Below, one piece after another: positions 1 through 64,000 of a DNA stretch of 64,000 bases; positions within the stretch are counted from its first letter, which is position 1, and the number at the start of each line of letters is the position of its first letter. The notes below the pieces were generated by a model that saw nothing but the letters and a program-made list of their open reading frames with translations, was not told the origin of the DNA and searched no databases. Origin of the DNA: Demequina aurantiaca (GTDB lineage: Bacteria > Actinomycetota > Actinomycetes > Actinomycetales > Demequinaceae); the NCBI RefSeq assembly GCF_000975135.1, contig NZ_BBRF01000002.1, positions 186,001 through 250,000 on the forward strand, read 5' to 3'. The position numbers and the translations under genes are program-made.

Positions 1-1
1 G

Positions 2-493
2 GTGTCCAAGGCGGAACTCGAGGCCGTGCGCAAGCAGATTCTCACTGATCCCCGCGGCTGGGTCGCACAGCCCGTCGTTCAATTGTCTACCGTGCCAACG
101 CTGACTGACGAGGGACTCGACCCCCGTCACGTGGATCTGCGACCCTTCGCCATCAACGACGGCGATGACGTGTGGGTCCTCCCTGGCGGCCTCACTCGAG
201 TGGCGCTCGCGAAGGGGCAGCTCATCGTGAACTCCTCCCAGGGCGGCGGGTCCAAGGACACCTGGGTACTCGGTGGAGTGCGTCACCGTGGCACCGCGCA
301 GCCACCCCCCGAGGCGCGCGTGGAGTTCTCCGGCATCGGCTCCGTACCGCAGGCCTCGCATCCGGAGGACTATGCCGCCGGCCAGGAACAGCAGCAACAG
401 CAACAGCAGCAGGGCGAGCCGACGGCAACCGCTCAGTCGGACGATGCTGCCGAACACGTGGGTGCCAACGGCCACGACGGAGGTGCGGTCTGA
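2..493 (+). CDS. Circularly permuted ATP-grasp protein, C-terminal part (partial)
   Basis: The visible 163 residues are the C-terminal end of a circularly permuted ATP-grasp (DUF404/DUF407-type) protein; the frame is open to the window edge, so the start lies upstream. The block around GGLTRVAL and [15 protein letters not shown] is the typical end of the family. Such enzymes are predicted amide-bond-forming ligases (family knowledge; substrate unknown). The tail after the conserved domain is acidic and carries an uninterrupted run of eight Gln encoded by mixed CAG/CAA codons near 388-412. The stop overlaps the next start (TGATG), which indicates translational coupling to the Alpha-E gene. Confidence 0.85.
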
Positions 494-1416
494 TGCTGAG
501 TCGTATCGCAGAATCACTGTTCTGGATTGGTCGCTACGTGGAGCGCGCGGACAACACCGCCCGACTGCTGGACGTGCACCTCAATGTGTTGCTCGAGGAC
601 CCTTGGGTCGACGAGCCCAGTGCCAATGCTTCGATCCTGGCGGTCATGAATTGCGAGTTCGACGGGCCGGTGTCCCGTTCCGACGTGCTGGCGACCCTGG
701 CCTTCGATCGTGACCGTTCGTCATCGATTGCGGGCACGATGGCGGCCGCCCGCGAGAACGCCCGCCGTGCCCGCGAGGTCATCTCCACCGAGGTGTGGGA
801 GAGCCTCAACATGACCCGCAATCAACTGCCGCGTTGGTCGCAGGCGTCGCGGCCCCACGAGTACTTTGTCTGGGTGCGCGAACGCGCGGCAGTGGTGTGG
901 GGCCTGTCGAGCGCAACAACTTCCCGCGATGACGCCTGGCACTTCATGGAACTGGGCCGTTCACTTGAGCGGGCCGACATGATCGCGCGGTTGCTGATGA
1001 CTCGCAGTCTTGAGGGCACCACAGGTCCCAACTGGACCACGCTGCTACGCACCTGTTCAGCGCACGAGGCGTACTTGCGCACCGTGCGTGCACTCGTGAC
1101 CGAGGAGCGAGCGGCGGAGTTCCTCCTGATAGACCGACTGTTCCCACGCTCGATTGCGTACAACCTGGACCGGGCGGAAACCATCCTGAGCGAGATCGAC
1201 GGGGCGGGCGCAAGCAGAGCGCTGGCCGACCGCGCCCGTCTCGCCTTGGGGCGCGCCAGGACCAACCTCGAATACCGTGACGTCGGCGAAATCCTTGCCG
1301 ACCTACCCGCTCAGATGCGCGAGGTGCAGAAGGCGTGCGCCACGGCATCGGACCTTATCCGTGACCGCTACTTCCTGCCCGCGTCGACGGTCATGTGGAG
1401 CCAGGAGGCCCTGTGA
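493..1416 (+). CDS. Alpha-E domain protein (DUF403)
   Basis: A 307-residue, largely helical protein beginning [20 protein letters not shown], the signature of the Alpha-E (DUF403) family. Its biochemical role is unknown. The family nearly always sits beside a circularly permuted ATP-grasp and a transglutaminase, as here, and has been proposed to take part in synthesis or modification of a peptide (family knowledge plus inference). The ATG at 493 is chosen because it overlaps the upstream TGA; a longer open frame reaching back to 172 is simply read-through in this frame and lacks family similarity. The stop overlaps the GTG of the next gene. Confidence 0.9.
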   Translation: MLSRIAESLFWIGRYVERADNTARLLDVHLNVLLEDPWVDEPSANASILAVMNCEFDGPVSRSDVLATLAFDRDRSSSIAGTMAAARENARRAREVISTEVWESLNMTRNQLPRWSQASRPHEYFVWVRERAAVVWGLSSATTSRDDAWHFMELGRSLERADMIARLLMTRSLEGTTGPNWTTLLRTCSAHEAYLRTVRALVTEERAAEFLLIDRLFPRSIAYNLDRAETILSEIDGAGASRALADRARLALGRARTNLEYRDVGEILADLPAQMREVQKACATASDLIRDRYFLPASTVMWSQEAL

Positions 1417-2249
1417 GTACCTTGCGCATCGAACACCGCACCGCGTTCCAATACGCTGAGCCGGTGGTGTCGTCGTACAACGAGGCACGCCTGACCCCCG
1501 CGTGGCTGCCACGCCAGCGCGTGCTCGAGTCAAACATCGAGATCTCGCCGCTGTCCTGGCGAACCGCCTACCGCGACTACTGGGAGAGTGACGTCACGGT
1601 CTTCGAGATCACTCAGCCGCACACGTCCTTGACGGTGACCAACCGGTCCCTCGTGGAGATCTTGCCGCAAAACTACCGTGAGGAGCGCGCAGATTGGGAT
1701 GCGTTGAATGGTCCGCGTTTTCAGGACCTGTTGTGTGAGTACCTGTCACTGACTCCCGTGACCCGTCCCACTGATGAACTGCTGGAATTCGCCAAGCAGT
1801 CGGCTCGTACGCTCGACCCCGATGCCGCCGCGCGGCAGATCTGTGACTACCTTCACGACCAGGTGAACTACGTACCAGGCGTGACGAACGTCCACACCCC
1901 AGCGGCCGATGCTTGGGCAGCCAGGTCCGGTGTCTGCCAGGATTTTGCTCACCTCGCGATTGGCGCGCTGCGTTCCGTGGGCATCCCGGCACGCTACGTG
2001 TCTGGCTACCTGCACCCCAAGAAGGATGCGGAGATCGGAGAAACGGTCAGCGGCGAGTCACACGCGTGGGTGGAGTGGTGGAGCGGCGATTGGTTCGGTT
2101 ACGACCCCACCAACGCTTCGGAAGTGGGAGATCACCACGTGATTGTGGCGCGTGCCCGTGAATATCGCGACGTGCCGCCGCTGTCTGGTGTGGTCGCCGG
2201 CACCACCACGGATCTGAACGTCACCGTGAAGGTGACCACGGTTTCCTAG
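1413..2249 (+). CDS. Transglutaminase-like cysteine protease family protein
   Basis: A 278-residue protein with an N-terminal bacterial transglutaminase-associated beta domain (about 1-90) and a transglutaminase core. The catalytic triad is visible: Cys175 in SGVCQDFAH, His217 in SGESHAWVEWW and Asp231 in GYDPTN. There is no signal peptide, so it acts in the cytoplasm, probably cleaving or transferring an amide made by the ATP-grasp partner (inference). The GTG at 1413 is preferred over upstream codons because a good ribosome site (CCAGGAGG) precedes it and it overlaps the Alpha-E stop as GTGA. It is the last gene of the three-gene operon. Confidence 0.9.
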   Translation: MSTLRIEHRTAFQYAEPVVSSYNEARLTPAWLPRQRVLESNIEISPLSWRTAYRDYWESDVTVFEITQPHTSLTVTNRSLVEILPQNYREERADWDALNGPRFQDLLCEYLSLTPVTRPTDELLEFAKQSARTLDPDAAARQICDYLHDQVNYVPGVTNVHTPAADAWAARSGVCQDFAHLAIGALRSVGIPARYVSGYLHPKKDAEIGETVSGESHAWVEWWSGDWFGYDPTNASEVGDHHVIVARAREYRDVPPLSGVVAGTTTDLNVTVKVTTVS

Positions 2250-2250
2250 C

Positions 2251-2266
2251 CGCAGTTCCGACTGCG
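2251..2266. terminator. Small hairpin between convergent genes
   Basis: A perfect 6-bp inverted repeat (CGCAGT, loop TCCG, ACTGCG) lies directly after the transglutaminase stop and before the convergent carboxypeptidase end. There is no T tract, so termination is only a guess. Confidence 0.3.
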
Positions 2267-2314
2267 ACGGGCGCGATGCGCGGAGCTTGTCGGGAAGGCG
2301 AAGAACCTGGGAAC

Positions 2315-4201
2315 TCAGCCCGTGTATTCGAAGTGCCAGGGCTCGGGGTTGTACCCGGAGGGTCTTGCCCAGTCGGGCGCCTTCCAGTTGTAACCGGTGA
2401 GCTGGTCTCGCAGCCACAGGTACGCAGCGCCGCTATAGCCCCCGGGAAGGGATGAACCCGCGACATCGATCGCGGCCCCCCAGCCGTGGTTCGACGTGCC
2501 CGGGATGGCGGCGATGTTGCCAAGGACGGCTCGGGCCGTGACTTGTTCCTGGTAGGTGCGGTAAGCATCGTTGATGGGAATGTTCATGCCATAGCGTGCC
2601 CGGAAGGCGCGGTTGAGCCGTTCCAGGTCGTCCGCAGCCTGGCAGAGAAGCAATTCGGCCGTGTCCCACGACAATGGGCACAGATGAGTGACGGGGATGT
2701 AGCCGTTCGAGTACGAGGTCTTGGCCCGGGTGATTGCCACGCCGGACGAGCCCGCGAGGTAATAGCCCGAACCCCATGCCCGTGTGGTGCCCAACTGAAC
2801 CTCGATCCAGCCTCCTGTGGAGACGGCCCCGGTGGCGGTGAGTGCGTTGCCCCGAGATCGCTGGGTGACGACCGAGTACGACGTGGACGGACCCGAGCGC
2901 AGATTGAGAGTTGAGGTGCCATAGACGTACACCACGGAGTGCCGGAGGAGCGGGCCCGACGACGCTGAGGGTGCGTAGCTCACGCCGGCGCGATCTAGCC
3001 GGTACAGAAATGCCGCCATGGCGTCCCGGGTGATCGAGGCGCCCGGCCTGAACTCCGCCCCACCGGGAGTCTTCCAACCGGTGGTGGCGCCCGTCGAGGC
3101 CAACCACACGATTTGCTTGTAAAACTGCGACGAGGTCGTCACGTCGGTGAAGGGTGACTTTGAGGGCACCGAGACCTTTGGCGACCCGGCGAATCGATAA
3201 AGGAATGCAGCCATCGCCTCGCGCGTAATGGCGCTGTACGGCCGGAATTCGTGCCCGCTCGTGACGCGCCATCCTTTTGAAATCCCGGTCTCGGCCGCCC
3301 ATGAAATCTCGGTGAAGAAGGCGGTGGAAGATTTGATGTCTGCGAAGGGTGAGTGGGGAGCGGCGATGTATGCGGGCTTTCCCGCATACCGATAGAGAAA
3401 AGCTGCCATGGCGTCTCTCGCGACAGTCGAGTACGGGCGGTACTCGCGTGAGCCGCCAGGCATCAGCCATCCGGTGGTCACGCCGCTATTGGCAAGCCAG
3501 GCGATCTCCGTCGAGAACTTGGAGTAGTGACTGGAGCTCGCACTCGTGGAGTCGTCGGTGAAGGTGATCGCTGGGGCAGCACGTACCGCCTCAGGGGTCG
3601 CCGACCTCAGCATCATCGAGGTGGGGGGCAGTGCGTCGACGGTTGAGTCTGGAGACACGTCCGCGTTGGGTGCGTCCTTGGGAGGCACCACAACCTCGAG
3701 CGGGGGCTCATGGTCCAGGTCAGGATCGGGCTTGGCAGAGGATGAAGGGCTCGGAACCGGTGTTGGCGTCGGTGTTGGCGCGGCACTCACTGAGGGAGCG
3801 GGGCTTGGCACCGGAGCCGTGGACGGCGTCGGGGTGGCAGTGGCCGAAGGGGCCGGACGCGGGGAATCATCTGCCGACGGTGACGGCTTGTCGGATGCCG
3901 AGGGACCCGGGCTGGGCACATCGCTGGGCTGCGACGACGCTGAATCTGACGGCGGAGCTGCCTCGTCAAACATGATCGGTTGCGCATGCGCTGTGGTGCT
4001 GCCGAGGGCGATCACGACGCCTATCGTGACAGCGCACACGGCTCGTACAGCGACTAGTCGGGCGTTGTTGCGTAATGCTTGGATGAGCCCTACTCCTCTG
4101 GCGTTGTTGAGCCCGTGAGCCTCGGAAGCACGCGGATGGTTATAGGGATAATCGGCGTATATCGGATGTAAGTAAACCTCGTGTGGCACATCCCACTGCA
4201 A
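2315..4201 (-). CDS. Secreted SLH-SH3 D-Ala-D-Ala carboxypeptidase-like (VanY/M15B)
   Basis: A 628-residue exported cell-wall enzyme. Order: a 40-residue leader, a hydrophobic export segment (about 41-74, ending AHA-QP), a Pro/Ser/Thr-rich linker (about 80-165), three S-layer-homology repeats (about 213-271, 286-336, 351-401, each ending near AMAAFLYR), a bacterial SH3 domain (about 425-485) and a VanY-type peptidase domain with the zinc residues His572, Asp579 and His623 (SNHGWGAAID and EPWHFEY). By family it trims D-Ala from peptidoglycan stems while the SLH repeats hold it on the wall. The start is uncertain: the ATG gives an unusually long pre-signal stretch, and no standard start codon lies nearer the hydrophobic core. 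Confidence 0.88.
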   Translation of the reverse strand: MQWDVPHEVYLHPIYADYPYNHPRASEAHGLNNARGVGLIQALRNNARLVAVRAVCAVTIGVVIALGSTTAHAQPIMFDEAAPPSDSASSQPSDVPSPGPSASDKPSPSADDSPRPAPSATATPTPSTAPVPSPAPSVSAAPTPTPTPVPSPSSSAKPDPDLDHEPPLEVVVPPKDAPNADVSPDSTVDALPPTSMMLRSATPEAVRAAPAITFTDDSTSASSSHYSKFSTEIAWLANSGVTTGWLMPGGSREYRPYSTVARDAMAAFLYRYAGKPAYIAAPHSPFADIKSSTAFFTEISWAAETGISKGWRVTSGHEFRPYSAITREAMAAFLYRFAGSPKVSVPSKSPFTDVTTSSQFYKQIVWLASTGATTGWKTPGGAEFRPGASITRDAMAAFLYRLDRAGVSYAPSASSGPLLRHSVVYVYGTSTLNLRSGPSTSYSVVTQRSRGNALTATGAVSTGGWIEVQLGTTRAWGSGYYLAGSSGVAITRAKTSYSNGYIPVTHLCPLSWDTAELLLCQAADDLERLNRAFRARYGMNIPINDAYRTYQEQVTARAVLGNIAAIPGTSNHGWGAAIDVAGSSLPGGYSGAAYLWLRDQLTGYNWKAPDWARPSGYNPEPWHFEYTG

Positions 4202-4294
4202 CGTTGGATGCCAACCCTAGGATGCATCGGCCGGGGGCGGGCCGTCCAATGGAGCGCGTGACCGCGATGCGTACAACCCGGCTAAAATCGGTGG

Positions 4295-6799
4295 GTGACT
4301 TCCGCGAATCCAGAATCTGACGAGAACCGCTACGACTTCCACGCGCTCGAGAGGCGTTGGCAGCCGGTGTGGGCCGAGACCCAGCCGTTCAAGGCTGGAG
4401 GTGCCGACGATGCGCGCCCCACCAAGTACGTGCTCGACATGTTTCCGTACCCCTCGGGCGACCTTCACATGGGCCACGCGGAGGCTTACGCACTGGGAGA
4501 CGTGATCTCCCGGTACTGGATTCAGCGTGGCTTCAACGTGCTGCACCCCATCGGATGGGACTCCTTCGGTCTGCCTGCAGAGAACGCCGCGATCAAGAAC
4601 AATACTGATCCTCGAGTCTGGACTGAGGCGAACATCGCCCAGCAGCGCGCCTCGATGGAACGCTACGCCTGCTCTTTTGACTGGGACCGTGTGCTCGCGA
4701 CACACCGCCCCGAGTACTACCACTGGAACCAGTGGATCTTTACGCGCATGTACGAGCGCGGACTCGCGTACCGCAAGCCGTCGCTGGTGAACTGGTGCCC
4801 CAAGGATCAGACGGTACTCGCGAACGAGCAGGTTGTGCAGGGGCTCTGCGAACGTTGTGACACTCCCGTCACCAAGAAGAAGCTCACGCAGTGGTATTTC
4901 AAGGTCACTGAGTACGCGGACCGACTGCTGGACGATCTCGATGGTCTCGAGGGCACGTGGCCGTCCAAGGTCATCGCGATGCAGCGCAACTGGATTAACC
5001 GCTCGCACGGTGCGGACGTGGTGTTCTCGATCGAGGGCCGCGACGAACCCATCAGCATCTATACGACGCGGCCGGACACGCTCTGTGGCGCCACCTTCAT
5101 GGTGGTCGCCGCAGACTCCGACCTAGCCTCAGAACTTGCGGCCGATGCTGACGACGCCACGCGACAGGCTTTCGACACGTACGTGGCAGCCGTCAAGGGT
5201 GCGACCGACATTGACCGCATGAGCACCGAGCGACCTAAGACTGGCGTGTTTCTGGGGCGCTACGCCACCAATCCTGTCAACGGCGAGCGTCTGCCCATCT
5301 GGGCATCTGACTACGTGTTGGCCGACTACGGGCACGGCGCCATCATGGCGGTCCCCGCACACGACCAACGTGACCTTGACTTTGCACGCGCCATGGAACT
5401 ACCCGTGCGCACCGTTGTCGATGTGAAGGATGAGGAGGGCAACTCCCTGCCTGACCCCGCCGAGTCCTGGATCGCGACCGGAGGAGACGGACTCGTTGTC
5501 AACTCCGGTGAGTTCGACGGCCTCGCAAAAACAGAGGCCATCGCCGCCGTCGTCGCCAAGCTGAATGCAGATGGAGTGGGTAGCGAGACCACTAACTATC
5601 GCCTGCGAGACTGGCTGATCTCGCGCCAGCGCTACTGGGGTACTCCTATCCCGATCGTGCACTGCGACAAGTGCGGCGAGGTCCCGGTTCCGGATGATCA
5701 GCTTCCCGTGGAGCTGCCTCCCACTGAGGGTCTCGACCTCAAGCCCAAGGGCAAGTCCCCGCTGGCCGCCGCGACCGACTGGGTCAACACCACGTGCCCC
5801 AAGTGCTCGGCTCCCGCTCTGCGCGACACCGACACCATGGACACTTTCGTGGATAGTTCCTGGTACTTCCTGCGCTACCTGTCGCCCAACAAGACCGACG
5901 GCCCGTTTGATCCGGCGGAGGCCGCGCGGTGGGCTCCCGTCGACCAATACGTCGGCGGAGTCACGCACGCGATCCTGCACTTGCTGTACGCCCGCTTCTT
6001 CACCAAGGCGTTGAACGACATGGGCTATGTCGACTTCGAGGAGCCATTCCTCGCACTGCTCAACCAGGGCATGGTGCAAATGGACGGTTCAGCGATGTCT
6101 AAGTCACGCGGCAACATTGTGCGTCTGAGCGAGCAGCTCGACGAATACGGCGTAGATGCCGTCCGGCTCACGATGGCGTTCGCGGGCCCACCTGAGGACG
6201 ACATCGACTGGGCTGACGTCTCTCCCTCCGGTAGCGCCAAGTTCCTTGCCCGTGCGTGGCGCCTCGCGCGCGACGTGACGAGCGAACCCGGGACGGACCC
6301 GGCATCGGGCGATGTGTCCCTGCGTGCTCACACCCACAAGACGCTGGCCGAGTGTGCTGAGCTCGTCGAGGGCTTCCGCTTCAACGTGGTCGTGGCTCGC
6401 ACCATGGAACTGGTCAATGTGACGCGCAAGGCCATCGACTCGGGAGCCGGTCCGGCTGACCCCGCGGTGCGCGAGGCCGCTGAGGTAGTGGCGATCCTGC
6501 TGAGCATGTTCGCGCCCTACTGCTCCGAGGACATGTGGTCGATGCTCGGTCACGACAACGTCGCGCACGCCGGCTACCCAGAGGTGGACCCGGAGCTGCT
6601 CGTCGAGGAGACCGTGACATGCGTCGTTCAGGTGAAGGGCAAGGTGCGCGACCGTCTCGAGGTCGACCCGAACGTCGGTGAGGACGCCCTGCGAGAGTTG
6701 GCCCTCGCATCGGACGTCATCAAGCGCGCCCTCGACGGCGCGGAGCTGCGAACGGTGATCGTGCGCGCCCCCAAGCTCGTCAACATCGTCCCCATGTAG
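4295..6799 (+). CDS. leuS: Leucyl-tRNA synthetase
   Basis: Class I aminoacyl-tRNA synthetase of 834 residues charging tRNA-Leu with leucine in the cytoplasm. The HIGH-type motif reads HMGH at residues 58-61 after PYPSGDL, and the KMSKS-type motif reads MSKS at 601-604. Between them lie the CP1 editing domain (around residues 230-400, with [12 protein letters not shown]) and a zinc-like pair of CxxC motifs. Length is normal for bacterial LeuS. The GTG at 4295 is the only good start before the conserved [14 protein letters not shown]; the ribosome site is weak. It is divergent from the carboxypeptidase, leaving under 100 bases for both promoters. Confidence 0.97.
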
Positions 6800-6843
6800 G
6801 AGAAATGTGCCCTCTCGGGGGGCGCATCGAGAAAGGATTGCTC

Positions 6844-7725
6844 GTGGCTGAACGCACTGTCGCCGTCATCACCGACTCAGTCTGTGGCCTGGCTGGAAAC
6901 GTCGCTGCGGAGTTTGGCGTGTACCTCATCCCGGTGCGCGTGACGACCCCTGACGGCACCTATTCCGACGGCGCGGGCTTTGGCCCGGATGATGCGATCG
7001 CCGCCATTGTCGCGGGGAAGAAGGTCGAGACCGCCGAGCCGCAAGTGGCGGCGATGGCCAACGCGTTCGCCGAGTGCGCGAACGCCGGCGCCCAATCAAT
7101 CGTGTGTGTGCACGTGAGCAGCGAGCTGTCCGGCACCGTCGGAGCAGCGCGTGCTGCCGCGGCGACCTCGCCGATTCCTGTCACCGTGGTAGACACCGGC
7201 ACCACTGGCATGGCACAGGGATACGCCGCACTCGCGGCGGGCGCAGTCTCGCTTGCCGGCGGCACCAACGCGGAGGTCGCGCGAGCAGCTGAGATGGCCG
7301 CCGAGAGTTCGCAGGTGTACTTCACGGTAGACACGCTCGACTTCCTGCGCCGCTCTGGACGCATCTCCGGAGCGATTGCGACTCTGGGATCCATGTTTAA
7401 ATTGCGCCCCATCATGGGGATTCGCAACGGCAAGGTTGAGTCGGTGGATCGCAAGCGCGGCACCGACGCCGCCCGTAGCACGGTGCGTGAATTGGCCGAG
7501 CGACGCGCGGGCGAGATGGTGAGGCCCGCAGGAGCCGTTGGACTGGTGGGCTCCGAGGCAGTCCCCGCAGAGTTCCAGTTGTCCATTTCTGGACCGACTC
7601 TCGAGTCGGATCCTCCGACGTCGCTCGCAATCCACGCGGGACCGGGGATGTACTACGCGGCCGTCGCCCAAATGCCGCAGGCCTATTTTGATGTGCTGCG
7701 CGGGTCCTCTCTCGCCTCGTCCTAG
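6844..7725 (+). CDS. DegV family fatty-acid-binding protein (copy 1)
   Basis: A 293-residue DegV protein. The family binds a long-chain fatty acid between two domains; in Firmicutes the related FakB presents it to the kinase FakA, but no FakA gene is visible here. VAVITDSVCGL at the N-terminus and FLRRSGRISG in the middle are family hallmarks. The GTG at 6844 is chosen because GAAAGGA lies just upstream and translation from it starts right before the first beta strand; an ATG at 6805 would add 13 unrelated residues. It follows leuS by 44 bases and is followed by a second copy, suggesting gene duplication. Confidence 0.88.
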   Translation: MAERTVAVITDSVCGLAGNVAAEFGVYLIPVRVTTPDGTYSDGAGFGPDDAIAAIVAGKKVETAEPQVAAMANAFAECANAGAQSIVCVHVSSELSGTVGAARAAAATSPIPVTVVDTGTTGMAQGYAALAAGAVSLAGGTNAEVARAAEMAAESSQVYFTVDTLDFLRRSGRISGAIATLGSMFKLRPIMGIRNGKVESVDRKRGTDAARSTVRELAERRAGEMVRPAGAVGLVGSEAVPAEFQLSISGPTLESDPPTSLAIHAGPGMYYAAVAQMPQAYFDVLRGSSLASS

Positions 7726-7770
7726 TTCCCTCAGGGTGCGGCCCGGCGCATCGCCGCTACTGTGGTGCCC

Positions 7771-8631
7771 ATGAGCAACGTCGCGGTGATCACTGACTCC
7801 GCAGCTTCACTTCCGCCTGCCTTGGCCAAGAAGTGGGGCATCATCGTGGTGCCACTGCAGGTCATCGTGGACGACGTGTCTTTTCCCGAGGGCGAGGAGA
7901 TCACTCCGACCGAAGTCCTGACTCACCTGCTTGACGGCCGTGCCGTGTCCACGTCGCAACCGAGCATTGCGGCGTTCGAAGCCGCCTACGCGCAGGCAGC
8001 CGCGTCGGGTGCGCAGGCTGCTGTCGTGGTGCTCATTTCAGGAGAGATGTCGGGCACCGTCAATGCTGCGCGTGCCGCGGCTCAGGGCGCTGCGATCCCG
8101 GTGCGTGTGGTAGACACTCGGACCCTCGCGATGGCGGCTGGATTCGCTGCCGTGGCCGCAGCCGCCCGCGCCGCAGCCGGGGCGGGAATCGACGACGTGG
8201 CTCAGCGGGCGCAGGATGTGGCGGCGTCATCGTTGTGTGTCTTCACGCTCGATAGCCTCGAATTCCTCAGGCGAGGAGGACGAGTGAACGCAGCGACGGC
8301 CGCCATCGGAAATGCGCTGAGTCTGCGTCCGGTGATGGCGATCCGCGACGGCAAGGTGGAGGTCCTGGAAAGAGTGCGGACCACTGCGAGAGCGCGCAGC
8401 GCCATGCTGGACATGGTCGACACACATGTAGGCGGCCTTGCACGCCCTGCGGCCGCGATCATGGTGCTCGGGGACGAGCAATTTGGTAGCGACGCTGCAC
8501 TCCTCGTCGAGAACCGTCACCCCGAACTGGCGATGCTGGTGCGCACGCCGGTGAGCGCGGTGCTGGCGGTCCACACCGGACCGGGCACGCTCGCCGCTGT
8601 CGTGGTGGATCTCCCAGACGACGTGCGCTGA
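7771..8631 (+). CDS. DegV family fatty-acid-binding protein (copy 2)
   Basis: A 286-residue DegV paralogue of the preceding gene, with the same N-terminal VAVITDSAASLP, the ligand-site region around SGEMSGTVNAARAAA, and FLRRGGRVNAA. The ATG at 7771 is preferred over the in-frame GTG at 7762, which adds only three residues. Tandem DegV genes may bind different acyl chains (inference; FakB paralogues differ in saturation preference in other bacteria). The gap to copy 1 is 45 bases, so they are probably co-transcribed. Confidence 0.87.
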   Translation: MSNVAVITDSAASLPPALAKKWGIIVVPLQVIVDDVSFPEGEEITPTEVLTHLLDGRAVSTSQPSIAAFEAAYAQAAASGAQAAVVVLISGEMSGTVNAARAAAQGAAIPVRVVDTRTLAMAAGFAAVAAAARAAAGAGIDDVAQRAQDVAASSLCVFTLDSLEFLRRGGRVNAATAAIGNALSLRPVMAIRDGKVEVLERVRTTARARSAMLDMVDTHVGGLARPAAAIMVLGDEQFGSDAALLVENRHPELAMLVRTPVSAVLAVHTGPGTLAAVVVDLPDDVR

Positions 8632-8772
8632 CACCAGTCTTACTGCCTGACCCGTGCAGTCCGGGGAGTTCTGCCAGTGGACTGATGCCCACAGGCCGTC
8701 TCCTGAGTGTGCGAACTCAGCGACCACGGTCGCCGCTTACCGGCCACGGTGTGTGCTGCCTAGCGTCAGGGG

Positions 8773-9612
8773 ATGAGCAATCACGAACGGCAGGGCGGTA
8801 CGGCCGATGCGCGCAGCCCAGTGGTGTCCAGCGACAGCGTGGGGGCGCGGTGGCGTGACGGCGTCGCTCGTCAGGCGCGAGCCGTCTACGAGTCCGCGCA
8901 CGGTAACCCCATTGCCGACGACGCCCGCGGAATGCGCTGGATGCTATCGCCTCGCGCTGCGCTCACCGCCGGCATCGTGGTCCTGCTCTGTGGTGTCATC
9001 CTGCTGATGGTGGTGAGGCCCCCGGCAAGAACGGTCATAGGACCCGGTGTCGACGTGGATGGTGCGGCTGGGGTGGATGGAGCCGAGTATGAGTCCGCCG
9101 GCGCGGAAGGCACCGGTCCAGGGGTGACTCCGTCGCCCGGCGCTAGTGACGACGGTTCCAGAGATGGGTGGGACGACGCCAGCGACAGCGGCATCGTAGT
9201 CGTCGACGTCGCGGGCCATGTGGCGCTGCCAGGCCTGCGTGAATTGCCCGCGGGATCACGTGTAGCAGACGCCATCGATGCCGCCGGTGGGCCGCTTGCC
9301 GACGCCGCAGCCGATGGACCCAACCTCGCCCGGGTGCTGGTCGATGGCGAGCAGATTTATGTGCCGGGAGTGGATGAGGGTGCAACTCATGATGCTGGAG
9401 CGGGTACCGCAGCGGTGCACGGCAAAATCAACGTGAACCGGAGTGATGCGGCTGAGCTCGAGGCGCTACCCGGGGTAGGGCCAGTCCTCGCGCAGCGTAT
9501 TGAGGACTTTCGCGAGGAACACGGCCCATTTGCGTCAGTAGAGGACCTTGACGCCGTCTCAGGAATCGGACCCGCGTTGCTGGCCCGGCTCTCCGAGGAA
9601 GCGACGGTGTGA
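8773..9612 (+). CDS. comEA: ComEA-type competence DNA-binding protein
   Basis: A 279-residue membrane-anchored DNA receptor. It has a cytoplasmic N-terminus, one transmembrane helix (about 61-83), a Gly/Asp-rich linker, an SLBB domain (about 140-200, with VDVAGHVALPG) and a C-terminal helix-hairpin-helix pair (INVNRSDAAELEALPGVGP, then GIGPALLARL). In transformable bacteria ComEA binds incoming double-stranded DNA outside the membrane and passes it to ComEC. It overlaps comEC by four bases (GTGA). Whether this organism is competent cannot be judged here, since no pilus genes are in the window. Confidence 0.92.
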   Translation: MSNHERQGGTADARSPVVSSDSVGARWRDGVARQARAVYESAHGNPIADDARGMRWMLSPRAALTAGIVVLLCGVILLMVVRPPARTVIGPGVDVDGAAGVDGAEYESAGAEGTGPGVTPSPGASDDGSRDGWDDASDSGIVVVDVAGHVALPGLRELPAGSRVADAIDAAGGPLADAAADGPNLARVLVDGEQIYVPGVDEGATHDAGAGTAAVHGKINVNRSDAAELEALPGVGPVLAQRIEDFREEHGPFASVEDLDAVSGIGPALLARLSEEATV

Positions 9613-12044
9613 AGCCAAGGCATGACGCACGGCTGGTTCCCGCGGCTCTCGCCGCGTACCTGTGCGCGGGAATGATCGCCAGCGAACTCATCAAACCGTC
9701 CATGGCCTTCCTGATGGTTCTGGTGATTGCTGCCGGCGCTGTTGCCGTGGGAACACTTGCCTCGATGCGGCGTGAGCGGGTTGGACTAGTCCCATCTGGC
9801 AGTGGTCGTGGTGACGCGCGCATATCCAGACGTCGAGCGCGACACGGACTGATGGTCACGCTGTGCTCGCACGCGGCACTCGTAGCCGTGATGGCGGGAG
9901 TCGTCGTGTTGAGCACCTCCGCCCATATGATCGCGCGGTGGGAAGGGGGCTTCGCCGCTGCCGTGGGGTCCAAAGCCCCAGAGGTTGAGCTGATGGCTGT
10001 CGTTGCCCGGGAGCCGGTGCCACTCACCAATCCGGGATTCGACGGTGAACAACGCCACGCCGTCCGTGTGTCGGTTCGCCAATGGCGTGAGGCCGACGAG
10101 CGTGCCTCGTGGCGGCCGTCTGCAGCGACGGTGGACGTGATGGGCGCGCAAGATGTTGCGGCCCTCGCCTATGGCGATCAGGTCACTGTGGTGACACGTC
10201 TGGACCGCCGCCGTGGCGATCGTCCCGTCGCGGTGGGGTGGGACGCGGCAGTGGATGACGTGCGCGGAGCTGGGGGAGTGGCGGGTGCCGTAGCGACCGT
10301 CCGCGAGGACTTTAGGCAAGCGAGCAAGGGGCTGGCCACTCCGGTGAGGGGACTCACCCGGGGCATGGTCATCGGAGATACCCGAGCAATGCCCAGTGAG
10401 CAACGGGAAGACATGCGCGTCTCGGGGCTCACGCACCTGACCGCGGTCTCGGGCGCGCACTTCGCCGTGGTCGCGGTGATGGTGCACGGCATGCTGCGCA
10501 GGTTGCCATTGCACCGGGGCCTGCGAGCGACTCTTGCGGCACTGGGAATGGCATGCTTTGCGTGCCTAGTATTTCCGGACGCGTCCGTAGTGCGTGCCCT
10601 GGTCATGGCACTCGTGGGAGCGCTCGCGGTGTGGTGGGGGCGACCGCCTCAAGCGCTTGCCGCGCTCGCGACAGCAGTGATCGCGCTCGTGACGGTAGAC
10701 CCATTCGTGGCACTTGAACCGGGATTCGCGCTTTCCGTCAGCGCGGTGGCCGCCATCGTCCTGTGGGCACCGCGCCTGCGCATAGTGCTGGGCAAGGTGA
10801 TGGCGCCCACGCCGGCAATGTTGATCTCTGTCCCACTCGCCGCTCAGGCAGCTTGCGCGCCCATCCTGATCCTTCTCGAGCCCCGCGTCAGCCTCTACGC
10901 GGTCATAGCGAACCTGCTCGCTGTACCCTTCGCCGCGCCCGTGACCCTCATCGGTCTCGCCGCAGTCGTGCTCGGGCCCGCGTCGGGGGGCATTGCCTCG
11001 GCCATCACGTGGCTCGCCTCATTATCAGTGTGGCCGGTAGCGCTGATCTCCCATGTGGCGGCATCGCTTCCCGGGGCGACAGTGCTGTGGCCACCGGGTG
11101 TCCCTGGAGCTGTGTCCTTGGCCGCACTCACGTGCGTGACGATGTGGTGGACCGTAGGCAGGGGCCGCGTATCAGTCAAGGTCCTGGTGACCGTTGCCAC
11201 GCTGACGGCGGTCGTCTTGGCGGGAAGGTCGGACCGCACGTGGGGCTGGGTCAGCCCAGTGCCGGGACAGTGGTCCCTCGTCGCTTGTGACGTGGGACAA
11301 GGAGACATGATGATGTTGCGCGTCGGGGCGCATTCTGCCGTGGTGATCGACGCAGGTCCGGGGGACGGGACGGCAGCCGCGTGCCTGAGTCGTTTTGGGG
11401 TGAGCGAAGTTCCGCTGCTCATTCTCACGCACCCCCATGCGGATCACGACGGTGGTGTGCCTGAGGTGCTATCCCACGCCAGCGTCGAGGCGGCATGGGT
11501 ACCCGATCTCGCCACCCATCCGGGGTTCGACGCCGCCGCGCGACGGCTGGCCGAAGCCGAGGTGAGCGTCGTTGTTCCACGCGCCGGGGCGACGTGGAAT
11601 GGGGCATCGGTCACCCTCACTCTGCGTGAGGCGCGCGCGGTGAGCAGCGTTCCCGGTCCAGACTCCGAGGTCGCAGGAAGCCTCGTGAATGATGCGTCGT
11701 TGGTGGTGTCCGGGAGCGTCGACGGGGTGACATTCCTGGCCCTAGGGGACGTGGAGACCGCCGCTCAACGGGACCTGGAGGCGAAGGTGCGGGCCCCCGT
11801 TGTCGTGGACGTCGTCAAATTGGCTCACCATGGTTCACGGGTCCAGGATCCGCGCCTGGTGGAGCAGATCCGAGCCGCCGTGGCAATCGTCAGTGTAGGT
11901 GCCGGAAACACCTACGGGCATCCGTCAGCGGAGGCACTCGCGCTCTACTCCGGGAACGGCGCCACCACAGTCCGGACGGACGAATGTGCTGACGTGGTGG
12001 TGTGGCGCAACCCGGAGTTGCGCGTGGCATCGCAGTGTCGGTGA
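9609..12044 (+). CDS. comEC: ComEC/Rec2 DNA-uptake channel with metallo-beta-lactamase domain
   Basis: An 811-residue polytopic membrane protein. After an N-terminal membrane/OB-like region (about 1-230) comes the competence domain with several hydrophobic helices (about 230-500, starting near LTHLTAVSGAHF), then a metallo-beta-lactamase-fold domain from about residue 550 with the metal motif THPHADHDG (His608, His610, Asp612, His613). ComEC forms the channel for single-stranded DNA, and the C-terminal domain may degrade the other strand (family knowledge). Coupled to comEA upstream and followed 19 bases later by holA, the usual actinobacterial order. Confidence 0.93.
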   Translation: MKPRHDARLVPAALAAYLCAGMIASELIKPSMAFLMVLVIAAGAVAVGTLASMRRERVGLVPSGSGRGDARISRRRARHGLMVTLCSHAALVAVMAGVVVLSTSAHMIARWEGGFAAAVGSKAPEVELMAVVAREPVPLTNPGFDGEQRHAVRVSVRQWREADERASWRPSAATVDVMGAQDVAALAYGDQVTVVTRLDRRRGDRPVAVGWDAAVDDVRGAGGVAGAVATVREDFRQASKGLATPVRGLTRGMVIGDTRAMPSEQREDMRVSGLTHLTAVSGAHFAVVAVMVHGMLRRLPLHRGLRATLAALGMACFACLVFPDASVVRALVMALVGALAVWWGRPPQALAALATAVIALVTVDPFVALEPGFALSVSAVAAIVLWAPRLRIVLGKVMAPTPAMLISVPLAAQAACAPILILLEPRVSLYAVIANLLAVPFAAPVTLIGLAAVVLGPASGGIASAITWLASLSVWPVALISHVAASLPGATVLWPPGVPGAVSLAALTCVTMWWTVGRGRVSVKVLVTVATLTAVVLAGRSDRTWGWVSPVPGQWSLVACDVGQGDMMMLRVGAHSAVVIDAGPGDGTAAACLSRFGVSEVPLLILTHPHADHDGGVPEVLSHASVEAAWVPDLATHPGFDAAARRLAEAEVSVVVPRAGATWNGASVTLTLREARAVSSVPGPDSEVAGSLVNDASLVVSGSVDGVTFLALGDVETAAQRDLEAKVRAPVVVDVVKLAHHGSRVQDPRLVEQIRAAVAIVSVGAGNTYGHPSAEALALYSGNGATTVRTDECADVVVWRNPELRVASQCR

Positions 12045-12063
12045 CGCATGGCAGGCTAAGCAC

Positions 12064-13056
12064 ATGGCCGCACGCAATTCCACCCCGGAAGCAACCTGGT
12101 TTAAGGCCGCGCCAGCGCCGCTCGTGCTGGTGTCGGGCCCAGAGACGGTACTAGGGGAGCGAGCGATTGAGCGCATCGTGCTCGCGGTCAAGAAGCGTGA
12201 GGACTCCGTCACCGTGACGCGCCTGGACGCCGGTGCGTATAGCCGTGGCGCGCTCATGTCAGCGACCAGCCCGTCGCTGTTTGCGGAGCCCGGCATCGTG
12301 GTTGTCGATAGTGCGGAGGCGATGAACGACGAGTTCCTCGCCGATGGCTTGGCCTATGTGGCAGCACCCGATCCCACCGTCGTCGTGGTGATCCGTCACG
12401 GCGGTGGAGTGCGAGGCAAGAAGCTGCTCGACGCGCTCAAGGCGGCCGGTGCCGCTCAGTACACGTGTCCCGCCATCAAGAAGGATGCCGAGTTGGTTGA
12501 CTTCGCGATGGGGGAGTTTGAGCGCGGCAAACGACCCGCACCCGCCCGCGCGGTGCGCTCGCTCGTGGACGCGATTGGCGGAGACGTCGCCGAGCTCGCG
12601 GCCGCATGTGCGCAGCTCATGAGCGATGTCGACGGCACCATCGACGAAGCGGCCGTGACGCGCTATTACGGATCCCGCGTCAACGCGACAGGCTTCGCAG
12701 TCGCCGATGCCGCGGTGGCGGGAAAGACGGGCGAAGCACTCGCGCTCGTTCGACACGCAGTTTCGACCGGAACAGATCCCGTGCCCCTGGTGGCGGCGCT
12801 CGCGTTGAAGCTGCGCACGCTGGCCAAGGTGGGCGCGGCACGCGGGCGCGGAATGGACCCCGTGCGCGACATGAAACTGGCTCCGTGGCAGGTGGATCGT
12901 GCTCGGCGCGAACTGCAGCGTTGGAACGCGCGGACACTGGCCGAGGCCATCGAAGAGGTCGCACAGGCAGATGCCGACATCAAGGGTGGCGGTCGCGCGC
13001 CAGATTTCGCGCTCGAGCGGGTGGTGCGCCGAGTCTCCGGGCTGGCGTCCAACTAG
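12064..13056 (+). CDS. holA: DNA polymerase III delta subunit
   Basis: A 330-residue clamp-loader delta subunit, which opens the beta sliding clamp during loading at replication forks. LVSGPETVLGERAIERI at the N-terminus matches the degenerate P-loop region of HolA, and the C-terminal helical domain ends with the typical segment around LAEAIEEVAQADADIKGG. The start ATG at 12064 is chosen over an out-of-family extension back to 11899 that overlaps comEC. Its position between comEC and rpsT is the standard arrangement in Actinobacteria. Confidence 0.92.
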   Translation: MAARNSTPEATWFKAAPAPLVLVSGPETVLGERAIERIVLAVKKREDSVTVTRLDAGAYSRGALMSATSPSLFAEPGIVVVDSAEAMNDEFLADGLAYVAAPDPTVVVVIRHGGGVRGKKLLDALKAAGAAQYTCPAIKKDAELVDFAMGEFERGKRPAPARAVRSLVDAIGGDVAELAAACAQLMSDVDGTIDEAAVTRYYGSRVNATGFAVADAAVAGKTGEALALVRHAVSTGTDPVPLVAALALKLRTLAKVGAARGRGMDPVRDMKLAPWQVDRARRELQRWNARTLAEAIEEVAQADADIKGGGRAPDFALERVVRRVSGLASN

Positions 13057-13128
13057 TCAGATGCCGCACCGCCGGCGAGACAACGCACACCGAATTTGAC
13101 GGGCTGTCGCGGCCCCATGGCACGGCTA

Positions 13129-13818
13129 CTAAGTTCGATTGCCGGCGCCACGCGTGGGAATACTGAGTACCTCGGTGTGCTCGAACAGATCCCCTTGGAT
13201 CTGCTCGAAACCGAGAGCCACGAGGGCGTCGAGTTGAGATTGTGTCTCCACGCATTCCGCAACCAGTGTTCGCCCATTGCCTCGCGCTCGCTCCACCAGT
13301 TGCGGTCCGAGTCTCGTCACGTCGTGTTGGTCGAGTTTGACGAAATCCGCGTAGGGCAGCAGCTCGCACTGAGCGTCAGTGGCGGTGAAGTCGTCGAGCG
13401 CGATACGGAATCCCTGGGCACGCAGCTCGCGAAGTCGGTCCACGAGTGGATGCTGCAGGGTGATCGACTCCACGATCTCGATAATCACCGTGGCGGGGTC
13501 GCAGGCCAGGTCACGATGAGTGAGTAGGTAGTTTCCGGTGAAGTTCACGGACGCGTCTCTGCCGTTGGTGATATCGATGCCTTGGTGAAAGGCGGCGGCG
13601 ATCACGTGCTCAGTCGCGAGGTCCTGGTCTTCCGCATTCCAACGATCAGCTCGCGCTCCCTTGAGTCCCGCAGCGCGGAAGAGGAGTTCGTAGCCAAACA
13701 ACTCGCCACCCGGTGTGTAGATGCCTTGGCGGCCTACGAGGGTGGGCACTTTGGTGTACCGAGCGACGGCCTCCGGGTGCGTGACATGCCACAGGCGCGG
13801 CGTCGCGGACGTGGTCAT
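13129..13818 (-). CDS. Small stand-alone EAL domain protein
   Basis: A 229-residue EAL-domain protein with no sensory or GGDEF partner, similar in layout to the EAL part of YuxH/HDOD-type proteins. Potential catalytic residues are Glu44 (in GYELLFRA), Asn92, Glu114, Asp142, Lys161, Glu188 and Gln208. Loop 6, normally DDFGTGYSS, reads DDFTATDAQ, so cyclic-di-GMP hydrolysis may be weak or lost and the protein may be a binder instead (inference). AAGGGA precedes the ATG. It lies downstream of rpsT on the same strand but beyond a terminator. Confidence 0.82.
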   Translation of the reverse strand: MTTSATPRLWHVTHPEAVARYTKVPTLVGRQGIYTPGGELFGYELLFRAAGLKGARADRWNAEDQDLATEHVIAAAFHQGIDITNGRDASVNFTGNYLLTHRDLACDPATVIIEIVESITLQHPLVDRLRELRAQGFRIALDDFTATDAQCELLPYADFVKLDQHDVTRLGPQLVERARGNGRTLVAECVETQSQLDALVALGFEQIQGDLFEHTEVLSIPTRGAGNRT

Positions 13819-13848
13819 TGAATCCCTTGAAGAAAGGCGCTGGGTAGC

Positions 13849-13883
13849 ACAAAAGCCCCGGTCACGCAGAGCATGCCGGGGCG
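13849..13883 (-). terminator. Rho-independent terminator of rpsT
   Basis: On the minus strand a GCCCCGG ... CCGGGGC stem is followed by CTTTT, directly after the rpsT stop. This is a typical intrinsic terminator and separates rpsT from the small EAL gene. Confidence 0.8.
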
Positions 13884-13895
13884 AAGTGTGCGGGG

Positions 13896-14156
13896 CTAGA
13901 GAGCCGCGACCTGCTTGGCGAGAGCCGACTTGCGGTTCGCGGCCTGGTTCTCGTGGATGACGCCCTTGGACGCAGCCTTGTCGAGCTTGGTGGTTGCGGT
14001 CTGCAGTGCAGTCTGCGCAGCGGCCTTGTCGCCGGCAGCAATGGCCGTGCGGACCTTGCGGACGTGCGTCTTGAGCTCAGACTTGACGGCGACGTTGCGC
14101 ACGCGAGCCTTCTCGTTGGTGCCGATACGCTTGATCTTCGACTTAATGTTTGCCAC
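13896..14156 (-). CDS. rpsT: 30S ribosomal protein S20
   Basis: An 86-residue, Lys/Ala-rich S20 protein beginning [20 protein letters not shown], which binds 16S rRNA at the base of the small subunit. Length and sequence are normal. It starts at a GTG preceded by AGAGGA. A compact hairpin in its leader (14196-14212) and an extended -10 element (14226-14231) lie upstream, so it is probably transcribed alone. Confidence 0.97.
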
Positions 14157-14195
14157 GTGGGTCCTCTAACGGTGTTGGAAATAAACTTGGGGTGT

Positions 14196-14212
14196 TGCGC
14201 CCGACGGGCGCA
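14196..14212 (-). promoter_or_regulatory. Compact hairpin in rpsT leader
   Basis: A perfect inverted repeat (TGCGCCCG, one base, CGGGCGCA) lies 40 bases before the rpsT start, near the predicted 5' end of its mRNA. It could be an autoregulatory site for S20 or a terminator of the upstream PemK-like gene. There is no T tract. Confidence 0.4.
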
Positions 14213-14225
14213 CACACGACCGCCA

Positions 14226-14231
14226 ATACTA
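14226..14231 (-). promoter_or_regulatory. Probable extended -10 of rpsT promoter
   Basis: The minus strand reads TGGTAGTAT, an extended -10 element (TGn then TAGTAT). It overlaps the stop codon of the PemK-like gene. No convincing -35 is visible. Confidence 0.4.
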
Positions 14232-14726
14232 CCAGTGATGGCACTCAATTAGCGAACGTGATACTTGTTCGTACTTCGCGTACGGGAGAACGGCGCCTTC
14301 GCGCCGCACTGTGCGCGGGTTGACACGCAACACTCTATCAAGACGCACCTCGCTTGGGCGGCCTTGACGGTCCCACGCGCCGGACCCAATATCGAGCCAA
14401 TATCGGCCCCAGTGAGCCTCACTGGCGGTGTTGCGGTTGTGATCCTTGCTCGTGAGCATGAGGCCGAGCAACCAGTCACCATCTCGACCTATCAAGAGCA
14501 CCGGCCGGTCCTTGCCGTGGTTGAAGTCCTCCTCGAAAGGCACCCACGTCCACACCACCTCGCCAGGATCCGGCTTGCCGTCGAGTTTGGGGGAGTACTC
14601 GATGTCGAATTTGCCCTCGAAGTCGCCTGGATATGACGGGGGGCCCTTGCGCGCAGAGCGCGGTGCGAGTGCAGTCTTTAACTTCGCAAACAATCGCGAT
14701 AGGCGGGAAGGATGTGGGTTGGCCAT
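14229..14726 (-). CDS. PemK/MazF-like family protein without adjacent antitoxin
   Basis: A 165-residue protein whose core (WTWVPFEED, GKDRPVLLIGRDG, LGLMLTSKDH) is the PemK/MazF fold. Classical members are ribosome-independent mRNA endonucleases that work with an antitoxin; here neither neighbour is an antitoxin. The N-terminus is basic (about 35 residues) and precedes the fold. As I recall, a homologue sits between rpsT and lepA in many Actinobacteria, which suggests a conserved housekeeping role rather than an addiction module (inference). Confidence 0.72.
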   Translation of the reverse strand: MANPHPSRLSRLFAKLKTALAPRSARKGPPSYPGDFEGKFDIEYSPKLDGKPDPGEVVWTWVPFEEDFNHGKDRPVLLIGRDGDWLLGLMLTSKDHNRNTASEAHWGRYWLDIGSGAWDRQGRPSEVRLDRVLRVNPRTVRREGAVLPYAKYEQVSRSLIECHHW

Positions 14727-14732
14727 GTTGCG

Positions 14733-16445
14733 TTACGTTAGCGCGCCGGAGCCGGGCAGTGTCAACGCCCGGTCGGCGAGTTCGGGGTCAGTGGGTGCTC
14801 CGACAAAGAGCTCTTCAGCGGGCAACGCGTGCCCGAACAGGAAGCCCTGACCAAAGCTCCACCCGTGCTGACGGGCTATGGAGTATTGGGCTTCTGTCTC
14901 GATGCCTTCGATGATCCCGTACATGTCGAGCGAGGTCGTGAGGCTCGCCATCGCAGTTGAGATGCGATCACCAGTGGAACGGTCTCCCAATCGCAGGGTG
15001 AATTCTCGCGCGAGTTTGAGGCCGGAGACGGGGTTCTGCAGCACGGAGGACAGCGATGAGTAACCCGTGCCGAAGTCGTCAATGAGGAGGTCGATGCCCA
15101 TTGCTGTTAGCCGGTCCAGGTCGGAGTGCTCGGCGGGCGTGGCCGCGAGCATCCCTGACTCTGTGATTTCTAGTCCGAGGCGGTCGGGACTGACCCCGGT
15201 TGAGTCGAGTGCCGCAGTCACCACGCGAGTCAGGTCGGCTCCACCAATCTGGCGGGTCGACACGTTGACAAATATCTTGCCCTGGAAATCTGGACGTGAG
15301 GCGATCAGCCGGCACGCATCAAGCAAGACAAAGCGACCCAGGTCGATGACGAGGTTCGCCGCCTCGCACACCTCGATAAAGTCCTGAGGTAGCAATAGTC
15401 CGCGCGTCGGGTGCTGCCAACGAACAAGGGCTTCGTACGCCACCACCTCGCGAGTGCCGAGGTCTACCACCGGCTGATAGTGGACTCGCAATTCGCCCTC
15501 GGCAATAGCGGTGCGGAGCTCCGCCTCGACGGACAGTCGGGACAGTGCATTGGCATGCAGGTCTTCGCGGAAGACTTCAGCACCGGCACGTCCGGCCTGC
15601 TTCGCCGCGAACATCGCCAGATCGGCGCGGCGCACCAACCCCTCCGCACCCAATCCCACATCAGCCAGGGCGATGCCGGTACTCATTGTGACGCGCACGT
15701 GCTGGCCGCCCACGACGAGCGGTTCCTGCACGGCATCGGTGATCACGGTCAGGAGTCCCTGCGCGGCATTCTCCGTAAGGATCGTGTCGAGCACCACCAC
15801 AAACTCGTCGCCGCCGAGTCGGGCCACGACGTCAGTAGGGCGCACGGAATCCCGTATTCGGCGCGCCACCTCCACGATCGCATCGTCGCCAGCCTCGTGC
15901 CCGAACGAGTCATTGATGAGTTTGAAGTGGTCAATGTCGATGAAGAGCACGGCCACAGGAGCGGCGGTCGGGTGGTGGTCGAGCATTGCAGTGAGCAATT
16001 CGATCAAGCGAGATCGGTTGGGTAGGCCAGTCAGGTGGTCGTACTGCGCCCGATGCTCAAGAAGCTCCTTGGTGCGACGCACCTCAGTCACGTCTTCGAT
16101 CTGCACGATGCACGTGTGGCGGCCGGAGGCGGCATCGTGGGCAACGTCCGACACGGTGACGCGGGTCCAGACGGTGTCGCCATTGCGGTGCAGGAGTCGC
16201 TTTTGTGCCTGGTAATAGGGCATGGCGCCGGATGCGACGGCCGTCATCATCTCGCGGTCGCGTTGAAGATCGTCGGGATGGGTGTACGTCGAGTAGTGGA
16301 CCCCCACGACATCCAGGCTGTCGCGGCCGAGGATGCGCGCGAACGCGTCGTTGAGCGCGACGAACGTGCCTGCGTCGTCCACGAGCGCCATACCGATGGG
16401 CGAGTCTCGAAAGATAGAGTGGAAAAGGTCGTCGTCGTGCGTCAT
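14733..16445 (-). CDS. PAS-GGDEF-EAL cyclic-di-GMP signalling protein
   Basis: A 570-residue soluble protein with a PAS sensor (about 7-125), a diguanylate cyclase domain (about 135-295; intact GGDEF at 211-215) and a phosphodiesterase domain (about 305-565; EAL at 338-340, DDFGTG at 456-461, Lys477, Glu514). The usual LKID motif reads LKLA, so the conserved Asp after the catalytic Lys is missing. It could make or break cyclic-di-GMP; the PAS ligand is unknown. The ATG at 16445 is chosen for its GGGGGGA ribosome site; the open frame runs back to 16607, but that part resembles no domain. Confidence 0.88.
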   Translation of the reverse strand: MTHDDDLFHSIFRDSPIGMALVDDAGTFVALNDAFARILGRDSLDVVGVHYSTYTHPDDLQRDREMMTAVASGAMPYYQAQKRLLHRNGDTVWTRVTVSDVAHDAASGRHTCIVQIEDVTEVRRTKELLEHRAQYDHLTGLPNRSRLIELLTAMLDHHPTAAPVAVLFIDIDHFKLINDSFGHEAGDDAIVEVARRIRDSVRPTDVVARLGGDEFVVVLDTILTENAAQGLLTVITDAVQEPLVVGGQHVRVTMSTGIALADVGLGAEGLVRRADLAMFAAKQAGRAGAEVFREDLHANALSRLSVEAELRTAIAEGELRVHYQPVVDLGTREVVAYEALVRWQHPTRGLLLPQDFIEVCEAANLVIDLGRFVLLDACRLIASRPDFQGKIFVNVSTRQIGGADLTRVVTAALDSTGVSPDRLGLEITESGMLAATPAEHSDLDRLTAMGIDLLIDDFGTGYSSLSSVLQNPVSGLKLAREFTLRLGDRSTGDRISTAMASLTTSLDMYGIIEGIETEAQYSIARQHGWSFGQGFLFGHALPAEELFVGAPTDPELADRALTLPGSGALT

Positions 16446-16622
16446 CTGTCCCCCCAGTTTCAGCAAGTGCGGCACTACGGTGTTTGCGGTCGTGATCAAA
16501 CGTCGTTGTTGACCAGTGCGTCCTTGCCTTATGTATCGGCAGACGTGGGCAGCGCATGAGCGGGCCGATTCATGGGACGATAGGGGCTTGCCTCCGCCCC
16601 CGTTCAAGGAATAGCCACCACA

Positions 16623-18476
16623 GTGTCACTTGACCCTCGCATTCAGCCTGCCTCGACTGACCCGAGTCTGATCCGCAACTTCTGCATCATTGCGCACATC
16701 GACCACGGCAAGTCCACCCTGGCCGACCGCATGCTCGGCATCACCGGCGTGGTCAGCGAGCGTGCCTCACGCGCGCAGTACCTGGACCGCATGGACATCG
16801 AGCGCGAGCGTGGCATCACCATCAAGTCGCAGGCGGTACGCATGCCGTGGGAGGTGGAGGGGGGAGCTCACGCGCTCAACATGATCGACACCCCCGGCCA
16901 CGTGGACTTTAGTTACGAGGTCTCCCGCTCTCTCGCCGCGTGCGAGGGAGCGATTCTGCTGGTGGACGCAGCACAGGGCATCGAGGCTCAGACGCTCGCC
17001 AACCTCTACCTGGCGATGGAAAACGACCTGGTCATCATTCCTGTACTTAACAAAATTGACCTGCCGTCGGCGGACCCTGACCGCTACGCCGCGGAACTCG
17101 CTCAACTCATTGGCTGTGATGAGGGCGACGTGCTGCGCGTCAGCGGCAAGACCGGCGAAGGCGTGCCTGAGCTACTCGACCGTGTGGTGCGCGACATCCC
17201 GCCGCCCGAGGGCGACGCGTCGGCTCCCACCCGCGCCATGATTTTCGACTCGGTCTACGACACCTACCGGGGCGTCGTGACCTATATCCGGGTGATCGAC
17301 GGCGCCCTGAAGCCCAAGGAAAAGATCGCGATGATGTCGACCCTTGCGACTCACGAGCTGCTCGAGATTGGCGTCATCAGCCCCGAACCCGTCCCCACCA
17401 AGGGTTTGGGAGTAGGCGAGGTGGGTTACCTCATCACCGGCGTGAAGGATGTGCGCCTGTCCAAGGTGGGTGACACGGTCACGCTGGCGAACAACCGCGC
17501 TAAGGAATCCCTTGGCGGGTACCGCGACCCGCGGCCGATGGTCTACTCGGGTCTGTTCCCGCTCGATGGCTCAGACTTTCCTATCCTTCGCGACGCCCTG
17601 GACAAGCTTCAACTGAACGACGCCTCACTCGTTTATGAGCCGGAGAGTTCTGTCGCGCTTGGGTTTGGTTTCCGTTGCGGCTACCTCGGCCTGCTTCACC
17701 TTGAGATCGTGCGAGACCGGCTCGAGCGCGAGTTCAATATTGACCTCATTTCCACCGCGCCCAACGTGGTCTATCAGGTCACCATGGACGACGGCAAGGT
17801 TCACGAGGTCACCAACCCTTCCGAGTTTCCCGGCGGCAAAATCGCCGAGGTGCGTGAGCCGGTGGTCAAGGCATCCATCCTGGTCCCTAGTGAGTTCATC
17901 GGTACAGTCATGGAGTTGTGTCAAGAGCGCCGCGGCACCATGGGCACCATGAACTACCTCAGTGAGACGCGCGTGGAAATGCACTACACGCTGCCGCTGG
18001 CCGAGGTGGTTTTCGACTTCTTCGACCAGCTCAAGTCGCGTACCAAGGGTTATGGCTCGCTCGACTATGAGCCCGACGGCGACCAGGCTGCGGACCTCGT
18101 CAAGGTCGATATCCTGCTCCAGGGCGAGACCGTCGACGCCTTCAGCGCTGTGGTCCACAAGGATGCCGCGTACTCCTATGGGCTCTCGATGGTGGGCAAA
18201 CTGCGCAAGTTGATTGACCGTCAGCAATTCGAGATCCCCATTCAGGCCGCAGTCGGTGCCCGCGTCATCGCTCGCGAGACCATCAAGGCCATTCGCAAGG
18301 ACGTTCTAGCCAAGTGCTACGGCGGCGACATCTCGCGAAAGCGCAAGCTGCTGGAGAAGCAGAAGGCCGGTAAGAAGCGCATGAAGAACATCGGCTCCGT
18401 TGAGGTTCCCCCGGAGGCGTTCATCGCCGCGCTCTCGACGTCTGACGACGGCTCCGACAAGGGCAAGAAGAAGTAA
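16623..18476 (+). CDS. lepA: Elongation factor 4 (LepA)
   Basis: A 617-residue ribosomal translocase-type GTPase that back-translocates or remodels stalled ribosomes. G1 reads [10 protein letters not shown]3 DTPGHVDF and G4 NKID; the C-terminal LepA-specific domain ends in a basic segment ([16 protein letters not shown]). The start is the GTG at 16623, with start of homology at [16 protein letters not shown] a few residues later. It is divergent from the PAS-GGDEF-EAL gene with about 180 bases between and is followed 8 bases later by hemW. Confidence 0.97.
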
Positions 18477-18484
18477 CGACGCCG

Positions 18485-19636
18485 ATGCGTGACTTCGGGG
18501 TCTACATTCATGTCCCGTTCTGCTCGGTTCGGTGCGGGTATTGCGACTTCAACACCTACGCCCCAGGCGAGGTTGAGGGCGCGACGCGCGAGGGGTACGT
18601 CGAGGCGGCACTGGGCGAGATGGCTCAGGCTCACGACTCGATGGCCGGCGACAGTCGTCCCGCCTCGACGGTGTTCTTTGGTGGCGGTACGCCCACCATG
18701 CTGGACCCGACGGCACTGATCGCGCTACTCGGCGGCGTCCGCGACACGTGGGGCATCGCCCCAGGGGCAGAGATCTCTACCGAGGCGAACCCTGACTCGG
18801 TGAGCGCCGCGTCCCTGTCGGCCCTAGCATCGGCCGGCTTTACGCGAGTGAGTTTTGGGATGCAGTCAGCCGTCCCGCACGTTCTCAAGACCCTGGAACG
18901 GACCCACAACCCAGACAATGTCGCGAAGGCCGTGGGCTGGGCAAAGCAGGCGGGGCTTGCGGTGAGCCTTGATCTCATCTACGGCACGCCGGGGGAGTCT
19001 CTCGAGGACTGGAACGCTAGCCTCGACGCCGTGGTGGCGCTCGAGCCGGACCATGTCAGTGCGTACGCCCTCGTTATCGAGCCCGGCACCAAAATGGGTG
19101 CTCAGTTGCGCAGGGGCGAGGTCGAGCCGGTCGACCTCGACACACAGGCCGACATGTACGAGGCGGCAGAGTCGCGCCTGGCGGCGGCGGGATTCGGCTG
19201 GTACGAGGTGAGTAACTGGGCGCGCGAGCCCGAGCAGGTGTGCCGCCATAACCTGGCCTACTGGCGTAGTCAGGATTGGTGGGGAATCGGTCCCGGCGCG
19301 CACAGCTACTTGGGTCCTCGCACGGGGGCAAGCGCCGAGCGCTGGTGGAACGTGAAGCACCCGCGCGCGTATGCGGCGCGCATTGGCGCGGGCGAGAGCC
19401 CAGAGCAGGAGCGTGAGCCGCTCACCGCCGATGACCTCGCGCTGGAATCCGTCATGCTTCAGATCCGGCTCGCCGAGGGAATCCCGCGCGACGCGGTCGC
19501 CGCGGACAAAGCTGGCGCGATCGCCGCACTCATCGGCGACGGGCTATTGGATGGCCACGCAGCGCTCGCTGGTCGACTGGTATTGACGATGCGCGGGCGG
19601 CTGCTCGCCGACGCCGCCGTCCGCGCGCTGACCTAG
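18485..19636 (+). CDS. hemW: HemW radical SAM haem chaperone
   Basis: A 383-residue radical SAM protein formerly annotated as oxygen-independent coproporphyrinogen III oxidase. The CxxxCxxC cluster motif is CSVRCGYC (Cys13, Cys17, Cys20), followed by the second-sphere Phe, which marks HemW rather than HemN. HemW binds haem and passes it to respiratory enzymes. FFGGGTPT and the SFGMQS motif are present. The lepA-hemW pair is standard in Actinobacteria and they are almost certainly co-transcribed. Confidence 0.92.
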   Translation: MRDFGVYIHVPFCSVRCGYCDFNTYAPGEVEGATREGYVEAALGEMAQAHDSMAGDSRPASTVFFGGGTPTMLDPTALIALLGGVRDTWGIAPGAEISTEANPDSVSAASLSALASAGFTRVSFGMQSAVPHVLKTLERTHNPDNVAKAVGWAKQAGLAVSLDLIYGTPGESLEDWNASLDAVVALEPDHVSAYALVIEPGTKMGAQLRRGEVEPVDLDTQADMYEAAESRLAAAGFGWYEVSNWAREPEQVCRHNLAYWRSQDWWGIGPGAHSYLGPRTGASAERWWNVKHPRAYAARIGAGESPEQEREPLTADDLALESVMLQIRLAEGIPRDAVAADKAGAIAALIGDGLLDGHAALAGRLVLTMRGRLLADAAVRALT

Positions 19637-19678
19637 GGTCATCGACTCGCGTGCGGAGTCAGGTCTGCGAGCCGCTCC

Positions 19679-20107
19679 CTAGCGAACGAACGGTATGACA
19701 AGCGGGATCTTGTAGTACTCGCCACGTTGTGCAGCGGTGCCCGCCATGAACGAGATTACGACCGAGAAGATCCAGTACGCGATGAACAGCGGGATCGTGA
19801 CGATGAATCCAATGAACAGCGTGACGACGCCGAGGATGACGGCGGCGATTCCCGCACCGATCATGGTCAGTTGCAGGTTGAGGTTCTGCTTGCCGTGCCA
19901 GTCCACGAGGGCGCTGCGTTCTCGGTACATGAGCCACATGACGAGGGGCACCACAAAACTGAGGGTCCCCGCGGAGAGGATGGCGGCGATCGCGGCGGCG
20001 AAGTGGAGCCACATCGAGATGGTGCGGGCCTCTGACTCGTACATGGGTGCCGGCGTGATGGGGTGGGGTGGCCGCGGGGTCTGAGGATCGTGCGTCGTTT
20101 CGTTCAT
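19679..20107 (-). CDS. DUF4870 family membrane protein (copy 1)
   Basis: A 142-residue protein with a Pro-rich cytoplasmic N-terminus and three hydrophobic helices, matching the DUF4870 (TIC20-like) pattern: WLHFAAAIAAILS, then VPLVMWLMYRERS, then two long hydrophobic stretches. Function unknown. The ATG at 20107 is chosen because an alternative at 20143 would start inside the terminator of the upstream gene. It ends with the same motif-type tail (YYKIPLVIPFVR) as its neighbour's PFNLNLVK. Confidence 0.75.
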   Translation of the reverse strand: MNETTHDPQTPRPPHPITPAPMYESEARTISMWLHFAAAIAAILSAGTLSFVVPLVMWLMYRERSALVDWHGKQNLNLQLTMIGAGIAAVILGVVTLFIGFIVTIPLFIAYWIFSVVISFMAGTAAQRGEYYKIPLVIPFVR

Positions 20108-20130
20108 GTCACGAGCGTGCCACGAAACGC

Positions 20131-20166
20131 CAAAGCCCCGCATCCTTCCGCGGAGGGATACGGGGC
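20131..20166 (-). terminator. Terminator after DUF4870 copy 2
   Basis: The minus strand shows GCCCCG-T-ATCC paired with GGAT-G-CGGGGC followed by TTTG, between the two DUF4870 genes. It should make their expression partly independent. Confidence 0.65.
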
Positions 20167-20198
20167 CCTGGTTGGTCTCAGGGTGGTGGGTAAGGGTC

Positions 20199-20603
20199 TT
20201 ACTTCACCAGGTTCAGGTTGAAGGGGTACTTGTACGCCTGGCCCTTGTTCGCGGCCATTGCACCCTGGATTCCGAAGATCAGCGCGACGACGACGGTTCC
20301 GAGCCACAGGATGGGGGAAAGGATCCAGCCGATGATCGGAATCACGCTCAGGATGACTGAGGCGAAGTAGCCGATGGAGACCAAGATGCCAAAGTTCAGC
20401 GCCTTCTTGCCCTCGGTGTCCGTGAACTGGCTCTGGTCCTTGCCCACAAGCCAGATGATGAGCGGGATCAGGAATCCGGTGACGACCACTGCGTGTGCGA
20501 TCGTGGCCATCGTGTTGGGGTTCGTGCTCGCGGAGCCTGCGGGCTGACCGGCGGGCTGCTGAGGCTGCTCGGGAGGGGGAGGGGGAGGAGTGCTGTCTGT
20601 CAT
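20199..20603 (-). CDS. DUF4870 family membrane protein (copy 2)
   Basis: A 134-residue membrane protein beginning with a Pro/Gln/Gly-rich segment (six consecutive Pro) followed by DUF4870-type helices: AVVVTGFLIPLIIWLVGKD, then a charged loop TEGKKALNF, then two further helices. GGAG lies eight bases before the ATG. Function is unknown; the family resembles small membrane sensors or translocon-like proteins but evidence is thin. It is a paralogue of the downstream gene, with clear length and topology agreement. Confidence 0.8.
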   Translation of the reverse strand: MTDSTPPPPPPEQPQQPAGQPAGSASTNPNTMATIAHAVVVTGFLIPLIIWLVGKDQSQFTDTEGKKALNFGILVSIGYFASVILSVIPIIGWILSPILWLGTVVVALIFGIQGAMAANKGQAYKYPFNLNLVK

Positions 20604-20950
20604 GGTTTTCTCCAGTGCGTAGTCGAGATGGACGTAAGGCTGGTCCGCCTCGCCGTGTCGCGCGGACTGTCTGGACACATGGTGACCGCGACGGTGAGGA
20701 CTTCCAACCCCACCAATGTAGCGACAAAGGCCCAGCAAAGTACAGAAGTGGAGCCCAGAAGTGACGGTCGTAGTTGTCGATAAGGTCCGGTTAACGGGGA
20801 ATCTACGCACGTGTGGGCCCGCAAAGCTCCTCACAGGACGCGGTAGAATTGGCACTCGGGCGGGTCGAGTGCCAGAGATTCGATGCCCGCGCGCGCACGT
20901 AAGACGCCCCTTCACCAAGCCAACGACCACTCGCCGACGGGAGGCAAGCC
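20604..20950. other. 347-base intergenic region between DUF4870 and hrcA
   Basis: This gap holds the upstream region of the minus-strand DUF4870 gene and the hrcA promoter region with its CIRCE element at 20849-20875. A TAGAAT hexamer at 20844-20849 is a plausible -10 for hrcA. I see no further gene or RNA. Confidence 0.6.
20849..20875 (+). promoter_or_regulatory. CIRCE operator for HrcA
   Basis: TTGGCACTC, nine bases, GAGTGCCAG: the CIRCE inverted repeat (consensus TTAGCACTC-N9-GAGTGCTAA) with near-complete matching. It lies about 75 bases before hrcA and touches a TAGAAT -10 hexamer, so HrcA should repress its own hrcA-dnaJ operon. Confidence 0.9.
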
Positions 20951-21964
20951 ATGACCGATGATCGCCGCCGTGCCGTCCTGCACGCCATCGTCGAGGGCTA
21001 CGTCTCCACGTCTGAGCCCGTGGGCTCCAAAGCGCTGTCGACACGTCAGGAACTTGGTGTCTCGCCGGCCACGATCCGCAACGACATGGCAGCGCTCGAG
21101 GAGGAGGGGCTGATCGCTCAGCCACATACCTCCGCTGGGCGCATCCCTACCGACAAGGGCTATCGCTCGTTCGTCGATCACGTCGCGGCATCGGCGTTGC
21201 AGGACTCGCAGAAGCGAGCCATCACCACTTTTCTGTCCGACGCCGTCGACGTCAACGACGTAGTGGAGCGTTCAGTGCGATTGCTGAGCCAGCTCACGCG
21301 CCAGGTGGCGGTGGTCCAGTACCCGTCGGTGCGGGAGAGCGCGGTACGCCGCGTAGAACTGGTACGCATGGGCGCCGATCGTGCGCTTGCGGTGGTGGTA
21401 TCCGCCGATGCGCGGGTGGAGCAAGCGACCATTGCGCTCGGCGAGGATCCCAGCGAAGAAGAATTCGAGCGCGTGGCGCGCGAGGTCAACCAGGTCTCAG
21501 TGTCGGCCACGCCGTCGTCTCTCCAAGGTGATCTGGACGCCTGGGCCGCCCACGATGGGCAGCCCCTGTGGGCATCGTCGCTCGCAGGCGCGGTCGCCAA
21601 GTCGGCCCGTGGCGGTACGGTGGAGCGTGTGGTGTTTGCTGGCACGGCGAACCTCGCGAGGGCAGGAACGGACTTCGAGGCCGACGCTATGGGCTCCGTT
21701 CTTGACGCCCTTGAGGAACAAGTAGTGCTGTTGCGGTTGTTACACGAGATGACCGGGCAAAGCCAGGACGTGGCGGTGCGCATCGGTTCGGAGACTCAAC
21801 ACGAGTCTCTCGCGCGCACGTCGATCGTTGCCGCAGGGTACGGAGCCGACAACGGCGGCCTCTCCCTGTTGGGCGCATTAGGACCTACACGAATGGATTA
21901 CCCAGGGACGATGGCCGCGGTTCGCGCCGTCGCCCGCTACTTGTCGAAGGTTGTGGAAGCTTAA
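20951..21964 (+). CDS. hrcA: Heat-inducible transcription repressor HrcA
   Basis: A 337-residue repressor with an N-terminal winged helix (VSTSEPVGSKALSTRQ, ATIRNDMAALEEEGLI) and a C-terminal GAF-like regulatory region. HrcA binds CIRCE and loses binding on heat shock when GroEL is occupied. A CIRCE element lies in its own promoter. It is followed with no gap by dnaJ (stop 21964, GTG at 21965). Confidence 0.95.
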   Translation: MTDDRRRAVLHAIVEGYVSTSEPVGSKALSTRQELGVSPATIRNDMAALEEEGLIAQPHTSAGRIPTDKGYRSFVDHVAASALQDSQKRAITTFLSDAVDVNDVVERSVRLLSQLTRQVAVVQYPSVRESAVRRVELVRMGADRALAVVVSADARVEQATIALGEDPSEEEFERVAREVNQVSVSATPSSLQGDLDAWAAHDGQPLWASSLAGAVAKSARGGTVERVVFAGTANLARAGTDFEADAMGSVLDALEEQVVLLRLLHEMTGQSQDVAVRIGSETQHESLARTSIVAAGYGADNGGLSLLGALGPTRMDYPGTMAAVRAVARYLSKVVEA

Positions 21965-23092
21965 GTGAATGACTACTACTCCGTCTTGGGCGTCCCTCGC
22001 GACGCCACCGAGGCTGACATCAAGAAGGCCTACCGCAAGCTAGCGCGGGAGTTCCACCCGGACGTCGCCGGCCCCGATGGCGAGGCGCGCTTCAAAGAGG
22101 TGGGCGCCGCATATGAGGTGCTCGGCAACTCCGAGAAGCGCGCGCAATATGACCGCGGGGTGGACCCCCGAGGTGGACACAGCGGCCAGAACACGGGCCC
22201 CCAGGGCTTCGGCTTCGAAGACATCTTCGAGTCCTTCTTTGGCGGCGGGCAGCAGCAGCGACGTGGCCCCGCGAGCCGCATGCAGCGTGGCGGCGACACC
22301 CTCGTGTCGGCGGAAATTACGCTGGATGAGGCGGTGTTCGGTGTCAAGCGCGAGATCCAGGTCGATCTGGCCGACACGTGTGGCACGTGCAAGGGTACGT
22401 GCTGCGCTCCCGGCACCTCGCCTCAGCAGTGCCGCCAGTGCAATGGCCAGGGACAAGTGCAGCGCATGGCGCGGTCTCTGCTCGGCAACGTCATGACCAC
22501 GTCACCCTGCCCCGTGTGCGGCGGCTACGGTTCGACCATTCCGCAGCCGTGTGGCGAATGCTCAGGCCAGGGACGCACGCACTCGCGCCACACCATCTCC
22601 GTGGACATTCCTGCGGGTGTCGAGACGGGCACACGTATCCGCATGTCGAACTCGGGCGATGCCGGTGTTGCCGGGGGGCCCAAGGGCGATCTCTACATCG
22701 AGATCCGCGAAAAGGCGCACCCTACCTTCGAGCGCCAGGGCTTCGACCTTCACTGCACGCTGCATGTGCCGATGACCGCAGCGGCGCTCGGTACCGTCAT
22801 GGGCATTGACACTTTTGACGGTGCGCAGGATGTCGAGGTCCGCGCAGGCACGCATTCCGGCTCGACCGTGAAGTTGAAGGGCCTAGGCGTCGGACGTCTC
22901 CAGCGCTCCGGCCGCGGCGACCTGCTGGTCCACCTCGACGTGCAGACCCCCACGGACATGAGTGACGAGGAAACGGAGTTGCTTCGCCAGCTCGCGGCGC
23001 TGCGCGGCGAGGAGATGCCCGAGGCCCACATGGCGCCCATCGGCGGGGGAGTGTTTTCCCGTCTGCGTGATGCCTTCATGGGCCGCGCGTAG
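21965..23092 (+). CDS. dnaJ: Chaperone DnaJ
   Basis: A 375-residue type I DnaJ: J domain with HPD at 31-33, a short Gly/Phe-rich region, a zinc-binding region with four Cys repeats (CGTCKGTC, CRQCNGQG, CPVCGGYG, CGECSGQG) and the two C-terminal beta domains. The first zinc repeat ends in Cys where the consensus has Gly (CxxCxGxG). It stimulates DnaK and delivers unfolded clients. Being next to hrcA, it is the actinobacterial dnaJ2-type copy under CIRCE control; another dnaJ beside dnaK is expected elsewhere. Confidence 0.95.
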   Translation: MNDYYSVLGVPRDATEADIKKAYRKLAREFHPDVAGPDGEARFKEVGAAYEVLGNSEKRAQYDRGVDPRGGHSGQNTGPQGFGFEDIFESFFGGGQQQRRGPASRMQRGGDTLVSAEITLDEAVFGVKREIQVDLADTCGTCKGTCCAPGTSPQQCRQCNGQGQVQRMARSLLGNVMTTSPCPVCGGYGSTIPQPCGECSGQGRTHSRHTISVDIPAGVETGTRIRMSNSGDAGVAGGPKGDLYIEIREKAHPTFERQGFDLHCTLHVPMTAAALGTVMGIDTFDGAQDVEVRAGTHSGSTVKLKGLGVGRLQRSGRGDLLVHLDVQTPTDMSDEETELLRQLAALRGEEMPEAHMAPIGGGVFSRLRDAFMGRA

Positions 23093-23107
23093 CGTCCTGA
23101 GCACCTC

Positions 23108-23896
23108 GTGAGCGCGCCGGTATTCATTTGCCCCGCGGCGGCCGATGCCGTGGCGGGCGCCATGGTCGAGGTCACCGGTGACGAGGCACGCCATGCGGTG
23201 ACGGTGCAGCGACGTCTGGTGGGCGAGGCCGTGGATTTGGTGGACGGTGCGGGTGCGCGTGCAAGCGGGCGCATCGTCGCGGTCGGGGACTCCCGTATGA
23301 CGGTGGAGATCGCGCGGGCGTCACGTGACGCTGATCCAGAAGTGGTGCTCGTCCAGGCGCTCGCCAAGGGAGGGCGTGACGAGCAGGCCATTGAAGCGGC
23401 GACCGAATTGGGGGCCACCCGGGTGGTGCCGTGGGCTGCTGACCGGTCCATCGTGCAGTGGCGTGGCGCGAAGGTGGACAAGGCCCGCGACCGCTGGCGG
23501 TCCCTCGTGACCGCGGCGACCAAACAGTCCCGACGGGCGCGCATTCCCACGGTGGAGCCCCACGTATCGACCAAGCAGTTAGCCCTCCTCGTGACCGCCG
23601 CTACCGATGCGGGTGCACGGGTATTGATCCTGCATGAATCTGCCGACACCGCCATGGTCGACCTCGACTGGTCGCACGGAAATACTGCGCCACTCTGGAT
23701 GATCGTCGGGCCCGAGGGTGGAGTGTCTGATCACGAGATCGACCTGCTCACGCACGCCGGTGCAGAAGCCGTCCTGCTCGGTCCCCATGTCCTGCGCGCA
23801 TCGTCCGCCGGACCCGCCGCAATCGCCGCCCTTGCCGCATTACGCGGCACGTGGTCGACCCGTGGCGACGGGCGGGGCTTTACGCTAGAGGGATGA
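23108..23896 (+). CDS. rsmE: 16S rRNA (uracil1498-N3)-methyltransferase
   Basis: A 262-residue SPOUT-class methyltransferase. The C-terminal knot motifs are IVGPEGGVSDHEID and LGPHVLRAS, typical of RsmE. It methylates U1498 of 16S rRNA with S-adenosylmethionine. Start is the GTG at 23108, 16 bases after dnaJ. Its stop overlaps the next ATG, so it is coupled to the HIT gene. Confidence 0.93.
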   Translation: MSAPVFICPAAADAVAGAMVEVTGDEARHAVTVQRRLVGEAVDLVDGAGARASGRIVAVGDSRMTVEIARASRDADPEVVLVQALAKGGRDEQAIEAATELGATRVVPWAADRSIVQWRGAKVDKARDRWRSLVTAATKQSRRARIPTVEPHVSTKQLALLVTAATDAGARVLILHESADTAMVDLDWSHGNTAPLWMIVGPEGGVSDHEIDLLTHAGAEAVLLGPHVLRASSAGPAAIAALAALRGTWSTRGDGRGFTLEG

Positions 23897-24237
23897 CCGA
23901 CACCGACTGCTTGTTCTGCCGCATCGTCGCGGGAGAAATTCCTAGTGACAAGGTGGCCGAGACCGACACCGTCCTGGCCTTCCGCGACATCAACCCCGCG
24001 GCACCCGTACACGTCCTGGTGATCCCCAAGACGCACTCACCGAACATCACCGCGCTCGCGGCCACGCATCCAGACTTGATTGCCGACATGGCGGCCGTCG
24101 CCCAGACAGTGGCCGATGACGAATGCGGGGGGCAATACCGCTGGATCTTCAATACCGGACCGGCTGCCGGGCAGTCGGTCTTTCATGTGCACGGCCACGT
24201 CATCGGTGGCAAGGACCTTGGATGGAGCCCCGCGTGA
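23893..24237 (+). CDS. HIT family nucleotide hydrolase
   Basis: A 114-residue HIT protein with the histidine triad His98, His100, His102 in [10 protein letters not shown] and an N-terminal CLFCR zinc-like motif. Family members hydrolyse adenosine 5'-phosphoramidate-type bonds; the cellular substrate here is unknown. It overlaps rsmE upstream and phoH downstream by four bases each, placing it in the same operon. Confidence 0.92.
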
Positions 24238-25664
24238 GCACCAATCGCGTCGTCACAGTCGACAACTCACATGTGGCCGAATTGCTGGGCTACAACGACA
24301 CGGTGATCCGAGTGGTCGAGAAGTCGTACCCCGCCGTTTCCATTCTGGTTCGCGGCAACGAAATTTCCCTCGAGGGAACCACGGCCGATGTCGACGAGGC
24401 GGCCACCGCAATCGAGGAGTTGCGCGGCATCCTGGCAGCCGGGGCCCCGCTCAACGCCGACGTCGCTCGGGAGACCATCCGCATGCTGCGAGGTGCGCGC
24501 GACTTCGCGGCCACGACACAGGCTGAATTGCCTGCCACCGAGCCCGAGGACGACCTTCATGACGATGCCCCTGAGATGGCGCACAATGAATCGGAGGGCG
24601 ACGAGCGGGAGGTAGAGCTCGTGCCTGAACTGGTCCCAGACCTGGAGCCGGAGCCCGAGCCTCAGCCCGAACTGGTTCCGGAACTCGAGCTCGCGCCTGA
24701 CCTTGAGTTAGAACCCGACCTTGAGTTGGAACCCGAACTGGAAGTGGTTCCAGATCCCGTGGCGCACCTCGTGGCGGAACCCGAGAGCGCCCCCAAGGAC
24801 GACCTTTCCCCCGAGTTGAAAGCGGCTCTCGCACCGAGCGAGACTTCTGCCCCGGCCCGTCCAACCGAGGACGAGGCGGACCCGGCACCCCCCATGGCGG
24901 CCACGGAACGCCCGGCTCAGGTGTTGTCGCGCTCTATTCTGAGTTCGCGCGGCCGCACCATCCGGCCCAAGACGGAGGGGCAGGCTAAGTACGTCGACGC
25001 GATTGAGCAACACACCATCACGTTCGGAATCGGCCCCGCAGGAACCGGCAAGACCTATCTCGCCATGGCACAGGCGGTGGCGGCTCTCCAGGCCAAGCGC
25101 GTCAACCGCATCGTCCTCACGCGTCCAGCCGTCGAGGCGGGGGAGCGACTCGGCTTCCTGCCCGGTTCGCTAAGTGAAAAGATCGACCCCTACCTGCGCC
25201 CGCTCTACGACGCGCTTCACGACATGCTCGACCCGGAGTCAATTCCTCGCCTCATGGAGGCCGGCACCATTGAGGTGGCGCCGCTTGCGTATATGCGTGG
25301 TCGCACGCTGAACGATGCCTTCGTCATCCTCGACGAGGCTCAAAACACCACGCGCGAGCAGATGAAAATGTTCCTCACGCGGCTCGGATTTGGCGCGACA
25401 ATGGTCGTCACTGGCGACGTCACGCAGGTAGATCTACCAGGAGGCACGCAGTCTGGCTTGCGGGCGGCGAGCGAGATCCTGACGGGTGTCGAGGATATTT
25501 CCTTCTGCTTCTTGGGTGCCGAGGACGTGGTGCGTCACCGACTGGTGAGCGACATCATCACTGCTTACGCGACCGCCGACGAGTCTGGCATTCCAACCGC
25601 CTCGCGTCGCACGGTGCGCGATGGACAACAGCGCCGCTTCAACAACAACGGAGACCACCAATGA
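24234..25664 (+). CDS. phoH: PhoH family ATPase with long acidic insert
   Basis: A 476-residue PhoH-like protein; typical PhoH proteins are near 320-350. It has an N-terminal KH-like region (about 1-100), a low-complexity insert rich in Glu, Pro, Leu and Asp (about 104-230), and the PhoH ATPase domain with Walker A GPAGTGKT (about 267-274) and the Walker B motif FVILDEAQN. The GTG at 24234 overlaps the HIT stop; the open frame before it is not coding for this protein. By family it binds RNA and nucleotides and works with YbeY in rRNA or RNA maturation. The insert contains an 18-bp tandem DNA repeat at 24699-24734. Confidence 0.92.
24699..24734 (+). repeat. 18-bp tandem repeat inside phoH insert
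   Basis: Two adjacent copies of GACCTTGAGTTRGAACCC differ at one base and encode DLELEP twice. This in-frame duplication suggests how the acidic insert of PhoH grew. Confidence 0.85.
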
Positions 25665-26113
25665 TTGACGTCAACAACGAGACCGATGCGGTGGTCGAGG
25701 AGATTGAGTTCGCCGAGTTGGCGACCTTTGTGCTGAAGGAGATGCACGTCGCCGATGGCGCCGAGCTCGCGATCCTGTTTGTTGACGAACCCACCATGGA
25801 ACAGCTGCATATCCAGTGGATGGATGAGCCGGGTCCCACCGACGTGCTGAGTTTTCCCATGGACGAACTCCGTCCCGGCACCCCTGACGAGCCGACTCCG
25901 GCAGGGTTGCTGGGTGACATCGTGGTGTGCCCCAGCGTTGCGGCCCGTCAGGCGACCGCCGCCGGCCACACCGCGGACGAGGAGATGCTGCTCCTGACCA
26001 CCCACGGCATCCTCCACCTGCTCGGCTATGACCACGCGGAGCCTGAGGAGGAGAAGGAGATGTTTGCCCTGCAGCGCAGGCTCCTCCTCACGTTCCTCGC
26101 AAGTCGCGCATGA
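25661..26113 (+). CDS. ybeY: Endoribonuclease YbeY
   Basis: A 150-residue single-strand RNase needed for 16S rRNA 3'-end maturation and 70S quality control. The zinc motif is [11 protein letters not shown] (His115, His119, His125). The ATG overlaps the phoH stop (ATGA), the usual phoH-ybeY coupling. Confidence 0.95.
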
Positions 26114-26155
26114 GTCGCTTGGGGCACATCACTTCTGAAAGATCAGTGAGTATCC

Positions 26156-27403
26156 ATGTCTAGCGGCGATGTGACGCTGCTGGTAGTTGTCGGCGTGGTG
26201 AGCCTGTTCGGCGCGGCTATTCTGCACGCCGTGGTGGCCGCCTTCGAGCAGCTTCCCTACGCGGACGAGCGCAGGATTGCTGCGAAACAACGCCCCGACG
26301 GCAGGCCAACTGCGGCCGCCAAACTAGCCGCGCTGCCCGAGCATACGGACAACGCAGCCTCGGTCGCCTACGCCACTCTCGAGGCGATCGTGATTGTCTG
26401 CTGGAGCGTGCTGGCGTGGAGCATCGGCGACGCGCTGTCGTGGCCCGTCTGGGTGACCTTCGCCATCGCGATCGTGATCGCGGCGTTTATTGCTCTCATG
26501 CTCATTCGCGCGGTTCCGCGACAGATTGCGCGCGCCAACCCGCTCACCACCGTGGCCGCCCTGGCACCCGCAGCATCGGCGCTTATTACGCTCACCACGC
26601 CGGTGCGTGCGGTGGTGCCCGCGCTACGAATGCCGGCCCTGGCCGAGCCCGAGGACCTGGTGGAACAGGCCCAGGACGCGCTCGAGGACGAGGATGCCGA
26701 ACTCCTTCGATCCGTGGTGAGTCTTGGCGACACTCTGACACGCGAGGTGATGGTGCCGCGTACCGACATGGTGACTATTGCCTCGGGCACCTCGGCACGC
26801 AAGGCCATGGTGTTGTTTATGCGCTCCGGCTTCTCCCGCGTTCCCGTCATCGGCGAGAGTGTCGACGACACGCTGGGCGTCATCTATCTCAAGGACGTCG
26901 TGAAGGCCACGTGGGACGACAACGATAAGTTGGGCAAGCCCGTCGACGACTACATGCGCGAGCCTGTCTTCGTGCCCGAATCGGTGCCGGTTGACGACCT
27001 CTTGCGGCGCATGCAGGGCGAGGTGTTCCATCAGGCGATTGTGGTGGACGAGTTTGGAGGAGTAGCCGGGCTGGTCACCATTGAGGATGCCCTCGAGGAG
27101 ATCGTGGGTGAGGTGGTCGACGAGCACGACCGGTTCTCACCCGATGCCGTAGAACTCGACACAGGTGGGTACCGGGTGCCGGCGCGGTTCCCGCTCGACG
27201 AACTTGGTGAACTGTTCGACATCGAGATAGACGACGATGATGTAGAGACGGCCGCCGGTCTGCTCGCGAAGGCGCTTGGAAAGGTGCCGATACCCGGATC
27301 ACGCGTTGCTACCCATGGGCTGGTATTGCTCGCGGAGCGTGCCGAAGGACGCAGGCGCCGCCTGACGTCGATTGTTGTGGTCAAGGAGGCCGAAGATGAG
27401 TGA
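26156..27403 (+). CDS. CNNM/CorC-type transporter with CBS domains
   Basis: A 415-residue protein with an N-terminal DUF21 membrane region (hydrophobic stretches near 8-28, 65-85, 88-115 and 125-150), two CBS domains (about 195-315, starting near TREVMVPRTDMV) and a C-terminal CorC-HlyC domain (about 330-410). Families of this type are linked to Mg2+ or Co2+ transport and were once called haemolysins. It sits between ybeY and era, its usual place, and overlaps era by eight bases. Confidence 0.9.
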   Translation: MSSGDVTLLVVVGVVSLFGAAILHAVVAAFEQLPYADERRIAAKQRPDGRPTAAAKLAALPEHTDNAASVAYATLEAIVIVCWSVLAWSIGDALSWPVWVTFAIAIVIAAFIALMLIRAVPRQIARANPLTTVAALAPAASALITLTTPVRAVVPALRMPALAEPEDLVEQAQDALEDEDAELLRSVVSLGDTLTREVMVPRTDMVTIASGTSARKAMVLFMRSGFSRVPVIGESVDDTLGVIYLKDVVKATWDDNDKLGKPVDDYMREPVFVPESVPVDDLLRRMQGEVFHQAIVVDEFGGVAGLVTIEDALEEIVGEVVDEHDRFSPDAVELDTGGYRVPARFPLDELGELFDIEIDDDDVETAAGLLAKALGKVPIPGSRVATHGLVLLAERAEGRRRRLTSIVVVKEAEDE

Positions 27404-28307
27404 TGTACCTTTCCGGAGCGGATTCGCGTGCTTTGTGGGGCGACCCAATGCGGGCAAGTCGACGCTGATGAACGCGCTCGTGGGTCAGAAGGTCGCGATC
27501 ATGTCCTCGCGCCCGCAGACCACGCGCCGGGCGATCCGCGGAATTGTTCACCGCGAAGACGCGCAGATCATCGTGGTCGACACCCCCGGCCTGCACCGTC
27601 CGCGCACGCTACTCGGCGAGCGCCTAAACGACCTGGTGAGGGAGACCTTCAATGAGGTCGACGTGATCGGCATGTGCTTGCCGGCGGACGAGAAGATCGG
27701 CCCCGGCGACAAGTGGATCGCGCGTGAACTTGCCGGCGCCCGTGCCCCCAAGGTCGCGATCGTCACCAAGGTCGACAAGGTGCCACGTCCGCAGGTGGGG
27801 GACCACCTGCTGGCGGTCTCGGAACTTGCCGACTGGGCGGACATCGTGCCCGTGAGCTCAGTCAAGGACATTCAGATCGATGTGTTGACGGACGTGCTCA
27901 CCAAATACCTGCCCGAAGGTCCCGCGCTGTATCCGGATGGCGAGCTCACGGATGAACCCGAGCAGATCATGATCGCCGAACTGGTGCGCGAGGCGGCGCT
28001 TGAGGGAGTTCACGACGAACTCCCGCATTCGATCGCCGTGCAGGTCGAGGAAATCGTGGAGCGCCCGCAGGCCGAGGACGATCCGCGTCCACCGTTGCTT
28101 GAGGTGCGCGTGCAGCTCTTCGTGGAGCGCGACAGCCAGAAGGGCATCATTCTGGGGCACAAGGGCGAGCGACTGCGCGACGTAGGGTCCAAGGCGCGCA
28201 AGGAGATTGAGGGTCTGCTGGGGCGCAAGATCTACCTCGACCTGCACGTCAAGGTCGCCAAGGAGTGGCAACGCGACCCCAAGCAACTGGGCCGACTGGG
28301 CTTCTAG
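27396..28307 (+). CDS. era: GTPase Era
   Basis: A 303-residue GTPase with G1 GRPNAGKST, G3 DTPG, G4 TKVD, and a C-terminal KH domain (about 205-290, GHKGERLRDVGSKARKEIE). Era binds the 3' end of 16S rRNA and controls 30S maturation, which fits with ybeY and phoH upstream. The ATG lies inside the last codons of the CBS gene. Confidence 0.96.
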   Translation: MSDVPFRSGFACFVGRPNAGKSTLMNALVGQKVAIMSSRPQTTRRAIRGIVHREDAQIIVVDTPGLHRPRTLLGERLNDLVRETFNEVDVIGMCLPADEKIGPGDKWIARELAGARAPKVAIVTKVDKVPRPQVGDHLLAVSELADWADIVPVSSVKDIQIDVLTDVLTKYLPEGPALYPDGELTDEPEQIMIAELVREAALEGVHDELPHSIAVQVEEIVERPQAEDDPRPPLLEVRVQLFVERDSQKGIILGHKGERLRDVGSKARKEIEGLLGRKIYLDLHVKVAKEWQRDPKQLGRLGF

Positions 28308-28338
28308 CCTTGTCTGCGCCACGTCAGCGTGACCGATA

Positions 28339-28369
28339 TTGGCACGGTCACCACAGCATCGGCTATGGT
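28339..28369 (+). promoter_or_regulatory. Probable leuA promoter
   Basis: TTGGCA (28339-28344) and TATGGT (28364-28369) form a -35/-10 pair with a longish 19-base spacer. The expected transcript start falls on or next to the ATG of the leader peptide at 28376, so that message would be leaderless. Confidence 0.45.
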
Positions 28370-28375
28370 GAACGC

Positions 28376-28426
28376 ATGCGTGCACCGCAGTTCACACTGC
28401 TCCTTCGTTGCCGCGACGAGGCCTAA
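28376..28426 (+). CDS. leuA leader peptide (16 residues)
   Basis: A short frame encoding MRAPQFTLLLRCRDEA, with three consecutive Leu codons (CTG CTC CTT), ends 72 bases before leuA. Leu codons in tandem ahead of a leucine-biosynthesis gene are the mark of a transcription-attenuation leader. Its stop codon falls in the loop of the first of two mutually exclusive hairpins. Attenuation of leuA has been proposed for Actinobacteria by comparative genomics (from memory). It has no ribosome site, but a promoter placed just before its ATG would give a leaderless message. Confidence 0.75.
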   Translation: MRAPQFTLLLRCRDEA

Positions 28427-28465
28427 GTCAGCCGGAAACTCGTCGCGGTGGTTGGTGTGCCGGCT
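28411..28465 (+). promoter_or_regulatory. leuA attenuator: competing hairpins
   Basis: Hairpin A pairs CCGCGACGAG (28411-28420) with CTCGTCGCGG (28439-28448), a perfect 10-bp stem. Hairpin B pairs AGCCGG (28430-28435) with CCGGCT (28460-28465). B needs bases lying in the loop of A, and A's right arm lies in the loop of B, so they compete or form a pseudoknot. The Leu codons are just 5' of the left arm of A, so a ribosome stalled there would free B or keep A closed. No U tract follows, so the output (termination or blocked translation) is uncertain. Confidence 0.7.
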
Positions 28466-28489
28466 TACACAGCCCCCAACGAACTTTGA

Positions 28490-30262
<1,773 letters not shown>

Positions 30263-30270
30263 CGGCCGAT

Positions 30271-30296
30271 GCCGTCGTTCGCTTGAGCACGACGGC
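30271..30296 (+). terminator. Hairpin after leuA
   Basis: GCCGTCGT, a ten-base loop, ACGACGGC: a perfect 8-bp stem directly after the leuA stop and before the GNAT gene. No T tract follows, so it may be a weak terminator or a 3'-end stabiliser. Confidence 0.4.
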
Positions 30297-30320
30297 TGAC
30301 TTCGTCCGAGGAGAAGCTCA

Positions 30321-30740
30321 ATGACGCCTTCCATTCGTGCGTTCCTTCCCACGGACGCCGATGCCGTGGCCGAGCTGTGGCGCGCAGCCTTCCCCAATGA
30401 TCCGGCGCGGAATGAACCCTCCGCGATGATCGAGCGGAAGGTTGCGCGCGACCCGGATCTGTTCTGGGTGGCGGAGGCGAACGGCATCGTGGTGGGGGTG
30501 CTCATGGCGGGCTGGGACGGGGTGCGCGGCTGGCTGTATCACCTGGCAGTCGCAGACAGTCATCGGCGGCAGGGGATCGCCACTGCGCTTGTGGAGCGCG
30601 CGGTCAACGAATTGAAGCACCTCGGGTGCACCAAGGTGAATCTGCAGGTGCGCGAGACCAATGCCGGTGTGATTGCGCTGTATGAGCGCCTCGGTTGGAC
30701 CGAAGACCGCACCATGAGCCTGGGTCGTCAACTTCACTAA
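30321..30740 (+). CDS. GNAT family N-acetyltransferase
   Basis: A 139-residue GNAT acetyltransferase. The acetyl-CoA motif is visible as HRRQGIATALVERAV (the R/Q-x-x-G-x-G/A loop), after the strand LYHLAVADS. The C-terminal YERLGWTEDRTMSLGR is typical of small stand-alone members resembling YpeA. The substrate is unknown. GGAGAAG precedes the ATG. Confidence 0.88.
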   Translation: MTPSIRAFLPTDADAVAELWRAAFPNDPARNEPSAMIERKVARDPDLFWVAEANGIVVGVLMAGWDGVRGWLYHLAVADSHRRQGIATALVERAVNELKHLGCTKVNLQVRETNAGVIALYERLGWTEDRTMSLGRQLH

Positions 30741-30794
30741 GGCGACGGTAGGCGCGGTGCGTTTCACCTGTCGCCTGGCGCGAGACAATAGAGC

Positions 30795-31559
30795 GTGCCT
30801 CTCTACCGTGATCACGCGATCGTGCTGCGCACCCACAAGTTGGGTGAGGCAGATCGCATCGTCACGTTTCTGAGCCGGTATCACGGCAAGATCCGTGCGG
30901 TCGCCAAGGGCGTGCGGCGCACGACGAGCCGCATCGGCGCCCGTACCGAGCCGTTCATGCTGGTAGATGTGCAGTTTTACGAAGGTCGCAATTTGGACAT
31001 CGTGAGTCAGATTGAGACCCGCGAGCCGTACGCTCGGCGCATCAGCGAGGACTATGGCCTCTATACCGCCGCCACGGCAATGGTCGAAACCGCGGACAAG
31101 CTGATCGACCTGGAGAAGGAACCAGCCAACGAGCAGTACCGCCTCCTTCACGGCGGGCTTGGTGCGCTGAGCCGCCACGAGCACGATCCCGGGCTGGTGC
31201 TCGACAGTTTCCTGCTCCGTTCGCTGTCCATTGCTGGCTACGAGCCGAGCTTTGACGAGTGTGCGAGTTGCGGGAGGCCCGGACCGCATCGGGCGTTCGT
31301 CGTCGCGGGTGGTGGCGCGGTGTGCGAGGCGTGTCGACCCTCGGGCGCCGCCGCGCCTGCAGTCGAGACCTTCGAGCTTCTCCAGGGACTGCTGAGCGGA
31401 AACTGGGCGGCGGCCGATTCCTCCGATCAACGCAATCGCCGCGAGGCCGCGGGTCTTATCGCCGCCTATACGCAGTTCCACTTGGAACGCAAGGTCCGCA
31501 GCCTCACACACGTGGACCGCACCGAGCGCACGCCACATAGTTCTGACGCGCCCCAGTAG
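30795..31559 (+). CDS. recO: DNA repair protein RecO
   Basis: A 254-residue recombination mediator that loads RecA in the RecFOR pathway. The N-terminal OB fold begins at [20 protein letters not shown] and the C-terminal helical domain carries a zinc site with CxxC pairs (CASCGRPG and CEAC). Start is the GTG at 30795. In Actinobacteria recO normally sits next to leuA and uppS; here a transporter operon has been placed between recO and uppS. Confidence 0.93.
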
Positions 31560-31746
31560 TCGTTCCACTGCGTTTGGCCGGAACTGGCACCGGCCATTGC
31601 TGCCCGCTGGGTGACTGTCGCTGGGGACGCCATCCGATATGCGGCGCGCTCGAGCGTCAGTCGCGATAGATATATGCCCCTGTGCAGAAAAGTTCTTCTG
31701 TTCGTAACCTTCTCGTGGCCATTCTGTCCATCTTGGGTGATTATGT

Positions 31747-31761
31747 TGGACGCATTGTCCA
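31747..31761. promoter_or_regulatory. Candidate operator TGGAC-N5-GTCCA
   Basis: A perfect 5-bp inverted repeat lies 66 to 80 bases before the HAD gene, with a further GTCCA half-site at 31726-31730. It is the only obvious palindrome in the upstream region of the transporter operon and might be bound by the RpiR-type regulator at its end. The rest of 31560-31821 shows no gene. Confidence 0.35.
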
Positions 31762-31827
31762 CCCGGGCATTGATCACGACGCTTTTGCTCGCCAGGCGAG
31801 TGGGGCTACGGAACACAAAGGATGACA

Positions 31828-32547
31828 GTGACGCACACCATCGTCTTCGACTTTGACGGCACACTTGCGCTCGGTCTGGGTCCGCTCAAAGCCTACGCCC
31901 GCTGCGTCTCTGAGCTGGTCGAGGCGTCACGCCGCGATTCAGTGGAGGCGGCACTCGACGCCGCCATCGTCGAATTCTCGCGGAGCACGGAGCGCTACCG
32001 CGACGCGTACGACGCCGTGCGTCAGGCCTCGCTCGCCCTAGGCATTGACGACGAGTTGCTGTCGCGTGGATACATGGCCAGCCGCGAACTGCTCGCCACC
32101 GAGGCAGCCCCGGTGATATCGCCGACCGGACTGCGGGGATTCCTGGAGTCCCTGCCATCGCACGTCACGGTCACGATGGTGACCAACGCTCCAGACATCC
32201 GCATCACGGAAGCGCTCCGAGCACTTGATGTTGGCGACCTCATCGGTGCCAGGGTGTGCTCCGCGCGCAAGCCCGCGGGCATCGAGGCTGTCGTTCGCGA
32301 CGCATTGCGGCTCGGTCCCGTGTTGTCGGTTGGCGACATTTACGAGTTCGACCTTGCCCCGGCGCTTGAACTCGGTGCCGACGCCGCCCTCGTAGGCGAC
32401 ACGTCCGGGCGCTACACGGATCGCGTCACGATGGCCGGCGCGACTCTGGCAGATCTCTATCCGGCCATCTCATCGTGGGCGACCAGCACGACCGCCCTCA
32501 CCCATGTGCCAACCGGCACCCGTACCAACAATGAAAGGCACAACTAA
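31828..32547 (+). CDS. HAD superfamily phosphatase
   Basis: A 239-residue haloacid-dehalogenase hydrolase. Motif I is FDFDGTLA, motif II MVTNAP, motif III has Lys in SARKPAG, and motif IV is GDIYEFDLAPA. These fit phosphate-ester phosphatases of the phosphoglycolate type. A phosphonoacetaldehyde hydrolase would have D-x-A-G-T in motif I, so PhnX is unlikely. The GTG at 31828 is five bases after AAAGGA; an ATG at 31822 touches that site and is less likely. It ends one base before the binding-protein ATG, so it heads the transporter operon. Confidence 0.8.
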   Translation: MTHTIVFDFDGTLALGLGPLKAYARCVSELVEASRRDSVEAALDAAIVEFSRSTERYRDAYDAVRQASLALGIDDELLSRGYMASRELLATEAAPVISPTGLRGFLESLPSHVTVTMVTNAPDIRITEALRALDVGDLIGARVCSARKPAGIEAVVRDALRLGPVLSVGDIYEFDLAPALELGADAALVGDTSGRYTDRVTMAGATLADLYPAISSWATSTTALTHVPTGTRTNNERHN

Positions 32548-32548
32548 T

Positions 32549-33595
32549 ATGCGCACCAAGCTCATTGCCTCCGGTGTCGCCGCGACAGCCCTCCTCACGT
32601 TGGTGGGATGCTCAAGCAGCGACGACGAAGCGACCACCACTCCCGACGCCACCGCTGCTACGGCCGCGGGGGAACCCACTGTCGCCGCGGGCTCCGCTGA
32701 CTGGCCCACGGAGATCACGCTCGCGTTGATCCCGAACGAGAACGTGACGGATTTGGTGACCTCGGTCGCCCCGTTGACCGACTATCTCTCAGAACAACTC
32801 GGCATCACGGTGGAGGGTGTCGTCACCAAGGACTACCAGGCGACCGTTGAGGCGCTTGGTTCCGGCCAGGCCCAAATCGCAATTACCGATGCCGGGTCGA
32901 TGGCGGCGGCAGAGGACATGTACGGTGCGCATGCGGTTCTGCAGGACGTCCGATTCGGTGCTTCGCAGTACGCCTCCGAGTTCTTTACCAACAATCCCGA
33001 CAAGTACTGCGATGACGAGCCCGTCATGGCGACATACGGGGCCACGGGGCAGGAGATGCTGTACTGCAATGGCGTGGCCTCAGGCGACGACAACACCGGC
33101 GTCGGACCGGTGGGCGTCGATGCGCTCAGCAAGATTGAGTCTGGAACCAAGGTCGCGTTCGGCAACACCACGTCGCCTGCCGGCTATCAGCTGCCGGTGC
33201 TCGCGTTGGAAGCGCTAGACATCAACATTGACGACCTGTCCCAGGTGCCCGTGACGGGGAACGACACCCTCATCATGGCTGTCTACAACAACGATGCCGA
33301 GGTTGGCTTCGCGTACTGGGATGCTCGCAGCGCGATTGACGCCGAGGAGGTGCCCGATCTGGGAGAGAAGGTTGTCGTATTCGGGCTCTCGGACATGTAC
33401 CCCAATGGTGGAGTGGTGCTGTCCGACGAGCTCCCTCAGGACCTTCGCGACCAGATCACGACGCTGATGGACAACTACTCGGAGGTCGACCCGGACACGC
33501 TGATGAATATCTTCAGCCAGACCGACTGGACTCCGGCCGACCCGGCCGCCATCGACTTGGCCCGTCAGGTCAACGCCCGCTTCAGCGGTCAGTAA
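32549..33595 (+). CDS. phnD: Phosphonate-type ABC transporter binding lipoprotein (PhnD-like)
   Basis: A 348-residue extracytoplasmic lipoprotein: signal peptide with lipobox LTLVGC, an Ala/Thr linker, then a PhnD-type domain ([49 protein letters not shown]). The family binds phosphonate, phosphite or related oxyanions; the ligand cannot be read from sequence. AAAGG lies about nine bases before the ATG. Two Cys pairs near CDDE and LYCNG could form a disulphide. Confidence 0.88.
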
Positions 33596-33606
33596 GCACG
33601 CGACGC

Positions 33607-34434
33607 ATGCCAGAGCGTACAACGCACGCGGAGGCCGAGGGCACCCAGCCCTCGGCCTCCGTGGCGTGGCCAATTGAACTCGATGCTGTCACCGTGCGAT
33701 ACCCCAACGGTGTCGTCGCACTTCGCGACGTGTCGTTGTCAATCGCGGCGGGCGAGATGGTTTCCGTCGTCGGGCTTTCCGGCTCGGGAAAGTCCACCAT
33801 GATCCGCACCATCAACGGTCTTGTGCCCGCGACGACGGGCACAGTGACCGTCGGACCGCATGTGGTGAGCAAGCTTCGCGGTAGAGCACTACGGGAGCTG
33901 CGTGGCAATGTCGGCATGATCTTTCAAGGGTTCAACCTCGCGGATCGTGCCAGCGTTTACCAAAACGTGCTGGTGGGCCGCTTCGCCCATACACCCACGT
34001 GGAAGTCCATGCTCGGAATGGCGAGTAGCGGCGATCGCGAGATTGTCCTGCGCGCACTCGATTCCGTGGGGATGCTCGAGAAAGTATGGGGCAGAGCAGG
34101 TGCGCTCTCTGGGGGCCAGAAGCAACGTATCGCGATCGCGCGAGCGCTCAGTCAGCAACCCGAGGTCATGCTTGCAGATGAACCGGTCGCCAGTCTTGAC
34201 CCGCCTACAGCCCATTCGGTCATGTCGGACCTCGCGCGAGTCAACACTGAGCGGGGCCTCACGGTCCTTGTCAACCTCCACCTCATGGATCTGGCGCGTC
34301 AGTACACCACACGAATGATTGGCCTGCGGGCAGGCGAAGTGGTCTACGACGGCCCCGCATCAACGGCCACGGACGCGGACTTTGAGGCGATCTATGGCCG
34401 CCCGATTCAGAGCCGCGACAGGCTGGGCAAGTAG
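33607..34434 (+). CDS. phnC: Phosphonate-type ABC transporter ATP-binding protein (PhnC-like)
   Basis: A 275-residue ABC ATPase with Walker [10 protein letters not shown] (56-64), the signature LSGGQ (167-171) and Walker B LADEP (189-193). It energises import through the two permeases downstream. The start is doubtful: the ATG at 33607 lacks a ribosome site, and the first 18 residues are encoded across a 13-bp perfect hairpin. An in-frame GTG at 33661, just after that hairpin, also gives a full ATPase domain. Confidence 0.9.
33630..33660 (+). promoter_or_regulatory. Strong hairpin between phnD and phnC coding cores
   Basis: GGAGGCCGAGGGC, loop ACCCA, GCCCTCGGCCTCC: a perfect 13-bp stem with a five-base loop, 34 bases after the phnD stop. 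No T tract follows. It may protect the phnD message from 3' decay or attenuate transcription, so that binding protein exceeds ATPase. Confidence 0.75.
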
Positions 34435-34437
34435 CGC

Positions 34438-35238
34438 ATGACCACACTTCTTGTCCTCCCCCCTCGACCACGAGCGTGGCCCCGCAGGCTAGCCGTGATC
34501 GCTGCGCTTGCGGCGTTTACCGCCCTCACGACGATTCCCGCACTCGGCGGGGTGGAGATTGACCTGGAGTCGATCGCCAGAAACTGGTCCAACGGCGCGC
34601 AGCGTGTGGGCATGTTGCTCACCCCCGATTGGTCGATTCTGCCGCGTACCTGGGAGCCGATGTATCAAACGCTTTCCATGGCGATGGTTGGCACTGTCAT
34701 TTCCGCTGCGCTAGCAATTCCGTTGTCGCTGTGGGCAGCGCGTCCCACGAACCCGAACGGATTGACGCGCCGCGCAGTGCGCTTCTCTCTCAACGTGGTC
34801 CGCGCGATTCCTGACTTGGTCTACGCGACCATTTTGGTCGCCATGGTGGGAGTCGGCACCCTACCTGGAGTGATCACCCTGGTGCTCTTCGATATCGGCA
34901 TCGTCGTCAAGCTTGTGTCCGAGTCGATCGACTCGGCCGACTCGTCCTACATGGAGGCGGGTAGGGCCGCGGGCGGAACACAGACGCAAATCAACAAGGT
35001 GACCGCATTGCCGCAGTCCTGGCCAGTGATGGCAAGCCAGATTCTGTACTCGCTGGAACTCAATGTGCGCATCTCCGCGATCTTGGGAATCGTGGGGGCG
35101 GGCGGCATCGGGCGCCTCATCGACGAAGTTAGGGGCTTCTACCGCTACGACGCGCTGTCGGCGATCATCATCGAGATCCTTGTGGTCGTGCTGATCATTG
35201 AAGTCATCTCCAACGGCTTACGAAAGCGGCTGCGATGA
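34438..35238 (+). CDS. phnE: Phosphonate-type ABC transporter permease 1 (PhnE-like)
   Basis: A 266-residue inner-membrane permease with about six hydrophobic helices. The cytoplasmic EAA-type loop reads EAGRAAGGTQTQINKVTALPQ and the N-terminal extracytoplasmic part carries MLTPDWSILPRTW. It pairs with the next permease as a heterodimer. The ATG is three bases after the phnC stop and the stop overlaps the next gene. Confidence 0.9.
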   Translation: MTTLLVLPPRPRAWPRRLAVIAALAAFTALTTIPALGGVEIDLESIARNWSNGAQRVGMLLTPDWSILPRTWEPMYQTLSMAMVGTVISAALAIPLSLWAARPTNPNGLTRRAVRFSLNVVRAIPDLVYATILVAMVGVGTLPGVITLVLFDIGIVVKLVSESIDSADSSYMEAGRAAGGTQTQINKVTALPQSWPVMASQILYSLELNVRISAILGIVGAGGIGRLIDEVRGFYRYDALSAIIIEILVVVLIIEVISNGLRKRLR

Positions 35239-36068
35239 CTGCGCTCTTGAGTTCACCTACGCGTGTGCCCGCCAAGCCACGTCGTCTCGCTCTGCGGGCG
35301 GCGTGGACACTGGTGGGGGTCCTGTTTATCGCGTCGTTCTGGGGTCTCGACCTGGAGTGGGCGAAACTGTGGGAACTACCTTCAGATGTCTGGCACTACT
35401 TCGGACTCATGTTCTCCGATCCAGACTGGTCCAAGCTCCCCGAGGCTCTGTTCCAGACATGGCGTTCCGTATCGATGGCGTGGGTGGGTGCTCTAGTTGG
35501 CGTCGTACTCGCCACCTTGCTCGGGATTCCCGCAGCGGAGGGAGTGGGGCCCATCTGGGTGCGGCTGCCATTGCGCTGGATGTTTGCGGTGATCCGTGCC
35601 GTGCCCGAGGTGATCATCGCGATCATCCTGCTGACCGTCACCGGCCTCACGCCCTTCACTGGAGCGCTTGCGCTAGCCATCGGCGGCATTGGCACCCACG
35701 CAAAATGGACGTACGAGACAATCGAAGCCACGCCCACTGGGACGGGTGAGGCGGTCAAGGCGGCCGGTGGAAATCGGATGCAAATGGTGCGCTGGGGACT
35801 ATGGCCCTCCGCGTCTCCCGAACTCATGTCGCTCGGCCTGTATCGTTTCGAAATAAACGTCCGCACCTCAGCAATCTTGGGTCTGATTGGAGTGGGAGGC
35901 ATCGGCGACATGCTGACCGCCTACACACAGTTCCGTGAGTGGGGTGTGGTGGGCATGCTCATCATTGTGGTGATCGTTGTCACGATGACGATTGACGCCA
36001 TCTCCGGTCGAATCCGACGGCGAATTATGGAAGGGGCCAAGTCTCGTGACCTGGACAGGATCGTCTGA
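35235..36068 (+). CDS. phnE: Phosphonate-type ABC transporter permease 2 (PhnE-like)
   Basis: A 277-residue second permease, paralogous to the preceding one (compare FSDPDWSKLPEALFQTW). The EAA-type loop is around TGEAVKAAGGNRMQMVRWG. Its start overlaps permease 1 by four bases and its end overlaps the regulator gene by 23 bases. Confidence 0.9.
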   Translation: MTALLSSPTRVPAKPRRLALRAAWTLVGVLFIASFWGLDLEWAKLWELPSDVWHYFGLMFSDPDWSKLPEALFQTWRSVSMAWVGALVGVVLATLLGIPAAEGVGPIWVRLPLRWMFAVIRAVPEVIIAIILLTVTGLTPFTGALALAIGGIGTHAKWTYETIEATPTGTGEAVKAAGGNRMQMVRWGLWPSASPELMSLGLYRFEINVRTSAILGLIGVGGIGDMLTAYTQFREWGVVGMLIIVVIVVTMTIDAISGRIRRRIMEGAKSRDLDRIV

Positions 36069-36903
36069 CGCACCACCGTCGGCGCGCATCGCGGCGTTGA
36101 TTTCATCACTACAACCAAGCGAACGCCGCGTTGCGGAGGCAATTGTTGCGGACGTCGGTCGGGCCGTCGATATGACGGCCCAAGAGGTGGCCGATTTTGT
36201 TGGTGTAGGGAGAGCTTCGGTCGTCCGTACCTCACAGAGCCTCGGCTACGACGGCTATCCGCAATTGCGAGTCGCGCTTGCCAGACAGAGGGCTTTTGAG
36301 CAACCAATTGCGGCAACTGGTGACGGCTCGTTGGGAATCATGCGTGCCGCGATGGACCGATTCGTGCGCGCGCTCCCACACACCGCGGCCGCGCTGACGG
36401 AGGATGTGGTGGACACCTTCATCGCCACGCTCGACGAGGCGCCACGAGTTGTGGTGGCCGCCAGCGGTCTGTCCGCGCCACTCGGATACGACGCTGCCCT
36501 ACGGCTTACCTCCGCTGGCCGTCCTGCCGAGTACATCCCGGACACGCTTGCCCAGCAGATTGCCGCGCGACAGCTTGATCCAGACGGGGTTCTGCTCGTC
36601 ATCTCAGGTTCCGGCGCCAACCGGGCAACCCTCGATGTAGTTGCCGCCGCGCGAGCGGCGGGCGCAACTGTATTGGCGGTGACTGGGTTCTCACGTTCCG
36701 CGCTCGTGACGGCAGCCTCCACCACGCTGGTGGTGCCACCTGCGACCGAGTCCTTCCAGGACGAACTGGTTCAGACGTCGCGCGCGGCGTTGGCCCTCGT
36801 TATCGAATCCCTGGTGGAGGCGCTCGTGGCGCGCAGGGGAGAGCGCGGCCGCACTGCCCGCTCGGCGGTGCTTTCCGTCCTGTCCGACAGCCTCGACAGT
36901 TAA
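36046..36903 (+). CDS. RpiR/MurR family regulator (HTH + SIS)
   Basis: A 285-residue regulator: an N-terminal helix-turn-helix of the RpiR type ([38 protein letters not shown]) and a C-terminal SIS domain (about 125-265, with [16 protein letters not shown]). SIS domains of this family bind phosphosugars. The GTG at 36046 is chosen for the GAAGGGG upstream; a start at 35992 would overlap the permease more. As last gene of the phosphonate-type operon it probably senses a phosphorylated product of the imported compound (inference). Confidence 0.87.
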
Positions 36904-36931
36904 TGCTCTGCCCCCGGATAGGGTAGGCAAC

Positions 36932-37690
36932 GTGACCTACATGCGACCCGCGCCCCACCCATCGGGCGCGACGGCCCCCGACCTGCCAGCATCGGCGGTT
37001 CCCAAGCACATTGCCGTGGTGATGGACGGAAACGGCAGGTGGGCCAAGGAACGAGGGCTGCCCCGCACCGAAGGTCACAAGCGCGGTGAGGCGGCGTTGC
37101 TTGACGTCGTCGCCGGCGGTGTCGAGGCCGGCGTCAGTCACATCAGTGCGTACGCGTTCAGCACTGAAAACTGGAAGCGTAGCCCCGAGGAAGTGCGCTT
37201 TCTCATGGGATTCAATCGCGACGTGATTCGTCGACGCCGCGACGAGATGAACGAGTGGGGAGTTCGCGTTCGCTGGGCAGGTCGCCGCCCCAAGCTCTGG
37301 AAATCAGTTATTGACGAACTCGAGGAAGCCGAGCGTCTCACCGCCAACAACACGGGCCTGACGCTGACCATGTGCGTCAACTACGGGGGCCGTGCGGAGA
37401 TCGCCGATGCTGCGCGAGAAATTGCACGCAAGGTTGCGGCAGGCGAGATCAACCCTGAGAAGGTCACGGAGAAGACGCTCGCGGCGCACCTAGACGAGCC
37501 TGATATGCCTGATGTTGACCTGTTCTGGCGCTCGAGTGGCGAGCAGCGCTCAAGCAACTTCCTGCCGTGGCAGGCGGCGTACGCCGAGTACGTGTTTAGC
37601 GACGTCCTGTGGCCCGAGGTCGACCGCACGCACCTGTGGGCAGCTATCGAGGAGTACGCACGTCGGAATCGGCGCTTCGGCGCAGCCTGA
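36932..37690 (+). CDS. uppS: Isoprenyl diphosphate synthase (UppS family)
   Basis: A 252-residue cis-prenyltransferase that makes the lipid carrier for cell-wall precursors. The catalytic Asp is Asp32 in [16 protein letters not shown] and the diphosphate-binding [15 protein letters not shown] are present. The actinobacterial product may be C50 or C55. The GTG at 36932 is followed by an ATG nine bases later; either could serve. The last 47 bases overlap the convergent dedA gene. Confidence 0.93.
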
Positions 37691-38159
37691 CGGCAAGCCA
37701 CGCCACGACCACCACGAGTGCGACGGTGCCGACGAGGAGCCAGGGGGAGACCTTCCACAAGCCAGCGACGGACGCGCCCACGGCGAAGTAGGCGCCCACC
37801 CAGAGCAAGCAGCCCGGCAGCATGATGAGGGTGTAGAGGTCCCAACGCATGCGGCTGTAGCCTGCCGCCGCGTTGACTAGAGTCTGCAGGCCGAGCGTGA
37901 GGAAGGACAGGGGAATACCGATGAATCCCCAGCGATCCAAAAACGCTTCCGCCTTGACCATGTTTGGCCCGGTCAGCCGTCTACTGACCTTGGCCAGCCG
38001 AGGATGTTTGTCGGGCTCGGCAGCGAGCTTAGTGGTGCCTCCTCGTACCCAACGGCCGGCAAAATATGTGGCCTGGGTACGGACAAAGACCACGCCGAAC
38101 AGGAAGATCGCAATCGCCCACCAGCCGAGGTCGTCGATGAATCCAGGGATCCCCGCCAT
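37644..38159 (-). CDS. DedA/VTT-domain membrane protein
   Basis: A 171-residue DedA-type protein with helices near 12-28, 78-100, 105-130 and 140-160, and the family loop F-x-R-x-x-P-like sequence in [26 protein letters not shown]. DedA proteins recycle undecaprenyl phosphate or transport lipids. It is shorter than most members. Its ATG starts directly after the zur stop, so it is the last gene of the znu operon, and its end overlaps uppS on the other strand. Confidence 0.8.
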
Positions 38160-38570
38160 CTAGTTGGTCGCCTTTGCGCACTCGCCGCATAGGCCAGTGA
38201 TTTCCACGGTGTGATCGATACTGGAGTAGCCGTGCGTGGCCGCGAGCTGAGTGGCCCACGCCTCGAAGTCTGGAACGTCAATTTCTTCTGCCGCTCCGCA
38301 GCGGCGACACCGCAGATGATGGTGGTGCTCGTCGCCGGCCTCGCAGCGGCGGTAGAGCGTCTCGCCGGAGTCGGTGACGACCGCGTCGACCTCACCGGAT
38401 TCGGCGAGCGACTGCAGCGCGCGATACACCGTGGCGAGGCCCACGGTTGAGGACTCATGGCGCAACACGTCGTGCCATTGCTGCGCAGAACGGAAATCGC
38501 CCGCCGTCGCCAAAGCGGACAGGATCTCGGCGCGCTGTCGGGTCTGGCGTGGCTTGGGCTTGGAGGTCAT
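38160..38570 (-). CDS. zur: Zinc uptake regulator of the Fur family
   Basis: A 136-residue Fur-family repressor: winged helix (TRQRAEILSALATAG, GLATVYRALQSLAESGEV) and a dimerisation domain with a His-rich DEHHHHLRCRRCG and a second CxxC (CGEC), forming the structural zinc site. Zur rather than Fur is called because it overlaps znuB by four bases and a Zur-type box sits before znuA. It would be autoregulated. Confidence 0.88.
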   Translation of the reverse strand: MTSKPKPRQTRQRAEILSALATAGDFRSAQQWHDVLRHESSTVGLATVYRALQSLAESGEVDAVVTDSGETLYRRCEAGDEHHHHLRCRRCGAAEEIDVPDFEAWATQLAATHGYSSIDHTVEITGLCGECAKATN

Positions 38571-39436
38571 GAGGACACCACCGTGCGGCTGGTGGTTGCT
38601 CGCGAGCGACGCCGCGCAAGGGCCGTTCCGATGCTGACTACCAGGAACAACACCACGCCGAGTACGACGATAAGTGCACCAGGCTGCAGGTTGTGTTCAA
38701 GTGTGATGCCCACGCCGGTCACACACAGCGTGGCGCCGATGCCCATGGCTAGCCACATGGTGCGGGCAAAGGAGCGCGTGAGTAGTTGGGCGATGGCTAC
38801 CGGCAGGATCATCAGGGCTGAGACGAGGAGCACACCAACCACGCGCATGGCAACCGTAATGGTCACGGCCGCGAGCACCGCGACCACCATATTGAGCGCC
38901 CGGACGGGAAGGCCGATTGAGAAGGCGAATTCCTGATCATGGGTGACGGCAAAGAGGGCTTGTCGCAGTCCGAGGCCAACCACGAGGATGACGACGGCGA
39001 GGCCGACCGTCACCCACACGTCGGTCCAGGTCACCGTGGAGATAGAGCCGAACAGGTAGCCGAGCAGATTGGCATTGGTGCCGCCCGCGGCACCAATGAG
39101 TAGCACGCCAGCCGCAATGCCGCCGTAAAACAGGATAGCCATCACGACGTCCGCGCCGGTGGTGCCGTGTGAGCGCATGCGCTCGATGATCGCTGCGGCG
39201 GCAATCGCGAACACGATTGCGCCGGGGATGGCGAGCGCGTCACGCTCGGCGAACCCGGCCCACGAACCAGCGAGCCAGCCCGCCGCAACACCGGCGAGGG
39301 CGACGTGGCCGATGCCGTCACCGAGTAGCGCCATGCGCCGCTGCACCAGGTAGGTTCCGACGATGGGGGCCGCTAGCCCCACGAGAAGAGCGACCAGCAG
39401 CATGCGCTGCACCAGCGGATCGGTGAGCAGGCTCAT
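38567..39436 (-). CDS. znuB: Zinc ABC transporter permease
   Basis: A 289-residue ABC-3 family permease with about eight hydrophobic helices; the N-terminal RRMALLGDGIGHVALAGVA is the family hallmark. It forms the channel with ZnuC. Start overlaps znuC by four bases, end overlaps zur by four bases. Confidence 0.9.
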   Translation of the reverse strand: MSLLTDPLVQRMLLVALLVGLAAPIVGTYLVQRRMALLGDGIGHVALAGVAAGWLAGSWAGFAERDALAIPGAIVFAIAAAAIIERMRSHGTTGADVVMAILFYGGIAAGVLLIGAAGGTNANLLGYLFGSISTVTWTDVWVTVGLAVVILVVGLGLRQALFAVTHDQEFAFSIGLPVRALNMVVAVLAAVTITVAMRVVGVLLVSALMILPVAIAQLLTRSFARTMWLAMGIGATLCVTGVGITLEHNLQPGALIVVLGVVLFLVVSIGTALARRRSRATTSRTVVSS

Positions 39437-40227
39437 GAGGTCACTTCCCAGTTCAGGCGCGGTTCGCCCTCGTGCGGGTCGTCGTGCGGGTGCACGTGAT
39501 CGTGACCGGGTAGGGCGTGGACACCCAGGTCACGAGGCGGCTCGCCAACGTGGGTGACGCAACCGTGCTCCAGCACCACCGCGGTGTCGATCAGTGGCGC
39601 GAGGGCTCCCAGCTCATGCAACACAATTACGATCGCGGTGCCGGCCTTTTTGCGGTCGTCGAGGGCGTGAGCGAGCGCCTCCTGGCTGGGGACGTCGACC
39701 CCGGCCATGGGCTCGTCCAGGATGAGTAGTTCGGGATTGCGCACGAGCGCGCGGGCGATGAGCACACGCTGTTGCTGACCGCCGGACAAGCGCGAGACAT
39801 CCTTGCTGGCCAGGTTGCCGATTCCCATGTCTGCCAGCGTCTGCTCCGCGCGAGTGCGCGCGTCGCGAGGAGCTCTCAGGTGGCCGCCGCCCAGCAGTCC
39901 AGAGCTGACGACTTCGCGTGCCGTCGCGGAAACTCCTGACGCGGCACTGATGCGTTGGGGGACGTAACCGACCCGGCCCATGGTTTTGCGAGACGGCTTC
40001 TCGCCAAAGATGCGAATGTCGCCGGTCGAGTGCGCGATGGCTCCCACCACGGTCCGCACCAGAGTGGACTTGCCGGAACCGTTGCCGCCCATGATGGCGA
40101 CGACCTCACCGGGGGCGCACCCAAAGTCCACGCCGTGCAGGATTTGGGTGCCTCCGAGCGCCACCGTGACGCCAGCGACGTCAACGGCGGCTGTGGTGGG
40201 TGCCGGGTAAGGCTTAGGCACAGTCAA
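39433..40227 (-). CDS. znuC: Zinc ABC transporter ATP-binding protein
   Basis: A 264-residue ABC ATPase with Walker A GGNGSGKST, signature LSGGQQQR and Walker B LLILDEP. The C-terminus is His/Asp-rich (HDHVHPHDDPHEGE), which may hold zinc. The start overlaps the znuA end by 14 bases, so translation is coupled. Confidence 0.92.
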   Translation of the reverse strand: MTVPKPYPAPTTAAVDVAGVTVALGGTQILHGVDFGCAPGEVVAIMGGNGSGKSTLVRTVVGAIAHSTGDIRIFGEKPSRKTMGRVGYVPQRISAASGVSATAREVVSSGLLGGGHLRAPRDARTRAEQTLADMGIGNLASKDVSRLSGGQQQRVLIARALVRNPELLILDEPMAGVDVPSQEALAHALDDRKKAGTAIVIVLHELGALAPLIDTAVVLEHGCVTHVGEPPRDLGVHALPGHDHVHPHDDPHEGEPRLNWEVTS

Positions 40228-41224
40228 GGGCGCCTTGGAGGCTGGAGAGGTTGCGGTTCATCACGCTCATGTAGTCATCATCCCCGACAACACCCTCAAC
40301 TGGATCTAGAACCGCGGTGGTGACCCCAGCATCGGACGCGAGGGCCTCGGCCACGTTGGCACTCACGAGCGACTCAGTGAAGACGGTGGTTGCGCCATCC
40401 GCAGCCATGAGGTCGCGGATCTCGCGCACGCGAGCGGGCGAAGGCTCGGCGTCCGGGTCGATGCCGCTGAGGCCCTCTTGGTGCAGGCCGTAACGACTCG
40501 TCAAGTATCCGAACGCCTCGTGAGTGACAAAGATGTCGTCACGCTCGCACTGAGCGAGGCCATCGCTGAACGCCGAGTCGAGTCCGGTGAGGTCACTCAC
40601 CAGCGCGGAGGCGTTGGCAATGTAGTCCGCGGCATTCGCTGGGTCGAGCTGTGCAAACTCTTCGCCCACGGCCGATGCGTAGGTGGCCAGTAGCGTGGGG
40701 TCGAGCCAGAAGTGTGGGTCGATAGTGCCGTGATCGTGGTCGGCGTGGTCGTCCTCAGCGTGGTCGTCGTCCGCATGGTCATGGTCGGCGTGGTCATCAT
40801 CGGCGTCAACCGCGGTTTCGTGGTCGGCCGCGTCCTTAAGTGGCACGACGGTCGCCGCGTCGAGCGACTCCACATCCGTTGCTGCCACGGCGTCATCGAC
40901 GGCGGGCTGAAAGTCGGAGAGGTACAGCACTACATCCGCCTGCTGCATCTCGCGTACGGCTACAGGGGAGAGTTCCAGGTCGTGAGGTTCGACACCGGGA
41001 GCGGTGAGCTCCTGGATCGTGCCATGGTCGCCGGCAACGTGCTCCGCTACATACGCGAGCGGGTAGAACGCCGCAGCGATGTTGAGCGTTGGCGTGGCAA
41101 CCTCAGTCTCCTGGCTGGAGGTGCTTGCGCTCGCAGGCGCATCGTCGGCGCCGGCCGAGCAGGCCGAGAGTGAGAGGGCGCCGAGGACGGCGGCAGTGAG
41201 GGCGGGGCGCGCAATAGTGTTCAT
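40214..41224 (-). CDS. znuA: Zinc-binding lipoprotein
   Basis: A 336-residue cluster-9 binding protein: signal peptide with lipobox SLSAC (Cys22), then the ZnuA fold with VEPHDLELSP and a long His/Asp-rich loop (repeated DDHAD units) before IDPHFWLDP. That loop is typical of zinc-specific members. GGAGG precedes the ATG at 41224; a longer frame to 41473 has no signal peptide logic. A Zur box overlaps its promoter. Confidence 0.92.
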   Translation of the reverse strand: MNTIARPALTAAVLGALSLSACSAGADDAPASASTSSQETEVATPTLNIAAAFYPLAYVAEHVAGDHGTIQELTAPGVEPHDLELSPVAVREMQQADVVLYLSDFQPAVDDAVAATDVESLDAATVVPLKDAADHETAVDADDDHADHDHADDDHAEDDHADHDHGTIDPHFWLDPTLLATYASAVGEEFAQLDPANAADYIANASALVSDLTGLDSAFSDGLAQCERDDIFVTHEAFGYLTSRYGLHQEGLSGIDPDAEPSPARVREIRDLMAADGATTVFTESLVSANVAEALASDAGVTTAVLDPVEGVVGDDDYMSVMNRNLSSLQGALDCA

Positions 41225-41231
41225 GCCTCCA

Positions 41232-41260
41232 AGTGTATTGGTATTGATAATCATTGTCAA
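41232..41260 (-). promoter_or_regulatory. znuA promoter with Zur box
   Basis: On the minus strand TTGACA (41255-41260), 17 bases, TACACT (41232-41237) make a good promoter. The palindrome TGACAATGATTATCA (41245-41259), matching Zur-type TGAnAATnATTnTCA, overlaps the -35 and the spacer, so bound Zur-Zn would block polymerase. The expected start is at or within a base of the znuA ATG, so the message may be leaderless. Confidence 0.85.
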
Positions 41261-41358
41261 TAAGCGGAGGAGCGACGGGCCGCTGAGGCAACCACAGCAT
41301 CGGCCTCGCGTGGATAGACTGTGCCGAGCAACTTTCCCGTGTATTGAAGGAGTCCCCA

Positions 41359-42744
41359 GTGGCACAGCCGTCCCGTCTTGACAGTGCGATCTCACTCGCG
41401 AAGCGTCGTGGCTTCGTGTTCCCTGCAGGCGAGATCTACGGCGGCACGCGCTCGGCGTGGGACTACGGCCCACTGGGAGTGGAGCTCAAGGAGAACATCA
41501 AGCGTCAGTGGTGGCGCGCAATGGTCAACACGCGCGACGACATCGTCGGCCTTGACTCCTCAGTGATCCTGCCCACCAAGGTGTGGGAAGCATCGGGCCA
41601 CCTCAAAGCATTTACCGACCCGCTCGTTGAGTGCACGAGCTGCCACAAGCGATACCGCGAGGACCACCTGCTTGAGGAGTTCGAGGAAAAGAAGGGACGA
41701 GTCCCCGAGAACGGCCTGGCAGATATCGCGTGTGCGAACTGCGGAACCCGTGACGCCTGGACCGAGCCGCGCAACTTCAACGGCCTCCTCAAGACATACC
41801 TCGGCGCCGTCGAGGACGAGTCGGGGCTGCACTACCTGCGTCCCGAGACCGCGCAGGGCATTTTTGTGAACTTCGCGAACGTCATGCAGGCCACGCGCCA
41901 GAAGCCGCCGTTCGGCATCGCACAAATCGGCAAGAGCTTCCGCAACGAGATCACCCCCGGCAACTTCATCTTCCGCACCCGCGAGTTCGAGCAGATGGAG
42001 ATGGAGTTCTTTGTGGTGCCCGGCACCGACGAGGAGTGGCACCAGAAGTGGATCGACGAGCGCACCGACTGGTACGTGGGCCTCGGCATTGATCGTGACA
42101 ACCTGCGCCAGTACGAGCACGCACAGGAGAAGCTGTCGCACTATTCCAAGCGCACCGTGGACATCGAGTACCGCTTTGGGTTCCAGGGCAGCGAGTGGGG
42201 CGAGCTCGAGGGCATCGCGAACCGCACCGACTTTGACCTCAAGACGCACCACGAGCACTCGGGCAAGGACCTCCAGTTCCGCGACCCAGTGACCAACGAA
42301 AAGTTCTTCCCGTACGTGATCGAGCCCGCCGCCGGCCTGACGCGTTCGCTAATGGCGTTCCTGGTCGAGGCCTACGTTGAGGACGAGGCGCCCAACACCA
42401 AGGGCGGCGTCGACAAGCGCACCGTCTTGCGCCTCGACCACCGCCTCGCTCCCGTCAAGGCCGCGGTGCTGCCGCTGTCCAAGTCCGAGGACCTGAGCCC
42501 GACGGCGCGCAATCTTGCCAAGGAGCTGCGCGGCTCGTGGAACGTGGACTACGACGAGACGCAGGCCATTGGCAAGCGCTACCGTCGCCAGGACGAGATT
42601 GGCACGCCGTATTGCGTCACGGTGGACTTCGAGACGCTCGAGGACCAAGCTGTGACCATCCGCGACCGTGACACGATGCAGCAGGAGCGCGTGGGTCTCA
42701 GTCAGGTGCAGGGCTACCTCGCTCAGCGCCTGATCGGCGCATAG
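41359..42744 (+). CDS. glyS: Glycyl-tRNA synthetase (alpha2 type)
   Basis: A 461-residue class II synthetase of the homodimeric type. Motif 1 region ([15 protein letters not shown]), motif 2 ([19 protein letters not shown]) and motif 3 (GLTRSLMAF) are visible, and a zinc site is formed by CTSC and CANC. GAAGGAG precedes the GTG at 41359 by seven bases; an earlier TTG is less likely. Confidence 0.95.
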
Positions 42745-42777
42745 TCCTCGTCACTTTCAGGGCGGTCGGTAATTCCA

Positions 42778-43914
42778 GTGCACTCGCATACTGATGCTCC
42801 ACCGCGCGCGACGCGTCGCACATCGCTCATTCTGGGTGTGCTCGTTGGAATCATCGGGGTGGCGGTAGCGGTCGGAGCCGTGGCGACATGGCCGACCAAC
42901 CTGTCGACTCTCGGGTCGGAACAGTCGACTGCTGATGACGCCTCGTGGGCCACCGCCGATGTGGTGTCGGTCGACAATGCCACGGGGGAAATGACGGTCG
43001 ATGTCGAGACCGTGGACGGACCTGTCCGCGAGACCGTCCAACCCTCCGGTGTGCCGGGAACGCTCATTGGCGCTGGTGATTCCATCCGGGTTCTCGTGCT
43101 GCCGGATGGTTCCCTGGTCTTCTCGGACTTTGAGCGCACGCAGCCGATGCTGCTATTGCTGGTGATCTACATCTTGGTCGTACTGCTGGTGGCACGTTGG
43201 CGCGGCGCTGGTGCGCTGTTGGGTCTCGGAATCGCGTTCGGCATTGTGGTGTTCTACGCGGTGCCTTCGTTGCTGGATGGCAACAATCCAGTGGTCGTCG
43301 GCCTGGTGACCGGTGCCGGAGCCTTGTTCGCATTGCTGTACATCGCGCACGGGGTCAACGCCCGCACCACGACGGCCTACCTGGGAACCATCGCGGGACT
43401 CGGAGTCATCGCGATCATCGGCGTGTGGGCGGTTGCCGCCGCGAACATCCCGGGTGTGCCGTCGGAAGCCGAGCTCACCCTGTATTACGTCAACGGCAAC
43501 ATCGAACTACGTGGCCTTGCTTTGTGCGGACTCATGCTGGCCGGATTGGGCATTCTCAACGATGTGACGGTGACGCAGGCATCGGCCGCCTGGGAGTTAC
43601 GCAGTGCGCGGCCGGACCTCTCTCGGATCCAGTTGTACAAGCGGACCATGCGGATTGGGCGCGACCATATCGCTTCGACCGTCTACACCTTCGCCTTCGC
43701 CTACGTGGGTGCCTCGCTTCCCCTCATCATCATTGTGTTGCTCTACGACACCAGTGCAGGGACCGCCATCACGTCCTCCGAGGTGGCCGGTGAGGTGGTG
43801 CGGACGCTGGTCGGGTCGATCGGCCTGGTGCTGGCGGTGCCGATGACCACGGCGATCGCGGCACTCGTCGTGGGTCGCAGGGCGGTGCGCACGGAACCGA
43901 GCGCGCGTAGTTGA
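42778..43914 (+). CDS. YibE/F family membrane protein
   Basis: A 378-residue protein: an N-terminal helix (about 17-39), an extracytoplasmic domain (about 40-120) and about seven further helices. AHGVNARTTTAYLGT and GLGILNDVTVTQASA are typical of the YibE/F family, whose function is unknown. The ribosome site before the GTG is weak. It stands between glyS and dus without overlap. Confidence 0.85.
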   Translation: MHSHTDAPPRATRRTSLILGVLVGIIGVAVAVGAVATWPTNLSTLGSEQSTADDASWATADVVSVDNATGEMTVDVETVDGPVRETVQPSGVPGTLIGAGDSIRVLVLPDGSLVFSDFERTQPMLLLLVIYILVVLLVARWRGAGALLGLGIAFGIVVFYAVPSLLDGNNPVVVGLVTGAGALFALLYIAHGVNARTTTAYLGTIAGLGVIAIIGVWAVAAANIPGVPSEAELTLYYVNGNIELRGLALCGLMLAGLGILNDVTVTQASAAWELRSARPDLSRIQLYKRTMRIGRDHIASTVYTFAFAYVGASLPLIIIVLLYDTSAGTAITSSEVAGEVVRTLVGSIGLVLAVPMTTAIAALVVGRRAVRTEPSARS

Positions 43915-43947
43915 GGTTCCCACCGCGGGGCGTGCGAAAATGGTGCC

Positions 43948-45144
43948 ATGACTGTGGTGAATGACGCTTCCGACGCGCCCGCGCCGGCTCCCGCGCGCGT
44001 CCTGCCGCCGCTGAGCATCGGCCCCATCACGGTGGACACTCCCGTGATTCTCGCGCCGATGGCGGGCATTACCAACGCCGCCTTCCGCAGACTGTGCCGC
44101 GAGCACGGCGGCGGGCTCTATGTGGCCGAGATGGTCACCTCGCGCGCGCTGGTCGAGCGCACCCGGGAGTCGATGCGCATCATTCACCATGACCCGGACG
44201 AGAAGCCGCGGTCGGTGCAGGTCTACGGGGTCGACCCGTCGACCATCGGTGCGGCCGTGAAGATGCTGGTGCAGGAAGATCGCGCCGACCACATTGACAT
44301 GAACTTTGGCTGCCCCGTGCCCAAGGTCACCAAGAAGGGCGGGGGAGCGGTCCTGCCATGGAAGCGCGACCTCTTCCGCGACATCGTGCGCGCGGCGGTT
44401 CGTGAGGCGGACCCGTACGGCATTCCCGTCACCGTGAAGATGCGGAAGGGGATCGACGATGACCACTTGACGTACTTGGATGCTGGGCGCATGGCTGAGG
44501 CCGAGGGGGTCGCGGCCGTCGCGCTACACGCACGGACCGCCGCTGACTACTATTCGGGCGAGGCTGATTGGGAAGCCATCGCGCGTCTCAAGGAAGCCGT
44601 GACAAGCGTTCCCGTGCTCGGCAACGGTGACATCTGGGCGGCTGAGGATGCGCTGCGGATGGTCGAGCGAACCGGCTGCGATGGTGTCGTGGTGGGTCGT
44701 GGATGCCAGGGGCGGCCGTGGCTGTTCGCGGACCTGCAGGCGGCCTTCGAGGGGCGACCCGAGCGCGTTCAGCCCGGGCTGCGGGTGGTGGCGGACACCA
44801 TCTATCGCCACGGCGAGCTCATGGTCACGTTCTTCGACGATGACGAGCAGAAGGCGATGCGCGAGATTCGCAAACATGTCGCCTGGTACTTCAAGGGTTA
44901 TCCCGTCGGTGGCGACGTGCGACGATCTCTCGGCCTGGTCGAGTCACTGTCCCAACTGCGTGGACTGCTCGACGGGCTCGACCTCGACTTGCCGTATCCC
45001 GGTGTCGGCGCCGAAGGTGCGCGTGGTCGCCAAGGCACTCCGAAGCGTCCGTCGTGCCCCGATGGGTGGCTCGACACCCAGGACATCACGCCCGACCTTG
45101 AGCTCAAACTGCGCGAGGCAGAACTCAGCGTCTCCGGCGGCTAG
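43948..45144 (+). CDS. dusB: tRNA-dihydrouridine synthase
   Basis: A 398-residue flavoprotein reducing uridines in tRNA. The FMN barrel starts at VILAPMAGITNAAFR, and the catalytic Cys is Cys122 in NFGCPVPKVTKKGGG. The C-terminal helical domain follows. DusB is the best match among bacterial types (AGITNAAFR and VTKKGGGAVL), but the subclass is inferred. Confidence 0.92.
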   Translation: MTVVNDASDAPAPAPARVLPPLSIGPITVDTPVILAPMAGITNAAFRRLCREHGGGLYVAEMVTSRALVERTRESMRIIHHDPDEKPRSVQVYGVDPSTIGAAVKMLVQEDRADHIDMNFGCPVPKVTKKGGGAVLPWKRDLFRDIVRAAVREADPYGIPVTVKMRKGIDDDHLTYLDAGRMAEAEGVAAVALHARTAADYYSGEADWEAIARLKEAVTSVPVLGNGDIWAAEDALRMVERTGCDGVVVGRGCQGRPWLFADLQAAFEGRPERVQPGLRVVADTIYRHGELMVTFFDDDEQKAMREIRKHVAWYFKGYPVGGDVRRSLGLVESLSQLRGLLDGLDLDLPYPGVGAEGARGRQGTPKRPSCPDGWLDTQDITPDLELKLREAELSVSGG

Positions 45145-45174
45145 CTAGCCCCAGCATCGGCCGCTCAGTTGTCA

Positions 45175-45765
45175 CTACTTCGCGACGTCGTGCACCGGCA
45201 TCAAGTGCAGTTGCACCATGCCGTCCTCAAACTTGAGTACGTCCGTGACGGTCAGTTCGCGCGGGTTGTCCGCCCCGGCGAAGAGTGGGTGGCCGCGACC
45301 CAGCACCGTCGGCATCTGCGTCACGATGATTTGGTCGATTTGATCGGCGTCCAGGGCCTGGCGGATGAGGTTGCCACCGTCGAGGTAGACGTCCTTCTCG
45401 CCGGCCGCGTCGTGCGCCTCCGCAATGAGGTTCTTGATGGGTGCCGATGCGGTCGTCACGGTGGGTGGTGCATCGTCGAGTGGGCGGGAGGTCGCCACGA
45501 TCACGGGAGTGTCACCATACGGCCACTCGTCAAACGTCGAGACAACGTCATACGTGCGCCTGCCCATGAGCAGGCAGCCCACGTCGCGGAAGAAGTCGTC
45601 GTATTGCAGTGCGTCAGCGGGGCGTTCAGCCCAGTTCCCACTGGCGAGTGGCCCGTGGTCCGCTCGCGGCTGCGTGAGCCAGTCAAGTCCATCGTGAACA
45701 TCCGCGATGAAGCCGTCCAGCGAACAGGCAATGTAGACGCGCACGCGTCCGGGAAGGTTGTCCAT
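45175..45765 (-). CDS. Dihydrofolate-reductase-like RibD C-terminal domain protein
   Basis: A 196-residue reductase of the RibD C-terminal/DHFR fold: VYIACSLDGFIAD at the start, CLLMGRRTYD, and DGGNLIRQAL near the end. Such stand-alone proteins are NADPH-dependent; the substrate is unknown. GAGAGGC precedes the ATG at 45765. It is convergent with dusB. Confidence 0.88.
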   Translation of the reverse strand: MDNLPGRVRVYIACSLDGFIADVHDGLDWLTQPRADHGPLASGNWAERPADALQYDDFFRDVGCLLMGRRTYDVVSTFDEWPYGDTPVIVATSRPLDDAPPTVTTASAPIKNLIAEAHDAAGEKDVYLDGGNLIRQALDADQIDQIIVTQMPTVLGRGHPLFAGADNPRELTVTDVLKFEDGMVQLHLMPVHDVAK

Positions 45766-45807
45766 GCCTCTCACGCTACGCCGTCGCGACACACGCGGCC
45801 AACGGAG

Positions 45808-46278
45808 TCAGGAGGGCAGGATCGGTCGGTTTTCGTAGAACGTCTGCAGCACGACCGTGGTGTGGGTATTGACTGATGCGGCGGAGCGGATGTCGCGAAT
45901 GAGTGACTCCAGGTGCCGCGGGGAGGCCACGCGAACGAGCAACATGTAGGCCGAGTCACCAGCGATCGAATGGCAGGCCTCGATCTCGGTGAGGTGCTCA
46001 AGGAGCTCGGGGGCGTTGTCGGGTTGGCCCGGGTCTAGTGGGGTGATCTCGACAAAGGCCGCGAGTGGCTTGCCTACGGATTCAGGGTCGACCAGTGCGC
46101 GATATCCCGTGATGACGCCTCGCGTCTCGAGTTTGCGTAGGCGCGCCTGCACCGCCGATACGGACAGGCCGACAGTGGTTGATAGCTCAGCGAGAGTCGC
46201 GCGGCCATCAAGCGACATCGCGCGAACGATACCTGCGTCGATGTCGTCGTCAAGGTGTGCGGGTGTGTCGTTGGCCAT
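45808..46278 (-). CDS. Lrp/AsnC family regulator
   Basis: A 156-residue regulator with an AsnC-type helix-turn-helix (RATLAELSTTVGLSVSAVQARLRKLE) and a RAM effector-binding domain (ACHSIAGDSAYMLLVRV). The family responds to amino acids and forms dimers to octamers. It is divergent from the DUF6421-like operon, and duplicated operator-like elements lie between them, so it most likely controls that operon and senses an amino acid handled by it (inference). Confidence 0.92.
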   Translation of the reverse strand: MANDTPAHLDDDIDAGIVRAMSLDGRATLAELSTTVGLSVSAVQARLRKLETRGVITGYRALVDPESVGKPLAAFVEITPLDPGQPDNAPELLEHLTEIEACHSIAGDSAYMLLVRVASPRHLESLIRDIRSAASVNTHTTVVLQTFYENRPILPS

Positions 46279-46308
46279 ATCCCGAGGCTACCAGGGGAGC
46301 ATCGTCGT

Positions 46309-46325
46309 GGCAGGAATCTTTCCCG
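46309..46325 (+). promoter_or_regulatory. Candidate Lrp operator, copy 1
   Basis: GGCAGGAATCTTTCCCG, with an inner GGAA...TTCC dyad, sits just upstream of the -35 of the DUF6421-like operon. A copy with two changes follows 31 bases on. Confidence 0.6.
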
Positions 46326-46333
46326 CAAAACAG

Positions 46334-46362
46334 ATGACAGGCAGGAATATCTCCCGTAGGCT
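46334..46362 (+). promoter_or_regulatory. Probable promoter of the DUF6421-like operon with operator copy 2 in the spacer
   Basis: ATGACA (46334-46339) and TAGGCT (46357-46362) are separated by exactly 17 bases, and those 17 bases are the second operator copy, GGCAGGAATATCTCCCG (46340-46356). Start-to-start spacing of the two copies is 31 bases, about three helical turns, so they face the same side of the DNA. Confidence 0.6.
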
Positions 46363-46403
46363 CAGAATACGAGGACGACCCAACGCAGGGACCGGAGGTT
46401 CAC

Positions 46404-47852
46404 ATGTCAATCCACGCACACGCGACGCAGCACATTGTTGGCGAACCCGAGGTTGTCGAAGACGCCTCGCGGGTGGAGACCAGTGACGCATGGTTGAGGC
46501 TCAAGGCCGCCGCCACTGCAATTCAGCTACTTCAGGAGCAGGACGGCTCTATTCCCGCGCACGTTGATGAGGTGGCGGAGGATGCGCACGCCGACGCCCG
46601 CGCGTTGGTCACCGAGGTCATTGCCGCCATTCGCGCGTTGACGCCCGCGTTCCCGCACGACCAGGACTACCTTGTTGAGGTCGTCCAGGATTTTGAGCGG
46701 TGGGCGGACCAGGGCTTCGGCATCCCCGACTTCCTCGACTCGCTTTCGGCCTTCCAGCCGCAGCAGCACCGAGTGGACGGCACCCGTCACCTGGTGGTCT
46801 TTCCGATGTACACCCAAAATGGCTCGCGTGACCGCCACGTCGAGGCGGTGCTGGTGGAGGCCATTTGGCCCGAGTTCATCGCGCAGCTCGAGGCAGGCGA
46901 CTACGGCAACAAGTTATTCGTGTCGCTGCGTTTTCTGGACTACACGCCCGGCTACGACACGAACTCGGCCGTGCTCTTCCCCGAGACCATTGCCATGCGC
47001 GAAATTCCGACCTTCACGTGGGGTGCGATCTTCGAGGACCGCGAGGCCGCACGATACCGACGCGTTGTGCGCGCCGCTGCGGAGATCACCAAACTCGACC
47101 TGCCCGCGGACGCCGCGCGCATGCTTGACGACCAGCAACTGACCGAGAAGACGTTCGTGATGTGGGACATGATTCACGACCGCACCCACATGCGCGGCGA
47201 CCTGCCGTTCGATCCCTTCATGATCAAGCAGCGCATGCCGTACTTCCTCTACTCGCTCGAGGAACTGCGCTGCGACCTCACCGCGTTCCGCGAGAGCGTC
47301 GCGATCGAGAGGCGACTAGGTGCCCGGGCCGACGCGGGTGAGGCACTCGATGCCGTGGAGGCCGAGACGCTCGAACACGCACACCTGGTGCAATACGCCA
47401 TCATCTTCGACCGCATCTTCCGATTCCCCATCACCGGCTCGCGCGTGCGCAACTATGACGGGCTCGGGGGCCAGTTGCTCTTCGCCTGGCTGCACCAGCG
47501 CGGCGTACTGCACTGGACGGACACCGCCTTGTCCCTCGATTGGGAGGACGTCCCCGACGCGGTCATTGCCCTGAGCGACGAGATCAACGACCTGTACTGG
47601 CGCTCCATCGACCGACCCAAGACAGCCCATTGGCTCGCGGCATATGACCTCGTACGTTCGACGCTCACGCCAAACCCCGCCTCCGTATGGGCACGAGCCC
47701 TGCCGGACGAGATCCTCGCGGGCTTGCCCAAGGGGTACACGGACGCGGTGCTGGACGACGAGTTCCCGCTGTCGATGTTCTTCGAAGCGTTAAACAAGAA
47801 GATGAAGGACGTTGTCGAATCGACCGCCGGTATCACCGGTCGCGATTCCTGA
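46404..47852 (+). CDS. DUF6421-like conserved protein of unknown function
   Basis: A 482-residue soluble protein that I recall as the actinobacterial DUF6421 family (not verified). No signal peptide or membrane helix. Predicted mostly helical in the second half. Conserved-looking metal-type motifs are HDRTH (His258, His262) and, after about 24 residues, EELRCD (Glu286, Glu287, Asp291), with EHAHL later. The layout resembles zincin-type HExxH...E sites but has Asp where the catalytic Glu is expected. GGAGG precedes the ATG. It heads an operon with an SDR and a PLP lyase, facing an Lrp regulator. Function unknown. Confidence 0.75.
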   Translation: MSIHAHATQHIVGEPEVVEDASRVETSDAWLRLKAAATAIQLLQEQDGSIPAHVDEVAEDAHADARALVTEVIAAIRALTPAFPHDQDYLVEVVQDFERWADQGFGIPDFLDSLSAFQPQQHRVDGTRHLVVFPMYTQNGSRDRHVEAVLVEAIWPEFIAQLEAGDYGNKLFVSLRFLDYTPGYDTNSAVLFPETIAMREIPTFTWGAIFEDREAARYRRVVRAAAEITKLDLPADAARMLDDQQLTEKTFVMWDMIHDRTHMRGDLPFDPFMIKQRMPYFLYSLEELRCDLTAFRESVAIERRLGARADAGEALDAVEAETLEHAHLVQYAIIFDRIFRFPITGSRVRNYDGLGGQLLFAWLHQRGVLHWTDTALSLDWEDVPDAVIALSDEINDLYWRSIDRPKTAHWLAAYDLVRSTLTPNPASVWARALPDEILAGLPKGYTDAVLDDEFPLSMFFEALNKKMKDVVESTAGITGRDS

Positions 47853-47886
47853 AACCCGTGCGCGCACATCGTGGGAGGCTGAACGC

Positions 47887-48618
47887 ATGAGCGTCGCAGG
47901 CAGGACCGTGGTGATCGGTGGTGCTACCAGCACGTCCGGGGTCGCTGCGGTACGCGAACTTGCTCATGCCGGGGCGCGGGTGATCGCTGTGGGCCGCGAC
48001 CCGGACAAGCTCGATAGTTTGCTGTTCAACGTCACCCGGGCTCGAGGTGAGGGAGATGACGGAGGTGCCGAGAACGTGCGCACCGAGGTCTGCGACCTCA
48101 CTGATGAGGCCTCAGTCGCTCGGCTCGTACAGCGCGTCCACGATGCCGACGGTGCCGTTGACGGGGTCGTGCACCTCGTAGGCGGGTGGCGCGGCGGTGG
48201 CGGCCTTGCCGGCCAGAACGAGGTCGATTTCCGATTCCTCGAGGGGTCATTCACGGCGCTCCGCCACCTCAGTCGCGCCTGTGATTCCGACCTTAAGGCT
48301 TCGGGTGCCGGTCGCCTAGCGGTGGTCTCCTCCACTGCCGTCGCACGCCCGCTTGCCGGGGGTGCGAACTATGCGGCGGTAAAGTCCGCGACCGAGGCGT
48401 GGGCGCGCGCCGTCGCGCAGGGCTACGCGAAGGACGCCCGAGATGCGGCGCGGCCGTTGACTGCAGCCGCCGTGATCTTCCGCGTCACAAGCCTCGCGGG
48501 TCTCGAGGAGGCGCTCGCACGGCGCTTCGTCGACCTTTGGAACGCGCCAGCGACTCGACTCAACGACACGACTCTTGATCTCACCGCTCCTGACAGCTCC
48601 TCGATTGGACAACCATGA
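47887..48618 (+). CDS. SDR family oxidoreductase
   Basis: A 243-residue short-chain dehydrogenase. Catalytic residues are Ser148/149, Tyr162 and Lys166 (NYAAVKSA). The nucleotide motif is atypical, GGATSTSG instead of TGxxxGxG, as also seen in divergent SDRs. GGGAGG precedes the ATG at 47887, and the stop overlaps the aldolase ATG. Within this operon it probably oxidises or reduces the hydroxyl or carbonyl of the substrate shared with the lyase (inference). Confidence 0.85.
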   Translation: MSVAGRTVVIGGATSTSGVAAVRELAHAGARVIAVGRDPDKLDSLLFNVTRARGEGDDGGAENVRTEVCDLTDEASVARLVQRVHDADGAVDGVVHLVGGWRGGGGLAGQNEVDFRFLEGSFTALRHLSRACDSDLKASGAGRLAVVSSTAVARPLAGGANYAAVKSATEAWARAVAQGYAKDARDAARPLTAAAVIFRVTSLAGLEEALARRFVDLWNAPATRLNDTTLDLTAPDSSSIGQP

Positions 48619-49685
48619 CCACCATTCACGACCCCGCCTCACGCGGCTTCGCCTCAGACAACTACTCGGGCATCCACCCGGAGGTCCTTGAGGCGATCGG
48701 CGCGGCCAACGGCGGTCATCAGGGCGCCTATGGAGGTGACGTGTACACGGCCCGCCTCCAGGAAGTCATGGCCGGTCACTTCGGCGAGGGTGTCGAGGCG
48801 TATCCGATGTTTAACGGGACCGGCGCCAACGTCGTGGGACTGCAGTCGATGCTGCCTCGCTGGGGTGCCGTGGTGACGGCAGCTACCGCCCACATTCACG
48901 TCGACGAGGGCGGAGCCCCCGAGCGCGTGGCGGGGATCAAGTTGCTCACGGTCCCCACGGACACCGGAAAGCTCACCCCGGAGCTCATCGATCGCGAGGC
49001 GTGGGGCTGGGGTGACGAGCACCGTGCACAGCCGCTAGTCGTGTCGATCACGCAATCCACCGAACTCGGCACGCTGTACACCGTTGACGAGATCGCCGCC
49101 ATTGCCGATCATGCTCACGGACTGGGAATGCGGGTTCATCTCGACGGCGCGCGCATCTCCAATGCCGCAGCATCGCTCGGTGTGCCGTTGCGTGCGTTCA
49201 CGCGCGACGCGGGGGTCGACGTGCTCAGTTTTGGCGGCACCAAGAACGGGGCGATGCTCGGCGAGGCCATCGTGGTGCTCAACCCGGAGGCATCGGAGGG
49301 CCTGACATACCTCCGCAAATTCGACATGCAGCTGGCGTCGAAGATGCGCTTTGTCTCGGCCCAATTGATCGCACTTCTCGACGGCGACCTGTGGCTGCGC
49401 AACGCCACGCACTCCAACGCGATGGCCCAGCGCCTACGGGCAGGCATCGAGGACGGGCTCGCCGACGGATCAATCCAGGGAGTGGCCTTCACACAGCCGA
49501 CTGAGGCGAACGGCATCTTCGCGACGCTGCCCGACGGGGTAGCGGATCGCTTGCGCAAGGAGTTCGCGTTCTACGACTGGGATGCCGCCCAAAACGAAGT
49601 GCGGTGGATGTGCAGCTTTGATACGTCGGAGGAGGACATCGACGCACTTGTTGCGGCGGTAGCTCGCGAGACCTCCGCGGCCTGA
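48615..49685 (+). CDS. Threonine aldolase/beta-eliminating lyase family PLP enzyme
   Basis: A 356-residue fold-type I PLP enzyme. The cofactor Lys is Lys210 in SFGGTKNGAM, the Asp that contacts the pyridine N is Asp177 in VHLDGAR, and the ring-stacking His is His93. Family members split beta-hydroxy amino acids into glycine and an aldehyde. Substrate is not predictable. Coupled to the SDR by a four-base overlap. Confidence 0.9.
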   Translation: MTTIHDPASRGFASDNYSGIHPEVLEAIGAANGGHQGAYGGDVYTARLQEVMAGHFGEGVEAYPMFNGTGANVVGLQSMLPRWGAVVTAATAHIHVDEGGAPERVAGIKLLTVPTDTGKLTPELIDREAWGWGDEHRAQPLVVSITQSTELGTLYTVDEIAAIADHAHGLGMRVHLDGARISNAAASLGVPLRAFTRDAGVDVLSFGGTKNGAMLGEAIVVLNPEASEGLTYLRKFDMQLASKMRFVSAQLIALLDGDLWLRNATHSNAMAQRLRAGIEDGLADGSIQGVAFTQPTEANGIFATLPDGVADRLRKEFAFYDWDAAQNEVRWMCSFDTSEEDIDALVAAVARETSAA

Positions 49686-49788
49686 ATCGAACATTGAGTG
49701 CGGGCTCGTGGAGCCGTCTCCATAGGGACGCAGCGCTGTCCATGACAGGATGAGAAGAACGGTTCAACGTCGATCGTGAGGAGCGCTC

Positions 49789-50565
49789 GTGTCACCCAAA
49801 ATTCTGGTCACCACCGATCAGGGCATCGCACACATACAGCTAGCCAACCCCACAAGGCTCAATGCCATCGACTTCGACGCGGGAGAGCAGTATCGGGACG
49901 CGTGCCTCGCGGCCGTCTCTGCTGAGGATGTTGCCGCGATCGTCATCTCAGCGTCAGGACCTGCGTTCTGCGTGGGAGGCGACCTGCTTGCCATGGCCAG
50001 CGCGGAGGTGTCCGGCTCGCAGGTGACCGACGCAGCACACGTCATCCACGAGGGAATCGCCGCGCTCGTCGGCTCCTCAATTCCAGTGGTCGCCGCGGTG
50101 CGGGGTGCTGTGGCAGGTGGGGGCATCGGATTGATGCTCGCAGCGGATTATGTCGTTGCCGGGCCTGACCTCAGGGTGACCGGCAGCTACTCCGATGTTG
50201 GCCTGACGCCAGACCTGGGTGTCAGCACGTTGCTCACTCGCGCGGTGGGTGAGCGCCGAGCCCTCGAGGTGCTGCTGACCAAGCGGGAGCTCGACGCCCC
50301 GACCGCCCACGAGTGGGGCATGGTTGCGGAGGTGGTGGATGACCCCGAGTCCCGGGCTATGGTGATCGCTGGGCAGTGGGCAGGGGGTGCGAGCCGCGCC
50401 TTCGGTGACGCCAAACGCCTCGTTCACGCGTCGTCTCACCGTACCTTCGTGGACAGCCTTGCCGACGAGGCCCGCAGCATCGGCGTGGCATTCGACAGCG
50501 ACGACGCGCGTCAACGCATTGCGGCATTCGTCGCGGCTAGCGCGGCCCGAGGGGGAAAACGATGA
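49789..50565 (+). CDS. Enoyl-CoA hydratase/isomerase family protein
   Basis: A 258-residue crotonase-fold protein. The oxyanion-hole segments are GPAFCVGGDL and RGAVAGGGIGLMLAADY. Typical catalytic Glu positions are not clearly occupied: the second region reads TGSYSDVGLTPDLG, which points to an isomerase or other crotonase reaction. GAGGAG precedes the GTG. It overlaps the following SDR, so they form a pair. Confidence 0.88.
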   Translation: MSPKILVTTDQGIAHIQLANPTRLNAIDFDAGEQYRDACLAAVSAEDVAAIVISASGPAFCVGGDLLAMASAEVSGSQVTDAAHVIHEGIAALVGSSIPVVAAVRGAVAGGGIGLMLAADYVVAGPDLRVTGSYSDVGLTPDLGVSTLLTRAVGERRALEVLLTKRELDAPTAHEWGMVAEVVDDPESRAMVIAGQWAGGASRAFGDAKRLVHASSHRTFVDSLADEARSIGVAFDSDDARQRIAAFVAASAARGGKR

Positions 50566-51401
50566 GCACACATTCGCTGTCCGGCAAGACCGTACTCATC
50601 TCCGGGGGCAGCCGCGGCATCGGGCTTGCCATCGCACTCAGGGCCGCGCAGGACGGCGCCAACGTTGCTTTGCTCGCGAAGACCGACAAGCCTCACCCGC
50701 GACTTGAGGGCACGGTTCATAGCGCGGCCGATGCGGTGAAGGCAGGCGGAGGCGAGCCGCTGGCGATCGTGGGTGACGTACGCAACGACGCAGACATTGC
50801 GCGTGCCGTCGACCAGACCGTCGCGACCTTTGGCGGCATCGACATCGTGGTCAACAACGCCAGCGTCATCGACCTGTCGCCGTCTGCCGACCTCGAGGCA
50901 AAAAAATACGACCTCATGCAGGATGTCAATGTGCGTGGAACGTTCATGCTGTCGCGCGCCGCGGCACCGTTTCTGGCGAAGGCAGAGAATCCGCACATTC
51001 TGTCGTTGTCGCCGCCCCTCAATCCTTCGGCGAAGTGGCTCGGCGCACACACGGCGTACACGCTCGCGAAGTTCGGCATGACGATGGTGACGGTAGGGAT
51101 GGCGGCGGAGTTCGAGTCGCAAGGGATCGCCGCAAATACGCTGTGGCCCCGCACGACCATCGCTACCGCTGCCGTACAGAATCTGCTCGGTGGTGACAAG
51201 ATCATGCGGGCCAGCCGCACTCCAGAGATTTATGCGGATGCCGCATACCTGGTGGTCACCTCTGGGTCGCGTGAAATGACCGGCCAGAGCCTGATCGTGG
51301 AGGACGTGCTCGTGGCTGCAGGGGTGAGCGATTTCGCTCACTACGCCGCGAAGCCGGGCACCCCCGACGAGGCACTCTTCCCGGACATCTTCCTGGACTG
51401 A
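50562..51401 (+). CDS. HSDL2-like SDR family oxidoreductase
   Basis: A 279-residue short-chain dehydrogenase with GGSRGIG (15-21), NNAS (98-101), Tyr166 and Lys170, and the LSLSPPLNPSAKW segment characteristic of the hydroxysteroid-dehydrogenase-like 2 group. Mammalian HSDL2 acts on fatty acyl or lipid substrates in peroxisomes; the bacterial substrate is unknown. Coupling to an enoyl-CoA hydratase suggests acyl-CoA oxidation. Confidence 0.87.
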   Translation: MSTHSLSGKTVLISGGSRGIGLAIALRAAQDGANVALLAKTDKPHPRLEGTVHSAADAVKAGGGEPLAIVGDVRNDADIARAVDQTVATFGGIDIVVNNASVIDLSPSADLEAKKYDLMQDVNVRGTFMLSRAAAPFLAKAENPHILSLSPPLNPSAKWLGAHTAYTLAKFGMTMVTVGMAAEFESQGIAANTLWPRTTIATAAVQNLLGGDKIMRASRTPEIYADAAYLVVTSGSREMTGQSLIVEDVLVAAGVSDFAHYAAKPGTPDEALFPDIFLD

Positions 51402-51490
51402 AGCATTCGGGGACCCCAGGCCGGGAGACTGAGTGCCCGCCCCTCGGCGCGCGCGCCGGCGCTCGCCTCGACGCCCACTAGCATCGGAAG

Positions 51491-52747
51491 GTGAGCACTC
51501 TTCCCGCGGGCTACAGCGCATCCGACATCGAGCGCTACGTCACCGAGCCTCCCAAGAGCGCCGCCCGCTCGCCATTTGAGCGGGACCGGGCGCGCATCGT
51601 GCACTCGTCCGCGTTGCGCAGGCTCGGCGCGAAGACGCAGGTCCTAGGCGCCGGCTCCGGGGACTTTGTTCGCACCCGGCTCACCCACACCCTCGAGGTC
51701 GCGCAGGTGGGACGCGAGTTGGGCAAGTCGCTGGGCTGCGACCCCGACGTGGTGGACACGGCGTGCCTCGCCCACGACCTCGGCCACCCGCCATTCGGAC
51801 ACAACGGCGAGCGTGCGCTCGACGAGGTCGCCAAAGACATCGGCGGCTTTGAGGGCAACGCGCAGACGTTGCGCCTGCTTACCCGCCTGGAACCCAAGTC
51901 CGTTCACCCTGACACGGGAGAGAGCGTGGGCCTCAATCTCACTCGCGCCACGCTCGACGCCTCCGTGAAGTACCCCTGGCGCGAAAATGCGACGCCCACC
52001 CGACCCGACGGCAGTGCCACCCGCAAGTTCGGCGTCTACGAGGACGATCGCCCCGTATTCGACTGGCTTCGTGGCGACGCCCCTGAGCGCCACATCAGCT
52101 TTGAGGCGCAGGTCATGGACCTTGCCGACGACATTTCCTACTCGGTTCACGACGTCGAGGACTCCGTAGTGCACAACGCCGTCTCGCTCAGCGTGCTGCG
52201 CGACCCCGGCCAGGCCCGCGAGGTCGCGGCGCACGTGCGCGCCTGGTACGGCAGGGGAGACGAGGCCGAGTTGGCCGCAGCACTGGACCGCCTCCGCGCC
52301 CAGGACTGGTGGATGGACGAGTACAACGGCTCGCACCGCGCGCTCGCCGCCCTCAAGGACATGACGAGCCAACTCATCGGTCGCCTCGCCGGTACGGTCA
52401 CGGACGCGACGCGGGCAGAGTATGGCGATGGCCCTCTGACCCGCCACAACGCCCAATTGGTGATCCCATCGGAGATCGCCAACGAGATCCTGATCCTCAA
52501 GGGCATCGCCGTGCACTTCCTGATGGCCCCGCGCGAGAAGAAGCCCGCGTACAAGCAGCAACGTCAGCGACTGGCGGCGTTGGTGATGGAGTTGGCCAAG
52601 CGTGGGGCCGATGCGCTTGAGCCTCACTTCGCGGCATCGTATGTGGACGCGGCGGACGATGCTGCGCGGCTACGCGTCGCCGTCGACCAGGTGGCGTCCC
52701 TCACCGACAAGTCGGCGTACGACTGGCACCACCGCTACTGCCGCTAG
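51491..52747 (+). CDS. dgt: Deoxyguanosinetriphosphate triphosphohydrolase-like protein
   Basis: A 418-residue HD-domain enzyme that removes triphosphate from dNTPs. The HD motif is visible in RLTHTLEVAQ and HDLGHPPFGHNGE; later metal residues fall in MDLADDISYSVHDVED. It begins with a GTG at 51491. In Actinobacteria dgt lies just before dnaG, as here, with three small genes inserted between. Confidence 0.94.
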   Translation: MSTLPAGYSASDIERYVTEPPKSAARSPFERDRARIVHSSALRRLGAKTQVLGAGSGDFVRTRLTHTLEVAQVGRELGKSLGCDPDVVDTACLAHDLGHPPFGHNGERALDEVAKDIGGFEGNAQTLRLLTRLEPKSVHPDTGESVGLNLTRATLDASVKYPWRENATPTRPDGSATRKFGVYEDDRPVFDWLRGDAPERHISFEAQVMDLADDISYSVHDVEDSVVHNAVSLSVLRDPGQAREVAAHVRAWYGRGDEAELAAALDRLRAQDWWMDEYNGSHRALAALKDMTSQLIGRLAGTVTDATRAEYGDGPLTRHNAQLVIPSEIANEILILKGIAVHFLMAPREKKPAYKQQRQRLAALVMELAKRGADALEPHFAASYVDAADDAARLRVAVDQVASLTDKSAYDWHHRYCR

Positions 52748-53166
52748 TTTTTTTCTGCGGCTGATGCTGAGGCTGGGTCAGAGGACGCGGCGGCTGCCGT
52801 GCGACGCCTCACCACGAGCAGGACGAGCGCGGCGATCGGCAGCACCAGCGGCACCCATCCGTAGGCCGAGCCAAAGCCAGTCCACACGGTCTCGTCCGGC
52901 CACCAGCTGGACTCGACATAGCCCAGCGTGCCTACCACAATCACGCCGGTAAGCTCGACGGCCGTTCCCCATAGCGCCAGCTTGTAGCGTCCGCGCCAGA
53001 TCGCGAAGGCGATCACGGTATAGAGGACGGCGGACAGGAACGAGATCGAATACGCGAGGGGAGCTTCGGAGAACTTGGTGGTGATCTGCACCACGGAGCG
53101 ACCGGCTGCGGCCAACCCCAGAATTGCGTACAGCGCCACCAGCGTGATGCGCACGATGGCGTTCAC
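52744..53166 (-). CDS. Membrane protein of unknown function (4 helices)
   Basis: A 140-residue protein with four predicted helices (about 3-22, 33-58, 65-85, 95-118) and an Ala/Ser-rich tail. The GTG at 53166 is chosen because AAGGAG lies before it and it overlaps the upstream stop (TAGTG). Loop sequence ESSWWPDETVWTGFGSAYGW is distinctive of a family seen beside dgt/dnaG in this group, as far as I recall. Function unknown. Its end overlaps the dgt stop on the other strand. Confidence 0.75.
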   Translation of the reverse strand: MNAIVRITLVALYAILGLAAAGRSVVQITTKFSEAPLAYSISFLSAVLYTVIAFAIWRGRYKLALWGTAVELTGVIVVGTLGYVESSWWPDETVWTGFGSAYGWVPLVLPIAALVLLVVRRRTAAAASSDPASASAAEKN

Positions 53167-53585
53167 TAGTGGACTCCTTGGAAGATCTCGAACACCCGCC
53201 ATGCCACTACGGACATCGCGATGGCGACGATGATGGCCACCGCGCCATCCACGCGCGCGATCTGATCCGGTGCGAGGACGGGCCGATTGGGGTCGGGGTC
53301 CTCCGCCGCGGCATCGGGCTCACCGAGGCGGCCGATGCCAAGCAACGGCATCAGCGCGATGGCGGCCAGAAGGTAGCCGATGGTGATCACTAAGGGAATG
53401 CCGCCGCCCAGTAGGGCATTGATGATCGCCAAGACCTCGATGAGGGTCACCACATACGCCGCAGTCACGACCCACGTGAGCACGCGATGTGCCCGAATCC
53501 AGATCAGCGTCACGATGCCGGTCAGCGCCAGGAGCGCACTGAATCCCAACACAAGGGGATAGATGTACCCCTCGAAGAACTCCAT
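53166..53585 (-). CDS. Membrane protein of unknown function
   Basis: A 139-residue protein with four hydrophobic helices (about 7-29, 35-60, 62-85, 112-130) and a charged loop (GEPDAAAEDPDPNRP). It overlaps the next gene by one base, so the pair is co-translated. No family assignment is supported. It starts at an ATG six bases after the downstream end of the 53592-54041 gene. Confidence 0.75.
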   Translation of the reverse strand: MEFFEGYIYPLVLGFSALLALTGIVTLIWIRAHRVLTWVVTAAYVVTLIEVLAIINALLGGGIPLVITIGYLLAAIALMPLLGIGRLGEPDAAAEDPDPNRPVLAPDQIARVDGAVAIIVAIAMSVVAWRVFEIFQGVH

Positions 53586-53591
53586 GTGGGG

Positions 53592-54041
53592 TTAGTTGGA
53601 AGCTTGCTGCACGCGCATCGGCAGGCGGGTAGCCTCTTCGCCGTCGACCGAGACGACCCACGTGAACATGCCGGGCGCCTGGAAGCGCATGCCGTCTACG
53701 GTGAATGCGAAGCACGCGACCTGCTCGTCGCCATCAACGAGGTGCGGGGGACGGCCGAGCGTGAACTCGCCACCCATCGCGCGCACGGGCTCGGGCTGAC
53801 CCTCGGCGTTCTGACGGATGCCGATCGGGTACTCCTTGCCATCCTCGGTGAGCAGCTTGAGCTCAAAGTTGTGGCTCGCGTTGGTCGCGGTGAACGGCAC
53901 GTGCACGGTCGATGCGACCGACAGGCGACGGTGGGCGGCAGGGAACTGGCGCACGTAGATGGTGTTCCATCCGGCACCCATGGCGTAGATCTTGCCCTGT
54001 ACGACCTCGGCGGTGTCCGCCAAGAATGCATCGACTCTCAC
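53592..54041 (-). CDS. Conserved hypothetical protein (DUF6941-like)
   Basis: A 149-residue soluble protein starting MRVDAFLADTAEVVQGKIYAM and continuing with GAGWNTIYV. This opening resembles an actinobacterial family I recall as DUF6941; the match is from memory. It looks all-beta. AAAGGA lies before the GTG at 54041; the longer frame to 54134 is not needed. It heads a three-gene minus-strand cluster with two membrane proteins. Confidence 0.7.
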   Translation of the reverse strand: MRVDAFLADTAEVVQGKIYAMGAGWNTIYVRQFPAAHRRLSVASTVHVPFTATNASHNFELKLLTEDGKEYPIGIRQNAEGQPEPVRAMGGEFTLGRPPHLVDGDEQVACFAFTVDGMRFQAPGMFTWVVSVDGEEATRLPMRVQQASN

Positions 54042-54208
54042 GGTGATGTCCTTTCGGTGTAATGCCCCTAGCCTACCCAGCACCAAACCCTCTGCGGACG
54101 TACGAAATTTCGCTGAGCGAGTAGTAGCCGCCACGAGGGGCGCCAGGCGGCCGATGCTGACGCACGAATTCGTGCGTGACGCGATCCGGTCCCAACTAGA
54201 GTAGGCAC

Positions 54209-56257
54209 GTGGCTGGGACTATCAATCGGGATGACATCGCGACCGTTCGCGAGCGCGCGCCCATTGAGGACATCATCGGACAGCACGTCACACTAAAGTC
54301 CGCGGGCGTCGGCTCACTGAAGGGCCTGTGTCCCTTCCATGATGAGCGCAGCCCCTCATTCCACGTGCGCCCCGCCGCCGGACGCTGGCACTGCTTTGGC
54401 TGTGGCGAGGGCGGTGACGTCATTGAGTTCGTGATGCGCATGGACGGATTGCCCTTCGCGGAGGCCGTGGAATACCTGGCCGAACGCTCCAATGTGACGC
54501 TTCGCTACGAGGCCGGTGGCGGACCGCGCAAGGAGGGCACGGCGGGGCTGCGCAAGCGGCTGCTCGACGCGCACCGCGTCGCCGCCGAATTCTTCGTTTC
54601 CCAGCTCGGCACCCCGGAGGCCAAGACCGCCAGGGACTTCCTGCTGGGTCGTGGGTTCGGCCAGGAGGCCGCCGCGACGTTCGGAGTGGGCTACGCGCCC
54701 CAAGGCTGGTCGTCCTTATTGGACCACCTGCGCAGCAACGGCTTCACCGAGCCGGAGTTACGCGCATCGGGACTGGTCTCCGAAGGCCAGCGCGGCATCT
54801 ACGACCGCTTCCGCGGCCGCCTGGTGTGGCCCATCCGCGACGTCACCGGTGAGCCCATCGGCTTTGGCGCGCGTAAGCTTTACGAGGATGACCAGGGCCC
54901 CAAGTACCTGAACACCCCGGAGACCGCGCTCTACAAGAAGAGCAACGTCCTTTACGGGCTGGACCTCGCCAAGGGCGCCATTCGGTCCGAGCGCACCGTC
55001 GTGGTGGTCGAGGGCTATACCGACGTCATGGCGTGTCACCTCGCGGGCATCAAGAACGCCGTCGCGACCTGCGGCACCGCCTTTGGCGAGGACCACGTCA
55101 AGGTGGTGCGCCGCCTCATGGGAGACACCGGCGGTGCGCAACTCAAGGTCGGCTCGACCGGCGCCAAGGTGATCTTCACGTTTGACGGCGACGAGGCCGG
55201 GCAGAACGCCGCGCTCAAGTCCTTTGCGCTCGACCAGCAGTTCCTCGCACAGACATTCGTCGCCGTGGACCCGGACGGGATGGACCCCTGCGACATTCGT
55301 CAGCAGCGCGGGGACGAGGCCGTGCGTGCGCTGATGGAGGCGCGCGTGCCGCTGTTTGAGTTTGTGATCAAGACCGCGCTGGGAGCCAACAACCTCGAGA
55401 CCCCCGAGGGCCGCGTAGCTGCACTGCGTGCGGCCGCCCCCGTGGTCGCGGGCATCCGCGATCGTGCCATTCAGCCCGAGTACGCGCGCCGCCTGGCGGG
55501 CTGGCTCGGTATGGACGAGGTCGTGGTGCGCAAGGCGGTGACCGATGCGGGCAAGGCGAGGCAGGCCGCGGCTAGGTCACAGCCGCCCCAGGGACGTCCC
55601 GCGCAGGGCGGGCAGCAAGGTGGCCAACACCGTGGCCAGGCGACTCGTCCTGGGCAGCCAGCCGCAGCATCGGCCGGACGGGGTGAACCTCCTCCCTACG
55701 ACGCGCCTCCGCTGGACGACGGCGATCCGTACACGGACCACGCGTCCGCGCAGGGCGCCTTTGGAGCGAACGAGGGCTACGAGCGGCCCAACCCCCGCGA
55801 CCCGGTGGTGCGCTCCGAAGCCGTCGCGCTGGGCGTCATCCTGCAGTTGCCCGATGCGATCACGGCCCACGCTGACGTCCGTCAGGTCTTTGATGGGCTG
55901 GCTTCCGACGCGTTCACCGTGCCGCAGTACCGTGCGGTGTTTGACGGCGTTCTGGCCGCCGGCGGCCCCCAGGCCACCAGTGAGTGGGTAGCGATGGTTG
56001 CCGAGCAGGTGGGACCGATGCTGGCGCCCACCGTTTCGGAAATTGCTGTCACGCCGCTGCCGCACGATAAGCCTGAAGAGGCGCATCGCTACGTGCGTTC
56101 CGTGCTCGCGCGCGTCGCAGACCTGAGCGTGACCCGCCAGATCGCCGAACTGCGCGGGCGCATGCAGCGCGCGGGGCAGGGGACCGAGGCGGCGAGCGAG
56201 GCGTTCGCGGAAGTGATTCGGCTGGAGCAGCTAAGGCGCACCCTGCGGGAGGAATAG
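54209..56257 (+). CDS. dnaG: DNA primase
   Basis: A 682-residue primase that makes RNA primers for replication. The CHC2 zinc finger is Cys41, His44, Cys62, Cys65; the TOPRIM core contains VEGYTDVMACH and FDGDEAGQ; the C-terminal region (after about 445) is a Gln/Gly/Pro-rich linker followed by the helicase-binding domain. The GTG at 54209 is close to the start of homology. Length is normal for Actinobacteria. Confidence 0.96.
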   Translation: MAGTINRDDIATVRERAPIEDIIGQHVTLKSAGVGSLKGLCPFHDERSPSFHVRPAAGRWHCFGCGEGGDVIEFVMRMDGLPFAEAVEYLAERSNVTLRYEAGGGPRKEGTAGLRKRLLDAHRVAAEFFVSQLGTPEAKTARDFLLGRGFGQEAAATFGVGYAPQGWSSLLDHLRSNGFTEPELRASGLVSEGQRGIYDRFRGRLVWPIRDVTGEPIGFGARKLYEDDQGPKYLNTPETALYKKSNVLYGLDLAKGAIRSERTVVVVEGYTDVMACHLAGIKNAVATCGTAFGEDHVKVVRRLMGDTGGAQLKVGSTGAKVIFTFDGDEAGQNAALKSFALDQQFLAQTFVAVDPDGMDPCDIRQQRGDEAVRALMEARVPLFEFVIKTALGANNLETPEGRVAALRAAAPVVAGIRDRAIQPEYARRLAGWLGMDEVVVRKAVTDAGKARQAAARSQPPQGRPAQGGQQGGQHRGQATRPGQPAAASAGRGEPPPYDAPPLDDGDPYTDHASAQGAFGANEGYERPNPRDPVVRSEAVALGVILQLPDAITAHADVRQVFDGLASDAFTVPQYRAVFDGVLAAGGPQATSEWVAMVAEQVGPMLAPTVSEIAVTPLPHDKPEEAHRYVRSVLARVADLSVTRQIAELRGRMQRAGQGTEAASEAFAEVIRLEQLRRTLREE

Positions 56258-56312
56258 CGATTGCGCCTGGCAGAGTGGTGTTTGCTGGCTAGGCCATCCG
56301 TCTTGGAAACAC

Positions 56313-56342
56313 AAAAGCCGGCCCGCGATGTGGACCGGCTTA
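56313..56342 (-). terminator. Terminator of tRNA-Asn
   Basis: On the minus strand AAGCCGG ... CCGGCTT followed by TTG lies ten bases after the tRNA-Asn 3' end. A short intrinsic terminator. Confidence 0.7.
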
Positions 56343-56352
56343 GTGCTTGCAG

Positions 56353-56428
56353 TGGCTCCCTCTATTGGACTCGAACCAATAACCTGCCGATTAACAGTCG
56401 GCTGCTCTGCCAATTGAGCTAAGAGGGA
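56353..56428 (-). tRNA. tRNA-Asn (GTT)
   Basis: Read on the minus strand: acceptor stem TCCCTCT/AGAGGGA, D arm with AGCTCAATTGGCAGAGC, anticodon loop CTGTTAA (anticodon GTT), T arm GGTTCGAGTCC, discriminator G and encoded CCA. Seventy-six bases with CCA. Confidence 0.97.
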
Positions 56429-56535
56429 TTGTGCAGTCACAAACTTTACATGACTTCGCGGCGTTCTACGAACACGCGAAACTGGTGTCTTCACTCGCCG
56501 ATAGACTACCTACCGCTCGCCCTTGCGGCGAGCGC

Positions 56536-56609
56536 GGGCCAGTAGCTCAGCCGGTTAGAGCAGCGGACTCATAATCCGTCGGTCGTGGGTTCAAGCCCCA
56601 CCTGGCCCA
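56536..56609 (+). tRNA. tRNA with CAT anticodon (Met, or Ile2)
   Basis: Acceptor stem GGGCCAG/CTGGCCC, D arm AGCTCAGCCGGTTAGAGC, anticodon loop CTCATAA (anticodon CAT), T arm GTGGGTTCAAGCCCCAC, discriminator A; CCA is not encoded. Lacks initiator features. It is elongator Met or the lysidine-modified Ile2; sequence alone does not settle it. Confidence 0.93.
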
Positions 56610-56654
56610 CTGCAGTCGAGGGGGACCTCAAGGCGACAGAAGGGTAGCCGAACC

Positions 56655-56957
56655 GTGACGACGACGTACGAGTTCAAGGCCAGTCTCTGGCGCTGGGACG
56701 TCCACCAGGGCGTCTGGTTGTTCGTTACCTTGCCCAACAAGATCACCGATGAGATCGACGAGGAGTACTCCGGGCTCCGCGCGGGGTTCGGGTCGGTCAA
56801 GGTGAGCGTCAGCATCGGCGAGACGACCTGGGAGACGTCGGTCTTTCCGTCCAAGGAAGAGGGCGGGTTCATCCTTCCCATCAAGAAGGCAGTCCGTAAA
56901 TCCGAGGGGCTTGACGAGGGCTCGACCGCGAGCGTTCGCCTCACCCCCATCGACTAG
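56655..56957 (+). CDS. DUF1905 family protein
   Basis: A 100-residue DUF1905 protein: YEFKASLWRWD, then FVTLPNKITDEI, GFGSVKVSVSIGETTWETS and FPSKEEGGFILPIKKAVR. The family is a small beta barrel of unknown function. Starts at a GTG shortly after the tRNA. Its last four bases overlap the convergent nnrD. Confidence 0.88.
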   Translation: MTTTYEFKASLWRWDVHQGVWLFVTLPNKITDEIDEEYSGLRAGFGSVKVSVSIGETTWETSVFPSKEEGGFILPIKKAVRKSEGLDEGSTASVRLTPID

Positions 56958-57829
56958 GCCGGCGACTCGTCGCCGTACTGGTCGACAATTGCCGCGACCA
57001 CGGTCGGCACCATGTCGGCCACGTCGAGCGCACTGATGGGCCCACCGTCGGAAGCCAGCACCCCAGCTTGGGCGTGGATCCACGCGGCGCTGGCCCCGGC
57101 ATCGGCCGCGGTGAGGCCCCCAGCAAGAAGTGTGCCAGCGATGCCGGCCAGGGTATCCCCGGAGCCGGCAGTGGCCAGCCAGGGCGTCGCCTCAGGTAGG
57201 GCGATGGTCGTACCGCCGGGGGAGACGACGATGGTGCGTGAGCCCTTGAGCAACACGGTCGCCCTAGCGGTCTCGGCAAGCAGGCGTGCGTGTCCGGCGC
57301 GATCGCCGTCGACGTCGGCGCGTGTGACGTCGTGCCGCAATGCCTGCAACGCGCGAACGAGTTCATTCGCGTGCGGTGTGAGAAGCACGCTGTCGCTCGC
57401 GGCGGCGCGGTCGCCGGATGCCCGGGCGCGGGCGATAGCTTCGAGTGCACCGGCGTCGACCACCATCGGCAGCCCATTCTCGGTCACGGCGCTCATGACT
57501 GCATCCTGCTCGGGGTGGTCGGCGACGCCTGGGCCCACCACCCACGCCTGGCAGCGGGGCAGGGCGTCCGATGCGTCGGATGGGGCGTGCACGACCACTT
57601 CGGGGTGGCGGGCCAGCACGAGGTCCTGGGCCCGACGCGGGCCCACGTAACGCACGAATGCTGCTCCGGCGCGAACGGCTGCGTTGACCACCAACACAGC
57701 CGCGCTCGGGTAGGCGTCGGAGCCCGCGATGACGCCCAAGACGCCCCGCGAATACTTGTCGTCACCGGCGCCCGGCACCGGCCAAACGCGCTCGACATCG
57801 GCCGCTGACCACTCGTGTGCGTCGCTCAT
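56954..57829 (-). CDS. nnrD: ADP-dependent NAD(P)H-hydrate dehydratase
   Basis: A 291-residue ribokinase-like enzyme repairing hydrated NAD(P)H. The catalytic Asp is Asp225 in GSGDTLAGI; TPHANELVRAL and the phosphate-binding LLKGSRTI are present. In many bacteria it is fused to the epimerase NnrE; here nnrE is a separate gene 580 bases away on the same strand, with def between them on the other strand. Confidence 0.9.
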   Translation of the reverse strand: MSDAHEWSAADVERVWPVPGAGDDKYSRGVLGVIAGSDAYPSAAVLVVNAAVRAGAAFVRYVGPRRAQDLVLARHPEVVVHAPSDASDALPRCQAWVVGPGVADHPEQDAVMSAVTENGLPMVVDAGALEAIARARASGDRAAASDSVLLTPHANELVRALQALRHDVTRADVDGDRAGHARLLAETARATVLLKGSRTIVVSPGGTTIALPEATPWLATAGSGDTLAGIAGTLLAGGLTAADAGASAAWIHAQAGVLASDGGPISALDVADMVPTVVAAIVDQYGDESPA

Positions 57830-57887
57830 GGCTCCAGCGTCGCACACGCGAACCCGGAGCGGTCGGAGGGCATGAAAGAATGTCGCC

Positions 57888-58388
57888 ATGGCATTCCGCG
57901 ACATCCGAGTAACCGGTGACCCCGTCCTGCGCACGATGTGCGACCCCATCACGGATATTGACGCCCGCGTCAAGACCCTGATCGAGGACCTGCTTGAGAC
58001 TGTCGACTACGACGGCCGCGCGGGACTGGCCGCGAATCAGATCGGCGTAAACCTGCGCGCGTTCTCCTGGAACATTGACGACAACATGGGCTACATCATC
58101 AACCCCGTCATCGTGGAGCGCTCCGAGGAGTTGCAGGAACTCGGCGACGAGGGCTGCCTCTCCGTCCCCGGCCTCTGGTACCCGTGCGAGCGCCCCGCGT
58201 ACACGCGCGCCGAGGGAATCGACCTGGACGGCAAGCCCGTGGTGGTCGAGGGCGAGGAGATCTGGGCGCGCCTGATCAATCACGAGGTCGACCACCTCGA
58301 CGGCCACCTCTACCTGGACCGACTCAAGAAGGACGTTCGCAAGCGCGCCATGCGCGAACTGCGTGAATCGCTCGACGAGGCTAAATAA
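57888..58388 (+). CDS. def: Peptide deformylase
   Basis: A 166-residue iron/zinc enzyme removing formyl groups from new proteins. Motifs: GLAANQ (46-51), EGCLS (Cys90), and HEVDH (His132, Glu133, His136). It begins at an ATG at 57888. Length is typical. Divergent from nnrD. Confidence 0.95.
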
Positions 58389-58409
58389 TCTAGGCTTCGT
58401 CGCTGCGCG

Positions 58410-59060
58410 CTAGTCCAGCGTGACGCCCACATCGGCGAGCACCACCAGACCGGCCGATGTTTTGGCCGGCCTGGCAGACAGGCAACGCTTGAGTGCGGTG
58501 AAGGTCACGGTGACGCCCGCGTGAACGTGAGGGAGGTCTGCGTCCCCGGAGTCGGCCTCGAGCCCGCTCGGAATGTCGACGGCGATCACGGCCGCATGCA
58601 GCGGAATCTCGGCCACCAGGCCGTCCGCAGGGGCTCGTAGTCCCGCGCGGGCGCCGAGGCCGACGATGCCATCGATCACACAGTGAGCTTCCCTCACTAA
58701 GGCCAGCGCCTCATCCAGGGAGTCCGCCGCGCGGACTATTCGTCCACCTGCGGCGGCAAAGCGCTTCAGCCCTCGCTCGTGCGCACCGTCGCCCACGAGT
58801 ACCGCCACCGCATCGGCGCCCTCCGCGCTGAGCAATGCCCCGGCCAGCAGCGCGTCGCCACCGTTGTTTCCCGTGCCGGCCAGGACCACCACATGCGCTC
58901 GCCCCATCTGGCGAGTGCGTGCCTCGGTGGTGCCGCGCGCCTCCGCCGCGACCGCATCGGCGGCCCTATCCATGAGCTCGGCCTCCGGCGTCGACTGCAT
59001 GGTGATCCGCTCGGCATCACGCAGCTGTGCCGCGGTCATCACTTCTGAGTAGGTAGCCAT
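58410..59060 (-). CDS. nnrE: NAD(P)H-hydrate epimerase
   Basis: A 216-residue YjeF N-terminal-type enzyme that interconverts the R and S forms of hydrated NAD(P)H so that NnrD can act. GTGNNGGDAL (62-71), the DGIVGLGARAGL loop and AVDIPSGL are present. The ATG at 59060 is preferred over a longer frame to 59120, which adds an unrelated stretch. Ribosome site is weak. Confidence 0.88.
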   Translation of the reverse strand: MATYSEVMTAAQLRDAERITMQSTPEAELMDRAADAVAAEARGTTEARTRQMGRAHVVVLAGTGNNGGDALLAGALLSAEGADAVAVLVGDGAHERGLKRFAAAGGRIVRAADSLDEALALVREAHCVIDGIVGLGARAGLRAPADGLVAEIPLHAAVIAVDIPSGLEADSGDADLPHVHAGVTVTFTALKRCLSARPAKTSAGLVVLADVGVTLD

Positions 59061-59239
59061 GATTCGACTCTGGCACGGCCCACGGATTGGCGCACATTGC
59101 GCCGCGCCGCGCGAGCACACTGGCGCATCCGCGTGAGATAGGGCAACATAGGGACATAGCAGTAACGAACTACCCCGGTAAGCCGGACATTTCTTCAGAG
59201 GTCGTAGGGGAAGACGTACCTCAACAGGAAGGAAGGGTC

Positions 59240-59737
59240 ATGGCTGCAATTACCCGTGGTGTTCTATTCGTGCACTCTGCAACGCGCGCAATGTGCCCTC
59301 ACATCGAGTGGGCCGCACAGAGCGTGCTAGGTTCGCGCGCCACCTTTGACTGGATCGACCAGCCCGCTGGCACCAATCTTTTCCGCGCCGAGGTGGCGTG
59401 GCAGGGACAGCAAGGCACCGGCGCCAACCTCGCCTCCGCCTTGCGCGGGTGGGAGCACGTCCGCTACGAGGTCACCGAGGACCCTTCCTTTGGCTGTGAC
59501 GGCGGACGCTGGTCGCATACCCCCTCGCTGGGCATCTTCCACGCCGTCACCGACGTCCACGGCAATATCGTGGTGCCCGAGGACCGCATTCGTGCAGCAA
59601 TCGAGGCTGGCGGTACGGCAGCTGACTTCAAGCGCTCCATGGATCTAGCTCTTGGGGCCGCGTGGGACCACGAGCTGGAGCCGTTCCGCTATGCGGGCCA
59701 CGGTGCCCCGGTGCGCTGGCTCCACCGCGTTGGCTAG
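59240..59737 (+). CDS. DUF3145 family protein
   Basis: A 165-residue protein specific to Actinobacteria as far as I recall; it starts MAAITRGVLFVHSATRAMCP and contains HIEWAAQSVLG and LALGAAWDHELEPFRYAG. Function unknown. A good AAGGAAGGG site precedes the ATG. It is convergent with fabF, sharing a bidirectional terminator. Confidence 0.88.
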   Translation: MAAITRGVLFVHSATRAMCPHIEWAAQSVLGSRATFDWIDQPAGTNLFRAEVAWQGQQGTGANLASALRGWEHVRYEVTEDPSFGCDGGRWSHTPSLGIFHAVTDVHGNIVVPEDRIRAAIEAGGTAADFKRSMDLALGAAWDHELEPFRYAGHGAPVRWLHRVG

Positions 59738-59755
59738 AGCTCGCGATGTAGACGC

Positions 59756-59794
59756 AAAGTAGGGCCCCGCTCCACTGGAGCGGGGCCCTACTTT
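59756..59794. terminator. Perfect 19-bp bidirectional terminator
   Basis: A 19-bp arm beginning AAAGTAGGGCCCCG, a single C, and its exact reverse complement ending in CTACTTT. It has A/T-rich outer ends on both sides, so it should end transcription from DUF3145 and from fabF. A near GACGC/GCGTC pair extends it further. Confidence 0.9.
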
Positions 59795-59806
59795 ATGCGT
59801 CAGCGG

Positions 59807-61045
59807 TTACGCAGTACCAAAGATGAGGGCGACGTTGTGGCCGCCGAACCCGAACGAGTTGTTGATGGCCGCGAGCTGACCCTCGGCCGGCAAGTCACGC
59901 GGAACGTCGCGAACCAAGTCGAGCTCGAGCTCGGGGTCCGGCTCTGTCACGTTGATGGTCGGCGGGGCCTTGCGGTCCTGTAGGGCCTTGACGGTGAAGA
60001 CCGACTCGAGTGCGCCTGCGCCACCGAGGAGGTGCCCAGTCATGGACTTGGTAGCGCTGAGAAGCACGTGGTCGGCGTGCGAGCCGAGCACGCTTCGGAT
60101 GCCGCGAGCCTCGATCATGTCGCCAACAGGCGTGGACGTGGCGTGGCCGTTCACGTGCACGATGTCACTCGCGGTGAGCTCCGCGCAGTCGAGCGCGAAC
60201 TGCATCGCGCGCGTCTGACCCGCACCCTGGGGGTCCGGCGCCGCAATGTGGTGCGCGTCCGCGGTCATGCCCATGCCGAGCAGGCGGCCGTAGATGCGCG
60301 CGCCACGCGCCTTGGCGTGCTCCTCAGACTCGATGACCATGACTCCAGCGCCTTCACCCAGAACAAAGCCGTCCCGCGTGACGTCGTACGGACGCGAGGC
60401 GCCCGCCGGGTCGTCATTGCGCTTGGACAGTGCCTGCATGGCTGCAAACGAGGAGATCGGAAGCGGGTGGATAGCCGCCTCGGTGCCGCCAGCGACCACA
60501 ACATCGGCCCGACCGGACTGGATCATCTCGTACGCCATGCCGATAGCCTCGGCGCCCGATGCGCAGGCGGAGACGGGGGCGTGTGCGCCGGCTCGTGCGG
60601 TTATTTCAAGCGAGACGTACGCGGTGGGGGAGTTCGGCATCAGCATGGGCACGGTGAGGGGAAGCACGCGCGCGGCACCCTTCTCCTTCATCGTGTCCCA
60701 TGCCGATAGCAGCGTCCACACTCCACCGATGCCCGAAGAGACCACGGCGCCCAGGCGCTCGGGGTCAACTTCGGGGGTACCGGCATCGGCCCAAGCCTCG
60801 CGCGTCGCCACGATCGCCATCTGGGCGGACGGGTCCATGCGCTTGGTCTCGGGACGGGAGAGAACCTCGTCAGGACGCACCATGAGCTGACCGGCGAAGT
60901 TCACGGCCATGCCGTAGGTCTCCGCCCAATCGTTGTCGAGGGTACGCACTCCGGACTTGCCGGCGAGCGCGTTCTCCCAGGTCGTTGGGACGTCTCCGCC
61001 AAGCGGCGTGGTCGCTCCAAGTCCAGTGATAACGACATTCGTCAT
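59807..61045 (-). CDS. fabF: Beta-ketoacyl-ACP synthase II
   Basis: A 412-residue thiolase-fold condensing enzyme for fatty acid elongation. Catalytic Cys161 (VSACASG), His301 (VNGHATSTP), Lys333 and His338. Ends SFGFGGHNVALIF. Uses malonyl-ACP and acyl-ACP. Last of the fabD-fabH-acpP-fabF operon; the 55-base gap to acpP may allow separate regulation. Confidence 0.96.
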   Translation of the reverse strand: MTNVVITGLGATTPLGGDVPTTWENALAGKSGVRTLDNDWAETYGMAVNFAGQLMVRPDEVLSRPETKRMDPSAQMAIVATREAWADAGTPEVDPERLGAVVSSGIGGVWTLLSAWDTMKEKGAARVLPLTVPMLMPNSPTAYVSLEITARAGAHAPVSACASGAEAIGMAYEMIQSGRADVVVAGGTEAAIHPLPISSFAAMQALSKRNDDPAGASRPYDVTRDGFVLGEGAGVMVIESEEHAKARGARIYGRLLGMGMTADAHHIAAPDPQGAGQTRAMQFALDCAELTASDIVHVNGHATSTPVGDMIEARGIRSVLGSHADHVLLSATKSMTGHLLGGAGALESVFTVKALQDRKAPPTINVTEPDPELELDLVRDVPRDLPAEGQLAAINNSFGFGGHNVALIFGTA

Positions 61046-61100
61046 GGTGTGATTCTCCCTTTACGAGGTCAAGAGGGGCAGGGGTGCCGAAAGGCTGAGG

Positions 61101-61349
61101 TTACGCCTGCGCCTTGGTGATGTACTGGACGGCGTCGCCCACGGTGACGAGGTTCTTGACGTCCTCGTCGGGGATGCGCACGTCGAACTTCTCTTCAGCG
61201 AGAGTAACGATGGTCATCATCGACAGCGAGTCGATGTCGAGGTCGTCGGTGAACGACTTGTCGTTCTGGACGTCTGCTGCGTCGAGGCCGGTCTCTTCGG
61301 CGACGATCTCTGCCAGGCCCTCAAGGACCTCGTTTTCGTTCAGTGCCAT
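61101..61349 (-). CDS. acpP: Acyl carrier protein
   Basis: An 82-residue acidic carrier protein. Ser41 in DIDSLS is the phosphopantetheine site. Helices are typical, and GDAVQYI is near the end. Ribosome site GGAG lies before the ATG. Its place between fabH and fabF is standard. Confidence 0.97.
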   Translation of the reverse strand: MALNENEVLEGLAEIVAEETGLDAADVQNDKSFTDDLDIDSLSMMTIVTLAEEKFDVRIPDEDVKNLVTVGDAVQYITKAQA

Positions 61350-61430
61350 GTGTGTCTCCTTAGGTGGTGGTGATGCGGACGCATCGTGTTCTTGTGTAGA
61401 ACGATTGTGAAATTAGTAGGTATCCCGAAT

Positions 61431-62429
61431 TTACGGGATCTCGATGACCTGGGCGGCGTACACCAGCCCAGCGCCAAAGCCAATCTGCAGCGCGAGGTCG
61501 CCCGACTTCGCGTCGCCATCGCGGAGGAGTCGTTCCGTTGCTAGTGGAATCGAGGCTGCGGACGTGTTGCCGGAGTCGACGATGTCCTTGCCTACTGCCA
61601 CGTGGTCTGGCAGTCCAATCTGCTTGACGAGCTGGTCAATGATGCGGACGTTGGCCTGGTGAGGAATGAACACCGAGATGGCGTCCGGCGTCAGGCCGGC
61701 AGCAGCGATGGCCTCGCGTGCGATGGGAGCCATCTTGAAGGACGCCCATTTGAAGACGGAGGGGCCCTCCTGGAACAACGTGGGGAAGGGGACGTCGGGG
61801 TTGTCGCGCACCTCAAGCCAGGAGGCGGTTTGGCGAATGAGCTTGGCGCCCGAACCATCCGAGCCCCAGACAGTAGGGCCGATGCCGGCGGTGTCCGATG
61901 CGCCAATGACCACCGCTCCTGCGGCGTCGCCGAGCAAGTACGAGATGGTGCGGTCGGCCGGGTCGACGAAGTCGCTCATCTTCTCCGCACCAACGACCAG
62001 CACGTTGCGTGCGGTACCCGCACGAACCAGTGCATCTGCCTGGCCGATGCCGTAGCAATAGCCGGCACACGCGGCGGAGATGTCGAAGGCGGCCGCCGGG
62101 ATCCCCAGCCGGTCGGCAAGCACGGGTGCGCCTCCGGGGGTCATGTGCGGATACGTGATGGTGGACAGGATGACGGTGTCAACCTCGTCCGCGGAGATGC
62201 CGGCCTTGGCGATTGCCTCGAGCGCGGCACGTTCAGCGAGGTCGATGACCGACGTGTCGGAGTTGGCCCGCACACGGGTGGCGATGCCAGTCATCTTGCG
62301 GATCCACTCGTCAGACGAGTCAATGGGCTCGATGATGTCCTCGTTGGGGACAGCGGTTTCGCCACGGGCGACGCCCAGGCCAAGGATGCGCGAGAACTCA
62401 GGTCCTCGCTTGATGGACATCGTGGTCAC
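61431..62429 (-). CDS. fabH: Beta-ketoacyl-ACP synthase III
   Basis: A 332-residue enzyme that starts fatty acid chains from acyl-CoA and malonyl-ACP. Catalytic Cys121 (SAACAGYCYG), His257 (IPHQANVRI), Asn288 (SGNTSAAS). The GTG at 62429 overlaps the fabD stop as GTGA and has GGAGG at the right distance; the ATG at 62420 is less well placed. Actinobacterial FabH often takes branched primers. Confidence 0.95.
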   Translation of the reverse strand: MTTMSIKRGPEFSRILGLGVARGETAVPNEDIIEPIDSSDEWIRKMTGIATRVRANSDTSVIDLAERAALEAIAKAGISADEVDTVILSTITYPHMTPGGAPVLADRLGIPAAAFDISAACAGYCYGIGQADALVRAGTARNVLVVGAEKMSDFVDPADRTISYLLGDAAGAVVIGASDTAGIGPTVWGSDGSGAKLIRQTASWLEVRDNPDVPFPTLFQEGPSVFKWASFKMAPIAREAIAAAGLTPDAISVFIPHQANVRIIDQLVKQIGLPDHVAVGKDIVDSGNTSAASIPLATERLLRDGDAKSGDLALQIGFGAGLVYAAQVIEIP

Positions 62430-63340
62430 GCGTGTGCCTCCAGGAGTTCGCGGGCTGCGTCCAAATCGTCCGGCGACTTAAGGGCTACTGCAGGAATACC
62501 CTTCATCGACCGCCGGGCAAGGCCCGTGAGGACTCCGCCTGGCGCGACTTCGATGATCGCCGTGACGCCAAGGTCCAGCATGGTTTGCTGGCAGAGATCC
62601 CAGCGTACTGGGTTGGCGACTTGTGACACGAGACGCGCGAGCACCTCATTGCCGTCGATGACTCGCGTCCCGTCCGCGTTGGAAATCAGCACCTCGGCCA
62701 CGTCGTTGGGGGTGACGCCCGATGCTGCCTCGGCAAGCGTTGCTATGGCCGGCTTCATGGTGTCGGTGTGGAAGGCACCGGCAACCTGCAACTCGATGAC
62801 ACGAGCGCGAGCCGGGGGAGAGGCGACCAGCGCCTCGATCGCAGTCTTAGCCCCAGCGGCAACAACCTGACCGCCGCCGTTCATGTTTGCGGGGGTGAGT
62901 CCCAACGAGCCGAGCGTCGCCAGGACCTCGTCTGCGTCGCCACCGAGGACGGCCGCCATAGATGTGGGCTCTGCTTCCGCTGCCGCGGCCGCCATGGCGT
63001 TGGCTCGGACCGAGACAAGGCTCATGGCCTCCTGGTCGGTGATCGCGCCTGCCAGTGCGGCTGCTCCGAACTCGCCCACACTGTGCCCAGCAGTGACCGC
63101 GGGGATCGCATCACCCAGTACTTCCCGAGCGGTCGCCAGCGCAGTTGCAACGAGTAGTGGCTGCGCAATAGCAGTATCGCGAATCGCGTCAGCATCGGAC
63201 GTGGTGCCGTGTTCCACCACATCAATATCTGTGGCTTCCGACAACAACTGAAGTTTCTTGGCAACTCCCGGAATCTCAAGCCAAGGGGCGAGCATTCCGG
63301 GAGTCTGGGCACCCTGACCGGGGCAGAGAACGGCAATCAT
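62426..63340 (-). CDS. fabD: Malonyl-CoA:ACP transacylase
   Basis: A 304-residue alpha/beta enzyme. Nucleophile Ser87 in GHSVGEF and His191 in GAFHTDTM. It starts CPGQGAQTPGM after three residues. Loads malonyl onto ACP for FabH and FabF. First structural gene of the operon, preceded by the regulator gene and a candidate operator. Confidence 0.96.
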   Translation of the reverse strand: MIAVLCPGQGAQTPGMLAPWLEIPGVAKKLQLLSEATDIDVVEHGTTSDADAIRDTAIAQPLLVATALATAREVLGDAIPAVTAGHSVGEFGAAALAGAITDQEAMSLVSVRANAMAAAAAEAEPTSMAAVLGGDADEVLATLGSLGLTPANMNGGGQVVAAGAKTAIEALVASPPARARVIELQVAGAFHTDTMKPAIATLAEAASGVTPNDVAEVLISNADGTRVIDGNEVLARLVSQVANPVRWDLCQQTMLDLGVTAIIEVAPGGVLTGLARRSMKGIPAVALKSPDDLDAARELLEAHA

Positions 63341-63407
63341 GTCTCTAGAGTGCCTTATGAATCACGAAAAGTTGGGCTCCGTGCTCACCGTTTCCTACGA
63401 ATCGGAT

Positions 63408-63422
63408 TGTATGAGTCCTACA
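63408..63422. promoter_or_regulatory. Candidate FasR operator before fabD
   Basis: TGTATGAGTCCTACA is a near-palindrome (12 of 15 positions agree with its reverse complement) in the gap between the regulator gene and fabD. It is the only dyad there. Binding by the FasR-like protein is inferred by analogy with Streptomyces. Confidence 0.45.
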
Positions 63423-63430
63423 GTTTCAGC

Positions 63431-64000
63431 CTAGAGAGCCGAGTGGCTGGAGTCACGCAAGCGACCCAACGCGAACGCGGTTTCCAACACGTGGGCGTCA
63501 CGCGTGGACAACACATTCCATCCGGTGAGCTCCGAGACCTTCTTGAGGCGGTAACGGACCGTATTGGCGTGAACGAACATGAGCCGTGACGCGAGCTCGA
63601 GCGAGCGGCCGCAGTCCAAGTACGTCGAAACCGTGTCGACGAGTGCGCCGCTGGCCTTGACGATGGGGTCGTACGCCACCGCGATGAGCTTTTCACGTGC
63701 CGCGGAGTCGCCCACCAGGACGCGCTCAGGGAGGAGATCATCGGCCTTCACCGGGCGGGGAGACAGCGCCCATGCGGGGGCGGCGAGCACACCGGTGAAC
63801 GCGGCGCGGGTCGCGCGGGCGACCTCGACGAGCGTCACGGCCGGCGGACCAACGACGACGGGACCCGGGCCGAAGTTCGTCAGCAACTGCTGAGTCAGTT
63901 CGTCCATGTCCGTGTCGGAGCGCGCGATGATGACAAGGTCGTCACCATGAATACCTACGAGGGCACCATTCGCAGTGCGTCGGATGGAGCGTCGTAGCTC
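63431..64000 (-). CDS. fasR: PucR/CdaR-type regulator of fatty acid synthesis, C-terminal part (partial)
   Basis: The frame is open to the window end, so the N-terminus is missing. The visible 189 residues include part of the CdaR GGDEF-like domain (ALVGIHGDDLVIIAR) and the C-terminal PucR helix-turn-helix (FVHANTVRYRLKKVSELTGW). Such proteins directly upstream of fabD activate fatty acid genes in Streptomyces (FasR, established). Position and domain order support the same role. The gap to fabD is 90 bases. Confidence 0.88.
   Translation of the reverse strand, partial: ELRRSIRRTANGALVGIHGDDLVIIARSDTDMDELTQQLLTNFGPGPVVVGPPAVTLVEVARATRAAFTGVLAAPAWALSPRPVKADDLLPERVLVGDSAAREKLIAVAYDPIVKASGALVDTVSTYLDCGRSLELASRLMFVHANTVRYRLKKVSELTGWNVLSTRDAHVLETAFALGRLRDSSHSAL

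What the first reader, a model, noticed from the sequence alone, without database searches (positions are those of the whole stretch)
45808..49685. Candidate undescribed system: Lrp regulator facing a DUF6421-like/SDR/PLP-lyase operon
Seen: four tightly arranged genes, divergent regulator, one promoter region, coupled SDR and threonine-aldolase-type enzyme, and a large protein without recognised function heading the operon. Known: Lrp-family regulators sense amino acids; the lyase family splits beta-hydroxy amino acids. Inferred: the unit degrades or modifies an amino acid, with the large protein doing an unknown step or acting as a metalloenzyme.
Basis: partly seen in the sequence, partly recalled or inferred. 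Interest (0 to 1): 0.75.

Follow-up and report, generated by a model that had tools for sequence, protein, structure and literature searches.

The report
Iron/pterin amino-acid oxygenase and aldolase operon
A small operon found across many actinobacteria pairs a newly recognised type of iron- and pterin-using amino-acid oxidising enzyme with a helper reductase and a threonine-aldolase-type enzyme, so it probably oxidises an amino acid and then splits it; which amino acid is unknown.

Summary
The four genes are really there (Lrp regulator; DUF6421; SDR; aldolase-type PLP enzyme), in a Demequina-type genome. DUF6421 is no longer functionless: its member PolE is a published Fe/tetrahydropterin-dependent L-Ile desaturase (PMC12614342). 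The window protein keeps the HDxxHx23E metal motif, and its model matches solved PolE structures best. SDR and aldolase are genuine partners: of 78 fetched non-PolE DUF6421 loci, 66 have the SDR directly downstream and 58 the aldolase within 1.5 kb; among 394 class genomes, 98 of 104 with DUF6421 have this SDR. The SDR has GGWxG where ordinary SDRs have NNAG; three solved dihydropteridine reductases share it, so it may recycle the pterin. Best reading: DUF6421 oxidises an amino acid at C-beta, the SDR regenerates tetrahydropterin, and the aldolase cleaves the beta-hydroxy product to glycine plus an aldehyde. The oxygenase class is well supported; SDR role, substrate and product are inferred. 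Against the SDR role: overall similarity is to classical SDRs, and four fetched loci have SDR-aldolase pairs in genomes without a DUF6421 match. Lrp is lineage-restricted (16 of 78), with its own GGAAnnnTTCC operator (14 of 16; 1 of 64 other loci). No paper on the three-gene unit was found.

The parts
45808..46278 (-). Lrp/AsnC-family transcriptional regulator, 156 aa, divergent
   Evidence: Pfam AsnC_trans_reg 7.7e-12 and HTH_AsnC-type 4.5e-11; divergent homologue at 16 of 78 DUF6421 loci
46313..46323 (.). Candidate operator GGAATCTTTCC (dyad GGAAnnnTTCC); a second, weaker copy CAGGAATATCTCCCG lies 31 bases downstream (46342-46356)
   Evidence: GGAAnnnTTCC between Lrp and DUF6421 in 14 of 16 loci with the divergent Lrp and upstream of DUF6421 in 1 of 64 other loci; base shuffles of 15 of the upstream stretches: mean 0.056 with a match, largest 2. 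The match in the window alone is not significant (1 found, 0.5 expected). The 15-base form with 0-1 mismatch occurs only here in the genome, twice; with 2 mismatches 8 more places, against 3 for the backward control
46404..47852 (+). DUF6421 protein, 482 aa: PolE-family Fe(II)/pterin-dependent amino-acid oxygenase/oxidase (predicted). Putative iron ligands H258, H262, E286; D259 of the HDxxH motif
   Evidence: PF19985 E 3.6e-243; H258, H262, E286 in 37 of 37 aligned; Foldseek top six hits are the solved PolE structures, E 6.1e-13 to 1.8e-12, TM 0.74-0.76 on the target
47887..48618 (+). SDR, 243 aa, GGWxG-type (Y162, K166; G99-G100-W101-R102-G103); candidate dihydropteridine reductase
   Evidence: adh_short 1.1e-18; directly downstream of DUF6421 at 66 of 78 loci; motif
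48615..49685 (+). PLP-dependent threonine-aldolase/phenylserine-aldolase-type enzyme, 356 aa; K210 predicted to hold PLP
   Evidence: Beta_elim_lyase 4.9e-44; profile hits L-threonine aldolase 5vye 3e-116 and aldolase 1v72 1.8e-102

Best explanation
The unit is an oxygen-dependent amino-acid pathway. DUF6421 binds Fe(II) through H258, H262 and E286, uses a tetrahydropterin and O2 to make an oxidant that takes hydrogen from the side chain of a free amino acid at C-beta, and leaves a beta-hydroxy-alpha-amino acid (hydroxylation where PolE desaturates). The SDR reduces the quinonoid dihydropterin back to tetrahydropterin with NAD(P)H. The PLP enzyme cleaves the beta-hydroxy amino acid to glycine and an aldehyde. 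In Demequina and some relatives a divergent Lrp-type regulator, binding GGAAnnnTTCC sites in the shared promoter region, controls the operon. Shown by calculation: family membership and fold of DUF6421, its metal motif, the aldolase family, the conserved linkage and co-occurrence, the conserved dyad. Shown by others: Fe/BH4-dependent oxidase activity of PolE, a distant member. Inferred: beta-hydroxylation, pterin recycling by the SDR, retro-aldol cleavage, the substrate (probably hydrophobic), and that the Lrp protein binds the dyad.
For: PolE (DUF6421) needs Fe2+, O2 and BH4, desaturates L-Ile at C3-C4, and is about 2-3 times more active with added dihydropteridine reductase (PMC12614342, sections 16 and 17 read). 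Window protein: PF19985 3.6e-243, HDxxHx23E intact; the equivalents of F140 and Y280, mutated in solved SnPolE entries, are kept in 37 of 37, whereas Y157 is Ile in 35 of 37; fold match to PolE. Linkage: SDR adjacent 66 of 78, aldolase within 1.5 kb 58 of 78, both 50 of 78. Genome level, 394 class genomes: DUF6421 and SDR both in 98, DUF6421 only 6, SDR only 7; DUF6421 and aldolase both in 101, DUF6421 only 3, aldolase only 57. In the 47 genomes of the family, 15 of 16 with DUF6421 have the SDR and 0 of 31 without it. The SDR's GGWxG stands where ordinary SDRs have NNAG; none of 14 other SDRs of this genome that cover the site has GGW, three solved dihydropteridine reductases do; hhalign to them aligns GGW to GGW and YxxxK to YxxxK (probability 98.6, 16% identity); Ser at Tyr-13 is found in only 19 of 35. 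The aldolase profile matches solved L-threonine aldolases over its full length.
Against: By overall similarity the SDR is not nearest to dihydropteridine reductases: none among the 60 best PDB sequence hits shown of 207 or the 50 best structure hits shown. One ordinary SDR of this genome (L174) has GGFGG at the same site, close to the motif, and the window SDR itself has Ser at Tyr-13. Four fetched loci in three genera have adjacent SDR and aldolase genes in genomes with no DUF6421 match, which a pure pterin-recycling role does not explain, and 8 of 78 loci have DUF6421 and aldolase without the SDR. Twelve of 78 loci, 7 of them Demequina, have DUF6421 and SDR with no aldolase nearby; in the window's family the cassette-type aldolase is linked in 3 of 16 DUF6421 genomes. 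No pterin-4a-carbinolamine dehydratase was found in the genome. PolE desaturates rather than hydroxylates, and the PolE-like rows are only 21-22% identical. No substrate evidence exists.
Confidence: 0.45

Rival explanations
1. Same Fe/pterin oxygenase and aldolase, but the SDR acts in the pathway itself: it reduces the aldehyde released by the aldolase, or oxidises/reduces the hydroxy- or keto-amino acid, and pterin is recycled by another cellular reductase.
For: SDR-aldolase pairs occur without DUF6421; the SDR has Tyr and Lys in 35 of 35 and a Ser at Tyr-14 in 32 of 35; its overall similarity is to classical carbonyl/alcohol SDRs.
Against: SDR presence follows DUF6421 closely where the aldolase does not (window's family: 15 of 16 versus 0 of 31; cassette-type aldolase linked in 3 of those 16); GGWxG motif shared with dihydropteridine reductases; 8 of 78 loci have DUF6421 and aldolase without SDR.
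Confidence: 0.35
2. The unit makes a modified amino acid (desaturated or hydroxylated) as an end product or building block; the PLP enzyme runs in the synthetic direction or does a different PLP reaction.
For: The only characterised member works in an antibiotic pathway; the PolE-like copy L112 sits beside a peptide-synthetase piece and a halogenase-like gene; the authors of PMC12614342 propose pathways that make unusual amino acids.
Against: DUF6421 is in 104 of 394 class genomes; in a rough clustering of neighbours at 80 loci no other protein cluster reached more than 11 loci (neighbours were mostly not annotated, so this is weak).
Confidence: 0.15
3. DUF6421 is a metallopeptidase of the dipeptidyl-peptidase III type.
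For: DPP III structures appear as weaker fold matches (best 6eom 8.8e-09).
Against: PolE structures match far better (6.1e-13); the peptidase HExxGH motif is missing; PolE is an oxidase.
Confidence: 0.03

Closest known systems
PolE (DUF6421; Fe/pterin-dependent L-Ile 3,4-desaturase of the polyoxin pathway; PDB 9j2e, 9j2r, 9j33, 9j30, 9j3g)
   Same: Pfam family, fold, HE/DxxHx(21-23)E motif, F140 and Y280 equivalents
   Different: 21-22% identity to PolE-like rows, about 110 residues longer, Ile instead of Tyr at the Y157 position in 35 of 37; stands with SDR and aldolase
Quinonoid dihydropteridine reductase (QDPR; PDB 1hdr, 1dhr, 1ooe, 3orf, 8b5t)
   Same: SDR fold, size, GGWxG after the fourth strand, YxxxK; Ser at Tyr-13 not conserved across the cassette family
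   Different: 16% identity in hhalign, not among the best overall hits shown; a separate group with a long branch in the tree; the window SDR has Ser at Tyr-13
L-threonine aldolase / phenylserine-aldolase type (PDB 5vye, 1v72; that 1v72 is a phenylserine aldolase is recalled)
   Same: Full-length profile match, GGTKNG lysine motif
   Different: Substrate unknown; matches at E 1e-80 occur in 158 of 394 genomes, so the family is wider than the cassette
Aromatic amino-acid hydroxylase systems (bacterial PhhA with PCD and a pterin reductase; recalled)
   Same: Logic: Fe/pterin hydroxylase plus pterin recycling
   Different: PolE is reported to have no sequence or structural homology to earlier Fe/pterin enzymes; no PCD gene found in this genome

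Membership tests
DUF6421 / PolE Fe-pterin oxidase family | Pfam PF19985 above curated cut-off | tested here: met
   807.4 bits against a cut-off of 25
DUF6421 / PolE Fe-pterin oxidase family | HE/DxxHx(21-23)E metal motif | tested here: met
   H258 D259 H262 and E286 (23 residues between); H258, H262, E286 in 37 of 37
DUF6421 / PolE Fe-pterin oxidase family | PolE fold | tested here: met
   Foldseek ranks 1-6 are PolE structures
DUF6421 / PolE Fe-pterin oxidase family | Fe(II), tetrahydropterin and O2 dependent turnover | not testable with these tools
   Shown for PolE
Quinonoid dihydropteridine reductase | GGWxG in place of NNAG | tested here: met
   GG-W-x-G in 34 and GG-Y-x-G in 1 of 35 cassette SDRs; GGWxG in three QDPRs; GGW in 0 of 14 other own SDRs that cover the site, though L174 has GGFGG
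Quinonoid dihydropteridine reductase | No serine at Tyr-13 | tested here: inconclusive
   Ser 19, Ala 13, Gln 2, Thr 1 of 35; the window has Ser
Quinonoid dihydropteridine reductase | Closest overall relatives are QDPRs | tested here: not met
   None among the 60 sequence hits shown of 207 or the 50 structure hits shown
Quinonoid dihydropteridine reductase | Groups with QDPR apart from other SDRs | tested here: inconclusive
   18 cassette SDRs and 3 QDPRs join the tree of 14 own-genome SDRs at one branch (99/96; 97/92 with the motif masked), but the tree is unrooted and the QDPR branch is long
Quinonoid dihydropteridine reductase | Reduces quinonoid dihydropterin | not testable with these tools
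   -
L-threonine aldolase (5vye/1v72 type) | Full-length homology and PLP lysine | tested here: met
   5vye 3e-116 over profile 9-348; K210 in 28 of 28
L-threonine aldolase (5vye/1v72 type) | Retro-aldol activity on beta-hydroxy amino acids | not testable with these tools
   -
Lrp/AsnC regulator | AsnC helix-turn-helix plus ligand-binding domain | tested here: met
   both Pfam models above cut-off

The most novel reading that the evidence does not exclude
A widespread actinobacterial pathway in which an Fe/pterin enzyme unrelated to the aromatic amino-acid hydroxylases, its own SDR-type pterin reductase and a threonine-type aldolase together oxidise and split an ordinary amino acid into glycine and an aldehyde: a complete bacterial tetrahydropterin cycle in general metabolism, with a dihydropteridine reductase recruited separately or from the same stem as QDPR.
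Probability: 0.35. Interest if true: 0.75.

Novelty: new variant of a known kind. Interest (0 to 1): 0.6.

Why it matters
PMC12614342 counts about 10,000 PolE homologues, mostly annotated DUF6421, and describes the activity of PolE alone. This work gives the main body of the family a defined three-gene context, names a likely cofactor-recycling partner and a downstream enzyme that predicts the position of oxidation (C-beta), and so turns an open family into a short in-vitro test. If right, tetrahydropterin is a working redox cofactor in the general metabolism of many actinobacteria, not only in antibiotic pathways.

Tried and rejected
Peptidase reading of DUF6421: rejected on fold rank and motif. 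Short-segment PDB search for the GGW motif: four hits, kelch-type and designed proteins, uninformative. Profile and structure searches of the SDR for QDPR: not in the rows shown. The 2-mismatch operator-like site at window 23930-23944 lies inside a reading frame (24237 end) that looks coding and was dropped; the other seven 2-mismatch sites were not looked at. Downstream ECH and second SDR: in that place in only one other of 80 loci. Genes between SDR and aldolase at some loci (read from reading frames only) gave no substrate hint. Pterin-4a-carbinolamine dehydratase as a partner: not found in the genome. Literature searches for the unit: 'DUF6421', PolE/pterin/polyoxin, threonine aldolase/pterin/hydroxylase/actinobacteria/non-heme, 'polyoximic acid', aldolase/beta-hydroxy/retro-aldol set, pterin-dependent/DUF/desaturase set. 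Only PMC12614342 holds the word DUF6421; of the other papers I saw listings and starts of abstracts only. The library is open-licence PMC, and no paper for the SnPolE structures (9j2e and others) was found in it. Two searches for the role of the GGW tryptophan in dihydropteridine reductase gave nothing used; that this Trp contacts pterin in the rat enzyme, and that rat QDPR has Ala at the Ser position, is recalled.

Limits of the counts: the 80 regions come from 77 of the 148 genomes with a DUF6421 hit, chosen by me for spread; two (L112, L113, PolE-like) are left out of the 78. Alignments A1, A2 and A3 hold 35, 28 and 37 rows, where 68 SDR, 60 aldolase and 79 DUF6421 proteins had been extracted. 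Genome-level searches scored only the best candidates per genome (7, 5, up to 60) and the cut-offs (1e-40, 1e-80) are mine. Related genomes are not independent, so the Fisher p-values should not be taken at face value. The shuffles keep base content only.
Full report
WHAT IS THERE. The window lies in a Demequina-type genome: the nearest named relative of the DUF6421 protein is in Demequina oxidasica, 91% identical, and the genome has 2.57 Mb in 6 contigs. Searches confirm the four genes: Lrp/AsnC regulator 45808-46278 (-), DUF6421 46404-47852 (+), SDR 47887-48618 (+), PLP enzyme 48615-49685 (+). SDR and PLP genes overlap by four bases. One DUF6421 match was found in the genome.

THE LARGE PROTEIN. 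It scores 807 bits against PF19985. One paper in the library holds the word DUF6421: PMC12614342, of which I read the abstract, sections 16 and 17 and found passages. [quoted passage not shown] The window protein has H258-D259-R-T-H262 and E286; H258, H262 and E286 are invariant in 37 of 37 aligned members, and D259 is Asp in 35 and Glu in the two PolE-like rows. An AlphaFold model (mean pLDDT 91.3) matches the solved PolE structures first (E 6.1e-13 to 1.8e-12) and DPP III more weakly (8.8e-09 and above). The equivalents of F140 and Y280, mutated in solved PolE entries, are conserved in 37 of 37, while Y157 is Ile in 35 of 37 and Tyr only in the two PolE-like rows (the numbering of locus L112 agrees with that of the solved chain). 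I read this as the same iron/pterin chemistry with a different substrate pocket; that reading is inference.

THE PARTNERS. DUF6421 occurs in 16 of 47 genomes of the family, 62 of 297 of the order sample and 104 of 394 of the class sample, and in none of 14 control genomes. I fetched 80 regions from 77 of the 148 genomes with hits. Leaving out two PolE-like loci, of 78: 66 have the SDR within 600 bases downstream and 58 the aldolase within 1.5 kb. In detail, 50 have both, 12 have the SDR and no aldolase in the stretch, 4 the SDR and a more distant aldolase, 8 the aldolase without the SDR, and 4 neither close by. Some stretches end early (L065, L095, L129), and two aldolases counted are broken (L084, L107). 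Of the 27 named loci, 24 show the SDR downstream of DUF6421 (at L158 1.4 kb away); L160 has only the aldolase, L163 and L164 neither. Genome-wide over 394 genomes: DUF6421 and SDR together 98, DUF6421 only 6, SDR only 7, neither 283; DUF6421 and aldolase together 101, DUF6421 only 3, aldolase only 57, neither 233. Within the family of the window the SDR is in 15 of 16 DUF6421 genomes and 0 of 31 others; in the exception, G035, no SDR follows DUF6421. There the cassette-type aldolase is linked in only 3 of the 16. So the SDR comes and goes with DUF6421, while the aldolase has a wider life.

RESULTS AGAINST. Seven genomes have the SDR without DUF6421. In four fetched loci SDR and aldolase genes stand together (L184, L186, L187 read; L185 from the coordinates), from three genera. 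In L190 the SDR stands without the aldolase beside it; the genomes of L188 and L189 gave no aldolase match, and the L188 SDR reads VGGADG, without the Trp (L189 was not read). The pairs suggest that the SDR can do something with the aldolase without DUF6421.

WHAT THE SDR IS. In 35 of 35 aligned cassette SDRs the fourth strand is followed by GG-aromatic-x-G (Trp in 34, Tyr in 1). Of 14 other SDRs of this genome that cover the site none has GGW; most have NNAG or the like, and one, L174, has GGFGG, which comes close. Three solved dihydropteridine reductases have GGWxG. Profile alignment joins the two families over the full length with GGW on GGW. A tree puts cassette SDRs and QDPRs on one branch against the 14 own SDRs (99/96; 97/92 with the motif masked), but it is unrooted and the QDPR branch is very long, so it only fails to separate them. 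Against: none of the 60 best sequence hits or 50 best structure hits shown is a QDPR, and the window SDR keeps a Ser at Tyr-13. I therefore say it may work like a QDPR, not that it is one.

WHAT THE PLP ENZYME IS. The profile of 28 members matches L-threonine aldolase 5vye (3e-116) and aldolase 1v72 (1.8e-102) over its full length, with the lysine of GGTKNG invariant. The guanitoxin-type GntG model is a weak hit far below its cut-off.

HOW IT MIGHT WORK. PolE makes a C3-C4 double bond in Ile. Hydroxylation at C3 by a relative would give a beta-hydroxy-alpha-amino acid, which is what threonine-type aldolases cleave to glycine and an aldehyde. A reductase that regenerates tetrahydropterin would complete the cycle; added QDPR speeds PolE 2-3 fold. 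Each of these joins is inference.

REGULATION. At 16 of 78 loci an Lrp gene faces DUF6421: 15 by the distance cut, plus L066, whose broken DUF6421 put it outside the cut. The shared region has GGAAnnnTTCC in 14 of these 16; of the 64 other loci (two PolE-like ones included) 1 has it upstream of DUF6421. In the first 15 loci all 13 matches in 195,703 bases lie in that region, and base shuffles of the upstream stretches give 0.056 of 15 on average, at most 2. The one match in the window would not by itself be remarkable (0.5 expected). In this genome the 15-base form with up to one mismatch occurs only here, twice, 31 bases apart. This suggests a dedicated local regulator. At L137 an Lrp-type gene sits in the operon between DUF6421 and the aldolase, where the SDR is missing.

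VERDICT. A real, conserved amino-acid unit built round a recently recognised class of Fe/pterin enzyme. The family function is known in outline; the three-gene pathway was not found in print by the six searches listed under tried and rejected.

Noticed in passing
L066 (G022:C1:1403072-1404407): DUF6421 is broken into three pieces in one Demequina genome while the SDR behind it still gives one unbroken match.
   Followed up: no
L112 (G404:C1:6563105-6575509): A PolE-like DUF6421 copy lies behind a non-ribosomal peptide synthetase piece with methyltransferase domain and a tryptophan-halogenase-like gene, a possible unusual-amino-acid peptide cluster.
   Followed up: partly
L077, L152, L161: Genes that from their reading frames look like kinase, response-regulator or ABC-type genes lie between SDR and aldolase in several genera.
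   Followed up: partly
window 45175-45792 (-): RibD_C-domain gene beside the Lrp gene; of 80 fetched loci it matched only in the window genome and L060.
   Followed up: partly
window 49789-51401 (+): Enoyl-CoA hydratase-like and second SDR genes directly downstream, found in that place only in L060 besides the window genome.
   Followed up: partly
L137 (G448): Lrp-type gene inside the operon between DUF6421 and the aldolase, with no SDR.
   Followed up: no
L138 (G564): Divergent DUF6421 (32% identical to the window's in A3) with transposase genes on both sides, without SDR or aldolase in the stretch.
   Followed up: partly
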